Notes under the pieces: model-generated
Databases searched by the model: none
The model's input: only the letters and a program-made list of their open reading frames with translations
What the model was told of the DNA's origin: nothing
Made by a program: the position numbers and the translations under genes
Shown here: positions 1 to 46,487 of the stretch, in pieces
Layout of the letters: every line of letters begins with the position of its first letter
Numbering within the stretch: position 1 is the first letter of the stretch
Source: Chthonomonadales bacterium
Lineage (GTDB): Bacteria > Armatimonadota > Chthonomonadetes > Chthonomonadales > CAJBBX01
DNA length: 46,487 nt
NCBI GenBank assembly: GCA_013360745.1
Contig: JABWBA010000019.1
Location: 1 to 46,487 of the forward strand
Reading direction: 5' to 3'

Positions 1-80
1 GGCATCGCCCATGCCCCGGCCGACGCCGCCGCGCGACCGATCAGCTCGCGGCGGCTCGGAGCCGATCGTGCGCCGCTCAA
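1..80 (-). CDS. Tat-exported protein, N-terminal fragment (cut by window edge)
   Basis: Only the first 26 codons lie in the window, so the function cannot be told. From a TTG at 78-80 the minus strand reads MSGARSAPSRRELIGRAAAS followed by AGAWAM. That is a twin-arginine signal peptide start: the SRREL motif, then a small-residue hydrophobic stretch. The TTG overlaps the TGA of the upstream ThuA/isomerase gene (77-79), the same kind of stop/start overlap seen elsewhere here, which suggests translational coupling. The reading frame is open to the left edge. The neighbour and the abundance of Tat-exported Gfo/Idh/MocA proteins nearby make an exported oxidoreductase plausible, but this is a guess. 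Confidence 0.55.
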   Translation of the reverse strand, partial: MSGARSAPSRRELIGRAAASAGAWAM

Positions 81-1777
81 CGCCGCCCCGCCATTCGGAT
101 GCTCAGGTCGTTGAAGAACGCAATGCACGCCCGGACCTCGGGTGTGTTATCCTCGAACTTGTCCGAATACTCGAGGCCGACCATGGTCGGGAGATGTCGC
201 AGCCGCTGGATCGTACGGATCAGCTTCTCGGTCTCACCCTTGCCGGAGCCCCAGGGGACGTCCCGGCCCTTCGGAGACCGTTCGTTGAGGTCGTGCAGCT
301 GCAGCGTGATGAGACGACTGCCGAGCTTGCGGACGCCCGCGACCGGATCGATGCCGTCCCGTATCCAGTAGCCGATGTCCGCACAGGCGCCGATCCGCTT
401 ACTCCTCCCCTTGCAGACCTTCAGGATGGCTTCGGGACTCCAGTAGTTGGGCGAGGCGTTCCGATCGTGATTATGCAGCGCGACCTTGATATCGTACCGA
501 TCCGCGTACCGCTCCACCATGTCCAGCGCCTCGAGTTTGGGCTCGGTCATCAGCGTCTCGACGCCCAGTCGGCGGGCAAAGTCAAAGACCCTGCGGCATC
601 CGTCCTCGTCCCCCGGGATATCCTGGATGAAGTAGGTAAGCATCCGGAGGCCGGCGGACGCGAGCTTCATCCGCACGTATTCGATCTCGCTATCGGTCAA
701 CGAGGGATCGAGATTCTTGGGGATATCCGGCGCGACCCGCTGGAAGCTGAGGCCGCCGATATAGGCCAGGCCGAGCTCCGACGCCCGGTCCATCATCTCG
801 ACGAGACTGATCCGATGGAAGGTGTAGGCCTCGAGCCCGAGCCGCAAACCCAGCCGCTCCTGCGCCCGCATCGCCGGAGTCAGGAGAGCGCTCGGCGTTG
901 CAGGCGCGTCGAGGTCACCCAGCACGTACTGCGCAGCCGCGAGATAGTAGCGGAGCAGGCGCGGATCCCAGAAATCCCGCGGCTGATGGCCCATGGTCGA
1001 ATAGAACACACGTCCACGCCCGTACTGCTTGATCCACGACAGCGCGTAGTCGTCGTCCTCTCGAAACCGCTGGACCCGGTCCTTCCCCTGCAGCCGGGCG
1101 GTCTTCTCGTTGTCGATGCTCAGCAGCACTCGCTGCCTGCCGCGCGCATAGGGATCGCCGACCCGGAAGAACTCGTCGGCATGTTCGAAGCCCGTGCCGC
1201 CGAACACCTGCGCCAGCGGGTGATCCGGATCCTCGTTCCGGAGATAGACCTTCTCTTCCGCATCGGCGTGGGCGGCCCCTCTGCCCCCGATCATCAGGCC
1301 GAACTCCTGCCAATCCTCGATGGCCCCGGGCCACCGGGTGAAGCCGACCGTGGCGCCGTGGACGCCCATGAGCCCGCCTCCGGCAACGACGAACTCCGCA
1401 AGGTTGCGGCGAAGTGCGGGATCGGTGAACTGATTGCCGACCGTGTTGTTGAAGAACACCGCGTCGAACTGTCGGAGGCTCTCGGCCTCAAACACGGCCG
1501 GGTCCCGGCTCACGACCACATCGAAAGCGCCCGTCTTCTTGCCCATCAGCTCGAAGGCGAGGTTGGCCGTTTTGATGGATGGATGGCCCGGATAGCCGAC
1601 GTTGAGATCGAAGATCAGGAGTTTGCGGGGCTTCCTCGGGCGCACCTGAGCGCGAGCGGGCAGGGCCGCCTCGATCCTGGCCCTCTCATCCCCCTCCTGA
1701 GCCGGGGCTGACGGCGCTGGCGCCGCGAGACAGACAACGTACAGCGCGGCGACGATCCTTGCGGTCTTGGACTTCAC
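77..1777 (-). CDS. Exported ThuA-like domain fused to a sugar isomerase/epimerase-like TIM barrel
   Basis: This 566-residue protein starts at a GTG (1775-1777) six bases after a perfect GAGGAGG ribosome-binding site; an in-frame ATG 21 bases upstream lacks one. A signal peptide (VKSKTARIVAALYVV..., cut near APA) indicates export. Residues about 50-285 resemble the ThuA/trehalose-utilization fold (LLIFDLNVGYPGHPS near the start, GGGLMGVHGAT, then GRGRVFYSTMGHQPRDFWDP). Residues about 310-560 resemble the xylose-isomerase-like TIM barrel of sugar phosphate isomerases/epimerases, with metal-ligand-like stretches ALHNHDRN, ACADIGYWIRDG and GLEYSD. Fusion of the two folds suggests a keto-sugar processing enzyme acting outside the cytoplasm. 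The substrate is unknown. It is probably co-translated with the Tat protein that follows. Confidence 0.85.
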   Translation of the reverse strand: MKSKTARIVAALYVVCLAAPAPSAPAQEGDERARIEAALPARAQVRPRKPRKLLIFDLNVGYPGHPSIKTANLAFELMGKKTGAFDVVVSRDPAVFEAESLRQFDAVFFNNTVGNQFTDPALRRNLAEFVVAGGGLMGVHGATVGFTRWPGAIEDWQEFGLMIGGRGAAHADAEEKVYLRNEDPDHPLAQVFGGTGFEHADEFFRVGDPYARGRQRVLLSIDNEKTARLQGKDRVQRFREDDDYALSWIKQYGRGRVFYSTMGHQPRDFWDPRLLRYYLAAAQYVLGDLDAPATPSALLTPAMRAQERLGLRLGLEAYTFHRISLVEMMDRASELGLAYIGGLSFQRVAPDIPKNLDPSLTDSEIEYVRMKLASAGLRMLTYFIQDIPGDEDGCRRVFDFARRLGVETLMTEPKLEALDMVERYADRYDIKVALHNHDRNASPNYWSPEAILKVCKGRSKRIGACADIGYWIRDGIDPVAGVRKLGSRLITLQLHDLNERSPKGRDVPWGSGKGETEKLIRTIQRLRHLPTMVGLEYSDKFEDNTPEVRACIAFFNDLSIRMAGRR

Positions 1778-1909
1778 ACCGGACCTCCTCAAGCGCATCG
1801 AGCGCCTGTGTCCGTCTGTTCGCCCGGAACGGCCCGATCTCCTTCTCGGAGATCACTCCTGCGATCAACCGATACGCTCGATCGAGGGCCTCGGGCTTTG
1901 CGAGAAAGA

Positions 1910-1947
1910 GGATCGGAGCCCGGCCCGTGGAGGCTGAGCTCCGATCC
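1910..1947 (-). terminator. Hairpin downstream of the small cytochrome gene
   Basis: A perfect 10-base inverted repeat (GGATCGGAGC at 1910-1919, GCTCCGATCC at 1938-1947) with an 18-base loop lies ten bases past the TAA of the cytochrome gene. On the minus strand it is followed by CTCTTTCTCG, a weak pyrimidine tract. It is most likely a transcription terminator separating the cytochrome from the ThuA fusion gene; the long loop keeps confidence moderate. Confidence 0.5.
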
Positions 1948-1956
1948 CGGGTTCGA

Positions 1957-2307
1957 TTACTTGCGGGGTTTGCTCTTCGGATCTCCCGGCAGCGTGTCGG
2001 CCGCGAGTTCTCTGGCGTTGGTATAGCCGTCCTTGTCTGAGTCGATGCGGCCGACCAGCTTGATCAGCTCGGGGGTGAACGCCTTCACCTTCAGCTTCTC
2101 GGCGGCCTCGTGGAGGTCGTGTCCAAACCGATTGAACTTGTAGTTGTTCGGAGCTACATGGCAGAGGACGCACTGAGCTTGTCCGACGCGTGAGGTCGGT
2201 TTGATCTTCAGAGCCTTATGGGCCCCGGCCTGTATTTCCGGTTTGGCCAGTACAGCGATCGGGACGGACAGAAGCAGTCCGGCTCCAATCCACAGGGACC
2301 TACGCAT
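1957..2307 (-). CDS. Small exported monoheme c-type cytochrome with an EF-hand-like loop
   Basis: A 116-residue protein. The ATG at 2305-2307 follows an AAGGAGA site at seven bases; a longer in-frame extension has no signal or ribosome site. MRRSLWIGAGLLLSVPIAVLA is a clear signal peptide. One haem-attachment motif, CVLCH, occurs about 25 residues into the mature protein. The C-terminal part contains DSDKDGYTNARELAA, a Ca-binding EF-hand/dockerin-like loop. Proteins pairing a haem motif with this loop occur as secreted electron carriers in Planctomycetota-like genomes, but the partner here is unknown. It is flanked by a hairpin downstream and by a divergent GH5 gene 219 bases away. Confidence 0.75.
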   Translation of the reverse strand: MRRSLWIGAGLLLSVPIAVLAKPEIQAGAHKALKIKPTSRVGQAQCVLCHVAPNNYKFNRFGHDLHEAAEKLKVKAFTPELIKLVGRIDSDKDGYTNARELAADTLPGDPKSKPRK

Positions 2308-2526
2308 ACTGCGATCTCCTTCGAATAGGCTTGAGGGTAGGACGATCCCTGATCGGGTCGGAAGATGCGAACGGGACCGTACCATCAGCATATACGATCA
2401 AACGAACCTCTCCGCTCCCGCTGGACGCAGGATCACGGAGATCGATCCGGCATCGCACGGATGCAGGATCCGGGCGCCGGGAGGACGAATCGATGGGATA
2501 TCGACGATCCGGACGCGAGGTGGGCG

Positions 2527-3600
2527 ATGACGAGGAGGGAGATGATCGGCATGACGGTCGCAGGCGCAATGGCGCTCAGCATCGAGGGCATCGCCGGCGC
2601 GGAGCCGCGCTCCCTGCCCGACGCGAAGCCCGACCACCTGCCCCGGTGGCGCGGGTTCAACCTCCTCTCCAAGTTCCAGGTCGCCAATCAGACGCCGTTT
2701 CCCGAGGAGGACTTCGCGTGGATCGAGGAGATGGGGATGAACTTCGCGCGTCTCCCGCTCGACTACCGTTGCTGGATCGAGGGGGGCGACTGGACGCGCC
2801 TGCGCGAGCCCGTCCTCAAGGAGATCGATCAGGCGGTGGCATTTGGCGACAAGCACGGTGTCCATGTTCAGATCAACTTCCATCGGGCGCCGGGCTATAC
2901 GGTCGCGCAGCCGGCCGAGGAGAAGAGCGTTTGGGTCGATGACGAAGCCCAGCGTGTCTGCGCCCGACACTGGGGAGCCTTTGCGAAGCGCTACAAGGGG
3001 GTCCCGAACCGACGCCTGAGCTTCAACCTGTTCAACGAGCCCGCCGTCATCGCCCCGGACGCCCATCGCAAGGTCGTCGGACTGATGGCGGAAGCGATCC
3101 GCGAACACGATCCCGGACGTCTTATCGTCTGCGACGGACGTCAATGGGGCAATACGCCGCCCATGGAACTGGTCGGCCTGGAGGTGGCCGCCGCCACCCG
3201 GGGCTACCAGCCCATGCCCATCTCCCACTGGCAGGCGAGCTGGGTCAACGGGAGCGATCAATGGCCGGAACCCACCTATCCTCACAAAGAGGGGAACCGG
3301 GTCTGGGATCAGGACTACCATCGCCGCTTCTTCATCCGCCCGTGGAAGGCGCTCGAGGAGAAGGGCGTAGGGGTCATGGTCGGCGAGTTCGGGGCGCACA
3401 ACCGGACTCCCCATGGGGTCGTTCTCGCCTGGATGCGCGACTGCCTCGCGAACTGGAAGGAAGCGGGGTGGGGCTGGGCGCTCTGGAATCTTCGGGGCTC
3501 CTTCGGGATCATCGACAGCGGCCGCTCCGACGTGTCCTATGCGGATTGGCACGGCCACAAACTCGATCGCGCCATGCTGGAGCTCCTTCAAGCCCATTAA
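2527..3600 (+). CDS. Tat-exported GH5-type glycoside hydrolase (cellulase superfamily)
   Basis: A 357-residue retaining beta-glycanase candidate. The start is the ATG at 2527 (GAGG six bases upstream), which gives a Tat-type leader MTRREMIGMTVAGAMALS; the open frame continues upstream but is not credible. The TIM barrel carries the clan GH-A signature: acid/base E171 in NLFNEPA and nucleophile E287 in VGEFGAHN. Upstream motifs (RGFNLLSKF, FARLPLDYR, INFHRAPG) fit GH5. The substrate cannot be read from sequence. It opens a plus-strand cluster with a sugar ABC importer 108 bases downstream, consistent with cutting an extracellular glycan whose products are then imported. Confidence 0.85.
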   Translation: MTRREMIGMTVAGAMALSIEGIAGAEPRSLPDAKPDHLPRWRGFNLLSKFQVANQTPFPEEDFAWIEEMGMNFARLPLDYRCWIEGGDWTRLREPVLKEIDQAVAFGDKHGVHVQINFHRAPGYTVAQPAEEKSVWVDDEAQRVCARHWGAFAKRYKGVPNRRLSFNLFNEPAVIAPDAHRKVVGLMAEAIREHDPGRLIVCDGRQWGNTPPMELVGLEVAAATRGYQPMPISHWQASWVNGSDQWPEPTYPHKEGNRVWDQDYHRRFFIRPWKALEEKGVGVMVGEFGAHNRTPHGVVLAWMRDCLANWKEAGWGWALWNLRGSFGIIDSGRSDVSYADWHGHKLDRAMLELLQAH

Positions 3601-3708
3601 AATCGGCCGGGGGCCCGCGCCCGGGCGCATCCGGCTCTCGGGCGTCGGGAAGGAGACGGGCCAGCGGGCGTCGAACTCGTGGGCCATGCCACGGATGGGC
3701 CGATACGA

Positions 3709-5037
3709 ATGCTCCGATCGTTGATCGGTCCGCTCGCGATCATCGGTATCGCGCTCACGGCCTGGTACGGCGAGGTCGTCGTCCGGAGGCCCGCTCGACC
3801 GGGCCGAATCGAGATCACCTACTGGGAGAAGTGGACGAGCTTCGAAGGCGACGCGATGCGCGCCGTCGTCGACGCCTTCAACAGGAAACAGCGCCGAATC
3901 TACGTCAAGCTCCTCACCGTCAGCGGGATCGAGAACAAGACGCTGATGGCCACCGCGGGCGGCAACCCGCCCGACGTCGCCGGCCTGTACGGTCCCAACG
4001 TGGCCCAGTACGCCGACGACGGCGCGATCATGCCGCTCGATGATTTCTGCCGGAAGGCGGGCATCGCGCGGTCCAACTACATCCCGTGCTACTGGGACAT
4101 CTGCGTCTATCAGGGCCGGGTCTACGCCCTGCCGACCGCGCCAGCCTCGACCGCCCTGCACTACAACCGCCGCATGCTGGCCGACGCCGGCCTCGATCCG
4201 GATCAACCTCCGAAGACCATCGAAGAGCTCGATGACTACGCGGAGAGAATCACTCGCCGCGACGCCCAGGGACGGATCGTAAAGGCCGGGTTCATGCCGT
4301 CGGAGCCGGGATGGTGGAACTGGGGCTGGGGCTGCGTGTTCGGCGGTAAGCTCTGGGACGGCGGATCCCGGATCACCGCGAACGCGCCGGAGAACATCCG
4401 GGCGTTCGAATGGATTCGATCGTACAGTCAGAAGTACGGCGCCTCCGATCTGCAGACCTTCCGGAGCGGCTTCGGCAACTTCTCATCGCCCCAGAACGCG
4501 TTTCTCGCCGGCGAGGTCGCCATGGAACTCCAGGGGGTCTGGATGCACAACTTCATCAGCATGTACGCGCCGAAGCTCCAATGGGCCGCCGCTCCCTTTC
4601 CCCATCCCGCCGACCGTCCGGACCTGGCCCGACAAACGTTCGTGGACCTCGATATCCTCGTCATACCGAGGGGAGCCGCGCATCCTCGAGAGGCCTTCGA
4701 GTTCATCGCCTATGTCCAGTCGCAGGAAGGCATGGAGCTGCTGTGCATGGGCCAGCGGAAGCACTCGCCACTCATCAACGTCAGCGAGAGGTTCTGGAGG
4801 ACCCACCCGAACCCCTACGTTCGCCTCTTCTCGGATCTGGCGCGCGGCCCCAACGCGATATCGCCGCCCAAGCTGCCCCTCTGGCCGGAATACGGCTCCG
4901 AGCTCAGCAACGCGTTTGACGAGATCGCACTTCTGAAGAAGACACCCGCGCAGGCGTTGGACGCGGTGCAGGCGCGGATGCAGCCCAAGCTCGACCAGTG
5001 GCTGGCGATCGCCCGCAAGCGGCAGAGCGCCCGATGA
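3709..5037 (+). CDS. Sugar ABC transporter substrate-binding protein (family 1)
   Basis: A 442-residue extracellular solute-binding protein of the maltose-binding type. MLRSLIGPLAIIGIALTAWYG is an uncleaved anchor or signal segment without a lipobox. It is followed by IEITYWEKWTS, the typical first strand, then GNPPDVAG and the ATAGG ligand-cleft region. The ATG at 3709 is preferred because it places the hydrophobic segment at the N-terminus; an ATG at 3679 adds ten residues and no better ribosome site is visible. Its stop overlaps the start of the first permease (ATGA), so the importer genes are translationally coupled. It probably binds the oligosaccharide released by the GH5 enzyme, which is an inference from context. 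Confidence 0.9.
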   Translation: MLRSLIGPLAIIGIALTAWYGEVVVRRPARPGRIEITYWEKWTSFEGDAMRAVVDAFNRKQRRIYVKLLTVSGIENKTLMATAGGNPPDVAGLYGPNVAQYADDGAIMPLDDFCRKAGIARSNYIPCYWDICVYQGRVYALPTAPASTALHYNRRMLADAGLDPDQPPKTIEELDDYAERITRRDAQGRIVKAGFMPSEPGWWNWGWGCVFGGKLWDGGSRITANAPENIRAFEWIRSYSQKYGASDLQTFRSGFGNFSSPQNAFLAGEVAMELQGVWMHNFISMYAPKLQWAAAPFPHPADRPDLARQTFVDLDILVIPRGAAHPREAFEFIAYVQSQEGMELLCMGQRKHSPLINVSERFWRTHPNPYVRLFSDLARGPNAISPPKLPLWPEYGSELSNAFDEIALLKKTPAQALDAVQARMQPKLDQWLAIARKRQSAR

Positions 5038-6089
5038 AACGCGAGGCGCGGACCGCCTATCTGTTCGCGTCGCCCTGGTTCGTGGGGTTCGCGCTCTTTC
5101 TCGCCTATCCGCTGGGAGCGTCGCTCTACTACAGTTTCTGCGATTACTCGGTCCTCCGGCCTCCGGTCTGGATCGGCTTTCTGAACTTCCGCAACCTCGC
5201 CGGCGACGAAGTGTTCTGGACCAGCCTGCGGAACACCGCCGTCTACGCGGCCATGGCCATCCCGCTCGGGATGCTCACCGCGCTCTCCCTGGCCCTGCTG
5301 CTGAATACGCGGGTGCGCGGCATGACGGTCTACCGCACGATCTTCTTCCTCCCCTCGCTGGTGCCAACGATCCCTCTGGCGGTGCTGTGGCTCTGGGTGT
5401 TCAACGGCGAGCACGGCATCCTGAACTTCGCCCTCGAATACGCCCCCGCTGCCCTGATCCTCGCCCTGCCGACGCTGGTCGGGGTGGTCGTCGCTGGGAC
5501 GCTCCTCTCCCGAGGGCGGACGGTCGCCGGCAACGTCGCCGTCGCCGCCGCCGTCGTCATCGCCGCGGCTTCCGCCTGGCTGGCGTTCGGCCCGCCGGAT
5601 TGGATGCAGCGGCTCCATGGCGTGATCCGACTGCCGACACCGAACTGGCTCAGCGACACGGCCTGGTCCAAACCCGCACTTGCCCTGATGGCCCTCTGGG
5701 GCGCCGGCAACGCCATGGTGATCTATCTGGCGGGGCTGCAGGACGTGCCGACCGAAATGTACGAGGCTGCCGAGCTGGACGGGGCCGGTTGGTGGGCTCG
5801 CACCCGGAATGTAACCGTGCCGTTCGTCTCGCCGGTCATCCTGTTCAACGGCATCATGAGCATCATCGGAGCGCTGCAGGTCTTCGCCGAGCCCTATGTC
5901 ATGTTTCCGGGCGGTTCACCGGCCCGATCGACCTATTTCTACACCATGTACCTGTTCGATAACGCCTTCATCTATCACAAGATGGGCTATGCCTGCGCAA
6001 TGGGATGGATCATGTTCTTGATCATCCTCTGCCTGACGATGCTCGCGCTCCGACTATCGGAACGCCACGTGCACTACCAGGGAGGCTGA
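5034..6089 (+). CDS. Sugar ABC transporter permease, MalF-like, with an extra membrane insert
   Basis: A 351-residue inner-membrane permease starting at the ATG that overlaps the binding-protein stop. The N-terminal YLFASPWFVGFALFLAYPLG and the EAA loop (EAAELDGAGWW...P) near residue 245 are typical of carbohydrate permease family 1. It is about 50-60 residues longer than the usual ~295. The extra sequence lies between GEHGILNFALEY and the PNWLSD region and contains two hydrophobic stretches, LILALPTLVGVVVAGTLL and VAVAAAVVIAAASAWLAF. No ATP-binding subunit is encoded in this cluster, so a shared ATPase elsewhere is expected. Confidence 0.92.
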   Translation: MKREARTAYLFASPWFVGFALFLAYPLGASLYYSFCDYSVLRPPVWIGFLNFRNLAGDEVFWTSLRNTAVYAAMAIPLGMLTALSLALLLNTRVRGMTVYRTIFFLPSLVPTIPLAVLWLWVFNGEHGILNFALEYAPAALILALPTLVGVVVAGTLLSRGRTVAGNVAVAAAVVIAAASAWLAFGPPDWMQRLHGVIRLPTPNWLSDTAWSKPALALMALWGAGNAMVIYLAGLQDVPTEMYEAAELDGAGWWARTRNVTVPFVSPVILFNGIMSIIGALQVFAEPYVMFPGGSPARSTYFYTMYLFDNAFIYHKMGYACAMGWIMFLIILCLTMLALRLSERHVHYQGG

Positions 6090-6125
6090 TGATGGTCGCG
6101 CGCGCCCGAATGAAAGCCCACCCGA

Positions 6126-6992
6126 ATGGCTGATTCCTCCGAGCATCGCCGTCAGCAGCGCCAGTGGCTCGTCCATCTGACGCTCGTCGTGCTGTCCGGC
6201 GTGTTTCTCTTTCCGCTCCTCTGGCTCGTCTCCACGGCCCTGAAGCCCATCGAGGAGACCATGCGCCAGCCGCCGACGCTCATTCCGTCTCACATCCAGT
6301 GGCATAACTTCCGCGATGCGTTCGTCTACGGCGCGGATAAGGTCGGATACATCCCGTTCCTGATCTACGGCCGCAACACCCTGCTGCTGAGCGTCCTGTC
6401 GGTATCTGGCGTTGTCGTCTCCAACTCGATCGTCGCCTATGCGTTCGCGCGGCTTCGCTGGCCCGGTCGGGACCTCATCTTCGCGCTGACCCTGGCGACC
6501 ATGATGGTGCCGTTCCCGGTACTCATGGTTCCCATCTACGGCTTCTGGCGCGCCCTCGGATGGATCGGCACCTTCAAGCCGCTCTGGGTCCCGGCCTGGT
6601 TCGGAGGCGCCTTCAATATCTTCCTCCTGCGCCAGTTCTTCCGCACCATTCCGCGTGAGCTCTCCGAAGCCGCGCGGATCGACGGATGCTCCGAGTGGGG
6701 CATCTTCCGTGAGATCGTGCTCCCTCTGGCCAAACCGGCGCTGGCCGTCGTCGCCCTGTTCCATTTCATGTACACATGGAAGGACTTTCTCGGCCCGCTG
6801 ATCTACCTGATGGACCAGCGGACCTTTACCCTCTCCCTCGGCCTGCAGTTCTATCAGAGTCAGCACGGCGGCACCCAGTGGCACCTGCTCATGGCGGCCT
6901 CGGCCATCGTCGTCGCTCCCGTCATCGTCCTCTTCTTCTTCACCCAGAAGCAGTTCATCCAGGGCATCGCGGTCACCGGCATCAAGGGCTGA
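6126..6992 (+). CDS. Sugar ABC transporter permease, MalG-like
   Basis: A 288-residue permease with six predicted membrane helices, the usual length for the MalG side of a sugar importer. LFPLLWLVSTALKPIEE near the N-terminus and the EAA loop SEAARIDGCSEWGIFREIVLPLAKP are diagnostic. It follows the MalF-like gene by 36 bases and precedes the URO-D-like gene by 72 bases, all on one strand. The ribosome site is weak, and nearby upstream ATGs are out of frame, so the start at 6126 is the only reasonable one. It works with the MalF-like partner to move the sugar across the cytoplasmic membrane. Confidence 0.92.
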   Translation: MADSSEHRRQQRQWLVHLTLVVLSGVFLFPLLWLVSTALKPIEETMRQPPTLIPSHIQWHNFRDAFVYGADKVGYIPFLIYGRNTLLLSVLSVSGVVVSNSIVAYAFARLRWPGRDLIFALTLATMMVPFPVLMVPIYGFWRALGWIGTFKPLWVPAWFGGAFNIFLLRQFFRTIPRELSEAARIDGCSEWGIFREIVLPLAKPALAVVALFHFMYTWKDFLGPLIYLMDQRTFTLSLGLQFYQSQHGGTQWHLLMAASAIVVAPVIVLFFFTQKQFIQGIAVTGIKG

Positions 6993-7064
6993 CGCAGCCG
7001 GACTGGTCGCGATTCCATTCCTCGAGGTACAACGTCTCGTATCGACAGACAACCGGAGCAGCGA

Positions 7065-8144
7065 ATGGCCCGATTAACCAAGCGTGAGCGCGTCCTGCGG
7101 GCGATGCGCTTTGAGGACGTAGACCGCGTGCCCCTCTACGATATCTTCCAGAACGACGCGATCATCGAGCATTACTCCGGGAGCTCGTTCGAACCGGGCA
7201 ACGGGCTGCGCCTCACCGGCCTCGCCATCGGCCGGGCGCTCGATATGACGCGGATGGCGGGCGGCCCCAACGAGGCGCCCGGCATCGAGGACCGGGGCGA
7301 CGGATGGGTGTACCAGCACGAACGATGGACCGGCTGGATCGTCCAGCGACCGTTCCATGACCTCGAGACCCTGAAGGACTGGGTACGCATCGATATTCGG
7401 AACGCCGAAACGACTGAGTACGGGGAGGAGTATCGGCGGGGCTTCCACCACCATATTCGCGAGCGGCAGGCCTGCTTCGCCGAAGGAGATCCGGACGGAG
7501 ATCCCGCCGTCCTCATCATCGAGAGCCTGCCCGGTCTGACGCACATGTACCACACCGCCGGCCACGAGCTCTTCGCCTATCTCATGACCGATGAACCGGA
7601 TCTGGTCGAGGAATGGCTGGAGGCGCGCACCGTTGCGGAAATCCGGCGCGTGGCGTGCATCGCCGACCCCGACCTCATCCCGCTGGCCCTCACCGCCGAC
7701 GACATCGCCTATAAGAACGGACCCATGTTCTCGCCGGCGTGGCTCAGGCGCATGTTCATGCCCCGTTTGCAGCGTCTTCAGGACGCCTGGCATGAACGGG
7801 GCGCCCTTTGCGTATTCCATTCTGATGGCAATCTCATGTCCGTGCTGGACGATCTGATCGCGACCGGCATCGATGCCCTGAACCCGCTGGAGGTGCTCGC
7901 CGGCATGACACCCGAATGCGTACGCGCGGCCTATCCCGATCTCGTCCTGACCGGCGGCATCGACGTCAGCGTGCTGCTGACCTACGGCACTCCCGACGAA
8001 GTGCGCGAGGTGTGCCGCAAGGCGATCCGGGACACAGGCGGGCGGGGATATCTCATGGGTTCCACCACCGAGCTCCACTGGGATGTCCGCCTGGAGAATG
8101 CCATCGCGATGTTCGAGACCGCATGGGAGACACCGCTGTCATGA
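7065..8144 (+). CDS. Uroporphyrinogen decarboxylase-like protein (not HemE)
   Basis: A 359-residue cytoplasmic TIM-barrel protein of the URO-D superfamily. It begins with the family-typical LTKRERVLRAMRFEDVDRVP. The HemE active-site RQAGRY stretch is replaced by YDIFQNDAIIEH, and the zinc-binding H-x-C of MtaA/MtbA corrinoid methyltransferases is replaced by FHSDGN. Other landmarks are PLALTADDIAYKNG, PLEVLAGM and LTGGIDVSVL. It is therefore neither a convincing haem enzyme nor a canonical methyltransferase. It sits directly behind a sugar importer and overlaps the following DUF1573 gene (ATGA), so a role in handling the imported sugar or a methylated derivative is possible but unproven. A paralogue lies at 33827-35005. 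Confidence 0.85.
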   Translation: MARLTKRERVLRAMRFEDVDRVPLYDIFQNDAIIEHYSGSSFEPGNGLRLTGLAIGRALDMTRMAGGPNEAPGIEDRGDGWVYQHERWTGWIVQRPFHDLETLKDWVRIDIRNAETTEYGEEYRRGFHHHIRERQACFAEGDPDGDPAVLIIESLPGLTHMYHTAGHELFAYLMTDEPDLVEEWLEARTVAEIRRVACIADPDLIPLALTADDIAYKNGPMFSPAWLRRMFMPRLQRLQDAWHERGALCVFHSDGNLMSVLDDLIATGIDALNPLEVLAGMTPECVRAAYPDLVLTGGIDVSVLLTYGTPDEVREVCRKAIRDTGGRGYLMGSTTELHWDVRLENAIAMFETAWETPLS

Positions 8145-9190
8145 TTAGACGCACCGCACCCCTCGCCATCCTTGCGGCGGCTGTAATCGGCACGGGTCCG
8201 TCGGGCGCCCCGGCCTTCGCCCAATCCCGCCGGCCGGCCCCACGGTCTCCGGCCAAGACCCCGGCGCCCCGCTACGTGGCCGTCCGTGATGAAGTCAACG
8301 TCGGCTCCGTGACCCGCGGCCAACCGGCCCGGTTCGTATTCACCATTAAGAACACCGGCAACGCGACGCTGACGCTGAAGGTCATTCCGAACTGCAGTTG
8401 CACGGTCCCAACCTACGATTCGATCATCGCGCCCGGCAAGACCGGCACGGTCACGGCCATGCTCAATACGATCGAGATGCTCGGGGAAGTCACGAAGACC
8501 CTGTCCGTGCGAACCAACGATCCCAGGCGGCCTACCGCCGGCCTCTATATGATCGCCAACGTCATCTCCCTGGCCGAGGTGCTACCGTCGGAGAAAGTCA
8601 TCCTGCCGCTCAAGAGCCAGGGTGTGACCGAGAAGACGCTGACCATCTCGATCCGAGAGGGCTCCAAAGATACGATTACCGCCGCCCAGAGCATGGTGCC
8701 CGGCATGCAGGCGATCCTGACCCCGATGCCCGCCGCCCAGAGGCGGAACCGCTACCAGCTGACGCTCCGTGCGCTGGAAACAATGCCCCCCGGGGAGACG
8801 ATATGCCGAGTCGTGCTCCGGACCAGCTCGACGGTCGAGCCGGAGATCCACCTCACCGTGCGATGCCGCAAAGGGATCATCGCCGCGCCCCGCAGCATCG
8901 CCCTCGGCGTCGTCCCGTCGACCCCGGCCCGGCCTCTCGTTCGGATGGTCACCCTGACCCGGACGGACGGAGAGTTCAAGGTCCTCAACGCTCGGGCGAC
9001 CGATCCGAATCTGCGCGTGACCGTCAAGCGGCTCAGCGACGGCCCCGTCTACCGAATCACCCTGACCTATACATCCGGGTGGTCGTCGGGCATCATCCAG
9101 CGGCTCCTCATCGTCGAGACCGACGATCCGGTCCAGAAGAACATCATGATCCCGATCCTCGGCCGGGTCGAGGCGTCCAGATCCGGCTGA
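8141..9190 (+). CDS. Exported DUF1573-domain protein
   Basis: A 349-residue protein whose ATG overlaps the URO-D stop. MIRRTAPLAILAAAVIGTG begins a signal peptide ending near AFA. Residues about 48-130 form the DUF1573 Ig-like domain: VNVGSVTRGQPARFVFTIKN, then the hallmark cysteine stretch NCSCT. The remaining two thirds look like further beta-sandwich repeats (LGVVPSTPA..., GWSSGIIQRLLIVET). DUF1573 proteins are periplasmic or surface proteins of unknown role, often beside redox or cytochrome genes. Here its TGA overlaps the next ATG (TGATG), coupling it to the multihaem protein that follows. Confidence 0.85.
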   Translation: MIRRTAPLAILAAAVIGTGPSGAPAFAQSRRPAPRSPAKTPAPRYVAVRDEVNVGSVTRGQPARFVFTIKNTGNATLTLKVIPNCSCTVPTYDSIIAPGKTGTVTAMLNTIEMLGEVTKTLSVRTNDPRRPTAGLYMIANVISLAEVLPSEKVILPLKSQGVTEKTLTISIREGSKDTITAAQSMVPGMQAILTPMPAAQRRNRYQLTLRALETMPPGETICRVVLRTSSTVEPEIHLTVRCRKGIIAAPRSIALGVVPSTPARPLVRMVTLTRTDGEFKVLNARATDPNLRVTVKRLSDGPVYRITLTYTSGWSSGIIQRLLIVETDDPVQKNIMIPILGRVEASRSG

Positions 9191-10524
9191 TGAGCCCGCT
9201 CCTGCGGTGGCTGCTCGCGGCGGCAGCGCCGTTGTCTCTGCTGCTGGTCCTCAGCATGGCGCCGGCCATCGTCACCAGGGCCGTATCCTCCTCCGCCGGC
9301 GAGCTCAGGATCGTCTACGCCGGTGAGACGCTGGGCTACATCTCGCCGTGCGGATGCTCCAAACCGATGATCGGCGGAATGGATCGCCGCGGCGCTCTGG
9401 TCCAGAGGCTGCGCAGGTCGGGGCCGCTCCTGCTGATCGACACGGGAGACCTGACCCCCGCTTCGGGCAGGCAGGATGAGATCAAAGCCGACACCCTGGC
9501 CCGGATGTTCGACGCGATGGCCTGCGACGCCATCGGGATCGGAGAGAAGGACCTGGCCCTTGGCCTCCCGGCCCTCGCACAGCTTCAGGCCCGGACGCGC
9601 ACCCCGTTCCTGGCGGCGAATGTGAGGGACGCCTCGGGCAATCCCCTGTTTCTTCCCTATGTCGTGGTCCGTCGTACGGTCCAGGGGAAGGCGCAGAGCG
9701 CCGCGATCGCCGCCGTCCTGTCCCCGTCGGAGGCCCGGAGCGCCGGCTTCGTCTCCGACGAGTTCCGCATCGACGATCCGGATCGGGCCCTGGATGCGAT
9801 CAAGCCGGCGATGATGAAGACGAACCTGCCGATCCTCCTCTATCACGGGCCCCGCGACGAGGCGGTATCCGCGGCGCGCCGGCATCCGTGGATTCGGATG
9901 GTCCTGTACGCCCATGGGGGCGATGCCCCGGCGCCGCCGCTTCGGATCGGAACGACTGTCCTCCTGTGCGCGGGTTCCAAAGGCAAGTACGTCGGCGTCG
10001 CCAGCTTCGGCAAGGGCCGGTCTCCCTCCGCCGTTCGACATATGCCGCTAGAGGAACGCTGGGGCTCCGACGGGCGGATCCGGAAGCTCCGGACGGCCTA
10101 TCAGCAGCGTCTGATCGACGAGCGACTCCTCGAGGCCATTCCGCGGACGCCCCACCCTTCCGGACAGGAGTACGCGGGCAGCCAAGCCTGCCGGAGCTGC
10201 CACGCGGGCGCCTACGACGTCTGGCGCTCATCCCGACATGCCGTCGCCATGGACACGCTCCGCGCCGAAGGCGCCGATCGGGATCCGGAGTGCGTTCCCT
10301 GCCATGTGACCGGCCTGCAATCCACCGGCGGCTACGCCGAGGGGCGGAACCATCTGGCGCATGTCGGCTGCGAGAGCTGCCATGGTCCGGCGGCTGGCCA
10401 CGCCGCGACCGGCGGCGATCCGCTGCCAGCGCGATCGGGCCCGGAGGCCTGCCGCGCCTGCCATGTGCCCGATCACAGCCCGAAGTTCCAGTACGATGCC
10501 TACTGGTCCCGGATCCGACATTGA
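9190..10524 (+). CDS. Metallophosphatase-like domain fused to a tetraheme cytochrome c domain
   Basis: A 444-residue exported protein; the ATG overlaps the DUF1573 stop and begins a hydrophobic leader (LLRWLLAAAAPLSLLLVLS). Residues about 38-290 follow the UshA/5'-nucleotidase outline, with the conserved SPCGCSKPMIGGMDRRGA and LLIDTGDLTP. The DxH motif is replaced by the SPCGC segment, the usual GNHE by GEKD, and the late histidine motifs are absent, so catalysis is doubtful. Residues 334-425 hold four haem-attachment motifs: CRSCH (334), CVPCH (368), CESCH (394) and CRACH (421), resembling cytochrome c554-type domains. It probably carries electrons in the periplasm; the front domain may bind a ligand or partner. 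Confidence 0.85.
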   Translation: MSPLLRWLLAAAAPLSLLLVLSMAPAIVTRAVSSSAGELRIVYAGETLGYISPCGCSKPMIGGMDRRGALVQRLRRSGPLLLIDTGDLTPASGRQDEIKADTLARMFDAMACDAIGIGEKDLALGLPALAQLQARTRTPFLAANVRDASGNPLFLPYVVVRRTVQGKAQSAAIAAVLSPSEARSAGFVSDEFRIDDPDRALDAIKPAMMKTNLPILLYHGPRDEAVSAARRHPWIRMVLYAHGGDAPAPPLRIGTTVLLCAGSKGKYVGVASFGKGRSPSAVRHMPLEERWGSDGRIRKLRTAYQQRLIDERLLEAIPRTPHPSGQEYAGSQACRSCHAGAYDVWRSSRHAVAMDTLRAEGADRDPECVPCHVTGLQSTGGYAEGRNHLAHVGCESCHGPAAGHAATGGDPLPARSGPEACRACHVPDHSPKFQYDAYWSRIRH

Positions 10525-10546
10525 TGAACGCGGGAGGAGGAGTCCC

Positions 10547-11785
10547 ATGCGCGATCTGCCCCTAGACGGCCGAAGGATCGTACTCGGCGTGTCGGGCAGC
10601 ATAGCCGCCTACAAGGCTGCCGAGATCGTCAGCAGGCTGGTGCAGGGGGGTGCGGAGGTCCACGTCGTCCTCACATCGCACGCACGGGAGTTCATCGGCG
10701 CGGCGACCTTCCGGGGCCTTACCGGCAACCCCGTCCTGACCGACGTGTTCGACGAACCCTACGATGGCCGTATGGCCCACATCAGCCTGGCGCAGGGGGC
10801 GGACCTCTTCCTCGTCGCGCCGGCTACGGCCAATCTGCTCGCGAAGATGGCGAACGGGATCGCCGACGACGTTCTGACGACGATGCTCCTTGCGACCGAT
10901 GCGCCCGTCATCGCCGCCCCCGCCATGAATACGGTCATGTTCGATCATCCGGCCACCGTCGCCAACCTCTCAACGCTGCGCCAGAGGGGCGTCGAGATCG
11001 TCGAGCCCGCAGAGGGGCGGCTCGCCTGCGGATCCGACGGCAAGGGACGGCTCGCCGACCCCGATGCCATCGTCGCGGCGGTCCACGCCCGGATCCGCCG
11101 CTCCTGCGACCTGACCGGCCTCCGGTTTCTCATCTCCGCCGGCGCCGGTTCCGAACCCATCGACCCCGTCCGACTGATCACCAATCGCTCGTCCGGACGG
11201 ATGGGCGTTGCGCTGGCGCGGGCGGCTGCGCGGAGGGGCGGGGCTGTCGTCCTCGTTGCGGGTCATAGGAGCGTCGAGCCGCCGCCGGGCGTCGAGGTCG
11301 TCCGGTTCGACACCACCGCCAGCTACCGTGCCGCGTGCCTCGAGAGGTTTCCGGCGTGCGATGTGTTCATCGGCGCCGCTGCGCCCGCCGACTTCACGCC
11401 TGTGACCGTATCGCAGACGAAGATCCGGAGGGATTCCTCCGGCGCGGACCTCATGATCCCGCTCCGATCGAACCCCGACGTCATCGCCGAACTGGCAGCG
11501 CAGAAGGACTCCCGACTGGTCGTCGGCTTCGCGGCCGAAAGCGAGGATCTCCGCACGAGGGCCCTGGAGAAGCTTCGCGCCAAAGGGCTCGATCTCATCG
11601 TCGCCAATGACATCACCGCCGAGGACGCCGGTTTCGATGTGCCGACCAACCGGGTCGTTCTCGTCTGGCCGGACGGCCGACACGAGGACCTCCCCCTCAT
11701 GACCAAGGACGAGCTCGCCCATCAGATCCTGGATCGGATCCTCGGGATGACCGGACTTGCGAGCCGCACCCCGTCTCCGGCATAA
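10547..11785 (+). CDS. coaBC: Bifunctional phosphopantothenoylcysteine decarboxylase/phosphopantothenate-cysteine ligase
   Basis: A 412-residue cytoplasmic enzyme of coenzyme A synthesis. It couples cysteine to 4'-phosphopantothenate and decarboxylates the product to 4'-phosphopantetheine. The CoaC half has the flavin-binding start VLGVSGSIAAYKAAEI, the active-site histidine in MAHISLA, the PAMN motif, and the cysteine in RLACGSDGKGRL. The CoaB half begins near residue 190 (SAGAGSEPIDPVRLITNRSSG) and ends with KDELAHQILDRI. The ATG at 10547 has a GGAGGAGG site six bases upstream; the longer frame is an artefact. It lies 22 bases after the tetraheme gene, so it may be read from the same transcript although the function is housekeeping. 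Confidence 0.96.
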   Translation: MRDLPLDGRRIVLGVSGSIAAYKAAEIVSRLVQGGAEVHVVLTSHAREFIGAATFRGLTGNPVLTDVFDEPYDGRMAHISLAQGADLFLVAPATANLLAKMANGIADDVLTTMLLATDAPVIAAPAMNTVMFDHPATVANLSTLRQRGVEIVEPAEGRLACGSDGKGRLADPDAIVAAVHARIRRSCDLTGLRFLISAGAGSEPIDPVRLITNRSSGRMGVALARAAARRGGAVVLVAGHRSVEPPPGVEVVRFDTTASYRAACLERFPACDVFIGAAAPADFTPVTVSQTKIRRDSSGADLMIPLRSNPDVIAELAAQKDSRLVVGFAAESEDLRTRALEKLRAKGLDLIVANDITAEDAGFDVPTNRVVLVWPDGRHEDLPLMTKDELAHQILDRILGMTGLASRTPSPA

Positions 11786-12173
11786 CCGTCTCCGGCGGGA
11801 GCCGGAGCAGATGCGCCGGGCAGCGGCAATCGCTCGATCCGAACCCGCGGAGAGCCGGAGCGGCACAGGGGATCTCAAGTCCCGATCGGTTGAGTTCGCA
11901 TTCCGTGAAGCCCGGCCGAACATGGGCCTCGACGTGGACGATGCGGACGTGGGGCAGCAGATAATCAAGGTGCCATCGCTTCGGTCCGCGCCGCGCCAGA
12001 TGTCGCGACACCCGCGCGCGAATGCCCCGGGCGGCGCTGCCCGTATAGACATAGACTCCCGCCTCGAAACGGGCGTCACCGAGCGCTCCGATCCGGAGAT
12101 CGACGGGGGATTCCAGCGACATCCAGAGGCGATACAGCCCGGGGTCGCGGGGAATATCGGCAGGATCGATCAA
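11697..12173 (-). CDS. GIY-YIG-type DUF123 protein
   Basis: A 158-residue protein. The start is a TTG at 12171-12173, nine bases after a GGAGGT site; no ATG gives a better fit. DUF123 landmarks are PGLYRLWM, then AGVYVYTGSAARG, RHLARRGPKRWHLDYLL, TECEL and GFGSSDCRCPAHLL. The family belongs to the GIY-YIG nuclease superfamily and is sometimes fused to endonuclease III; its reaction is not established. The 3' end overlaps the end of coaBC by 89 bases on the opposite strand, so the tail after HLLRLP may be non-functional extension. It diverges from the Gfo/Idh/MocA gene at 12322. Confidence 0.75.
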   Translation of the reverse strand: MIDPADIPRDPGLYRLWMSLESPVDLRIGALGDARFEAGVYVYTGSAARGIRARVSRHLARRGPKRWHLDYLLPHVRIVHVEAHVRPGFTECELNRSGLEIPCAAPALRGFGSSDCRCPAHLLRLPPETVMPETGCGSQVRSSRGSDPGSDGRARPWS

Positions 12174-12261
12174 AGAAACGCCACCTCCATCGACGATCCG
12201 GTGCGGGCGGATCCCTGGATCGATCCTACCGCATGCGAGCGAGAGGAGCGATGCGGGGCGG

Positions 12262-12269
12262 GGTACAAT
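12262..12269 (+). promoter_or_regulatory. Candidate -10 element GGTACAAT
   Basis: GGTACAAT lies 52 bases before the ATG of the first Gfo/Idh/MocA gene, in the divergent gap with the DUF123 gene. It matches a GGTANN(A/C)T motif found upstream of several other genes here. No clear TTGACA-like -35 is seen. Confidence 0.45.
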
Positions 12270-12321
12270 CGAAGAAGTATCCATGCGCATGGACGTCAAG
12301 CCCATGCGTGGAGAGGCAAGC

Positions 12322-13584
12322 ATGTCAGACACGTATGAGATGGACCGACGAGGGTTCCTCGCGGGTGCGGCCTTGGCCGGGCTTGGGGTAGGGATGCTTG
12401 TCGAAGAGCTCCATGCCGCACCGCTCTTCCAGGAAAACGAGACGCCGGCGGGACCTCCTGTGAGCTGCGCTGTCATCGGGCTGGGGCTTCGGGGTCGGGA
12501 GACGCTCGCCGCGCTCGCGAAGCTCCCCAACGCGCCCGTCGCGGCGATCTGCGATTCCTACACATCCGAAGCCTACGTCAAACGCGCGCAGACGATCGTC
12601 CCGAACGCCGCGTTCAAGTCGGACTACAAAGAAGCGCTCGCCATGCCGAGCGTCCAGGCGGTCATCGTGGACACCCCGTCGCATCTGCACAGGCAGATCG
12701 TCCTCGACGCCCTTCAGGCGGGCAAGCATGTCTACTGTGAGGCGCCGCTGGCCAGCGATATCGAGGACGCGCGGGCCATTGCTCGGGCAGGCGCCGCCGC
12801 GAAGACGATCTTCATGGCTGGCCTCCAATACCGCGGCAACAAGATGCACACCCATGCGTTCAGCTTCCTCACGGACATGGGCAAGCCCGTCGCGGCCAGG
12901 GCGCAATGGCGCCGGAAGATGAGCTGGCGGGCGGCGGCCCCGACGCCGGAGCGGGAGCACGAACTGAGCTGGCGCATGTTCAAGGCGACGTCCAGCGGCC
13001 TCCCCGGCGAAGTCGGCATCCACGAGTTCGATGTGGTCAGCTGGTACCTCCGCGAGCTCCCGACGGCCGTCACCGGCTTCGGCAACCCGAATCCGAAGGA
13101 CGGCATGGAGGTTCCGGATACGGTTCAGTGCATTCTGGAGTATCCATCCGGCGCCAATCTCGCCTTCGACGCCACGCTGGCCAACTCGTTCGATGGTTCC
13201 TATGAGCTTCTCATGGGGCCGGCCTTTGCGATGCTCATCCGGGACCAGCGGGGATGGATGTTCAAAGAGACCGATTCGCCCCTCCTCGGCTGGGAAGTCT
13301 ATGCGCGCAAGGATAAGCTCGGCGATGAGACGGGCATCGCTCTGGTCGCCGACGCCACCAAGCTCATCAGCCAGGGCAAGGAGCCGGGCAAGGTCGGGGC
13401 CGATGTCAGCAAATCAGCGCTGTACCAATCGCTGTCGGCCTTCCTCGACGCCGTACGAACCGGGAAGAAACCGGCCGCCAACGCCGAAGTAGGCTTCCAG
13501 GCCAACGTGGTGGCTCGCCTCGCGCACGACGCCTGCATGACCCGGAGCCGTATAGAGATCCCGAAGGAAGCCCTCACACTCTAG
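12322..13584 (+). CDS. Tat-exported Gfo/Idh/MocA oxidoreductase-like protein with EAP in place of EKP
   Basis: A 420-residue protein. The ATG at 12322 follows GGAGAGG at five bases, and the leader MSDTYEMDRRGFLAGAALAG is a Tat signal; three upstream in-frame ATGs are less well placed. The Rossmann start CAVIGLGLRGRETLAAL binds NAD(P), as is usual in the family. The catalytic EKP motif is EAP here (E140-A141-P142, in VYCEAPLA), so the lysine is lost. The second half is the family's alpha/beta domain, with GEVGIHEFDVVSWYL. It may be a ligand-binding or altered-chemistry member. A canonical paralogue follows 87 bases downstream. Confidence 0.85.
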   Translation: MSDTYEMDRRGFLAGAALAGLGVGMLVEELHAAPLFQENETPAGPPVSCAVIGLGLRGRETLAALAKLPNAPVAAICDSYTSEAYVKRAQTIVPNAAFKSDYKEALAMPSVQAVIVDTPSHLHRQIVLDALQAGKHVYCEAPLASDIEDARAIARAGAAAKTIFMAGLQYRGNKMHTHAFSFLTDMGKPVAARAQWRRKMSWRAAAPTPEREHELSWRMFKATSSGLPGEVGIHEFDVVSWYLRELPTAVTGFGNPNPKDGMEVPDTVQCILEYPSGANLAFDATLANSFDGSYELLMGPAFAMLIRDQRGWMFKETDSPLLGWEVYARKDKLGDETGIALVADATKLISQGKEPGKVGADVSKSALYQSLSAFLDAVRTGKKPAANAEVGFQANVVARLAHDACMTRSRIEIPKEALTL

Positions 13585-13671
13585 GCCGCGCTCGGCCCGA
13601 AAGAGGAACCGACAACGGGAAGGAAGTCGCCCGACGCACGCCGTCGAGCATATAAAGGAGCAACGCCGCAC

Positions 13672-15006
13672 ATGAGCAACGAACAGGCTAAGGGCGCGAC
13701 GCGCAGGGAGATCCTCCGCACCGCTGCTGCTGCAACCGCCGTCACCGTGGCCTCCGCCGGAGCCGCGAAGAGCGCCGTCTTCGGCGCAGCGCCCTCGAGG
13801 GTCCAGGGAGCCAACGACCGAATCCGCATCGGCTTCGTCGGCGTCGGCGGGCAGGGCATGACCCACGTCCGCCTTCTGAAGGAGAACGCCTCGGCGTTCA
13901 ACGTCGAACATGTCGCCGTCTGCGATATCTACCGCCGCCGGGTCAAAGCGGCCCAGGGGTTCTGCGAGCTGCCCGACTCGGCCGCCTACGAGGACTATCG
14001 GAAGCTGCTGGAGCGCAAGGACATCGACGTCGTCTGGATCGCCACCTCCGACAACTGGCACGCACCGATCGCCCTTGCGGCGATGGAAGCCGGCAAGCAT
14101 GTCTACATCGAAAAGCCGATGTGCCGTACCGTCGAGGAGGCCTACAAGCTCTGGGATACGGCCAAGCGGACCAAGAAGCTGGTGCAGGTTGGATCGCAGG
14201 GCTGCAGCGATCAGAAATGGCACGTCGCCGGTCGAGTCGTCAAGGAAGGCCGCATCGGCCATGTCGTTCAGGCGCAGGGGAGCTACTGCCGAAACGGCAA
14301 GGACGGCGAATGGAACTACTACGCCATCGATAAGGACGCCGGACCTCATTCGACGGGTGATGGATACGTCAACTGGGAGGTCTTTGCCATGGGCAAAGAG
14401 CCCCGACAGTGGGATCCCGACCGGTTCTTCCGATGGAGGAAGTACTGGGCCTACGGCAACGGCATCATGGGCGATCTCTTCCCGCATCGCCTGCACCCTC
14501 TCGCCATCGCCATGAACCTGCCCCAAACCGGCAACGGAGGATTCCCCAGCCGAGTCTCCTCAATGGGCGGCCTCTACGTGCAGAAGATCAACCCGGTGAC
14601 CGGCAAGGTCGACCGAGAGGTGCCCGACTTCACCACCATCCAGGTCGACTATCCGGAGGAGTGCACCCTGATGCTCCTCGGTTCGACCATCAACGAGCAG
14701 GGCTGGCAGGACATGATCCGGGGCAACAAGGCCACCCTCTACTTCGGCGGCTCCGGCGTGCAGATCCGGCCCGAGCGGGTCTGGGCTGAGGAGATCGAGG
14801 CGGGCGAGGAGCCCGTCGATGGGCCGGGCGAGGCCATCGAAGTCCATGAGAAGAACCTGCTGGACTGCATCCGCGAAGGGGGCGTCCCGAACTGCAACAT
14901 CGACCTCGCGCTCCGCGTCCAGGTCGTGATCTCCCTTGGTGAGATGGCCTATCGCAGGGGTAAGACCATGCACTTCGACCCCGCGACGCGCAAGTACTGG
15001 GGCTAG
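13672..15006 (+). CDS. Tat-exported Gfo/Idh/MocA family oxidoreductase
   Basis: A 444-residue protein whose leader carries the Tat motif TRREILRT followed by an alanine-rich hydrophobic stretch. The NAD(P)-binding RIGFVGVGGQGMTHV and the intact EKP catalytic motif (E147-K148-P149 in VYIEKPMC) are present. The C-terminal domain has the long insertion typical of planctomycete-like exported members (GPHSTGDGYVNWEVF, RFFRWRKYWAYG, GIMGDLFPHRLHP). An NAD(P)-dependent sugar or polyol oxidoreductase role is usual for the family, and the substrate is unknown. A ribosome site AAGGAG lies about 11 bases upstream. A GC-rich hairpin follows the stop. Confidence 0.9.
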   Translation: MSNEQAKGATRREILRTAAAATAVTVASAGAAKSAVFGAAPSRVQGANDRIRIGFVGVGGQGMTHVRLLKENASAFNVEHVAVCDIYRRRVKAAQGFCELPDSAAYEDYRKLLERKDIDVVWIATSDNWHAPIALAAMEAGKHVYIEKPMCRTVEEAYKLWDTAKRTKKLVQVGSQGCSDQKWHVAGRVVKEGRIGHVVQAQGSYCRNGKDGEWNYYAIDKDAGPHSTGDGYVNWEVFAMGKEPRQWDPDRFFRWRKYWAYGNGIMGDLFPHRLHPLAIAMNLPQTGNGGFPSRVSSMGGLYVQKINPVTGKVDREVPDFTTIQVDYPEECTLMLLGSTINEQGWQDMIRGNKATLYFGGSGVQIRPERVWAEEIEAGEEPVDGPGEAIEVHEKNLLDCIREGGVPNCNIDLALRVQVVISLGEMAYRRGKTMHFDPATRKYWG

Positions 15007-15014
15007 ATACCACA

Positions 15015-15038
15015 GGGGCCGGCCCTGGCGCCGGCCCC
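15015..15038 (+). terminator. GC-rich hairpin after the oxidoreductase pair
   Basis: A perfect nine-base stem (GGGGCCGGC with GCCGGCCCC) and a six-base loop begin nine bases after the oxidoreductase stop. No T tract follows, so it is a terminator-like hairpin or a transcript-stabilising structure between this gene and apbE. Confidence 0.5.
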
Positions 15039-15080
15039 ATCCCCCACCCGCCTCATCGCCTCCCGGGCTTTCGTACGCCG

Positions 15081-15956
15081 ATGCGAGCGTCCAACGACGA
15101 GCTCACCGTCGTGGCCTGCCATGCCATGGGCACGCGCTTCGAGATGGTCGGCCATGGCGCCGATCCCGGCCGCATCCGGGCGGCGCTGGAAGCCGCGGCT
15201 CAGGAGATCCTCGAGATCCATCGACGCCTGAGTGCGTTCGACCCGGGCAGCGACATTACAGAGATCAACGAACAGGCGGCGCAGCGCCCGGTCCGCGTGG
15301 ATCCCCGTACGCTGGCGCTCCTCCTCCGCTGTCGTGCGCTCTGGACAAGAACGGACGGCGCGTTCGATGTTGCCGTTGGCGGCCTCATGCGGCGCTGGGG
15401 GTTTCGCGGCGAGCCGCCCGTAACGGGAGAAGACAGTCCGCGGTACGGCATGGACGCCCTGACCCTGAACGCGGATGCGTCCACCGTGCAGTGGACCCGT
15501 CCTGGGGTCGAGCTCGATCTGGGCGCGATCGCCAAGGGCCATGCACTCGATGAGGCCGCGGCCATCCTCCGCGAATGCGGCGTCTCCTCAGCGCTGCTGC
15601 ATGGCGGGACCAGTTCGGTCCTCGCGCTCGGCCGCGACCCCGGAGGGCTGCCGTGGAGAGTAGCCGTTCGCGATCCCCGGTCACCGGACGACGCGCTGGC
15701 CGTCGTCGATCTCACCGATCAAGCGCTGGGCGTCTCGGCGCCGCACGGTCGTCAGGTCCTCGCCGATGGGCGGGAAATGGGGCACATTATGGACCCCCGA
15801 TCCGGGCGGCCTTCTGCAGGATTGCGGCTGGCCGCGGTGTCCTGCCCGTCAGCCGAGGAGGCCGATGCCCTCTCCACCGCGGTGCAAATCCTCGGACCTC
15901 CGTTCGCCGATCGCCTGTCGTCTCAGGGATATCGCGTCTGGGTGGCCGAAGCTTAG
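15081..15956 (+). CDS. apbE: ApbE-like FAD:protein FMN transferase
   Basis: A 291-residue protein that attaches FMN from FAD to threonine residues of target flavoproteins such as NqrC/RnfG-type subunits. Motifs in order are MGTRFEM, RLSAFDPGSDITEIN, GAFDVAVGGLMRRWGF, the substrate-binding ELDLGAIAKGHALD, the GHIMDPRSGRP segment and the DALSTA metal-site region. No signal peptide or lipobox is visible, although most bacterial ApbE proteins are exported. The frame has no in-frame hydrophobic leader upstream, so this one may act in the cytoplasm. No flavinylation target gene lies in the window; its stop is eight bases from the convergent parvulin gene. Confidence 0.92.
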   Translation: MRASNDELTVVACHAMGTRFEMVGHGADPGRIRAALEAAAQEILEIHRRLSAFDPGSDITEINEQAAQRPVRVDPRTLALLLRCRALWTRTDGAFDVAVGGLMRRWGFRGEPPVTGEDSPRYGMDALTLNADASTVQWTRPGVELDLGAIAKGHALDEAAAILRECGVSSALLHGGTSSVLALGRDPGGLPWRVAVRDPRSPDDALAVVDLTDQALGVSAPHGRQVLADGREMGHIMDPRSGRPSAGLRLAAVSCPSAEEADALSTAVQILGPPFADRLSSQGYRVWVAEA

Positions 15957-15963
15957 GACGACC

Positions 15964-17052
15964 TTACCAGCGGACCGGACGCGACAGAATCGGCTCCTGC
16001 GCCCCGCCGTAGGCGTCCTCAAAGACGCGGATCGAAGAGGTCTTGACGAATCGCTCCAGCTCGTGGTCCAGCCGGGCGCGGTTCTTCTGGATACCCCTGA
16101 CGAGCATGGCGCCCGTGCGGGCGTCCTCTTTCGCTTCGGACCATGGCGTCGTCCTCTGGCCCCATTTCGCGACGCACCGAATCACCCACCATTTCCGCGC
16201 CGCCGCCACGGGTCCGATACGCTCCCCGGGGCGCATGGTGAAGATCGTTCTCTCGGTCTCCGGGTTGGTGGCAAAGACCGATTCCCCCCGGGCGAAGGGA
16301 GGCATCAGTCCGCCGATGCTCCCGCTCGGATCCTCGCTGTAGCGCGCGGCGACGAGCTCCCAGCTCGCGCCGGCCGCGAGGTCCTTTCGTGCCTGCTCCG
16401 CCGCTTCCCGGGTGTCCGTGCCGATCGCATTGACCTGCACCCGATTCGGCTGGAAGTACCGGGCGGCCTGGTTCGCGGGGTCCGCGTTACGATCGTAGAA
16501 CGCCCGCACCTCCGCATCCGTAACCGTAATACCCTTCGTGAGCAGCTTCGTCTGTGCCATATCGAGGCGAAGCTCTTCCATGTAGGCGTCGTCCGTCAGG
16601 CCCCGGAGCGCAAGGACCTCCTGGAAGTTCGGGTCGGTTCGCGCCTTCTCGAATCGGACGCGCAGCTCCTCGTCGGTGGGCCAGCAACCTCGCGCAGCAG
16701 CGAACTGCTGGAGCAATTCCGCGCCGGCGAACCGGATCACCTCCCGGATCCCGTATCGATGCTCCAGCATGGCCCGGAGCTCGTCCTGCCGCAGCGGTCT
16801 GCCGTTGACCGTCAGGAGGAGCCCGGTTGCTGACCGATGGTAGTACGATCGCGCCGCAAAGGCGCCGATAAGGGCGCCGACAGCGAGACCAATGGCTCCG
16901 ATCAGGAAGGCGGCCCTGAGCCACTGGGCCGGTTCTGCAACCCACTCCCCGGGGCCGATCCGCCTCAGCCGGTAGCCGGGAGGCGTTTCGTCCGATGGTC
17001 GGGCATTGGGATCACCGAAGGGTTGACCGTCCATTGGCTCCCGAAATCGCAT
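15964..17052 (-). CDS. Membrane-anchored parvulin-type peptidyl-prolyl isomerase
   Basis: A 362-residue protein. The ATG at 17052 is chosen because it removes an implausible arginine/cysteine-rich extension. A single membrane helix (AAFLIGAIGLAVGALIGAFAA, about residues 45-66) would anchor the rest outside the membrane. A SurA-N-like helical region follows (VNGRPLRQDELRAMLEHRYG). The parvulin domain lies around residues 200-300: ARYSEDPSGSIGGLMPPF and FTMRPGERIGPV match the PpiC family core. It should assist folding of exported proteins such as the many secreted hydrolases here. It is convergent with apbE and divergent from the propeller protein gene. Confidence 0.87.
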   Translation of the reverse strand: MRFREPMDGQPFGDPNARPSDETPPGYRLRRIGPGEWVAEPAQWLRAAFLIGAIGLAVGALIGAFAARSYYHRSATGLLLTVNGRPLRQDELRAMLEHRYGIREVIRFAGAELLQQFAAARGCWPTDEELRVRFEKARTDPNFQEVLALRGLTDDAYMEELRLDMAQTKLLTKGITVTDAEVRAFYDRNADPANQAARYFQPNRVQVNAIGTDTREAAEQARKDLAAGASWELVAARYSEDPSGSIGGLMPPFARGESVFATNPETERTIFTMRPGERIGPVAAARKWWVIRCVAKWGQRTTPWSEAKEDARTGAMLVRGIQKNRARLDHELERFVKTSSIRVFEDAYGGAQEPILSRPVRW

Positions 17053-17260
17053 CGTACACTCTGCTCCGTCGAGCCATGCGGCTCGTGAATACAACCGCTG
17101 TCCGGGAATACATCGGCCCCTGCAGCGGTCCGCCCCATAGCGTACCACCGAACCCCATCGCCTGGTTTGACGGGCACGTTCGGGGCTGCGACCGGGGTAT
17201 GAATCTCCAGTACGCCGACGCGATGCATCGGGTCAGGACGAAACAGGGAGATCGGAACAC

Positions 17261-18376
17261 ATGACGCGACACGGGAGACGGCTGGTCTGGATTGCGGCCC
17301 TCATCATCATCGGCGAGAACGGAGCCCTGTGCGTCGACTGGCCGATGATGCGGGGCCGACCGGACAATCGGGGTGTGGCGGCCGATCTCGTTCGCCCGCC
17401 GCTGAGGAGGGTATGGACGGCGGAAGCCGGCGGACCGATCGAAGGGACGGCCGCGATCGTCGGCGGCATGGTCTACGTTGGCACGATGAACGGACAGCTC
17501 CACGCCCTGAGGCTCGCCGACGGCAAGCGTCGCTGGACCTTCCGATCGACCGACGCGTTCAGCGCGTCACCCTCGGTCGTCGACGGCCTGGTCTTGATCG
17601 GCGATGAAGGCGGCCGGTTCTATGCCATCGATGCGGCCACCGGCAAGCTCCGATGGAAACACGAGACGGAGGACCGGATTTTGGCGTCGGCCGCGGTGGC
17701 CCCTGGCGTGGCGCTCGTCGGCAGTTACGATAATCGGCTCTATTGCTTTCGACGCAAGGACGGCAAGCGGTTGTGGACCTTCAAAGCGGACGCCCAGGTG
17801 CACGCCACGCCGTGTGTCGTGGGATCCCGGGTGATCATCGCCGGATGCGACGGCAAGGTGCGCCTGATCAGCATCGCCACGGGCCGACAGATCGCCGCTG
17901 CCCGCGTCGACGAGAACTTCGGAGCTCCGCCAGCCGTGTCAGGAAACGCGATCCTCGTGGCCTCGATGTCGGGCCTCTATATGAAGCTCCGCGCTTCGGA
18001 CGGCCGCGTCCTGTGGAAAATGCAGGAAAAAGAGAGCGGCGCGGCGGTCTACGCCGGCGCGGCGGTGCAGGGCGACGCGGCCCTGTTCGGCTCGCGCAGC
18101 GGGCGGGTGATCCGCCTCCGCGTGTCCGATGGCAAACCGGTATGGACGTTTCTCACCAAAGGTCAGGTCAACTCCTCGCCGGTGATCTCGGGTTCGACAG
18201 TCTATGTCGGCTCCGACGAGGGTACCCTGTACGCACTGGCCCTCACCGATGGCAAACAGATATGGCGATTTGTGACGGGGGGTGAAATCCGAGCCTCACC
18301 GGCCATATCCGGGAATCGCCTTGTCATCGGTTCGTCCGACGGAGCCATCTACTGCTTCTCCGGAGCCGGACGCTAG
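17261..18376 (+). CDS. Exported PQQ-like beta-propeller protein (BamB-type fold)
   Basis: A 371-residue protein with a leader (RLVWIAALIIIGENGALC) and a beta-propeller made of PQQ-type repeats. Each blade shows the pattern VYVGTMNGQLHALRLADGKR, with variants such as DEGGRFYAIDAATGKLRW and DEGTLYALALTDGKQIWRF. No dehydrogenase active-site or PQQ-ligand residues are evident, so it is more likely a scaffold or binding protein than an enzyme. A BamB role in outer-membrane assembly is possible but the sequence alone does not show it. The M3 peptidase gene follows 28 bases downstream on the same strand. A GGTATGAA element lies about 57 bases upstream. Confidence 0.85.
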   Translation: MTRHGRRLVWIAALIIIGENGALCVDWPMMRGRPDNRGVAADLVRPPLRRVWTAEAGGPIEGTAAIVGGMVYVGTMNGQLHALRLADGKRRWTFRSTDAFSASPSVVDGLVLIGDEGGRFYAIDAATGKLRWKHETEDRILASAAVAPGVALVGSYDNRLYCFRRKDGKRLWTFKADAQVHATPCVVGSRVIIAGCDGKVRLISIATGRQIAAARVDENFGAPPAVSGNAILVASMSGLYMKLRASDGRVLWKMQEKESGAAVYAGAAVQGDAALFGSRSGRVIRLRVSDGKPVWTFLTKGQVNSSPVISGSTVYVGSDEGTLYALALTDGKQIWRFVTGGEIRASPAISGNRLVIGSSDGAIYCFSGAGR

Positions 18377-18404
18377 GCCTGAACGACGGTCCAGGAGATC
18401 GATT

Positions 18405-20189
18405 TTGAGCGCAATCGCCTCGCCCCGCTGGAACCTCACCGACGTCTTTCCTGCCCTCGACTCGCCCGAGTTCGTGTCGGCGTTCGACTCCATCGGGTCG
18501 GACATCGCGCAGCTCCATGCCCTGTTCGACGCTCACGACGTGCGGGGCGGGACCGCGCCCACGGTCGATGGGGTCCTCAGGGCGGCATTCGACGCGATCA
18601 CGAGCGCCATGAACGGACTGATCGACCGGCTGCGGGTCGTCGGAACCTATCTCCATTGCCATGTCACGACGGACGCTCGGAATGAAGCGGCTCAAGCCCG
18701 ACGATCGGAGCTCTCCGCGCAGACGGTGCGCCTGGAGCAGCTTCGCGTTCGGTACGTTGCGTGGATCGGCTCCCTCGATCTCGAGGCGCTCCTCGCCGAA
18801 TCGGAGATCGCCCGGGACCATGAGTTCCTCCTGCGGCGCGCCCAGCAAGAGGCTGTCCATCAGATGTCCGAGGCCGAGGAGTCCCTCGCCGCCGAGCTGG
18901 CTCCGGCGGCCATCATCGGCTGGGTCCGCCTGCACGGAGGGATGACGGCGTTGCTGGAGACGACGGTCGAGATGGACGGCGAGCGCAAGGCGATGCCGAT
19001 GAGCTCCGTCCGTTCTCTCGCGTCCCATCCCGATCGGGAAGTCCGTCGCCGAGCCTACGAGGCGGAGATCGCGGCGTGGGAGACGATCGCCCGGCCCATC
19101 GCCGCCGCCTTGAACGGCGTCAAGGGCTGGCAGCGCACGCTCCGCGCACGGCGTCGCTACGCGGACGACGTCGAGCCGACGCTCGCGCACAACAGCATCG
19201 ATGCGCCGACGCTCGCTGCCATGCAGCAGGCCTGCGTCGAGAGCTTTCCCGATTTCCGACGGTACATCGCGGCGAAGGCCCGGGCGCTGGGCATCGAGAA
19301 ACCCGGCTGGTACGATCTCACCGCGCCGGTGGCCGCATCGGTCCGCACCTGGACGTGGGAGGACGCGACGCGGTTTGTGATTCGGAACTTCGGCCTCTAT
19401 TCGGATCGGCTCCGGGAGTTCGCGGCCCGGGCCTTCTCGGAGGGGTGGATCGACGCCGAACCCCGCAGCGGCAAGGAGGGAGGGGCGTACTGCGCTCCGA
19501 TGCGAGCCGGCGAATCGCGGGTGATGATGAACTACGACGGCTCGTTCGGGAGCGTTTCCACCCTCGCCCACGAGCTCGGCCACGCCTATCACAACCTCAA
19601 TCTGGCCCATCGAACCCCCATGCAGCGCATGACCCCGAGCACGCTCGCCGAGACGGCGAGCATCTTCTGCGAAACCCTCGCGTTCGACGCGGCCCTGAGC
19701 CAGGCGGAGCCCGCGGAGCGGCTCGCCCTGCTGGATACGACGCTGGAGCGGGACCTGATGGTCGTCGTCGACATCCACAGCCGTTTCCTCTTTGAGAAGG
19801 CCGTCTTCCAGGGGCGCGCCGAACGGGACCTCACCGTCACGGAGCTCAACGAGCTCATGCTCCAGGCCCAGCGAGAAGCCTACGGGAGCGAGGTCGACCC
19901 GCTTCATCCCTTCATGTGGGTGGTCAAAGGACACTACTACGGGCCGACCTTCTACAACTATCCCTACACGTTCGGCCTCCTGTTCGGGCTGGGCATCTAT
20001 GCCGCCTACAAGCGAGATCCGGACCGAATCCGCGCACAGTACGACGACTTCCTCTCGTCCACAGGGATGGCCGACGCAGCGGATCTTGGCCGACGATTCG
20101 GCGCGGACGTTCAGAACGTCGATTTCTGGCGCGCCGGGCTGGATGAGATCCGGGCGCACATCGATGAGTTCATCAAGCTGACATCGTGA
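18405..20189 (+). CDS. M3 family oligoendopeptidase (PepF-like)
   Basis: A 594-residue cytoplasmic zinc peptidase that cleaves short peptides. The start is a TTG at 18405 with AGGAG seven bases upstream; a longer frame reaching back to 18282 would overlap the preceding gene heavily and lacks a site. The zinc motif is HELGH at residues 389-393 (STLAHELGHAYH), with the third-ligand glutamate region AETASIFCE about 25 residues later. Length and the N-terminal RWNLTDVFP are typical of the PepF/M3B group. It closes the plus-strand unit that begins with the propeller protein; a 95-base gap separates it from the metal-resistance genes. Confidence 0.92.
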   Translation: MSAIASPRWNLTDVFPALDSPEFVSAFDSIGSDIAQLHALFDAHDVRGGTAPTVDGVLRAAFDAITSAMNGLIDRLRVVGTYLHCHVTTDARNEAAQARRSELSAQTVRLEQLRVRYVAWIGSLDLEALLAESEIARDHEFLLRRAQQEAVHQMSEAEESLAAELAPAAIIGWVRLHGGMTALLETTVEMDGERKAMPMSSVRSLASHPDREVRRRAYEAEIAAWETIARPIAAALNGVKGWQRTLRARRRYADDVEPTLAHNSIDAPTLAAMQQACVESFPDFRRYIAAKARALGIEKPGWYDLTAPVAASVRTWTWEDATRFVIRNFGLYSDRLREFAARAFSEGWIDAEPRSGKEGGAYCAPMRAGESRVMMNYDGSFGSVSTLAHELGHAYHNLNLAHRTPMQRMTPSTLAETASIFCETLAFDAALSQAEPAERLALLDTTLERDLMVVVDIHSRFLFEKAVFQGRAERDLTVTELNELMLQAQREAYGSEVDPLHPFMWVVKGHYYGPTFYNYPYTFGLLFGLGIYAAYKRDPDRIRAQYDDFLSSTGMADAADLGRRFGADVQNVDFWRAGLDEIRAHIDEFIKLTS

Positions 20190-20251
20190 CCGGCCCGACC
20201 TCCTCGGAACGCGCCCGCCGTTTGGCATCGTATGGCATTGAGATGAGCCCA

Positions 20252-20266
20252 GCGCCAATGCGGCGC
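20252..20266 (+). promoter_or_regulatory. Short inverted repeat upstream of the metal-resistance operon
   Basis: GCGCC-N5-GGCGC lies 18 bases before the ATG of the cysteine-rich leader gene, directly followed by TATAGATT. It could be an operator beside a -10 element for the metal-efflux operon, but the arms are short and GC-rich. Confidence 0.25.
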
Positions 20267-20284
20267 CTATAGATTGCGGAATCG

Positions 20285-20707
20285 ATGATACGGCGACCGT
20301 CCATACCGCTCGTACTCCTGGCCATGGCGTTCCTCACCGTGTTCGCGGGAGCGGCGCCCGGCGCGTGGTTCTGCGAGGGAGCCCTCTGCAGCCTCGACAC
20401 CAGCGTCTGCTGCTGTCTCAGCACGGCCGAGCTGCGCGATTCCAAATGCGCTGCCAATACCTCGTCGATACAGGTACAGGGCCGCTGCGAGACCGCCTGC
20501 GATTGCAGCTATCGAGCCTCGTCCCCCGAGGCCAATCGAACCCGGTCGCTGGATATACCCTCATCAGCGGCGGCTGCGCTGCTGCCGCTCCCGTGGGCGC
20601 CGCCTGCGGTCACCATCGAACGCATCTGGCCGTTAACCCCCGCCCACCGGATCCATCCCCCTCCCGTCTACGGCTGCGTTCGCCTCCGCGCCCCGCCCAC
20701 CTTCTGA
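20285..20707 (+). CDS. Cysteine-rich exported protein heading the czc operon
   Basis: A 140-residue protein that I cannot assign to a named family. A signal peptide (RRPSIPLVLLAMAFLTVFAGAAPG) is followed by a segment of about 60 residues with eleven cysteines, including FCEGALC, VCCCLS and CETACDC. The C-terminal half is rich in proline and alanine and ends without a domain I recognise. It begins 77 bases before czcC on the same strand, so it is probably co-transcribed. The cysteine clusters and position suggest a periplasmic metal-binding or metal-sensing role. Third-position GC is high like its neighbours, supporting a real gene. Confidence 0.65.
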   Translation: MIRRPSIPLVLLAMAFLTVFAGAAPGAWFCEGALCSLDTSVCCCLSTAELRDSKCAANTSSIQVQGRCETACDCSYRASSPEANRTRSLDIPSSAAAALLPLPWAPPAVTIERIWPLTPAHRIHPPPVYGCVRLRAPPTF

Positions 20708-20784
20708 CGTTCCCCGCCCCAGTTCGCTGACTGCCCGCCTGCGGGCCATGGGCAGCAGCGCTACGAGAACGTCAGGAGGAATCC

Positions 20785-22050
20785 ATGCGTCGTACTGTCT
20801 TATTTCTCGGCCTGCTCGTCCTCGTGCGCCCGGTGGGCGCCGACGACGGGCCCGAGTTAACTATCGAACAAGCGATTGCGCAGGCGCTGTCCCGCAATCC
20901 GAGGATCTCGGCTGCGCACAGCTCGGCCGACGCGGCCCGACAGGGCGTATCCGCTGCGCGCGCCCTGGCGTCGCCCGAGATCACGCTCGCGCCCGGTCTC
21001 ACGCGGTACGGTTCCGACGAAGAACTGCTCATCGCCCAGCCTCTGGAAATCAGCGGGACGAGAGCGGCGCGCACGGCCGCCGCACGCGCTGAGGCAAGAG
21101 CCGCCGCCGCACGGCTCGATACGGAACGATTAGTTCTGACCGCCGAGACGCGCAAGGCCTACCATAGCCTCGCCGCTCGACGGGAGGCCCTTGCGGTCGC
21201 GCAGGCCATCCTGCAGATCGCCCGTGATCTCGACCATCGCGTGGCCCGATTGATCGAGGAAGGGTCACGCCCGGGCATCGATCGAACCCATGCTTCGATC
21301 GAAGTCGCCCGAGCTCGGGCGGATCTGGCGATCGCCTCCGCAGAAGCCGACGCGGCCCGCGGAACCCTCAACATCCTGATGGGGCTGTCTCCGTCGGAAC
21401 CCATCGGCGCTCTCTCGAAGCTAGAGGACCTTGTTCGTGCGCCTTCCGATGCACACGATGCGAACGCCGGTTCCCGGACCCGGCCGGAAGTGGCGGAAGC
21501 CGTGGCGCAACGAGACGCCGCGCGCCAGGGCGCACGACTGGCCGTCGCGGAGACTCGACCGGACCTCACGGTTCAGTTTCGCGCGACGCGACTGCAGGGC
21601 GGGGTCTCCGAGACCGGTTTCGGGCTTGGCATCGCACTCCCCTTCCTGGATTGGGGCGGACGGTCCGGCCGTGTCCGAGAGGCCTCCGCAGCGGCCCGCG
21701 CCAGGGAGGCCGAGCTGCTGGCGGCGCAAGCCCGGGTGGAAATGGAGATCTTCGAGGCCCAAGCCCGCGTCCACGCGGCCGAGGAGACCGTCGGACAGTA
21801 CCGGGAGACCCTCCTTGGCCAGGCGGATCGACTCCTCAACGGGGCCAGGACCGGGCTGGTCGAAGGCAAGGCCGATATCCTCACCGTCCTCGAAGCCCAG
21901 CGCACCTATCGGTCGGTGCAGACCGAGTACATCGCCGCCCTTGCCGCGCTGGCCGATGCCCGAGCCGAACTCAGCCGCGCGCGGGGACTGATGTCCCCGG
22001 CTGACGATCACGACCAGGCGCCGTCGCCCGCGAAAGGAACGACACGATGA
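20785..22050 (+). CDS. czcC: CzcC-like outer-membrane factor (TolC family)
   Basis: A 421-residue outer-membrane channel subunit of a tripartite metal exporter. A signal peptide (RRTVLFLGLLVLVRPVGA) and two OEP-type repeats of long helices are visible, starting with LTIEQAIAQALSRNPRI and ending with the second-repeat ALADARAELSRARG. CAGGAGGAAT gives a strong ribosome site. The C-terminus is short and histidine-poor except DDHDQ. The stop overlaps the czcB start (ATGA). With CzcB and CzcA it would export divalent cations directly across the outer membrane. The symbol reflects neighbours; the family alone would not give metal specificity. Confidence 0.88.
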   Translation: MRRTVLFLGLLVLVRPVGADDGPELTIEQAIAQALSRNPRISAAHSSADAARQGVSAARALASPEITLAPGLTRYGSDEELLIAQPLEISGTRAARTAAARAEARAAAARLDTERLVLTAETRKAYHSLAARREALAVAQAILQIARDLDHRVARLIEEGSRPGIDRTHASIEVARARADLAIASAEADAARGTLNILMGLSPSEPIGALSKLEDLVRAPSDAHDANAGSRTRPEVAEAVAQRDAARQGARLAVAETRPDLTVQFRATRLQGGVSETGFGLGIALPFLDWGGRSGRVREASAAARAREAELLAAQARVEMEIFEAQARVHAAEETVGQYRETLLGQADRLLNGARTGLVEGKADILTVLEAQRTYRSVQTEYIAALAALADARAELSRARGLMSPADDHDQAPSPAKGTTR

Positions 22051-23726
22051 AGTCCAGGAGCATGGTGATCGCGCTGCTCTGCGCCCTTGCCGGCATCGCG
22101 ATCGGGATCGGCCTCGGCCCCGTAATCCGGGGGCGGGCCCTGCAGGGGCAGACTCCCTCGTCGGAGCACGCCGATGAGCACGCCGACCACGCAGGCCACG
22201 AGGGCGAGGAAGGTCCGATCCAGCTGTCCGAGGAAGCCCGACGCATCGCCGGCATCAAGGTCGACACAGTCCGCAAGGTAAGCATGCCCGCCTTCGTCGA
22301 TGTGCCGGGGACGTTGGAGACGAACCCATCCCGAACCGTCCGCATCACGGCAACGGCGCCGGGCCGGATCACGCGCTTGATGGCCCGACTCGGCAGTCCA
22401 GTCAAAGCCGGACAGACGCTGGCCATACTCGACAGCGCCGAGCTGGCCAAGGCCCATGCCGATGTAGACGCAGCCGAGGCCGACGTGCGCAAGTCGGAAG
22501 CTGCGACACAGGAGGCTCTGGCCGACATCGAGCAGGCGAAAGCCGGAGTGAAGGTCTCTGAGACGGAGCTCGAACACGCACGGGTGCGGCTCAACAGCGC
22601 CGAGACGGCCCTGACGCGGCAGAAGGAACTCGCCGATGCCGGGGCGTTCTCCCAGGCCCCGCTCCAAGCGGCGCAGGCCGAGCTCATCGAAGCCCGAACC
22701 GAACGCCAGCGGGCGGAATCGGAGGCGCAGGCCCATGCGCTCGCTCTCAAGCGCGCCGAACGGCTCTTTCGCGAGGAGCTGATCTCCCGGGGAGAACTGG
22801 AGCAGGCCCAGCTCGAAGTGCGCCACGACGATGCCCAGCTCGAACGCGCCCGCGGACGGGAGGTCCTGGCGGAGAAGGCGGTGGCCCGCGAGAAACGGGT
22901 CTCGGAAGCCAACCTGCTGAACCGGCAGGCGGTGCAGGCGGCCGAAGCCGACCGCCGCGAGGCTCAGGCCGAGGTCCGGACGGCCGAGAGCTCCCTGGCG
23001 CGCGCATCGCAGGATGTCCACCGCTCCCAGCGGGCCTATGACGCCGCCCGAACCGCCCATCGGGGCGCGATAGCGGCGCTGGCCGCGGCACGATCGACGC
23101 TGGCCGCCCTCGAAGGGGACGCGCACGTGCCGGGGACCGGAGGGCTCCTGGCGATCCGATCGCCGATCGCAGGCGTCATCACCGGCGTTCAGGTCACCCT
23201 GGGCGAGGCCGTGGGCAATGCATCGACCCTCTTCGTCGTCGAGAACATGAAGACGCTGCTGGCCGTTGGCAACGTGCCGGAGGCGATGATCGGACCGGTT
23301 CGGATCGGCCAGAAGGTCCGCATCGCCGTGCCTGCCCTGCCGGCCCGGAGCTTCACCGGCGTGGTTCAGAGCATCGCCGGATCGCTCGACCCCAAGACCC
23401 GTTCGCTGGCGGTGCGGGCCGTGGTCGAGAATCCCGACGGCGTGCTGCGGGCCGAGATGTTCGCCAACCTCCAGATCATCACCGGTGACGCGGGGGCGAG
23501 GCTGAGCGTGCCCAACAGTGCGGTGATTACGACAGGCGACACCAGCTACGTGTTCGTCGAGGAGGGAACGGACTTCGTTCGGAGGGAGATCCGGACCGGT
23601 CGAACCTCGGCGGACCATACGGAGGCGCTGAGCGGCCTGAAGGAGGGGGATCGGATCGCCGTAGCCGGCGTCTTCGTGCTCCGAAGCGAGCTCCAGAAAT
23701 CGGAGTTGAAAGGGCATGAGCACTGA
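22047..23726 (+). CDS. czcB: CzcB-like periplasmic adaptor with a long coiled-coil hairpin
   Basis: A 559-residue membrane-fusion protein joining CzcA to CzcC. An N-terminal anchor (SMVIALLCALAGIAIGIGLG) is followed by a histidine/glutamate-rich stretch (HADEHADHAGHEGEEG, residues about 43-58) that could bind metal. The first lipoyl half (GRITRLMARLGSPVKAGQTL) leads into an alanine/glutamate-rich coiled-coil hairpin from about residue 130 to 345, longer than in most CzcB proteins. It is followed by the second lipoyl half (IRSPIAGVITGVQVTLGEAV) and beta-barrel domains. Start and stop overlap both neighbours, so the three efflux genes are translationally coupled. Confidence 0.9.
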   Translation: MKSRSMVIALLCALAGIAIGIGLGPVIRGRALQGQTPSSEHADEHADHAGHEGEEGPIQLSEEARRIAGIKVDTVRKVSMPAFVDVPGTLETNPSRTVRITATAPGRITRLMARLGSPVKAGQTLAILDSAELAKAHADVDAAEADVRKSEAATQEALADIEQAKAGVKVSETELEHARVRLNSAETALTRQKELADAGAFSQAPLQAAQAELIEARTERQRAESEAQAHALALKRAERLFREELISRGELEQAQLEVRHDDAQLERARGREVLAEKAVAREKRVSEANLLNRQAVQAAEADRREAQAEVRTAESSLARASQDVHRSQRAYDAARTAHRGAIAALAAARSTLAALEGDAHVPGTGGLLAIRSPIAGVITGVQVTLGEAVGNASTLFVVENMKTLLAVGNVPEAMIGPVRIGQKVRIAVPALPARSFTGVVQSIAGSLDPKTRSLAVRAVVENPDGVLRAEMFANLQIITGDAGARLSVPNSAVITTGDTSYVFVEEGTDFVRREIRTGRTSADHTEALSGLKEGDRIAVAGVFVLRSELQKSELKGHEH

Positions 23727-26700
23727 TGCTGGATCGCCTGCTGAACTTCAGCCTGACCCAACGGTTTCTCGTGCTTCTCTGCGTCGTCCTGCTGATCGGA
23801 ATGGGCGTGGTCGCCTGGCGCACTCTGCCCCTGGACGCCGTGCCCGATATTACGACGAATCAGGTGGTGATCAACACGACCACCCCGGGCATGGGTCCCT
23901 CCGAAGTGGAGAACCTGGTCACTTTTCCGATCGAAACGGCGCTCGGCGGCCTGCCCGATGTCGAGCACGTTCGGTCCCTTTCGATGTACGGGCTGTCCCA
24001 GGTGACGGTCACCTTCAAAGACCATGTCGACACCTATTTCGCCCGCCAGCTCGTCAACGAGCGGCTCGGGTCGATCGCTGATCAGCTGCCGACGGGCATC
24101 TCGACGCCCAGCATGGGCCCCGTCTCCACAGGCCTCGGCGACATCTTCCAGTACGCCGTCGAGAGCGACAAGCGGAGTCCCATGGAGCTCCGGACTCTCC
24201 AGGACTGGGTGATCCGGCCCCAGATGCGCACCACACCGGGCATCGTCGAGATCAACGCGGCTGGCGGCGAAGAGAAGCAGTACGTCGTCGAAGCGGATCC
24301 GGCAAAGATGCTGGCCCGAGGGGTCTCGCTGCATCAGCTCGAGACGGCTCTGGAATCGAACAACGCCAACGCCGGCGGCGGATTCATCGAAAAGGCGGGC
24401 GAACAGACGATCGTCCGGGGCGTCGGACTCGCCACCTCGCTGGACGATATCCGGCACATCGTCGTCGATGTCGAGCACGGCACGCCCATCTACGTCAAGG
24501 ACATCGCCAACGTGAGGCTCGGCAGTCGGCCCCGCACCGGTCTCGCGACCAGGGATGGGCATGAAGCCGTCATCGCGATCACGCAGATGCTCAAGGGCGC
24601 CAACAGCCGCCAGGTCGCCACCGACGTCCGAGAGCGCTTGACCCGGGTTCAGGAGCAGCTGCCCACCGACGTTCGCCTGACCCCGGTCTACGATCGTGCG
24701 GAACTGGTCAACAACACGGTCGCGACCGTGCGCAAGAGTCTGCTCGAGGGCGGCGTTCTCGTCGTCGCGGTCCTGCTGTTCCTTCTGGGCAACCTGCGGG
24801 CGGCGCTCATCGTGGCCCTTGCGATCCCCCTGTCGATGCTCTTTGCCGTACTCGGGATGCAGCGGTTCGGCATATCGGGCAACTTGATGAGCCTCGGGGC
24901 CATCGACTTCGGCCTGATCGTGGATGGTGCCGTGGTGATGGTCGAAAACGCCGTCCGACGTCTCGCGCTCGCCCGTGAGCACGCCGGACGAACCCTCACC
25001 CGGGCGGAGGTCCGGGGCTATGTCGCGATTGCAGCTCAGGAAGTGGCCCGGCCCGTGGCGTTCGCGGTCGGCATCATCACGGTCGTCTACCTGCCGATCC
25101 TCTCGCTCGAAGGGACCGAAGGGAAGATGTTCCGACCGATGGCGTTCACCGTCGTTTTTGCGCTCATCGGCGCCCTGATCCTCTCTCTGACCGTCGTACC
25201 GGCGCTGGCGAGTCTCGTTCTTTCGCCGAATACCCGGGAGCCGCGCAACGTCGTCATGGAATCGGCATCGAAGGCCTATCGGGCGACCCTGAACGGCGCG
25301 CTCCGCTTCAGGATGATCACGTTCGGCGTCTCCGCCGCCATGGTCGCGGTCGCGCTGCTGCTCCTCACCCGGCTCGGTTCCGAGTTCATCCCGCAGCTGA
25401 ACGAGGGCTCGATGCTCGTACAGCCGGTTCGAATCCGGTCCGCAAGTACCGGGGAGACGATCCGACTCGTAACGGCGGCCGAACGGGCGCTCCGGACCAT
25501 TCCCGAGGTCACCACGGTATTCTCCCGGAGCGGCACCCCCGAGGTCGCCACCGATCCGATGCCGATGAGCATGACCGACTCCTTCATCATGCTCAAGCCT
25601 CGGAGCCAGTGGCGCAAGGGCGTCACGCAGGAGAGCCTGGTGCGCGAGATGGAGGCGAAGCTCAGCGCCGTTCCCGGGCAGGGCTATTCGTTCTCTCAGC
25701 CGATCCAGCTCCGCTTCGCGGAGCTCGTCGCCGGCGTCAAGGCGGACGTCGGCATCAAGGTCTTCGGCGAGGATATGGCCACGCTGAAGCGGCTGGCCGA
25801 CGAGATCGCGGGCGTGATGCGGGGCGTACCCGGCGCCGAGGATGTGAGCGTCGAACAGGTCGACGATATCCCGGTGCTCGAGATACGGCCCGATCGGCGA
25901 GCTATCGCGCGCGTCGGGGTCAACGTATCCGACATCCAGGATTGGGTCGAGACGGCGATGGGCGGCAAGCCCCTCGGGCAGATCATCGAAGGCGACCGCC
26001 GGTTCGATCTCGTAGTGCAGCTGCCCGACGGCCTGCGCCGCGAACCCGATGCGATCCGCGCCCTCCCGATCGCAACGCCGACGGGCGGGGCCGTCACCCT
26101 CGGCAGCCTGGCGTCGGTTCAGGTCGTGCCGTCGCCCGCGCAGATCAGCCGCGAACAGGGCCGCCGCCGCGTCGTGGTGCAGATGAACGTCCGGGGCCGC
26201 GATCTGGCGGGATTCGTCGCAGCCGCCCGGGAGGCGATCAAACAGAAGGTGACGCTCCCCGAAGGGGTCTACCTCGATTGGGGCGGGCAGTTCGAGAACC
26301 TCCAGCGCGCCGAAGCCCGTCTGCTCATCGTGGTCCCGACGGCCCTCGGCCTCATCTTCGTTCTATTGTTCATGACGTTCGGGTCGATTCGGCAGGCCCT
26401 CCTGATCTTTACGGGCGTTCCGCTCGCCGTGACGGGCGGCATCTTCTCGCTCTGGCTGCGGGGCCTGCCGTTCTCCATCTCGGCCGGAGTCGGATTCATC
26501 GCACTGTCCGGCGTCGCGGTGCTCAACGGCGTCGTCATGGTCTCGGCCATCAACGCCTTGAGACAGGAAGGTACGAAGGTGGCCATCGCCGTCCGCGATG
26601 GGGCAGCGGTTCGTCTTCGGCCAGTGCTGATGACGGCGATGGTTGCCGCGCTGGGCTTTGTCCCGATGGCCCTCGCGACAGGCCCCGGTTCCGAAGTTCA

Positions 26701-26812
26701 GCGTCCTCTGGCCACCGTTGTCGTTGGCGGCATCCTATCGAGCACGCTCCTATCGCTGCTGGTCCTGCCGGCCCTCTACCTGCAGTTTGAAGGCCGCAGA
26801 CAGGAGGATTGA
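23726..26812 (+). CDS. czcA: CzcA-like heavy-metal RND efflux pump
   Basis: A 1028-residue inner-membrane proton/cation antiporter of the HME-RND family, of standard length. The ATG overlaps the czcB stop (TGATG). Family motifs are LPLDAVPDITTNQV near the N-terminus, PIETALGGLP, and the TM4 signature DFGLIVDGAVVMVEN. Its acidic residues D394, D400 and E407 have the same spacing as the essential D402/D408/E415 of Cupriavidus CzcA. This DFG...VDGAV form is typical of the Co/Zn/Cd group and differs from the Cu/Ag pump CusA. The nearby ZIP and ZntA-type genes support zinc-type cations. It converges with the ZIP gene, seven bases apart. Confidence 0.95.
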   Translation: MLDRLLNFSLTQRFLVLLCVVLLIGMGVVAWRTLPLDAVPDITTNQVVINTTTPGMGPSEVENLVTFPIETALGGLPDVEHVRSLSMYGLSQVTVTFKDHVDTYFARQLVNERLGSIADQLPTGISTPSMGPVSTGLGDIFQYAVESDKRSPMELRTLQDWVIRPQMRTTPGIVEINAAGGEEKQYVVEADPAKMLARGVSLHQLETALESNNANAGGGFIEKAGEQTIVRGVGLATSLDDIRHIVVDVEHGTPIYVKDIANVRLGSRPRTGLATRDGHEAVIAITQMLKGANSRQVATDVRERLTRVQEQLPTDVRLTPVYDRAELVNNTVATVRKSLLEGGVLVVAVLLFLLGNLRAALIVALAIPLSMLFAVLGMQRFGISGNLMSLGAIDFGLIVDGAVVMVENAVRRLALAREHAGRTLTRAEVRGYVAIAAQEVARPVAFAVGIITVVYLPILSLEGTEGKMFRPMAFTVVFALIGALILSLTVVPALASLVLSPNTREPRNVVMESASKAYRATLNGALRFRMITFGVSAAMVAVALLLLTRLGSEFIPQLNEGSMLVQPVRIRSASTGETIRLVTAAERALRTIPEVTTVFSRSGTPEVATDPMPMSMTDSFIMLKPRSQWRKGVTQESLVREMEAKLSAVPGQGYSFSQPIQLRFAELVAGVKADVGIKVFGEDMATLKRLADEIAGVMRGVPGAEDVSVEQVDDIPVLEIRPDRRAIARVGVNVSDIQDWVETAMGGKPLGQIIEGDRRFDLVVQLPDGLRREPDAIRALPIATPTGGAVTLGSLASVQVVPSPAQISREQGRRRVVVQMNVRGRDLAGFVAAAREAIKQKVTLPEGVYLDWGGQFENLQRAEARLLIVVPTALGLIFVLLFMTFGSIRQALLIFTGVPLAVTGGIFSLWLRGLPFSISAGVGFIALSGVAVLNGVVMVSAINALRQEGTKVAIAVRDGAAVRLRPVLMTAMVAALGFVPMALATGPGSEVQRPLATVVVGGILSSTLLSLLVLPALYLQFEGRRQED

Positions 26813-26819
26813 GGGTGCG

Positions 26820-27635
26820 TCATCCCAGGGCGACGTCGAGGACCATCATCAACCCGAAGCCGATCATCGTGGCGATGGTCACGGTGTCGATGTGCGCTTC
26901 GTGGCGCTGGGACTCGGGAATGAGCTCCTCCACCACGACGAAGATCATCGCCCCCGCTGCGAACGCGAGCGCGAAGGGGAGGATGTGAAGCATGTGGAGG
27001 ACGAACGCGGCGCCGGCAACTCCGGCGAGAGGCTCCACCATGCCTGAGGCCTGGCCCAGCAGAAAACTCCGCCACCGTCCCATCCCTTCGCGCCGAAGGG
27101 GCAGCGATACGGCCGCCCCTTCCGGGAAGTTCTGCAGCCCGATGCCGACCGCGAGCGCCACAGCGCTGCCCACCGTCGCTGCGGGCAGCTTTGCCGCCAC
27201 CGCGCCGAAAGCGACGCCCACCGCCAGCCCCTCCGGGATGTTGTGGAGCGTGATGGCGATGACGAGCAGGGTGCTCCGCTGCCACGAGGTCTGGATCCCC
27301 TCGGAGCGGTCGGAGGCGAGGCCCGGATGGACATGCGGCAGAAATCGATCGGTGAGCCGCATGAAGAGACCGCCGCCCAGAAAACCGGTAACCGCGGTGA
27401 GCCAGGCCACGTGGCCCATCTGCTCGGCCATCTCGATGGCGGGGGCGAGAAGCGACCAGAAGCTCGCCGCGATCATCACGCCCGCGGCGAAGCCGAGCAT
27501 CGAGTCCATGACCTTGGGCTGGACCTGCTTCGTGAAGAAGACCAGGCCCGCGCCGACGGCCGTCACGCCCCAGGTGAACAGCGTCGCGACCAGCGCCTGC
27601 ACCATCGGGTTCAGATTGCCCAGCGCCTCAAGCAT
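26820..27635 (-). CDS. ZIP family metal transporter (GufA-like)
   Basis: A 271-residue membrane protein with about eight helices. The ATG at 27635 follows GAGAGGCGG; a longer frame has no site and would overlap the ZntA-type gene's upstream region. Metal-site motifs are HNIPEGLAVG in TM4 and GLQNFPEGAAVS in TM5, the pattern of the GufA subfamily. A short loop HVHPG lies between TM3 and TM4. ZIP proteins usually bring zinc or other divalent cations into the cytoplasm. It is flanked by the CzcA exporter gene (convergent) and a Zn/Cd ATPase gene (divergent), so import and export of the same metal may be balanced at this locus. Confidence 0.92.
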   Translation of the reverse strand: MLEALGNLNPMVQALVATLFTWGVTAVGAGLVFFTKQVQPKVMDSMLGFAAGVMIAASFWSLLAPAIEMAEQMGHVAWLTAVTGFLGGGLFMRLTDRFLPHVHPGLASDRSEGIQTSWQRSTLLVIAITLHNIPEGLAVGVAFGAVAAKLPAATVGSAVALAVGIGLQNFPEGAAVSLPLRREGMGRWRSFLLGQASGMVEPLAGVAGAAFVLHMLHILPFALAFAAGAMIFVVVEELIPESQRHEAHIDTVTIATMIGFGLMMVLDVALG

Positions 27636-27672
27636 CGATCCGCCTCTCAACGAACGATTACGAATGAGCGAG

Positions 27673-27785
27673 AGTGTACCGAAAAGGCAGCATCGAGCGC
27701 ACCGCAGGCCCGATTCGCCCGCCCGCCGCACCGGCTGCGGCAGGCGTCGGGCTGGACCTGCTGGTCCGCCGGTCAGAGGTACACT
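27673..27785. promoter_or_regulatory. Divergent promoter region between the ZIP and ZntA-type genes
   Basis: Two copies of GGTACACT face opposite ways: minus strand at 27673-27680, 37 bases before the ZIP start, and plus strand at 27778-27785, 33 bases before the ATPase start. Each fits a -10 element and the shared GGTANN(A/C)T motif. A small dyad GGACC-TGCT-GGTCC (27754-27767) precedes the plus-strand copy and may be a regulator site. No -35 consensus is evident. Confidence 0.45.
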
Positions 27786-27818
27786 GAGCCGGCCCGAGGG
27801 GCTTCCGCCAGCGAACCG

Positions 27819-30026
27819 ATGAAGCAATCGACGTTCTATATCGCCAGGATGGACTGCCCCACCGAGGAGCAGCTGATCCGCAATCGGCTGCGCGCCATGG
27901 ACGGGGTCGATGAGCTCTCCTTCGACCTTCTTCAGCGGCGGCTGACCATCACCCACCGTCTCGACGATGACAAGAGCCTGCTCGCGGCGCTCCGGTCGCT
28001 CGGCATGGAGCCCCGCATGCTCGCGGATGCGGAGAGTGAGCGGGGCGGCGAGATCGATCACCCCGGACGTCGCACGGGCATCATCCTGATGGCCCTATCG
28101 GGCGTCGCCGCGGCCGCCTCCGAGGCCGTCGTCTGGATCGGCGCCAGTGAGCGCTCCGCCGGCGTCCTCGCCCTGGCCCTTCTGTCCATGCTCCTCGGGG
28201 GGCGCGATACGATCCGCAAAGGGTGGAACGCCATCCGGACGGCGACCCTGAACATCAACTTCCTGATGATGTTCGCGATCGCGGGCGCCATGGCCATCGG
28301 TCAGTGGCCTGAAGCGGCGATGGTGACCTTTCTCTTCGGCGTGGCCGAGATGATCGAGGGCCACTCCCTCGAACGGGCGCGCAACGCGGTTCGATCGCTG
28401 ATGGAGATGACCCCGGAGACCGTCCGCCGCCGCGATGCGAACGGCGCCTGGCGTGAGGAGCCCGCCGGGGAGGTGCCGGTCGGCGCCATTGTGTGGGTGC
28501 GTCCGGGCGAACGGGTGCCGCTCGACGGGGTCGTCACATCCGGCCAGTCCTATGTGAATCAGGCGCCGATAACCGGCGAAAGCCTGCCGGTGGAGAAACG
28601 ACCAGGCGATACGGTGTTCGCCGGTACCGTCAACGAGCGGGGCTCCTTCGAGTTCGAGGTTACCGCGAACAAGGGCAATACGACGCTGGCTCGGATCATC
28701 CGCACCGTGCAGGACGCGCAGGGCCAACGTGCCCCTACCCAGCGATTCATCGATCGGTTCGCCGTCTTTTACACCCCGGCCATGGTGGCCCTCGCCATCA
28801 CGGCAGCTGCCGTTCCGCCGCTGCTCCTGGGGCAGCCGGCGCTTCCGTGGATCTATCGAGCGCTGGTGCTGCTCGTGATTGCCTGTCCGTGCGCCCTCGT
28901 GATCTCGACACCGGTGACCATCGTCAGCGGGTTAGCGGCTGCAGCGCGCTGCGGCATCTTGATCAAGGGCGGCGCGTACCTCGAAGCTGGGCGGAACCTC
29001 AAGGTCATCGCCCTCGACAAGACGGGCACATTGACCCACGGCAGGCCCGAGGTTACCGACGTGATGACGCTCAACGGCGCCGATCCTGACCTCGCCCTGC
29101 AGATCGCCGCCAGCCTGGACGCCCATTCCGAGCATCCCATCGCGTCGGCCATCGTCGCTCGCTGGACCGGCGCGAACCATACCAACCCCGGGTCCGCTGA
29201 ACCGGAACGAATGGAGGCGATCGTCCGGTCGGGCCAGCTCCTGCCGGTGGACGGGTTCGAGTCGATCACCGGCCGGGGTGTCCGGGGATCCGTGGATGGA
29301 CGGTTGTACTATGTCGGCAATCACCGATTGACGGAGGACAACGGCGTCTGCGGCCCACACGTCGAGGCGCTTCTGGAGAAGCTGGAACAGCAGGGCAAGA
29401 CGACGGTCGTACTGACCGACGCGAATGCGGCGATCGCCGTGATGGGCGTAGCCGACACGGTGCGAACGACGAGCGTCGAAGCCGTGGATCGGCTGCACCG
29501 CCTCGGGGTCCAGACCGTGATGCTCACCGGCGACAACCACACGACGGCCAGAGCCATCGCCGAGCGAGTCGGCATCGACGATGTCCGGGGCGATCTGCTC
29601 CCCGAGGACAAACTGGCGGCCGTCAGCGACCTTCTCGCCCGATACGGCGCGGTAGGCATGGTAGGGGACGGCATCAACGACGCTCCGGCCCTTGCGCGGG
29701 CGACCATCGGCATCGCCATGGGGGCCGCAGGCACGGACACCGCGCTCGAAACGGCCGATGTCGCGCTGATGCAGGACGACCTGCGCGGGCTTCCCGATTA
29801 TCTTCTCCTCTGTCGTTTCGCCTCCCGCGTCCTGAAGCAGAACATCGCCCTCGCCATCGGCATCAAAGCCGTCTTTTTCGCCCTCGCGGTGGCAGGCCTG
29901 GCGACGCTGTGGATGGCGGTGTTCGCCGACATGGGCGCGAGCCTGCTGGTGGTGTTCAACGGGCTGCGGACGCTCGGCTTCGCCAAATCGCCGGCGCGCC
30001 GGACAGGGAGCATTGCCGCTCCGTAG
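27819..30026 (+). CDS. zntA: Zn/Cd/Pb-type P1B ATPase (ZntA/CadA-like)
   Basis: A 735-residue cation-exporting ATPase. The ATG at 27819 is preferred; the frame open from 27243 is antisense to the ZIP gene and is an artefact. The N-terminal metal-binding domain starts FYIARMDCPTEEQLIRNRL, a form with one cysteine instead of CxxC. Core motifs are TGES (actuator), CPC at 356-358 in the metal channel, DKTGT with phosphorylated D400, the HP region near SEHPIASAI, and MVGDGINDAPAL. The last helices carry NIALAIGIKAVFF and ADMGASLLVVFNGLRTL, where the lysine and aspartate mark the zinc/cadmium/lead subgroup. It exports these metals to the periplasm for CzcCBA to clear. Confidence 0.95.
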   Translation: MKQSTFYIARMDCPTEEQLIRNRLRAMDGVDELSFDLLQRRLTITHRLDDDKSLLAALRSLGMEPRMLADAESERGGEIDHPGRRTGIILMALSGVAAAASEAVVWIGASERSAGVLALALLSMLLGGRDTIRKGWNAIRTATLNINFLMMFAIAGAMAIGQWPEAAMVTFLFGVAEMIEGHSLERARNAVRSLMEMTPETVRRRDANGAWREEPAGEVPVGAIVWVRPGERVPLDGVVTSGQSYVNQAPITGESLPVEKRPGDTVFAGTVNERGSFEFEVTANKGNTTLARIIRTVQDAQGQRAPTQRFIDRFAVFYTPAMVALAITAAAVPPLLLGQPALPWIYRALVLLVIACPCALVISTPVTIVSGLAAAARCGILIKGGAYLEAGRNLKVIALDKTGTLTHGRPEVTDVMTLNGADPDLALQIAASLDAHSEHPIASAIVARWTGANHTNPGSAEPERMEAIVRSGQLLPVDGFESITGRGVRGSVDGRLYYVGNHRLTEDNGVCGPHVEALLEKLEQQGKTTVVLTDANAAIAVMGVADTVRTTSVEAVDRLHRLGVQTVMLTGDNHTTARAIAERVGIDDVRGDLLPEDKLAAVSDLLARYGAVGMVGDGINDAPALARATIGIAMGAAGTDTALETADVALMQDDLRGLPDYLLLCRFASRVLKQNIALAIGIKAVFFALAVAGLATLWMAVFADMGASLLVVFNGLRTLGFAKSPARRTGSIAAP

Positions 30027-30038
30027 CCCTCCCTCCGA

Positions 30039-30068
30039 CAGCCAGCGCGCTCCAGGACCGACTGGCTG
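30039..30068 (+). terminator. Possible terminator after the P1B ATPase gene
   Basis: CAGCCAG (30039-30045) and CTGGCTG (30062-30068) form a seven-base stem with a 16-base loop, 12 bases after the ATPase stop. No T tract follows. It is a weak candidate. Confidence 0.25.
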
Positions 30069-30159
30069 GATCGCAGCCGGTTCGGATCGAACGGGCCGGA
30101 TCGAGTTCACGCCGCCACGCGGCTCGCAGGTCCGAAAATGCGGAACCGCGGGTACGGAG

Positions 30160-30167
30160 GGTATGAT
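30160..30167 (+). promoter_or_regulatory. Candidate -10 element GGTATGAT upstream of the prepilin gene
   Basis: GGTATGAT lies 56 bases before the prepilin ATG in a 197-base non-coding gap and fits the shared GGTANN(A/C)T motif. TATGAT is a good -10 hexamer; the -35 position (TGCGGA) is poor. Confidence 0.45.
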
Positions 30168-30223
30168 GGGTTGATCCGCCCCGCTGCGTGTCGTGGCACG
30201 CCGGGAGCTATCCGGGAGGCGCT

Positions 30224-31033
30224 ATGTACCACCGACGCGGTTTCACCCTTATCGAGCTTCTCGTAGTCATCGCCATCATCGCGATACTGGCGGCCATCCT
30301 CTTTCCGGTCTTCGCCCAGGCGCGCGAGAAGGCGCGGGCGGTCTCCTGCCTGAGCAATCACAAGCAGCTCGGCACCGGCCTGATGCTGTACGTTCAGGAC
30401 TACGACGAGACCTATCCGATCACGTTCTACATGGGCTTCGAAGGCGCGGCTCCGTGCATCCTGACCTCGTTCCAGGCCCTGCAGCCCTATCAGAAGAACT
30501 CCCAGATCGTCGTCTGCCCCAGCGATGCGCAGCAGCTCGATTTCGTCAGCGCCACGGCCCTCATGGGTTTCCCTGCGCCGTGCAGCGCGGCCCCGCCGGT
30601 CCGCTACCTCAGCTACCAGCCCAACATGCGGCTGATCGATGTCGGCGACCCGAACTATCTGGTGAACCCGGTCAACGGCTTCACCGGTCGGCCGGTGCGC
30701 CGCATGGCGGATGTCGAGTTTCCCGCGGAGACCGGCGCGTATGCCGACGCGACGATCGCCCTCCAGGGCGGCACCGCGAACTACACCACGTACGACATGC
30801 CCGTACAGGCGCGTCATACATCGACGATCAACGTCAGCTTTGCGGATGGCCATGCGAAGCTCATGCATGTCAAGCCCGAGCTCAACGGAGCCGGAACCCA
30901 GCTCGGCGGCTTGCAGCTCGACGGCAAGCCGATCCGGTCCTATCTGATCACCGACCGGGGTCCCTACCAGAATCGACGCCAGGTCTGGGGCATTCCCTAC
31001 CAGCTTCCCGACGGCTCCTGGGGCATTCGCTAG
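30224..31033 (+). CDS. Type IV prepilin-like protein with H-X9-DG motif (DUF1559 type)
   Basis: A 269-residue pseudopilin-like protein. The ATG at 30224 follows GGGAGG. The leader MYHRRG is cut before FTLIELLVV, with the required glutamate at mature position +5, so a prepilin peptidase is expected elsewhere. The hydrophobic helix is followed by [16 protein letters not shown] and [16 protein letters not shown]. The C-terminus has [12 protein letters not shown], the H-X9-DG signature. Genomes of Armatimonadota and Planctomycetota carry many such paralogues as likely secretion-system or surface-filament subunits; the exact partner is unknown. This gene is the best lineage marker in the window. 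Confidence 0.92.
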
Positions 31034-31064
31034 CGTTCCGAAGCGTCCGCGAGTTCATGGCGCC

Positions 31065-32369
31065 ATGCGCATTCTTCATCTGGCGGCCGGCGCAGGCGGA
31101 ATGTACTGCGGGGCGTGCGCCCGGGACGTCGGACTTGCCCGTGAACTGATCCGTAGAGGGCACGATGTGGAGATCGTGCCCCTCTACACGCCGCTCCGTT
31201 TCGACGGCGTGGAGCCGTTACCGACCGCGCCCGTCCAGATGGGCGGTGTCAATGCCTATCTCGAGCAAGTTCTCCCCTTCTGGCGCAGCATGCCCGGGCT
31301 CGTGCGCGGCGCGCTGAACCGGGAATCGGTCCTCAATCTCGCCACCCGGTTTGCGGTATCCACGCGGGCCGCGGACCTCGGACCGATGATCGTCTCAGTT
31401 CTGCAGGGCGCAGAGGGGCGGCAGCGACGGTCCCTGATGGAGGTCATGGCCTACGTGCAGCGAGGCCCGAAGCCCGACCTTGTCTCCATCACCAACTCAC
31501 TGCTCACCGGCATCGCCCCCATCCTCAAGCGGAATCTCAACGTTCCGATCGTCTGCGGCCTCCAGGGCGAGGACGACTTCGTCGCCGCCGCACCCGAACC
31601 GCACCGGACCCGCGCCATCGACCTCGTTCGCCGTAACGCCCGTTCGGTGGACCTGTTCCTATCGCCCGGCATCGCCTATGCCGCCTCCATGGCGGCGTTT
31701 CTGGACACACCCCCCGATCGCATCACGCATGTGCGGGTCGGGATCGATCCAGCGCCCTACCGATTATCGGCCCGTACACGCCCCTACCCATTTACGATCG
31801 GCTACCTCTCGGTCATCACGGAGGCGAAAGGGCTGGATATCCTTGTCGACGCCCTCCTCATGCTGCTCGACGAGGGGAGGGAGGTGGAGCTCGCGGTAGC
31901 CGGCAAGATCATGGATCCCCGATACTGGGAGCGCCTGGTCCGGCGCCTCGAAGATGCGGGCCGCTCCCGCCAGGTCCGCTATCTGGGCGAGGTCGATTTC
32001 CGCGGCAAAGTGCAGTTGTTCCGGACCAGCTCCGTGGTCTGTGTGGCCAGCCGGATCGCCGAATCCCGGGGCGTGGTCGCTCTCGAGGCCCAGTCGGCCG
32101 GTGTTCCCGTCGTCCTGCCGAATACCGGCGTGTTCCCCGAGATGATCGAGCTGACCCGCGGCGGCACGCTCTACCGCGCTCAGGATCCGGAGGATCTGGC
32201 CCGGGCGATCGCGCGGCTCATGGATCAGCCCGACGAGACGGTTCGGATGGGACGCGACGGCCCCATCGGCATCGGTCGGCATTACACGGCAGCCCATATG
32301 GCCGACGGATTCCTCGAGGCGATTCGCCCTCTCCTCTCGGAGCCCGCGCTCGATGTCCCGATCCCATAG
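31065..32369 (+). CDS. Family 4 glycosyltransferase
   Basis: A 434-residue GT-B fold transferase that would move a sugar from a nucleotide-sugar donor to an unknown acceptor. The start MRILHLAAGAGGMYCGACARD is the usual donor-side glycine-rich loop region. The C-terminal Rossmann domain shows IGYLSVITEAKGLDILVDAL and the retaining E-x7-E motif ESRGVVALE, followed by GVPVVLPNTGVFPEMIE. No signal peptide or membrane helix is seen, so it is cytoplasmic or peripheral. It lies 31 bases after the prepilin gene and may share its transcript; no other cell-surface biosynthesis gene is close. Confidence 0.9.
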   Translation: MRILHLAAGAGGMYCGACARDVGLARELIRRGHDVEIVPLYTPLRFDGVEPLPTAPVQMGGVNAYLEQVLPFWRSMPGLVRGALNRESVLNLATRFAVSTRAADLGPMIVSVLQGAEGRQRRSLMEVMAYVQRGPKPDLVSITNSLLTGIAPILKRNLNVPIVCGLQGEDDFVAAAPEPHRTRAIDLVRRNARSVDLFLSPGIAYAASMAAFLDTPPDRITHVRVGIDPAPYRLSARTRPYPFTIGYLSVITEAKGLDILVDALLMLLDEGREVELAVAGKIMDPRYWERLVRRLEDAGRSRQVRYLGEVDFRGKVQLFRTSSVVCVASRIAESRGVVALEAQSAGVPVVLPNTGVFPEMIELTRGGTLYRAQDPEDLARAIARLMDQPDETVRMGRDGPIGIGRHYTAAHMADGFLEAIRPLLSEPALDVPIP

Positions 32370-32495
32370 ACGCCGCCTCCGCTCCGCTGCGGCCCTGCCG
32401 CGCGCCGGCTGTCGATGGACCGCAGCTCGTCCCGATCCGCCTCAGGACCGGTCGGTTCCGGCGCCGCATGCAACCAGCGCGCTGAAGGAGAGACC

Positions 32496-33821
32496 ATGCG
32501 AACCATCTGCCCGAGGTTTCTGATCGTCCCGCTCCTGTTCATGGCGGCGTCCGTCGCGCTGCGTGGCGCTGGAGCCCCGCCCGTGCGCCCGCTCCTTCGG
32601 GAGATCATGGGCATCAACGGCCACACGGTCCAGTTCAAGCCCGAGCTCTACAAACAGGTCTGTCGATTGGCCCGGGATTACCATCCGCTGGCCTGGGATA
32701 TCGGCAGCGAGACCAACTTCGCCCCGCGATTTCCCTTCGCTCGCAACCGCGTCGATTGGGAGGCGGTCTACGGAGCGTGGGTTCGGGAAGGCTTTACGGT
32801 TAATCCCTGCGTTATGTTCGACACCGTCGAGGCGAAGCAGTGGCTGGATATTCCCAGGGACGCCTTCGCCTATGGCCTGAGCTTCGCGCGGTTCTTCGGC
32901 CCCTCCGGGACCCAGCGGCTCGCCGAATCGATCGAGATCGGGAACGAGCCGGGAACGTACGAGGACGGGATCTACCGGGCTGTGTTCGAGAACATGGCCC
33001 GTGGCGTTCGGCAGGGCGATCCGAAGATGAAGATCGCCACCTGCGCGGTGACGCTCGGCAAGAGCCACCGCTACGCCAAGAGCATCGAGTGCTTCGAGGG
33101 CCTCGAAGGCCTCTACGATGTCCTCAGCTTCCATTGCTACCCCGAGGTCGAAGGCTGGCCGACATGGCGTCGCAGTTTTCCCGAAGACCCGTCGATCCCG
33201 TTCCTGAAGGAGATTCGGGCGATGATGGAATGGCGCGACGCCCACGCCCCCGGCAAGGCGGTCTGGCTCACCGAGTTCGGCTGGGACGCGACCACGAAGC
33301 CCCGGCCATCGACGGGCGACTTCGCCCGATGGGAGGGGTCGACCGAGACACAGCAGGCCCAGTGGCTGGTGCGGGCGTTCCTCGTCTTCGCCGGGATCGG
33401 CCTCGAGCGGGCCTATATCTTCTTCTTTGACGATAACGATGAGCCCCGCCTGCACGGGTCGAGCGGCATCACCCGACGCTTCGAGCCCAAACCCGCCTTC
33501 CACGCCCTCGCCCATCTCTATCGAACGCTGGGGGACCATCGTTTTGACGCCGTTCGCACCGAAGAGCCGGGGAACGTCTATGTCTACGACTTCCAGAAAG
33601 GGAGCGACCCTGCCGAGGGCGTGCGCGTGGTCTGGTCGCCCACGGGGGCGGGGCGCACCATCGAACGGTCCATACCCGCGCCGCCCGGGACGATCCTAGG
33701 CGTCGAGCGGATGCCGCTCAAGGCCGGTGCGGCTGAGACCGTCGCCTATACGAACGCCGACGGCCGCCTGACCCTGAGCGTGACCGAATCGCCGGTCTAC
33801 ATCCGGTTTCGGCGGAAGTAG
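32496..33821 (+). CDS. Exported clan GH-A glycoside hydrolase-like protein
   Basis: A 441-residue protein. GAAGGAG six bases before the ATG at 32496 fixes the start. A signal peptide (RFLIVPLLFMAASVALRGAG) precedes a TIM barrel. The acid/base candidate E151 lies in EIGNEPG and the nucleophile candidate E260 in WLTEFGWD, the clan GH-A arrangement of retaining beta-glycosidases. The segment YIFFFDDNDEP and a C-terminal beta domain (VRVVWSPTGAGRTIERSI) resemble GH39/GH5-related enzymes, but I cannot fix the family. It sits 126 bases after the glycosyltransferase and converges with the URO-D-like gene, five bases apart. Confidence 0.8.
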   Translation: MRTICPRFLIVPLLFMAASVALRGAGAPPVRPLLREIMGINGHTVQFKPELYKQVCRLARDYHPLAWDIGSETNFAPRFPFARNRVDWEAVYGAWVREGFTVNPCVMFDTVEAKQWLDIPRDAFAYGLSFARFFGPSGTQRLAESIEIGNEPGTYEDGIYRAVFENMARGVRQGDPKMKIATCAVTLGKSHRYAKSIECFEGLEGLYDVLSFHCYPEVEGWPTWRRSFPEDPSIPFLKEIRAMMEWRDAHAPGKAVWLTEFGWDATTKPRPSTGDFARWEGSTETQQAQWLVRAFLVFAGIGLERAYIFFFDDNDEPRLHGSSGITRRFEPKPAFHALAHLYRTLGDHRFDAVRTEEPGNVYVYDFQKGSDPAEGVRVVWSPTGAGRTIERSIPAPPGTILGVERMPLKAGAAETVAYTNADGRLTLSVTESPVYIRFRRK

Positions 33822-33826
33822 GCGGC

Positions 33827-35005
33827 CTACCCGCCCAGCTCCACACACCGCTTGCGGTAGTGGAGGTAGTTGTCCAGAGAGACCTCCTCGGGCACGCCGT
33901 GATCGCAGGTCGGAATATACCCGCCTCTCGACCGCATCGTCGGCAGGATCCTCTCGACCATGGCGTCGATCTCTTCTGTCGTCGTTGCCAACACCCGTTT
34001 GTCGATGCCGCCGAACATCGCCAGTCCGGGATACTGGCGGCCGAGCTCGACGACGTCGGAGCCCGCCGCCACCTCGAACGGCGACATCGCGTCCATACCG
34101 ATCTCCAGATAGACGGGGATGGCTGGTCGCGGATCGCCATCCGTGTCTATATGGATATAGAGATGCCGGCTCCGGTCCAGCTGACGGGACCGTATGTTGG
34201 CGATCAGCTGCTGATAGTAGGGAAAGAGGAACGCCCGCATCATCGAGGGTGAGATCAACAGGCCGTGGTTGTAGCAGATATCCTCGGCGATGTAGAGCTC
34301 GTCCAGCGTCAGCCGCTCCTGATGGCGGGCGATCACCGCGTCGGCCAGTTCGAACCATGCCTCCATGCAGCTGTGGATGAGCTCGGGCTGGTCCAGAAAA
34401 GCGTAGAGTAGATCCGCCGGCCCGATCAGGCTCCGGAGGTACATGAAGCCGCCGATGACATGCTGGCTGATCATCATCCCGCGCGCGGCCTGTTCCTGAA
34501 CCCGGGGCAGCCACGCGGCCATATCCGCATACCGTTCGGGCGAGGCGGGATCCAGCCGCCACCGTACATTCTCGTGCCAGGAGCGCAGGTCCGATACGGG
34601 ATGATGCAGATATTCCGGCATAAAGCCGTCCCGTCGACCTTTGAAGTAGAGGACGTGGCGGCCGGCGACATCCTGAACCACCTCGTGGTCGCCCCGATCT
34701 TCGATGACGACCTCCTCATACCCCGGTGAGAACGGGGCTTCGCACCAGCCCAGGCCGCCCAGGCCCGTCCGTCCGGGAGGATCGTAGTCGAAGAACTCGG
34801 CAAAGTCGACCGTCCGATCGAGCCCTTGCTCATACCATCGGTCCAGACAGTAGTAGCCGAACTCCCTGCGGACCAGACGGAGGCCCGGCGTTCGCGCGTA
34901 GGTGTCCCTCAGGCTCCGCGCCGCTTCGACCATCGTCTCCCGCGGCGGAAGGGAATGAATGCCATCGGATGCGATTGTAGACGGACCCTGAACGAGTTCT
35001 GTCAT
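33827..35005 (-). CDS. Uroporphyrinogen decarboxylase-like protein, second paralogue
   Basis: A 392-residue cytoplasmic TIM-barrel protein of the URO-D superfamily, the last gene of the four-gene minus-strand cluster. The ATG at 35005 is preceded by an in-frame GTG that could also start it. Landmarks are VIGGFMYLRSLIGPADLLYAF, LYIAEDICYNHGLLISP, HIDTDGD, FGGIDKRVLA and PTCDHGVPEEVSLDNY. The zinc-binding H-x-C of corrinoid methyltransferases is H-I-D here and the HemE RQAGRY motif is missing, as in the paralogue at 7065. Its C-terminal cysteine (PTCDHG) is kept. The 133-base gap to the DUF6259 gene upstream shows no clear terminator. Confidence 0.85.
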   Translation of the reverse strand: MTELVQGPSTIASDGIHSLPPRETMVEAARSLRDTYARTPGLRLVRREFGYYCLDRWYEQGLDRTVDFAEFFDYDPPGRTGLGGLGWCEAPFSPGYEEVVIEDRGDHEVVQDVAGRHVLYFKGRRDGFMPEYLHHPVSDLRSWHENVRWRLDPASPERYADMAAWLPRVQEQAARGMMISQHVIGGFMYLRSLIGPADLLYAFLDQPELIHSCMEAWFELADAVIARHQERLTLDELYIAEDICYNHGLLISPSMMRAFLFPYYQQLIANIRSRQLDRSRHLYIHIDTDGDPRPAIPVYLEIGMDAMSPFEVAAGSDVVELGRQYPGLAMFGGIDKRVLATTTEEIDAMVERILPTMRSRGGYIPTCDHGVPEEVSLDNYLHYRKRCVELGG

Positions 35006-35138
35006 CACCGTTGCCCCGTGTAATCACGCAGTGTAGCACCGCGAGGGGCGTTTCTCTCTCCCTTCCGATTCCATCGATTAGTCGGGCTCACTACTACCAG
35101 CGGTGTTGGATCGAGGCGGCCCGGGAGCGGCGCACGCG

Positions 35139-38100
35139 CTAGCGATTCGCGCGGTCGAGGCTGAGCAGATCCCGCTGTTCGTCCACGAGCAGTCGGAAGG
35201 TCGGCGCAACCCGGCGCGCCTCCGTCTCGATCGCCCGAACGGTGCGCAGCGGCGCCTCCCACTGGGCTCGATCCGGCGTCGTAGTCAGGCGGGGATTGAA
35301 GTCGAGAAGGTTCGGGAAACAACCCTCCAGACGGACGCCCGACAGGCCCGCTGCGGCCAGATCCGCGATACGCGCCGACAGCCAGCGGCGCATCTCCGGG
35401 TGGCCGATATTGACAAAGAGGCGCCGTTCGCCCGCCGCCAGCGTCTCCGCCGGCGTCCTGCCGGAGCCCCATCCAAGAACGGTTTGAGGAACCCCCCATC
35501 GATCCTCATACCGGAACCGATGGAGGAAGCTGCGCCATAGCGGGCTCTTCGTCGAGACCGGGTTGATTCGAACGTCGGCGATGAGCTCGATGCCAGCATC
35601 CCGACACGCCGCTGCAGCGCGGCGCAAGCCCCCCCATCCGCCCAGAGCGGCCGCAGGCTCGATGGTCGGCACGCCGTCATCGCCGATCCCCTCCTCCCAG
35701 TCGGTCAACCTCCAGACCGACTGGTCCGTGTGCGCCCTCCCGCGCGCCTCGCCGGCGATCGCATCGAACGCCACGCGGCCGAGCGTCCGAACCGGCAGTT
35801 CGGCGCGCTGCTCCGCGGCCCGTCCCAGCGAGGCCAGAAAGGCGCCGTACCGCTCGGCTCCCTGGTCGGCTCGGTCGGAGGAGGCGTGGAGCTCCACCGG
35901 CGCACACGTAAACGTCTGGCCCGCCGGATGGTAGGGCACGTGCACCCACGAGAGCCGAACGCCCGCCGGCCTTCCGTCGAGCTCCGACGGTTTCGGCCAG
36001 TTGCCCGAAGGCCGGGGGCCGGATATCCCGGGGCTCATCTCAAGATGCAGGATTTTGAACCGGGCGACGGGATCGTGGGCCCCGATATAGAACCCTCGCT
36101 TCAGCCGTTCCGAACGGAGCATCGCCCACGGAGCGTAGAGCGTCGCGGGATAGGTGAAGTACTGTTCCGGTCCGAACACGCCCAGCCACGACATCGATAG
36201 GAACTGCTGGAAGGGTCTCGATGCGGCGTATCCCTCCGGCCGCGGCGTCACCAGTTCCGTCATCTGCCTGAGGTGCGCCGACTCACCGAGCCCTTGAAGG
36301 CCGCCGAAGATCGGCGCGTACACTTCGCCGACGGGATGCCGCGTCCGATTGCGCACGCTGGTTTCGAACCGGACGCCGTCCCCGCTGCGGAGGGCTCGCA
36401 TCACGACGTCCACGTCCCAACGCCGCCCATCCTCGGACGTCAGAGGGCCGAGCCACGACAGCTCCAGACCCCCTGGTACGGCCCGATGCGAGGTCAAGCG
36501 CTGCAGCCGTCCCCGAATATAGTTGCCCTCGTGGTTCACCCAGGAATCCCGCGATCCGACGCCCACAGCATCGCGGATCGGCAGGCTGAATCGCCAGTTG
36601 TCCGAGAGGCGCGGCTCCCGGATCATATCGAGCCTGGCTTGTTTGTCGAACACGCGCACCAGAGTGCCGTTGGCACGGCCGAACTCGAGCCGCAGCCGTC
36701 CGGAGTCGAGGACGATGGTTCCGGGCACGGAGCGGACGGGTCGTCGCTCCTCGGGCGGTGTTCGCCAGAGCTGCACATCGTCGATGCAGATCATCGAGAA
36801 GGTCGATTCGGGAGCGTCATCGACGGCTTCAATATAGACCCGGCGCCCCCGATACCCGTCGGCATCGAGGACGAGCCGCGTGAACGTCGTCGTATTGGGC
36901 GTATAAGCGCGACTGATCTCCTCGCCTTCTTCCGTCTTCAGCGTGACGTAGTTCCAGCGGTTGGACGTGCGGCCGAGGATATCCGACCAACCGGCGACCC
37001 TCAGCGCAACGCCGTCGGCATCGAGCGTGAACACCGGCGAGCGGAGCCGTCCGGTCCGCTCCTCCCCACCTTTGCCGCTCCAGGCGAATCGTCTGCCCTG
37101 CCAACCGACATACCATCCGCCGGCGGAGTTGTCATCGACGGTCCAGTTCGGGTCTGCGATCCAGCCGTCGAGCGTGCCGTTCTCAAAATCGGTGTTCCCG
37201 AACGGGAGCCGGGCGGCTGGAGACCGCGGCGCGATCGGGTTACGTGCGGCGCGCGGCGTGATCTCGGCGCCCGCAAGCCGGACCTCTTCGACGAAGACGA
37301 GCCCTTCGGCCGGAGCTGTGATCTGCGCCGGCAGCATAACGCCGTACGGCCTGGCGCCCGGCACATGGACCCGTGCCGTACGGATGCCGCTGCCATGCCA
37401 TCCGGCAAGCGTAAAGCCAGCCGGACCTTCGTCCGAGTTCGTGATGATCGCGATCCGGCGGCCCGGACCTCGATCCCGATAGACCTTCATCGCGCACGAG
37501 GATGGGAGCTCGACGACGCGCGCCGCACCCGGGGAATCCGGCTCGCCGAAGACCAGCTGCGCGTTGAAACGATCTCGGATCGCCTTGACCTTCTGGATGT
37601 AGACGCTCAGACGCCGCCAGCTCGGTTCATCCATGGAACGCTGGAAGTGATACGGCGCGACCATGAGCGCATGCCCTTCGCGCATTGCGTTGTTGACGGC
37701 CGCGAAGTCATACGGCTGGTATACAGCGGCCGTCTCGAGCGTCTCGGGGAAGACGGCCTTGACCGCGGTCATGTTGCTCGCCCACCAGGTCGCCGTCCCC
37801 ACCTGCAGCGTCCGATCCCAGTTGCACTCGTTGGAGATCCGCCACGCGGGGTTGATGGCCCGGCACGTGCGGCTCATCGTCGTCAGAAACCGGATCGCGC
37901 TCTCCCATGTCGCCGTGTCTGGGGGCAGCGGGGCTGCGGGATTGAGGTCCAGCAAGGCCGGGAACATCTTGTCCACATGGACGCCGTCGGCTCCGATCGA
38001 GGCCAGTCGCTGGAACCAGGTCAGCAGACGTCGGGTGTACCGTTCGTGCGCCGGATCCAGGAACGACATCAGCGGCGCCGTGAGCCCCATTCGGGACGCG

Positions 38101-39341
38101 AGCGTGCCCATGCCCCATCCCGCGATCCAGGTCGCATCCCCAGAGGACGTCTGCGCCTCGTATCGGCCCAGCTCCCGTCGGAACCATTCGTGATCGAGCA
38201 TGGCTGGCTGGAGATTGACGAAGAAGTAGACGCGGACTCCCATGGCATGGCACGCGCGGATCGCTCGTCGGAGGTCTTCATACGAGCCCAGTCGCGGATC
38301 GGGCTCGTAGCAGGGGTATCCTCCGTCGTGGCCCCCCTTCTGCCATCCGGCAAGCTGGATCGAACGGAGGCCGTAGCGGCGGGCGGCCGCCGCCAGTCGG
38401 GGCACATCCTTGAACCGATAGTTGATGTTCCCCTCCGGCAGCATCAGCATCGTCATCTGGAAGAACGTCTCCCGCCGAATCCAATCGCGGTGCGGGTCCT
38501 CGATCCCGAACGTCCGGATGAACCAGTCGCGATAGATGCGCCCGGCGCCGGGAAGTCCGCCCGTATGGTACCGGAACACGGCGGCGCAGCCCGAGAAGCT
38601 CGAGCTGGCCCTGACGTAGGGGAGATGCACCACCCTGGCGACCAGATCGCCGTCCAGCTCGGCCACCCGCAGGAGCTTGATCCTCGCCGTCGTCTCGTGG
38701 GCCCCGAAGTAGAGCCCTGCAGGCCCGCCGATGTCGACGTACGCCATGGGCAGGCCGCCCGGATAGGGGTGCGAAAAGTCCCCGAACGGCAGGGTCAGTG
38801 GGCGTCGGACCGCGCCGGAGGATCCCACGACCTCACCCTTCAGGCGGGCCAGACCGCCAACCGCCGGGTAGTGCACTTCGAGGATCGTCCAATCGGAGCG
38901 ATTCACCAGCGACAGCCAGACACGCATCTCCGAGCCGACGAGCGCATAGGTCACGCGAACGTCGATCGGATACCCCTGTCCGGTGGTGTCCCGAAGGCCC
39001 GTCGTCCACGCTGCCGTCGCTCGGGCGGCCCCTATGGACCATCGGGGCGGGGCCTGCTCCGCACCCGCGATCGTGCGGAGCGCGCCTTCCCGGTTCCGCA
39101 GGATCAGCCGAAACGACTCCGGGGTTGTTGCGGTGCACGACGCCGACGCCCCCGCACCGCTGTCCGAAAAGGAGAGGATCCCTCCCGTATCCCGTGCGAC
39201 CTCTAGGTGAACCCCCGCCGAAGTAAGGCGGATCGGCGAAGCCGACTGGACTCCGCCGACCGCCTGGCTTACGATCGCGGCCAGCAGGGCGAACGAGGAC
39301 AATGCGCGATGGACGATGCAGGAGCGTCTGACAACGCGCAT
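35139..39341 (-). CDS. Very large exported protein with two DUF6259-like modules
   Basis: A 1400-residue protein with a signal peptide (RALSSFALLAAIVSQAVGG). Residues about 36-690 form a first module: an N-terminal beta-sandwich, GLYFGAHETTARIK (209-222), then a TIM barrel with YFFVNLQPAM, DGVHVDKMFPALLDLNP (D457) and SNECNWDR (E505). Residues about 712-858 look like a jelly-roll carbohydrate-binding insert (FENGTLDGWIADPNW). Residues 874-1400 repeat the first module at an offset of about 874-882: GFYIGAHDPVARFK (1083-1096) and GVRLEGCFPNLLDFNP, with D457 replaced by E1339. The second barrel stops early. The fold suggests a glycan-acting hydrolase; the substrate is unknown. ATG at 39341; a TTG three bases upstream is possible. 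Confidence 0.8.
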   Translation of the reverse strand: MRVVRRSCIVHRALSSFALLAAIVSQAVGGVQSASPIRLTSAGVHLEVARDTGGILSFSDSGAGASASCTATTPESFRLILRNREGALRTIAGAEQAPPRWSIGAARATAAWTTGLRDTTGQGYPIDVRVTYALVGSEMRVWLSLVNRSDWTILEVHYPAVGGLARLKGEVVGSSGAVRRPLTLPFGDFSHPYPGGLPMAYVDIGGPAGLYFGAHETTARIKLLRVAELDGDLVARVVHLPYVRASSSFSGCAAVFRYHTGGLPGAGRIYRDWFIRTFGIEDPHRDWIRRETFFQMTMLMLPEGNINYRFKDVPRLAAAARRYGLRSIQLAGWQKGGHDGGYPCYEPDPRLGSYEDLRRAIRACHAMGVRVYFFVNLQPAMLDHEWFRRELGRYEAQTSSGDATWIAGWGMGTLASRMGLTAPLMSFLDPAHERYTRRLLTWFQRLASIGADGVHVDKMFPALLDLNPAAPLPPDTATWESAIRFLTTMSRTCRAINPAWRISNECNWDRTLQVGTATWWASNMTAVKAVFPETLETAAVYQPYDFAAVNNAMREGHALMVAPYHFQRSMDEPSWRRLSVYIQKVKAIRDRFNAQLVFGEPDSPGAARVVELPSSCAMKVYRDRGPGRRIAIITNSDEGPAGFTLAGWHGSGIRTARVHVPGARPYGVMLPAQITAPAEGLVFVEEVRLAGAEITPRAARNPIAPRSPAARLPFGNTDFENGTLDGWIADPNWTVDDNSAGGWYVGWQGRRFAWSGKGGEERTGRLRSPVFTLDADGVALRVAGWSDILGRTSNRWNYVTLKTEEGEEISRAYTPNTTTFTRLVLDADGYRGRRVYIEAVDDAPESTFSMICIDDVQLWRTPPEERRPVRSVPGTIVLDSGRLRLEFGRANGTLVRVFDKQARLDMIREPRLSDNWRFSLPIRDAVGVGSRDSWVNHEGNYIRGRLQRLTSHRAVPGGLELSWLGPLTSEDGRRWDVDVVMRALRSGDGVRFETSVRNRTRHPVGEVYAPIFGGLQGLGESAHLRQMTELVTPRPEGYAASRPFQQFLSMSWLGVFGPEQYFTYPATLYAPWAMLRSERLKRGFYIGAHDPVARFKILHLEMSPGISGPRPSGNWPKPSELDGRPAGVRLSWVHVPYHPAGQTFTCAPVELHASSDRADQGAERYGAFLASLGRAAEQRAELPVRTLGRVAFDAIAGEARGRAHTDQSVWRLTDWEEGIGDDGVPTIEPAAALGGWGGLRRAAAACRDAGIELIADVRINPVSTKSPLWRSFLHRFRYEDRWGVPQTVLGWGSGRTPAETLAAGERRLFVNIGHPEMRRWLSARIADLAAAGLSGVRLEGCFPNLLDFNPRLTTTPDRAQWEAPLRTVRAIETEARRVAPTFRLLVDEQRDLLSLDRANR

Positions 39342-39355
39342 CAATACATATCCCT

Positions 39356-41068
39356 CTATGATCCGGTCCGGCTCGCTGCCTCACCGACCAGCCGCAGCGC
39401 CAGTTCGCCTCGGGTGCGACAGTCCGGTTCGACGGAGCCCATCTCCGCCGAAGCGGGCTCGTCCGCCCGGAACTCGATGGCGGTCTCCTCCGGCCATATT
39501 CCCCGAATCCCGAGCCATTGCGCGGCCTTCCAGACAGCCGATCCCGGGCTGAGATCGCCCCACCAATAGATTGGTGCGCCGTCGGCCAGCAGCCGTTCCT
39601 GGAGCCGACGGAGCAGCGGCTCGCGAGTCACCACATCCTGCACGTCGAGATCCAGCGACGCTGCGAGGGCTCCCAGCGCTCCGGCGGCTTCGCCCACGGC
39701 CCACTCCACGGGATGCAGTCGAAAGGCCCCGGAGGCGAGATGGGTAACGCCGAGGTTCTTGCAGGCGGCGATGAGGTTGCGGAGTCGGATCGGAGCCAGA
39801 GCCCCCGCTGGGATCTGGTAGGGCTGGGTCTCGAGAAACCGACCGGGTTCCTCGGATCCCCCCTCGTGCACATCGAGCCAGTAATGGCCGATCCCGACGG
39901 AGTCGGCCTCAGGACGGGCTCTCGGTCCCGGTTGGTGCTGGCGACCCTGCCCGTCCCGATGTACGATGTCCTGCTCTCGGACAGTCTTGAGGGCGACCAA
40001 CCGCCGTGACTCGCGGATATAGGGCTCCGGCGGCAGTCCATCCGACGTATCGAACCAATCGCCCCTAAGCCGCAGTTCCGGATATCCGACCGTCCCCGCG
40101 CGGTCCTCCCTTGGGCATTCGGTCTGAAGCCAGTAGAGATAGCCGAGCGACACGCGGCGCGCCCGGGCCAGGTGCGCCGCAGCGGCAGCGCTCGAATCCG
40201 AAGGGAGCGCGCCGCCCCTGTAGTCATTGGCGCCGGTGTTGATCATCGCGATGTCCCTCGGGAAGGCTGGATCGTCGAAGTTCTCCGAGGCGATCACTCG
40301 CCGGTAGGACCACCAGCCGAACTCGCCGAACATGCTGCGCATCGCTCCATCGAGCACGTGATAGCGCTGGAGCTCCTTGAGATCGGCGTAATCCTCGGGC
40401 GGTCTGATCGTATGGTCCTCGCCGAACGGCCGCAGCTCGACGGCAAAGGGGACGGTGCAGGGCTGGATCCAATCCGGCCTCGGCACGGGGGGCGCATCCG
40501 GCTCGCCGGTCTCCTCGATCCCCTCCGCTCCAAGCCGATACTCCGCGCCGGTGATCGGCAGCAGGTCGCCGAGGTCGGTGGCATCGAGGACCATGCGGGG
40601 CCGTACCGTCATCGTCTCTCCGGATCCGTGCATCAGCCGTACCGTCTCGATCCGATCCGAGACGATCTCCGCGCCCACGGCCCGCACGCCCCGCATGACG
40701 GTTAGGTTCGCGTACGCGTTCAGGCGTTCCCGGAGCAAACCCTCCGCCACCCGGGGCTCGACCGAGATTCGGCTGACCCAGCATCGGCCCGGGTTCAGCA
40801 GCGGGTCGGCGCTCGCAGCGGGGGATAGCCGATGGTTCCTTGCGTAGTGCGCGCGGATGTCCCGCCGCAGCGACTGGTAGGACGCCGTCGCGCCGCCCAT
40901 CTCGATCCACCGGTTCTCGTCCGGCGTGCAGACGCCCTGAGCGGTGAGCTGGCCGCCCACCCAATCCCCTTCGATGGCCAGAAGGACATCGGCTCCGCAG
41001 CGGGCGGCGGAGAGCGCCGCGGCTGCACCGCCGAGGCTGCCGCCGACGATGAGAATGTCGGCGTGCAG
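39356..41068 (-). CDS. FAD-dependent oxidoreductase with an apparent non-AUG start
   Basis: A protein of about 570 residues of the FAD_oxidored type. The nucleotide-binding start reads HADILIVGGSLGGAAAALSA, with GGSLGG as the Rossmann loop, then EGDWVGGQLTAQGV and the later VLDATDLGDLLP and LIAACKNLGVTHLA segments. No ATG, GTG or TTG lies between the in-frame TGA upstream and this motif. The only options are CTG at 41068 (used here) or ATT at 41077; the first GTG (40960) would delete the FAD site. The CTG lies four bases after the stop of the upstream gene, so re-initiation is plausible. A sequencing error is the alternative. It likely oxidises a sugar or related metabolite. Confidence 0.8.
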   Translation of the reverse strand: MHADILIVGGSLGGAAAALSAARCGADVLLAIEGDWVGGQLTAQGVCTPDENRWIEMGGATASYQSLRRDIRAHYARNHRLSPAASADPLLNPGRCWVSRISVEPRVAEGLLRERLNAYANLTVMRGVRAVGAEIVSDRIETVRLMHGSGETMTVRPRMVLDATDLGDLLPITGAEYRLGAEGIEETGEPDAPPVPRPDWIQPCTVPFAVELRPFGEDHTIRPPEDYADLKELQRYHVLDGAMRSMFGEFGWWSYRRVIASENFDDPAFPRDIAMINTGANDYRGGALPSDSSAAAAAHLARARRVSLGYLYWLQTECPREDRAGTVGYPELRLRGDWFDTSDGLPPEPYIRESRRLVALKTVREQDIVHRDGQGRQHQPGPRARPEADSVGIGHYWLDVHEGGSEEPGRFLETQPYQIPAGALAPIRLRNLIAACKNLGVTHLASGAFRLHPVEWAVGEAAGALGALAASLDLDVQDVVTREPLLRRLQERLLADGAPIYWWGDLSPGSAVWKAAQWLGIRGIWPEETAIEFRADEPASAEMGSVEPDCRTRGELALRLVGEAASRTGS

Positions 41069-41072
41069 GAGT

Positions 41073-42335
41073 CTAATCGCAGATCTCGCGCATCACGAGG
41101 CAGCGGATGATCGGCTCGATGTGATGGAGGTTGTTGAGCAGCGGTTCGGTGTAGCGGATGGCTCCGAACTCCGACCCGTCGATATGGTGCTCACGGCCGA
41201 CGTGGTTGTTCCAATCCACACCTTCCGTAAGGAATCCCAGCGTGCCGTAGTGGTGTCGCGCGATCGCCCGCAGGATGGTCACGCCCCAGCACAGGTACTG
41301 GCCCTCGCCGCTGTCGTCGTAGGCGTCGAGATAGGCGATGGCGGCCTCGGCGTTCTCCCATAGATAGGCGGTGTCCCAGGAATCCTCCATGTAGAGAAGG
41401 CCCCGGGTGGCGACGCCGTTCCGATCCTCGCACATTTTGAAGCGGTCCAACCCCTCCAGCGCCGTGTAGGCGAAGGCCCGATAGCGGTCGGTGTCGAAGA
41501 CGGCTCCCGCGGCGCGGAAGGTCCGAAAGGCGATGGCGTGCGCGACGTTCTCGTCGAGATCGTATGTGTCGTGGTTTACGCTGCCGTAGATGCCGCCCCG
41601 GGCCATCGCCTGATCGAGGGCGGAGCGGGCGGGCGCGGTATCGCGGGTCCAGAGATCCCGAGCGGTCAGCTCCGCGATGAGCCAGGGGATGTGGAGGCCG
41701 TCCCCGCTGCGCGTGAAGATCGGATCGTCTCCGCCTTCCGCGGCGAAGGGATAGGGTTGGCCCGACGGCGTACATCGTCGGGGATACCATCCATCCACGA
41801 GCGCGACGTTGGCGTCCAGCCAGGCAGCCGTGGCTGCCGCGCTCTCCAGAAGGCGCTGGCGGCGTCCGTCCGCGACGGGCAGGCAGTCGGCGAACCAGAG
41901 CATCTGCAGGGCGATTCGGGCCATGGAACCCGGACAGAACCAGTCGTCGTTGTGCTTGAAGTTCAAGCGCCGAGCCCGGGTTGCGGTGTCCCGGTAGCCC
42001 CAGATAAAGCCGTCGGATTGCAGATAGCCATCCTCCAGCACATGGTCGAGGAGTCCGAGCGCCACCTGCTGGAGGATATGGCAATGATCATAGCCGCCCC
42101 AGATATAGAGCAGGTGCGCGCCCCCCAGCGCGTTGGCGGCCCAGCCCGGCCCTTCGAGCGTACCGAAGTCATGCCACGCCTGCGGGCGTCCCTCGGTATC
42201 CACGAAGCTGCTGATGGCGCGCCACCGCCCTCCATCCGCGGGTTCAAGGCAGCGATGCGCAAAGCGAACCGAATCCCGCGCACTGTCGCGCAGCGTGTAA
42301 TCCGGGTTTTCGGGGAGGTGGAAATCGGCAGCCAT
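41073..42335 (-). CDS. Predicted (alpha/alpha)6-barrel carbohydrate-active protein
   Basis: A 420-residue protein without a signal peptide, rich in tryptophan/tyrosine and helices. The repeated patterns GPGWAANALGGAHLLYIWGG, HNDDWFCPGSMARIALQMLWF, DGLHIPWLIAEL and EDSWDTAYLWENAEAAIAYL look like a six-hairpin glycosidase/lyase or epimerase toroid, but I cannot name a family. It is the first gene of the minus-strand cluster that continues with the FAD oxidoreductase, DUF6259 protein and URO-D-like protein. A good promoter (TGATATAAT) lies 32 bases upstream. It probably acts in the cytoplasm on products of glycan breakdown; this is an inference. Confidence 0.65.
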   Translation of the reverse strand: MAADFHLPENPDYTLRDSARDSVRFAHRCLEPADGGRWRAISSFVDTEGRPQAWHDFGTLEGPGWAANALGGAHLLYIWGGYDHCHILQQVALGLLDHVLEDGYLQSDGFIWGYRDTATRARRLNFKHNDDWFCPGSMARIALQMLWFADCLPVADGRRQRLLESAAATAAWLDANVALVDGWYPRRCTPSGQPYPFAAEGGDDPIFTRSGDGLHIPWLIAELTARDLWTRDTAPARSALDQAMARGGIYGSVNHDTYDLDENVAHAIAFRTFRAAGAVFDTDRYRAFAYTALEGLDRFKMCEDRNGVATRGLLYMEDSWDTAYLWENAEAAIAYLDAYDDSGEGQYLCWGVTILRAIARHHYGTLGFLTEGVDWNNHVGREHHIDGSEFGAIRYTEPLLNNLHHIEPIIRCLVMREICD

Positions 42336-42367
42336 GGTGCTCTCGCTGGGGCCTCGATCTATGGCGC

Positions 42368-42376
42368 ATTATATCA
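42368..42376 (-). promoter_or_regulatory. Extended -10 promoter TGATATAAT for the four-gene operon
   Basis: On the minus strand TGATATAAT (42376 to 42368) is a perfect extended -10 element, 32 bases before the ATG at 42335. No -35 consensus is seen at the usual distance, as expected for an extended -10 promoter. It is the strongest promoter match I found in the window. Confidence 0.6.
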
Positions 42377-42391
42377 CACGCGCCCGGATCG

Positions 42392-42445
42392 CGCTCGGCG
42401 GGCTGCAGGATGGTGCGGCGCAGCCCGCTCGGCGGGCTGCAGGAT
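42392..42445. repeat. Two 20-base direct repeats, 34 bases apart
   Basis: CGCTCGGCGGGCTGCAGGAT occurs at 42392-42411 and again, identical, at 42426-42445. The second copy overlaps a palindrome CAGCCCGC-TCG-GCGGGCTG (42421-42439). The region lies between the operon promoter and the catalase terminator. It may be a pair of regulator sites upstream of the operon, or a local duplication. Confidence 0.75.
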
Positions 42446-42454
42446 CCCGAGCGC

Positions 42455-42509
42455 CCGGCCGGCGGTTGGCTGGCCCGGCATCGGGGAGCCAGACCCAACC
42501 ACCGGCCGG
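42455..42509 (-). terminator. Long imperfect hairpin after the catalase gene
   Basis: CCGGCCGGCGGTTGG (42455-42469) pairs with CCAACCACCGGCCGG (42495-42509) with one mismatch, and pairing continues inward between CTGGC and GCCAG. It lies 20 bases past the catalase stop and probably ends that transcript. No T tract is present, so an mRNA-stabilising structure is the alternative. Confidence 0.55.
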
Positions 42510-42529
42510 ACCGGTGAGGAGCGGTCGGC

Positions 42530-43963
42530 TTAGCCCCGCAGCGCCTCCCGAACACCGGCGCCGTAGCCCGGATCGGCCCTGTCAAAGTGCGTCAGCTGCC
42601 GCTCGACGATCTCGCGCGGTACGCCCCGCATGGCCCCCGCGATGGCATGATGGAGGCGGGCGCGTTCGTCGGCTGGCAGGATCCGGTAGAGATTGCCCGC
42701 CTGCGTGTAGTCGTCGTTGCGCTCGCGATGGTCGTAGCGATCGGCGTCGCCGTCCAGGCGGAGGGGCGGCTCGTGGACACTCGGGTCTTCCTGAGGGCCG
42801 CCGAAGCTGTTGGGCTCGTAGTTCACGCTGCCGCCGTCGTTCCCGTCGAAGCGCATGGCGCCGTCCCGATAGTAATGCGCGACATCGCATCGGGGCCGAT
42901 TGACCGGCAGGCTCTCGTAGTTGACGCCGAGCCGGTAGCGATGCGCGTCCGCGTACGAGACGATGCGAAGCTGGAGCATCTTATCCGGGCTCGGTCCGAT
43001 CCCGGGAGGCATGCTGGCGGGTGAGAACGCAGCCTGCTCCACCTCGGCGAAGTAGTTCTCCGGATTACGGTTCAGTTCCATGATCCCGACATCGATCAGC
43101 GGATAATCCCGATGCGGCCAGACCTTGGTCAGGTCGAACGGATTGTAGGGGGTGCGCGCGGCGTCGGCCTCAGGCATGACCTGCACCATCATGCGCCAGC
43201 GGGGGTGGTCGCCCCTCGCGATGGCATCGAACAGATCTCGCTGGTGCGTCTCCCTGTCAAGCCCGATCAGCGCTTCCGCTTCATCGTCGGTCATGCACTG
43301 GATGCCCTGCAGCGTCTTGAAATGGAACTTGACCCAGAAACGCTGGTTGTCCCGGTTGACGAGGCTGAACGTGTGGCTGCCGTATCCGTTCATGTGCCGA
43401 TACGTTCGAGGCAGACCCCGGTCGGAGAAGAGGATCGTGACCTGATGCAGGGACTCGGACGACAAGGACCAGAAATCCCACATCGCCGTCGGGTTCCTCA
43501 GGTTCGTCTGCGGATCTCGTTTCTGCGTGTGGATAAAGTCGGGGAACTTGTAGGGATCCCGCAGGAAGAACACGGGCGTGTTGTTGCCGACGAGATCCCA
43601 GTTCCCCTCGTCGGTGTAGAACCGCATCGCGAATCCCCGCACGTCCCGCTCGGCATCCGCCGCGCCCCGTTCGCCCGCGACGGTGGAAAAGCGGACGAAG
43701 CATTCCGTTGGCTTGCCGACCTCCGCGAAGACCGAGGCCTTCGTATAGGCCGTGATGTCGTTGGTGATCGTGAGGGTCCCGTAGGCGCCCGACCCTTTGG
43801 CGTGGACCACACGCTCGGGAATGCGCTCGCGATTGAAATGGGCGTGCTTCTCAAAGAGTTGCCAGTCCTGAGCCAGCAGCGGTCCCCGTGGTCCGGCCGT
43901 CAGTGCGTTCTGGTTGTCGGCGATCGGAATCCCACCCGCTGTGGTGAGCTTCTTTCGGGCCAT
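42530..43963 (-). CDS. katA: Monofunctional haem catalase
   Basis: A 477-residue catalase that splits hydrogen peroxide into water and oxygen; length and motifs fit the small-subunit (clade 3) type. Distal histidine H54 lies in [13 protein letters not shown], the distal asparagine in [15 protein letters not shown], and the proximal haem tyrosine in [14 protein letters not shown]. The [10 protein letters not shown] and [13 protein letters not shown] segments are also standard. There is no signal peptide, so it is cytoplasmic. AAGGAGA precedes the ATG. A Fur/PerR-type palindrome and a -10 candidate lie between it and the perR-like gene upstream, indicating peroxide-responsive control. Confidence 0.96.
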
Positions 43964-43997
43964 GGTGGTTTCTCCTTCCCATGTCGACAGCGTCGTA

Positions 43998-44014
43998 TTT
44001 AGACGCTATCTAAA
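43998..44014. promoter_or_regulatory. Perfect TTTAGA-N5-TCTAAA palindrome, likely PerR/Fur operator
   Basis: TTTAGA (43998-44003) and TCTAAA (44009-44014) are perfect six-base arms around CGCTA, an AT-rich island in GC-rich DNA. It lies 34 bases before the catalase ATG and about ten bases downstream of the -10 candidate, a position suited to repression. The shape (TTAGA...TCTAA) fits operators of peroxide-sensing Fur-family regulators, and the gene for one lies immediately upstream. Confidence 0.65.
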
Positions 44015-44023
44015 CATGGACTT

Positions 44024-44031
44024 AGTCTACC
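44024..44031 (-). promoter_or_regulatory. Candidate -10 element GGTAGACT for katA
   Basis: Minus-strand GGTAGACT ends 60 bases before the catalase start. With this as -10, the palindrome at 43998-44014 would lie just downstream of the transcription start, a repressor-blocking position. Confidence 0.4.
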
Positions 44032-44093
44032 ACACGCGGCGGCCGGCGATCACGAATCCGGCCGGCGCCGCTGCCGATCCGTACGAATAGAGC

Positions 44094-44492
44094 CTACGAC
44101 CGATGGAGGCGCCCCCGTATCACCACCTGGTACTCCAATACGTCGAAGTCCGTCAGTTCATCGACACCGACAACATGCAGGGCGTCCCAGGGCACATCGT
44201 GGATGACCCCCGTCTCTTCGTCGATCATATGGTGATGGGGCTCTGAGCGGAGGTCGTAGACCGTTGTGCCCTCTCGCAGCGTCCGCTTGTGGACGACGCC
44301 ATGATCCGCGAACAGAGCCAGCGCGTTGTAGACCGTGGCTCGGGAGATCGTCGGGTACGTCTGTCGTACGGCGTGCAGTACCTCATCCGCAGTCGGATGC
44401 CCCTCCATGGTGCGGAGGCGTTCTGCGACGGCCACGCGCTGTGCCGTGGGATGGATGCCCGCATCACGCAGTTGTTGAATCGCTTTGACCAT
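44094..44492 (-). CDS. Fur-family peroxide regulator (PerR-like) without cysteines
   Basis: A 132-residue DNA-binding repressor. The winged-helix domain reads LRDAGIHPTAQRVAVAERL, GHPTADEVLHAVRQ (H32 matches a PerR metal ligand) and TISRATVYNALALF. The dimer/metal half has EPHHHMIDEETGVIHDVP, where typical members have CxxC at the DEET position. No cysteine occurs in the whole protein, so the structural Cys4-zinc site is missing. Such proteins use a metal-bound histidine/aspartate site to sense peroxide. The katA gene lies 130 bases downstream on the same strand with the palindrome between them, so katA is the likely target. Confidence 0.88.
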   Translation of the reverse strand: MVKAIQQLRDAGIHPTAQRVAVAERLRTMEGHPTADEVLHAVRQTYPTISRATVYNALALFADHGVVHKRTLREGTTVYDLRSEPHHHMIDEETGVIHDVPWDALHVVGVDELTDFDVLEYQVVIRGRLHRS

Positions 44493-44541
44493 ACTGTGAT
44501 CTCATCCCGACCTGTGTATCGGCGCCGTCCCGGTCTCGGCA

Positions 44542-44549
44542 ATTCTACC
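44542..44549 (-). promoter_or_regulatory. Candidate -10 element GGTAGAAT for the PerR-like gene
   Basis: Minus-strand GGTAGAAT ends 49 bases before the regulator start and fits the shared GGTANN(A/C)T motif. No second TTTAGA palindrome is seen here, so autoregulation is not evident. Confidence 0.4.
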
Positions 44550-44660
44550 ACCGCACACGGCACGGATCATCGGCCGGCGGCGCACCTGGAACCCGGCCGG
44601 GACGTCGGCTTCCGTCTGCCAGGCCGCGACGGCGGACTCCGGGGTTGTCCCGAAGCGTAG

Positions 44661-44668
44661 GGTACGAT
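44661..44668 (+). promoter_or_regulatory. Candidate -10 element GGTACGAT for the DUF1015 gene
   Basis: GGTACGAT ends 39 bases before the TTG start at 44708 and fits the shared motif. A TTGTCC at 44645 is too close to serve as a -35. Confidence 0.4.
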
Positions 44669-44707
44669 GCCTTAGAACGGGCTCTTGGGCGTCACCGGGA
44701 GGAGACA

Positions 44708-45979
44708 TTGGCCGATATCGCACCCTTTTATGGCATCCGCTTCGATCCTGCAAGGCTCGATGATCTATCGCGAGTCGTGGCCCCGCCGTATGACGTGATC
44801 AGCAGCGAGGAACAGTCCGCGCTGTACGCCTCGAGCCCGTGCAATATCGTGCGGATCATCCTCAATCGACCGGAGGCGGGGGACGGGCCGACGGATCGAC
44901 ACGAGCGCGCAGCCCGCGAGATGCAGCGGCTCCTCGATGCAGGCGTTCTGGTTGAAGACCGGGAGTCCGCCCTCTATCTCTATCGTCAGGAGTTCACCGC
45001 GCCGCTGGACGGGCGCCGGCTCGAACGGTGGGGTGTCGTTGCGGCCCTGCGGCTGGCGCCCTACAGCGATGGAATCGTGCTGCCGCATGAGTTCACACGC
45101 GGGCGGGCTCTGGAGGATCGACTTGAGCTGATGCGCACGACCCGGGCAAACACCGAGCCGATCATGCTCCTGTACGAAGACCCGGGGCTCACGGGGATGC
45201 GGGGCCTGCGCGACGCGATCGCGGGGACGCCCCCGCTCCTGACGGCCACGGTGGAAGGCGATCTCCATCAGGTCTGGGCGCTGGCCGACGGTCCTGTCGT
45301 TCGGGCGTTTGCGACATCGTTTCAGGACCGCCCCGTCTGGATCGCCGACGGCCACCATCGATATGAGACCGCGCTGACCTATCGCGATGAGCTCGCCTCT
45401 GCCGGTCGACCCATCCTCGGCGCGGATCGCCTCCTCGTGACCCTGCTGCCGTTTGAGGATCCGGGGATCGTCGTGCTGCCGACGCATCGGATGGTGACCG
45501 GACTGGGAGCTCTCGCCATCGAAACCCTCGAGGCCGATCTGGACCGATACTTCCACCGCGCGCCCGTAGCGTCGGAGGACGTGCCGGGCCGATTGGCATC
45601 GATGCGAAGCGTGGACGGATCTTTCCTCGTCGCAGGTGCGAACGGTGTCGCTCACTGCAGCCTGAAGGACGCCGAGACCATGACGGCCCGAGCGGCGGAC
45701 CGGGGTCGCGCATGGCGCGAACTCGATGTATCGATCCTGCAGACGCTGATCCTCGATCCAATGGCGGCCCTCGGAGGATCGGTCTCCTATACGAGACACC
45801 TGGACGAAGCCCTGCAGGCTCCCGGCTCCGGTGCGGGCGCCGTATCGTTCCTTCTCGGAGCCCCTTCGGCCCGCGATCTGCGCGCGGTTGCCGCTGAGGG
45901 CGATCGAATGCCGCCGAAGTCGACCTACTTTGAGCCCAAGCTCTGGAGCGGCCTCCTCATGCGCCGTCTGGACCGGTGA
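44708..45979 (+). CDS. DUF1015 family protein
   Basis: A 423-residue cytoplasmic protein of a widespread family with no firmly known function. The TTG at 44708 follows GGGAGG at five bases and places IAPFYGIRFDP at the usual N-terminus; the frame from 44645 is an extension. Landmarks are RVVAPPYDVIS, SPCNIVRIILNRPE, YLYRQEFT, GIVLPHEFT and the diagnostic WIADGHHRYETAL. The C-terminal part ends with GDRMPPKSTYFEPKLWSGL, also typical. The length is normal for the family. The small zinc-ribbon gene overlaps its stop (GTGA), suggesting joint translation. Confidence 0.9.
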   Translation: MADIAPFYGIRFDPARLDDLSRVVAPPYDVISSEEQSALYASSPCNIVRIILNRPEAGDGPTDRHERAAREMQRLLDAGVLVEDRESALYLYRQEFTAPLDGRRLERWGVVAALRLAPYSDGIVLPHEFTRGRALEDRLELMRTTRANTEPIMLLYEDPGLTGMRGLRDAIAGTPPLLTATVEGDLHQVWALADGPVVRAFATSFQDRPVWIADGHHRYETALTYRDELASAGRPILGADRLLVTLLPFEDPGIVVLPTHRMVTGLGALAIETLEADLDRYFHRAPVASEDVPGRLASMRSVDGSFLVAGANGVAHCSLKDAETMTARAADRGRAWRELDVSILQTLILDPMAALGGSVSYTRHLDEALQAPGSGAGAVSFLLGAPSARDLRAVAAEGDRMPPKSTYFEPKLWSGLLMRRLDR

Positions 45980-46176
45980 AACGCCCCGACGAGCCGACGA
46001 GCTGTCAGCACTGCGGGGCGCTGACGTTTCCCGACGCCCGGCACTGCGCCCGGTGCGGTCGGTTCCCGATCAAACTCCATCAATGCCCGATATGCCGGAC
46101 CATCGCCGGCATCGAGGAAGAATACTGCCCGAAGTGCGGGCGGATGTTCGAGCCGGGGGGCGATCTATTCTCCTAG
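45976..46176 (+). CDS. Small double zinc-ribbon protein
   Basis: A 66-residue protein starting at a GTG (45976-45978) that overlaps the DUF1015 stop. Four CxxC knuckles (CQHC, CARC, CPIC, CPKC) form two zinc ribbons that occupy most of the protein. There is no signal peptide or membrane helix. Such proteins may bind nucleic acid or partner proteins; no function can be assigned. The tight overlap with DUF1015 is the only hint at a shared role. Confidence 0.75.
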   Translation: MKRPDEPTSCQHCGALTFPDARHCARCGRFPIKLHQCPICRTIAGIEEEYCPKCGRMFEPGGDLFS

Positions 46177-46207
46177 CGGCCGAAGCCGACGGTGGACGCC
46201 GTGCTGA

Positions 46208-46487
46208 TCACGGGCTGTCGAAACCGCCCATGCCGCCGCCCCTCGTCGCTGCGCCGCGCACTCCCTGAAGCAGCGCGAACAGGAGCTCGCGCGTCCCGAT
46301 CCCGATCACCGCCATCACCATGAGGTGCAGGACCAGCGAGATGCAGCTCCAGAGCACGCAGGCCCGGCCGACCTCGGCGCGGCGTTCATCGTCGAGCATC
46401 AGGAAGATGAGCCCGACCGGCAGTCCGATGTACGGCAGGAGCAGGCCCAGCCAGACCGCGGCCCGTATGGCCCCGGGCGAGGCGTAG
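46208..46487 (-). CDS. Membrane protein, C-terminal part (cut by window edge)
   Basis: The minus-strand frame is open from the right edge to a TGA at 46208-46210, giving at least 92 residues. Two hydrophobic segments are seen, AAVWLGLLLPYIGLPVGLIF and VLWSCISLVLHLMVMAVIGI, joined by a charged loop LDDERRAEVGR. The tail is glycine-rich (GAATRGGGMGGFDSP). An internal ATG at 46399 would start inside the first helix, so the true start is outside the window. The function is unknown; a small integral membrane protein is all that can be supported. Confidence 0.6.
   Translation of the reverse strand, partial: YASPGAIRAAVWLGLLLPYIGLPVGLIFLMLDDERRAEVGRACVLWSCISLVLHLMVMAVIGIGTRELLFALLQGVRGAATRGGGMGGFDSP

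Follow-up and report, generated by a model that had tools for sequence, protein, structure and literature searches.

A duplicated DUF6259-like glycoside hydrolase of Armatimonadota and Planctomycetota that may have become a catalytic/non-catalytic pair with one shared active site

The window analysed here (46,487 nucleotides, positions 1-46,487 of contig JABWBA010000019.1, assembly GCA_013360745.1, from a Chthonomonadales bacterium) encodes a large exported protein in which two glycoside hydrolase-like modules, M1 and M2, flank a CBM-like domain (Table 1). The locus raises the question of how this arrangement evolved and what M2, which lacks the catalytic residues of M1, contributes to the protein. 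The first-pass annotation of the sequence proposed an internal duplication within one protein, leaving one active module and one decayed, perhaps substrate-binding, module.

Table 1. Features of the two-module protein and its neighbors in the window
Feature	Position	Strand	Basis or remark
Two-module exported glycoside hydrolase-like protein (M1 + CBM-like + M2), 1400 aa	35139..39341	-	ORF, self-comparison; start codon ATG at 39341
Signal-like N-terminus, residues 1-34	39240..39341	-	sequence read by eye
M1 beta-sandwich, residues ~36-280	38502..39236	-	alignments; arm shortened, 24-residue insert lost
M1 catalytic TIM barrel, residues ~286-600, DUF6259-like	37542..38486	-	profile matches, alignment
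D457, candidate nucleophile	37971..37973	-	kept in 17/17 M1, 4/4 single-module relatives and all outgroups covering the site
E505, candidate acid/base	37827..37829	-	conserved in the same rows as D457
M1 loop 333-349 (WQKGGHDGGYPCYEPDP)	38295..38345	-	approximate counterpart of DagB dimer-interface loop 342-357
M1 C-terminal beta domain, residues ~601-690	37272..37541	-	alignment
CBM-like jelly-roll domain, residues 716-860	36762..37196	-	accompanies M2 in most relatives
M2 beta-sandwich, complete, residues 876-1166	35844..36716	-	AlphaFold2 model, Foldseek, alignment
M2 protruding arm, residues 1019-1082	36096..36287	-	position of the DagB segment entering the other monomer's active site
M2 GNWPKP insert, residues 1103-1126	35964..36035	-	shared by M2 with the single-module relatives; M1 has lost it
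M2 half barrel, residues 1183-1400, strands 1-5	35142..35795	-	catalytic positions E1339, D1387
URO-D-like gene, downstream	33827..35008	-	Pfam match
FAD-dependent oxidoreductase (PF12831), upstream	39356..40960	-	stop ~14 nt before the ATG of the two-module gene

Genes for URO-D-like proteins are also found near the M1/M2 pair in two relatives (L034 and L071). A 977-aa frame antisense to the gene (36273-39206, plus strand) is most likely a side effect of the high G+C content of the coding sequence. Elsewhere in the window (20785-30026) lies a metal-efflux-like cluster consisting of an OEP, a HlyD-type adaptor, an AcrB-type pump and a P-type ATPase with an HMA domain.

The homology of the two halves, for which the first-pass annotation had named self-alignment as the test, is unequivocal: blastp aligned residues 111-502 with ~962-1384 (E 4e-24, 26% identity), and the Smith-Waterman self-alignment of ~37-503 with ~876-1385 scored 397, compared with a mean of 66 for shuffled sequences (SD 11, maximum 115). 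The motifs that had been paired, GLYFGAHE with GFYIGAHD and VHVDKMFPALLDLNP with VRLEGCFPNLLDFNP, align as claimed, and the barrel aspartate is indeed lost from the second copy, where E1339 pairs with D457. The proposed offset of ~874-882 holds further along the protein (873-882) and fails at the N-terminus, where it is ~839; similarly, the first copy does extend to ~690, but its homology with the second copy stops already near residues 503-515 because the second copy ends there. The second copy was modeled with AlphaFold2 (pLDDT 86, pTM 0.86; strands assigned by eye): the beta-sandwich is full whereas the barrel comprises only strands 1-5, with the chain ending about 16 residues past strand 5, so the barrel is incomplete as had been supposed. 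The possibility that a frameshift or misassembly conceals the remainder of this barrel was ruled out: in the fused relatives G007 and G010 the protein terminates at almost the same position, and the next gene follows only 130 bp beyond the stop codon. The jelly-roll-like domain expected between the copies was located, with a weak match to CBM_4_9 that stayed below the curated family score (best E 0.29, in three of seven rows). This domain is also present in many further large proteins of Armatimonadota (e.g., L009, L010, and L011).

The assignment of the module to a DUF6259-type family (PF19773; curated Pfam cutoff 28.7 bits) is supported through close relatives that pass the cutoff, which the window protein itself does not. 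The latter gave no DUF6259 match at E<=1 and only sub-threshold Pfam matches, the best being to DUF5696; six of seven M1 rows match DUF6259 (best E 2.7e-7), and the cutoff is exceeded by three single-module proteins (L074, L120, and L121) and three pair proteins (L119, L070, and L033), to which the window M1 is homologous across the whole barrel according to full-length profile matches and alignment. Among proteins of known structure, the best sequence match is GH129 NagBb (5WZQ; E 9.6e-4), which spans only 42 residues; with Glyco_hydro_101 also below its cutoff, sequence similarity to GH129/GH101 does not reach the family level. Foldseek with the M2 model retrieved DagB (5OPQ) as the best match (E 1.8e-17, 12% identity), along with NagBb and GH36, and a joint model of M1, the CBM-like domain and the M2 sandwich matched GH101, GH36, DagB, and NagBb. 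These structural matches place the protein in the sandwich plus TIM barrel type of alpha-galactosidase-like enzymes, and by analogy with the GH129/GH101/GH36-like fold the substrate is probably an alpha-linked galactose-type sugar.

Relatives were found by scanning genome contigs with an alignment query (a single-protein query gave none) and span two phyla, Armatimonadota and Planctomycetota. For all 17 M1 examined, M2 lies directly downstream in the same orientation, either as an adjacent gene or within a fusion. The same fused protein as in the window is present, at ~54% identity, in G007 and G010; further fusions combine M1 with CBM and sandwich (G249), with the sandwich without CBM (G292 and G294) or with a truncated-barrel M2 without CBM (G702), and G233, which is frameshifted and runs off its contig, seems to be fused as well. 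Two adjacent genes occur in G004, where the second encodes CBM and a complete barrel, in G291, where both barrels are complete and there is no CBM, and in G006, G009, G011, G232, and G293, where the second gene encodes CBM and sandwich only; G219, where the contig ends within the second gene, and the frameshifted G252 resemble this last type. The CBM-like domain is absent from several pairs (L029, L033, L035, and L119). In five of the eight separate pairs with readable distances (L023, L024, L025, L026, and L034), the ATG of M2 overlaps the M1 stop codon by 4 nt; the same overlap is possible in L029 and L071 with TTG or GTG starts, later ATGs being also present, and a gap of 288 nt separates the two genes in L036. 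Most of the separate M2 genes encode a signal-like N-terminus of their own.

Several loci show irregularities. The otherwise intact fused relative in G007 contains an in-frame TGA near the M1 start (L022:5854-5856), which could be a sequencing error, a real stop or recoding. Frameshifts in the M1 barrel of L072/L037 and L073/L038 (in L072 also in the M2 sandwich) are probably assembly errors in fragmented MAGs. In G065 (L099, 5291-7083, minus strand), all that is left of M1 is a partial sandwich, directly followed by a CBM that is also partial and by an intact M2 sandwich, possibly a decayed pair or a chimera.

In trees built from the sandwich sequences, M1 and M2 each form one clade (support 99/98 and 100/97), and both clades persist when the columns of the arm, the insert and the Trp-containing loop are removed or when the barrel is added (100/100). 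The single-module proteins L121 and L122 branch outside both (100/99), and L074 and L120 are placed close by with weak support. A recent internal duplication is thus ruled out by the trees, and the first-pass idea of duplication inside one protein has to be replaced: judging from tree topology and architectures, the copies are ancient paralogs of single origin that are separate genes in many relatives and were fused secondarily. Fused and separate forms are intermingled, so fusion either occurred repeatedly or was reversed.

Since their divergence, the two paralogs have undergone reciprocal losses. All 17 M1 retain the aspartate and the glutamate corresponding to D457 and E505, for which no residue-level match to NagBb or GH101 was obtained, and have an insert of only 2-6 aa and an arm of 41-58 aa; in M2, the insert measures 23-24 aa and the arm 62-71 aa. 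Among the six M2 barrels, the aspartate is lost from five, which have E, I, V, Q or K instead, and persists in G004, and the glutamate is replaced by aspartate in all six; the barrel is missing altogether from eight of the 14 M2 with a visible end, two further M2 running off contigs. The four single-module relatives combine both sets of features, with Asp and Glu present, an insert of 23-27 aa and an arm of 64-69 aa (52 aa in L122). More distant outgroups have the long arm without the insert, so the shortening of the M1 arm is derived and the insert arose within the group.

Conservation follows the same mirrored pattern: it is about 0.73-0.74 in the M1 barrel vs 0.57 in the M1 sandwich; it reaches 0.76 in the M2 insert and is not especially high (0.60) for the M2 arm as a whole. 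M2 evolves under purifying selection: between G010 and G007, dN/dS is 0.03 for the M1 barrel, 0.11 for the M2 sandwich and 0.17 for the M2 half barrel, all rough values given that dS is about 1, near saturation, and among the M2 sandwiches of G006, G009, and G011 it is 0.16-0.26. These ratios contradict pseudogene decay of M2. The description of the protein as one active and one decayed module therefore applies to M2 only as regards the missing catalytic residues and the truncated barrel; M2 is maintained by selection, keeps sandwich features that M1 lost, and accompanies every M1 examined.

Because M2 has kept surface pieces that M1 has lost, a single active site is probably formed by the two halves together. 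DagB provides the template for such an arrangement: its dimer is held together by two helices that project from the sandwich of one monomer and by loops 342-357 and 430-459 in the barrel of the other, and the essential Asp202, carried by the sandwich of the monomer with these helices, extends into its partner's active site (PMC5698469). In a weak profile alignment (E 0.11) that does not extend into the arm, DagB Pro161 corresponds to a conserved proline just before the arm, which puts Asp202 within the arm counterpart, on no identifiable residue; further profile comparisons equated no M2 residue with Asp202. On the M1 side, loops 333-349 and 402-420, at approximately the DagB interface positions, have mean conservation of 0.88 and 0.79 against 0.73 for the barrel, and no other 15-residue stretch of that barrel is as well conserved as 338-352. 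The layout of the DagB dimer, the position of the arm and these conserved loops are the reasons for proposing that M2 supplies the arm for the M1 active site. The joint AlphaFold2 model is too poor (pTM 0.56) to reveal an M1-M2 interface, and none was observed.

Taken as a whole, these observations incline us, with some confidence, to a scenario in which a duplicated enzyme became a fixed asymmetric pseudo-dimer. The ancestor would have been a single-module DUF6259-type glycoside hydrolase, with an arm-bearing beta-sandwich and a TIM barrel, and probably a homodimer whose arms reached into each other's active sites. Following tandem duplication, the copies would have specialized: M1 retained the catalytic barrel while its insert disappeared and its arm became shorter; M2 retained arm and insert, gained the Trp-containing loop and usually the CBM-like domain, and lost first the catalytic residues and then half of the barrel or the whole of it. 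The product would be an obligate pseudo-dimer that is secreted either from two translationally coupled genes or, in the window, as a single fused chain. In this pseudo-dimer M1 would cut, with D457 as the putative nucleophile and E505 as the putative acid/base, and the arm of the M2 sandwich would complete the M1 substrate pocket in trans. The stronger proposition, that complementary losses have permanently divided one active site between paralogous halves, even where the whole M2 barrel is gone, and that the halves were re-fused, apparently several times, has in our estimate about an even chance of being correct.

M2 might instead bind glycan or act as a scaffold. If, as the first-pass annotation suggested, M2 and the CBM-like domain only hold the polysaccharide near an M1 whose active site is complete, the presence of this domain before M2 in most relatives and the retention of a conserved sandwich without catalysis would be readily understood; such a role leaves unexplained, however, why in every M1 the insert has been lost and the arm has become shorter although single-module relatives keep both, as well as the invariant linkage, the fixed order and the 4-nt overlaps, and it sits poorly with the pairs devoid of CBM, so we regard it as unlikely. 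Slightly less likely still appears a structural chaperone or dimerization partner that stabilizes M1 and contributes nothing to its active site. The obligate linkage and the purifying selection would fit this role, as would the poor prediction of parts of the M1 barrel, including active-site loops, in the joint model; yet the arm, long in M2 and short in M1, belongs to the region that in DagB penetrates the active site of the partner, and conservation is high in the M1 barrel loops that correspond to the DagB interface. That M2 is a remnant in the course of being lost, which its C-terminal position makes tolerable, would agree with the progressive truncation of the barrel, the loss of catalytic residues and the broken module 1 in G065, but is very improbable in view of the low dN/dS values and the persistence of the sandwich beside every M1 across two phyla.

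The group forms a natural series, from the single enzyme through pairs with full barrels, half barrels and no barrel to fusions. It illustrates how an obligate catalytic/non-catalytic pair may evolve out of a homodimer whose subunits share an active site. M1-type enzymes expressed alone may seem inactive, and subfunctionalized active sites become directly testable in an unstudied family. Our literature searches returned nothing mentioning DUF6259 and no description of such a split glycoside hydrolase.

Among other enzymes, a catalytic paralog is known to be paired with a dead one in some cases. The bacterial luciferase LuxAB is an obligate heterodimer of a catalytic and a non-catalytic paralog, born by duplication, with one dead TIM barrel; it belongs to an unrelated family, and in the present group the dead barrel has been physically lost in part of the members. 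The DUF6259 proteins have the same M1 barrel family and differ from the proteins described here by the division into two modules or two genes with a barrel-less or half-barrel partner. GH129 NagBb and the GH101 alpha-N-acetylgalactosaminidases are structural neighbors, alignable by sequence only over the short stretch mentioned above, and no pseudo-enzyme partner of theirs is described in the literature consulted. The GH36 alpha-galactosidases, in one of which (AgaA) an N-terminal loop shapes the positive subsites (PMC5094572), are structural neighbors as well, and are homo-oligomers without an M1/M2 split. The alpha-1,3-(3,6-anhydro)-D-galactosidase DagB/ZGAL_3152 (5OPQ; 8RZG-8RZK) likewise combines a sandwich, a TIM barrel and a C-terminal beta domain, but is a symmetric homodimer of identical subunits, whereas here two diverged paralogs with reciprocal losses take their place.
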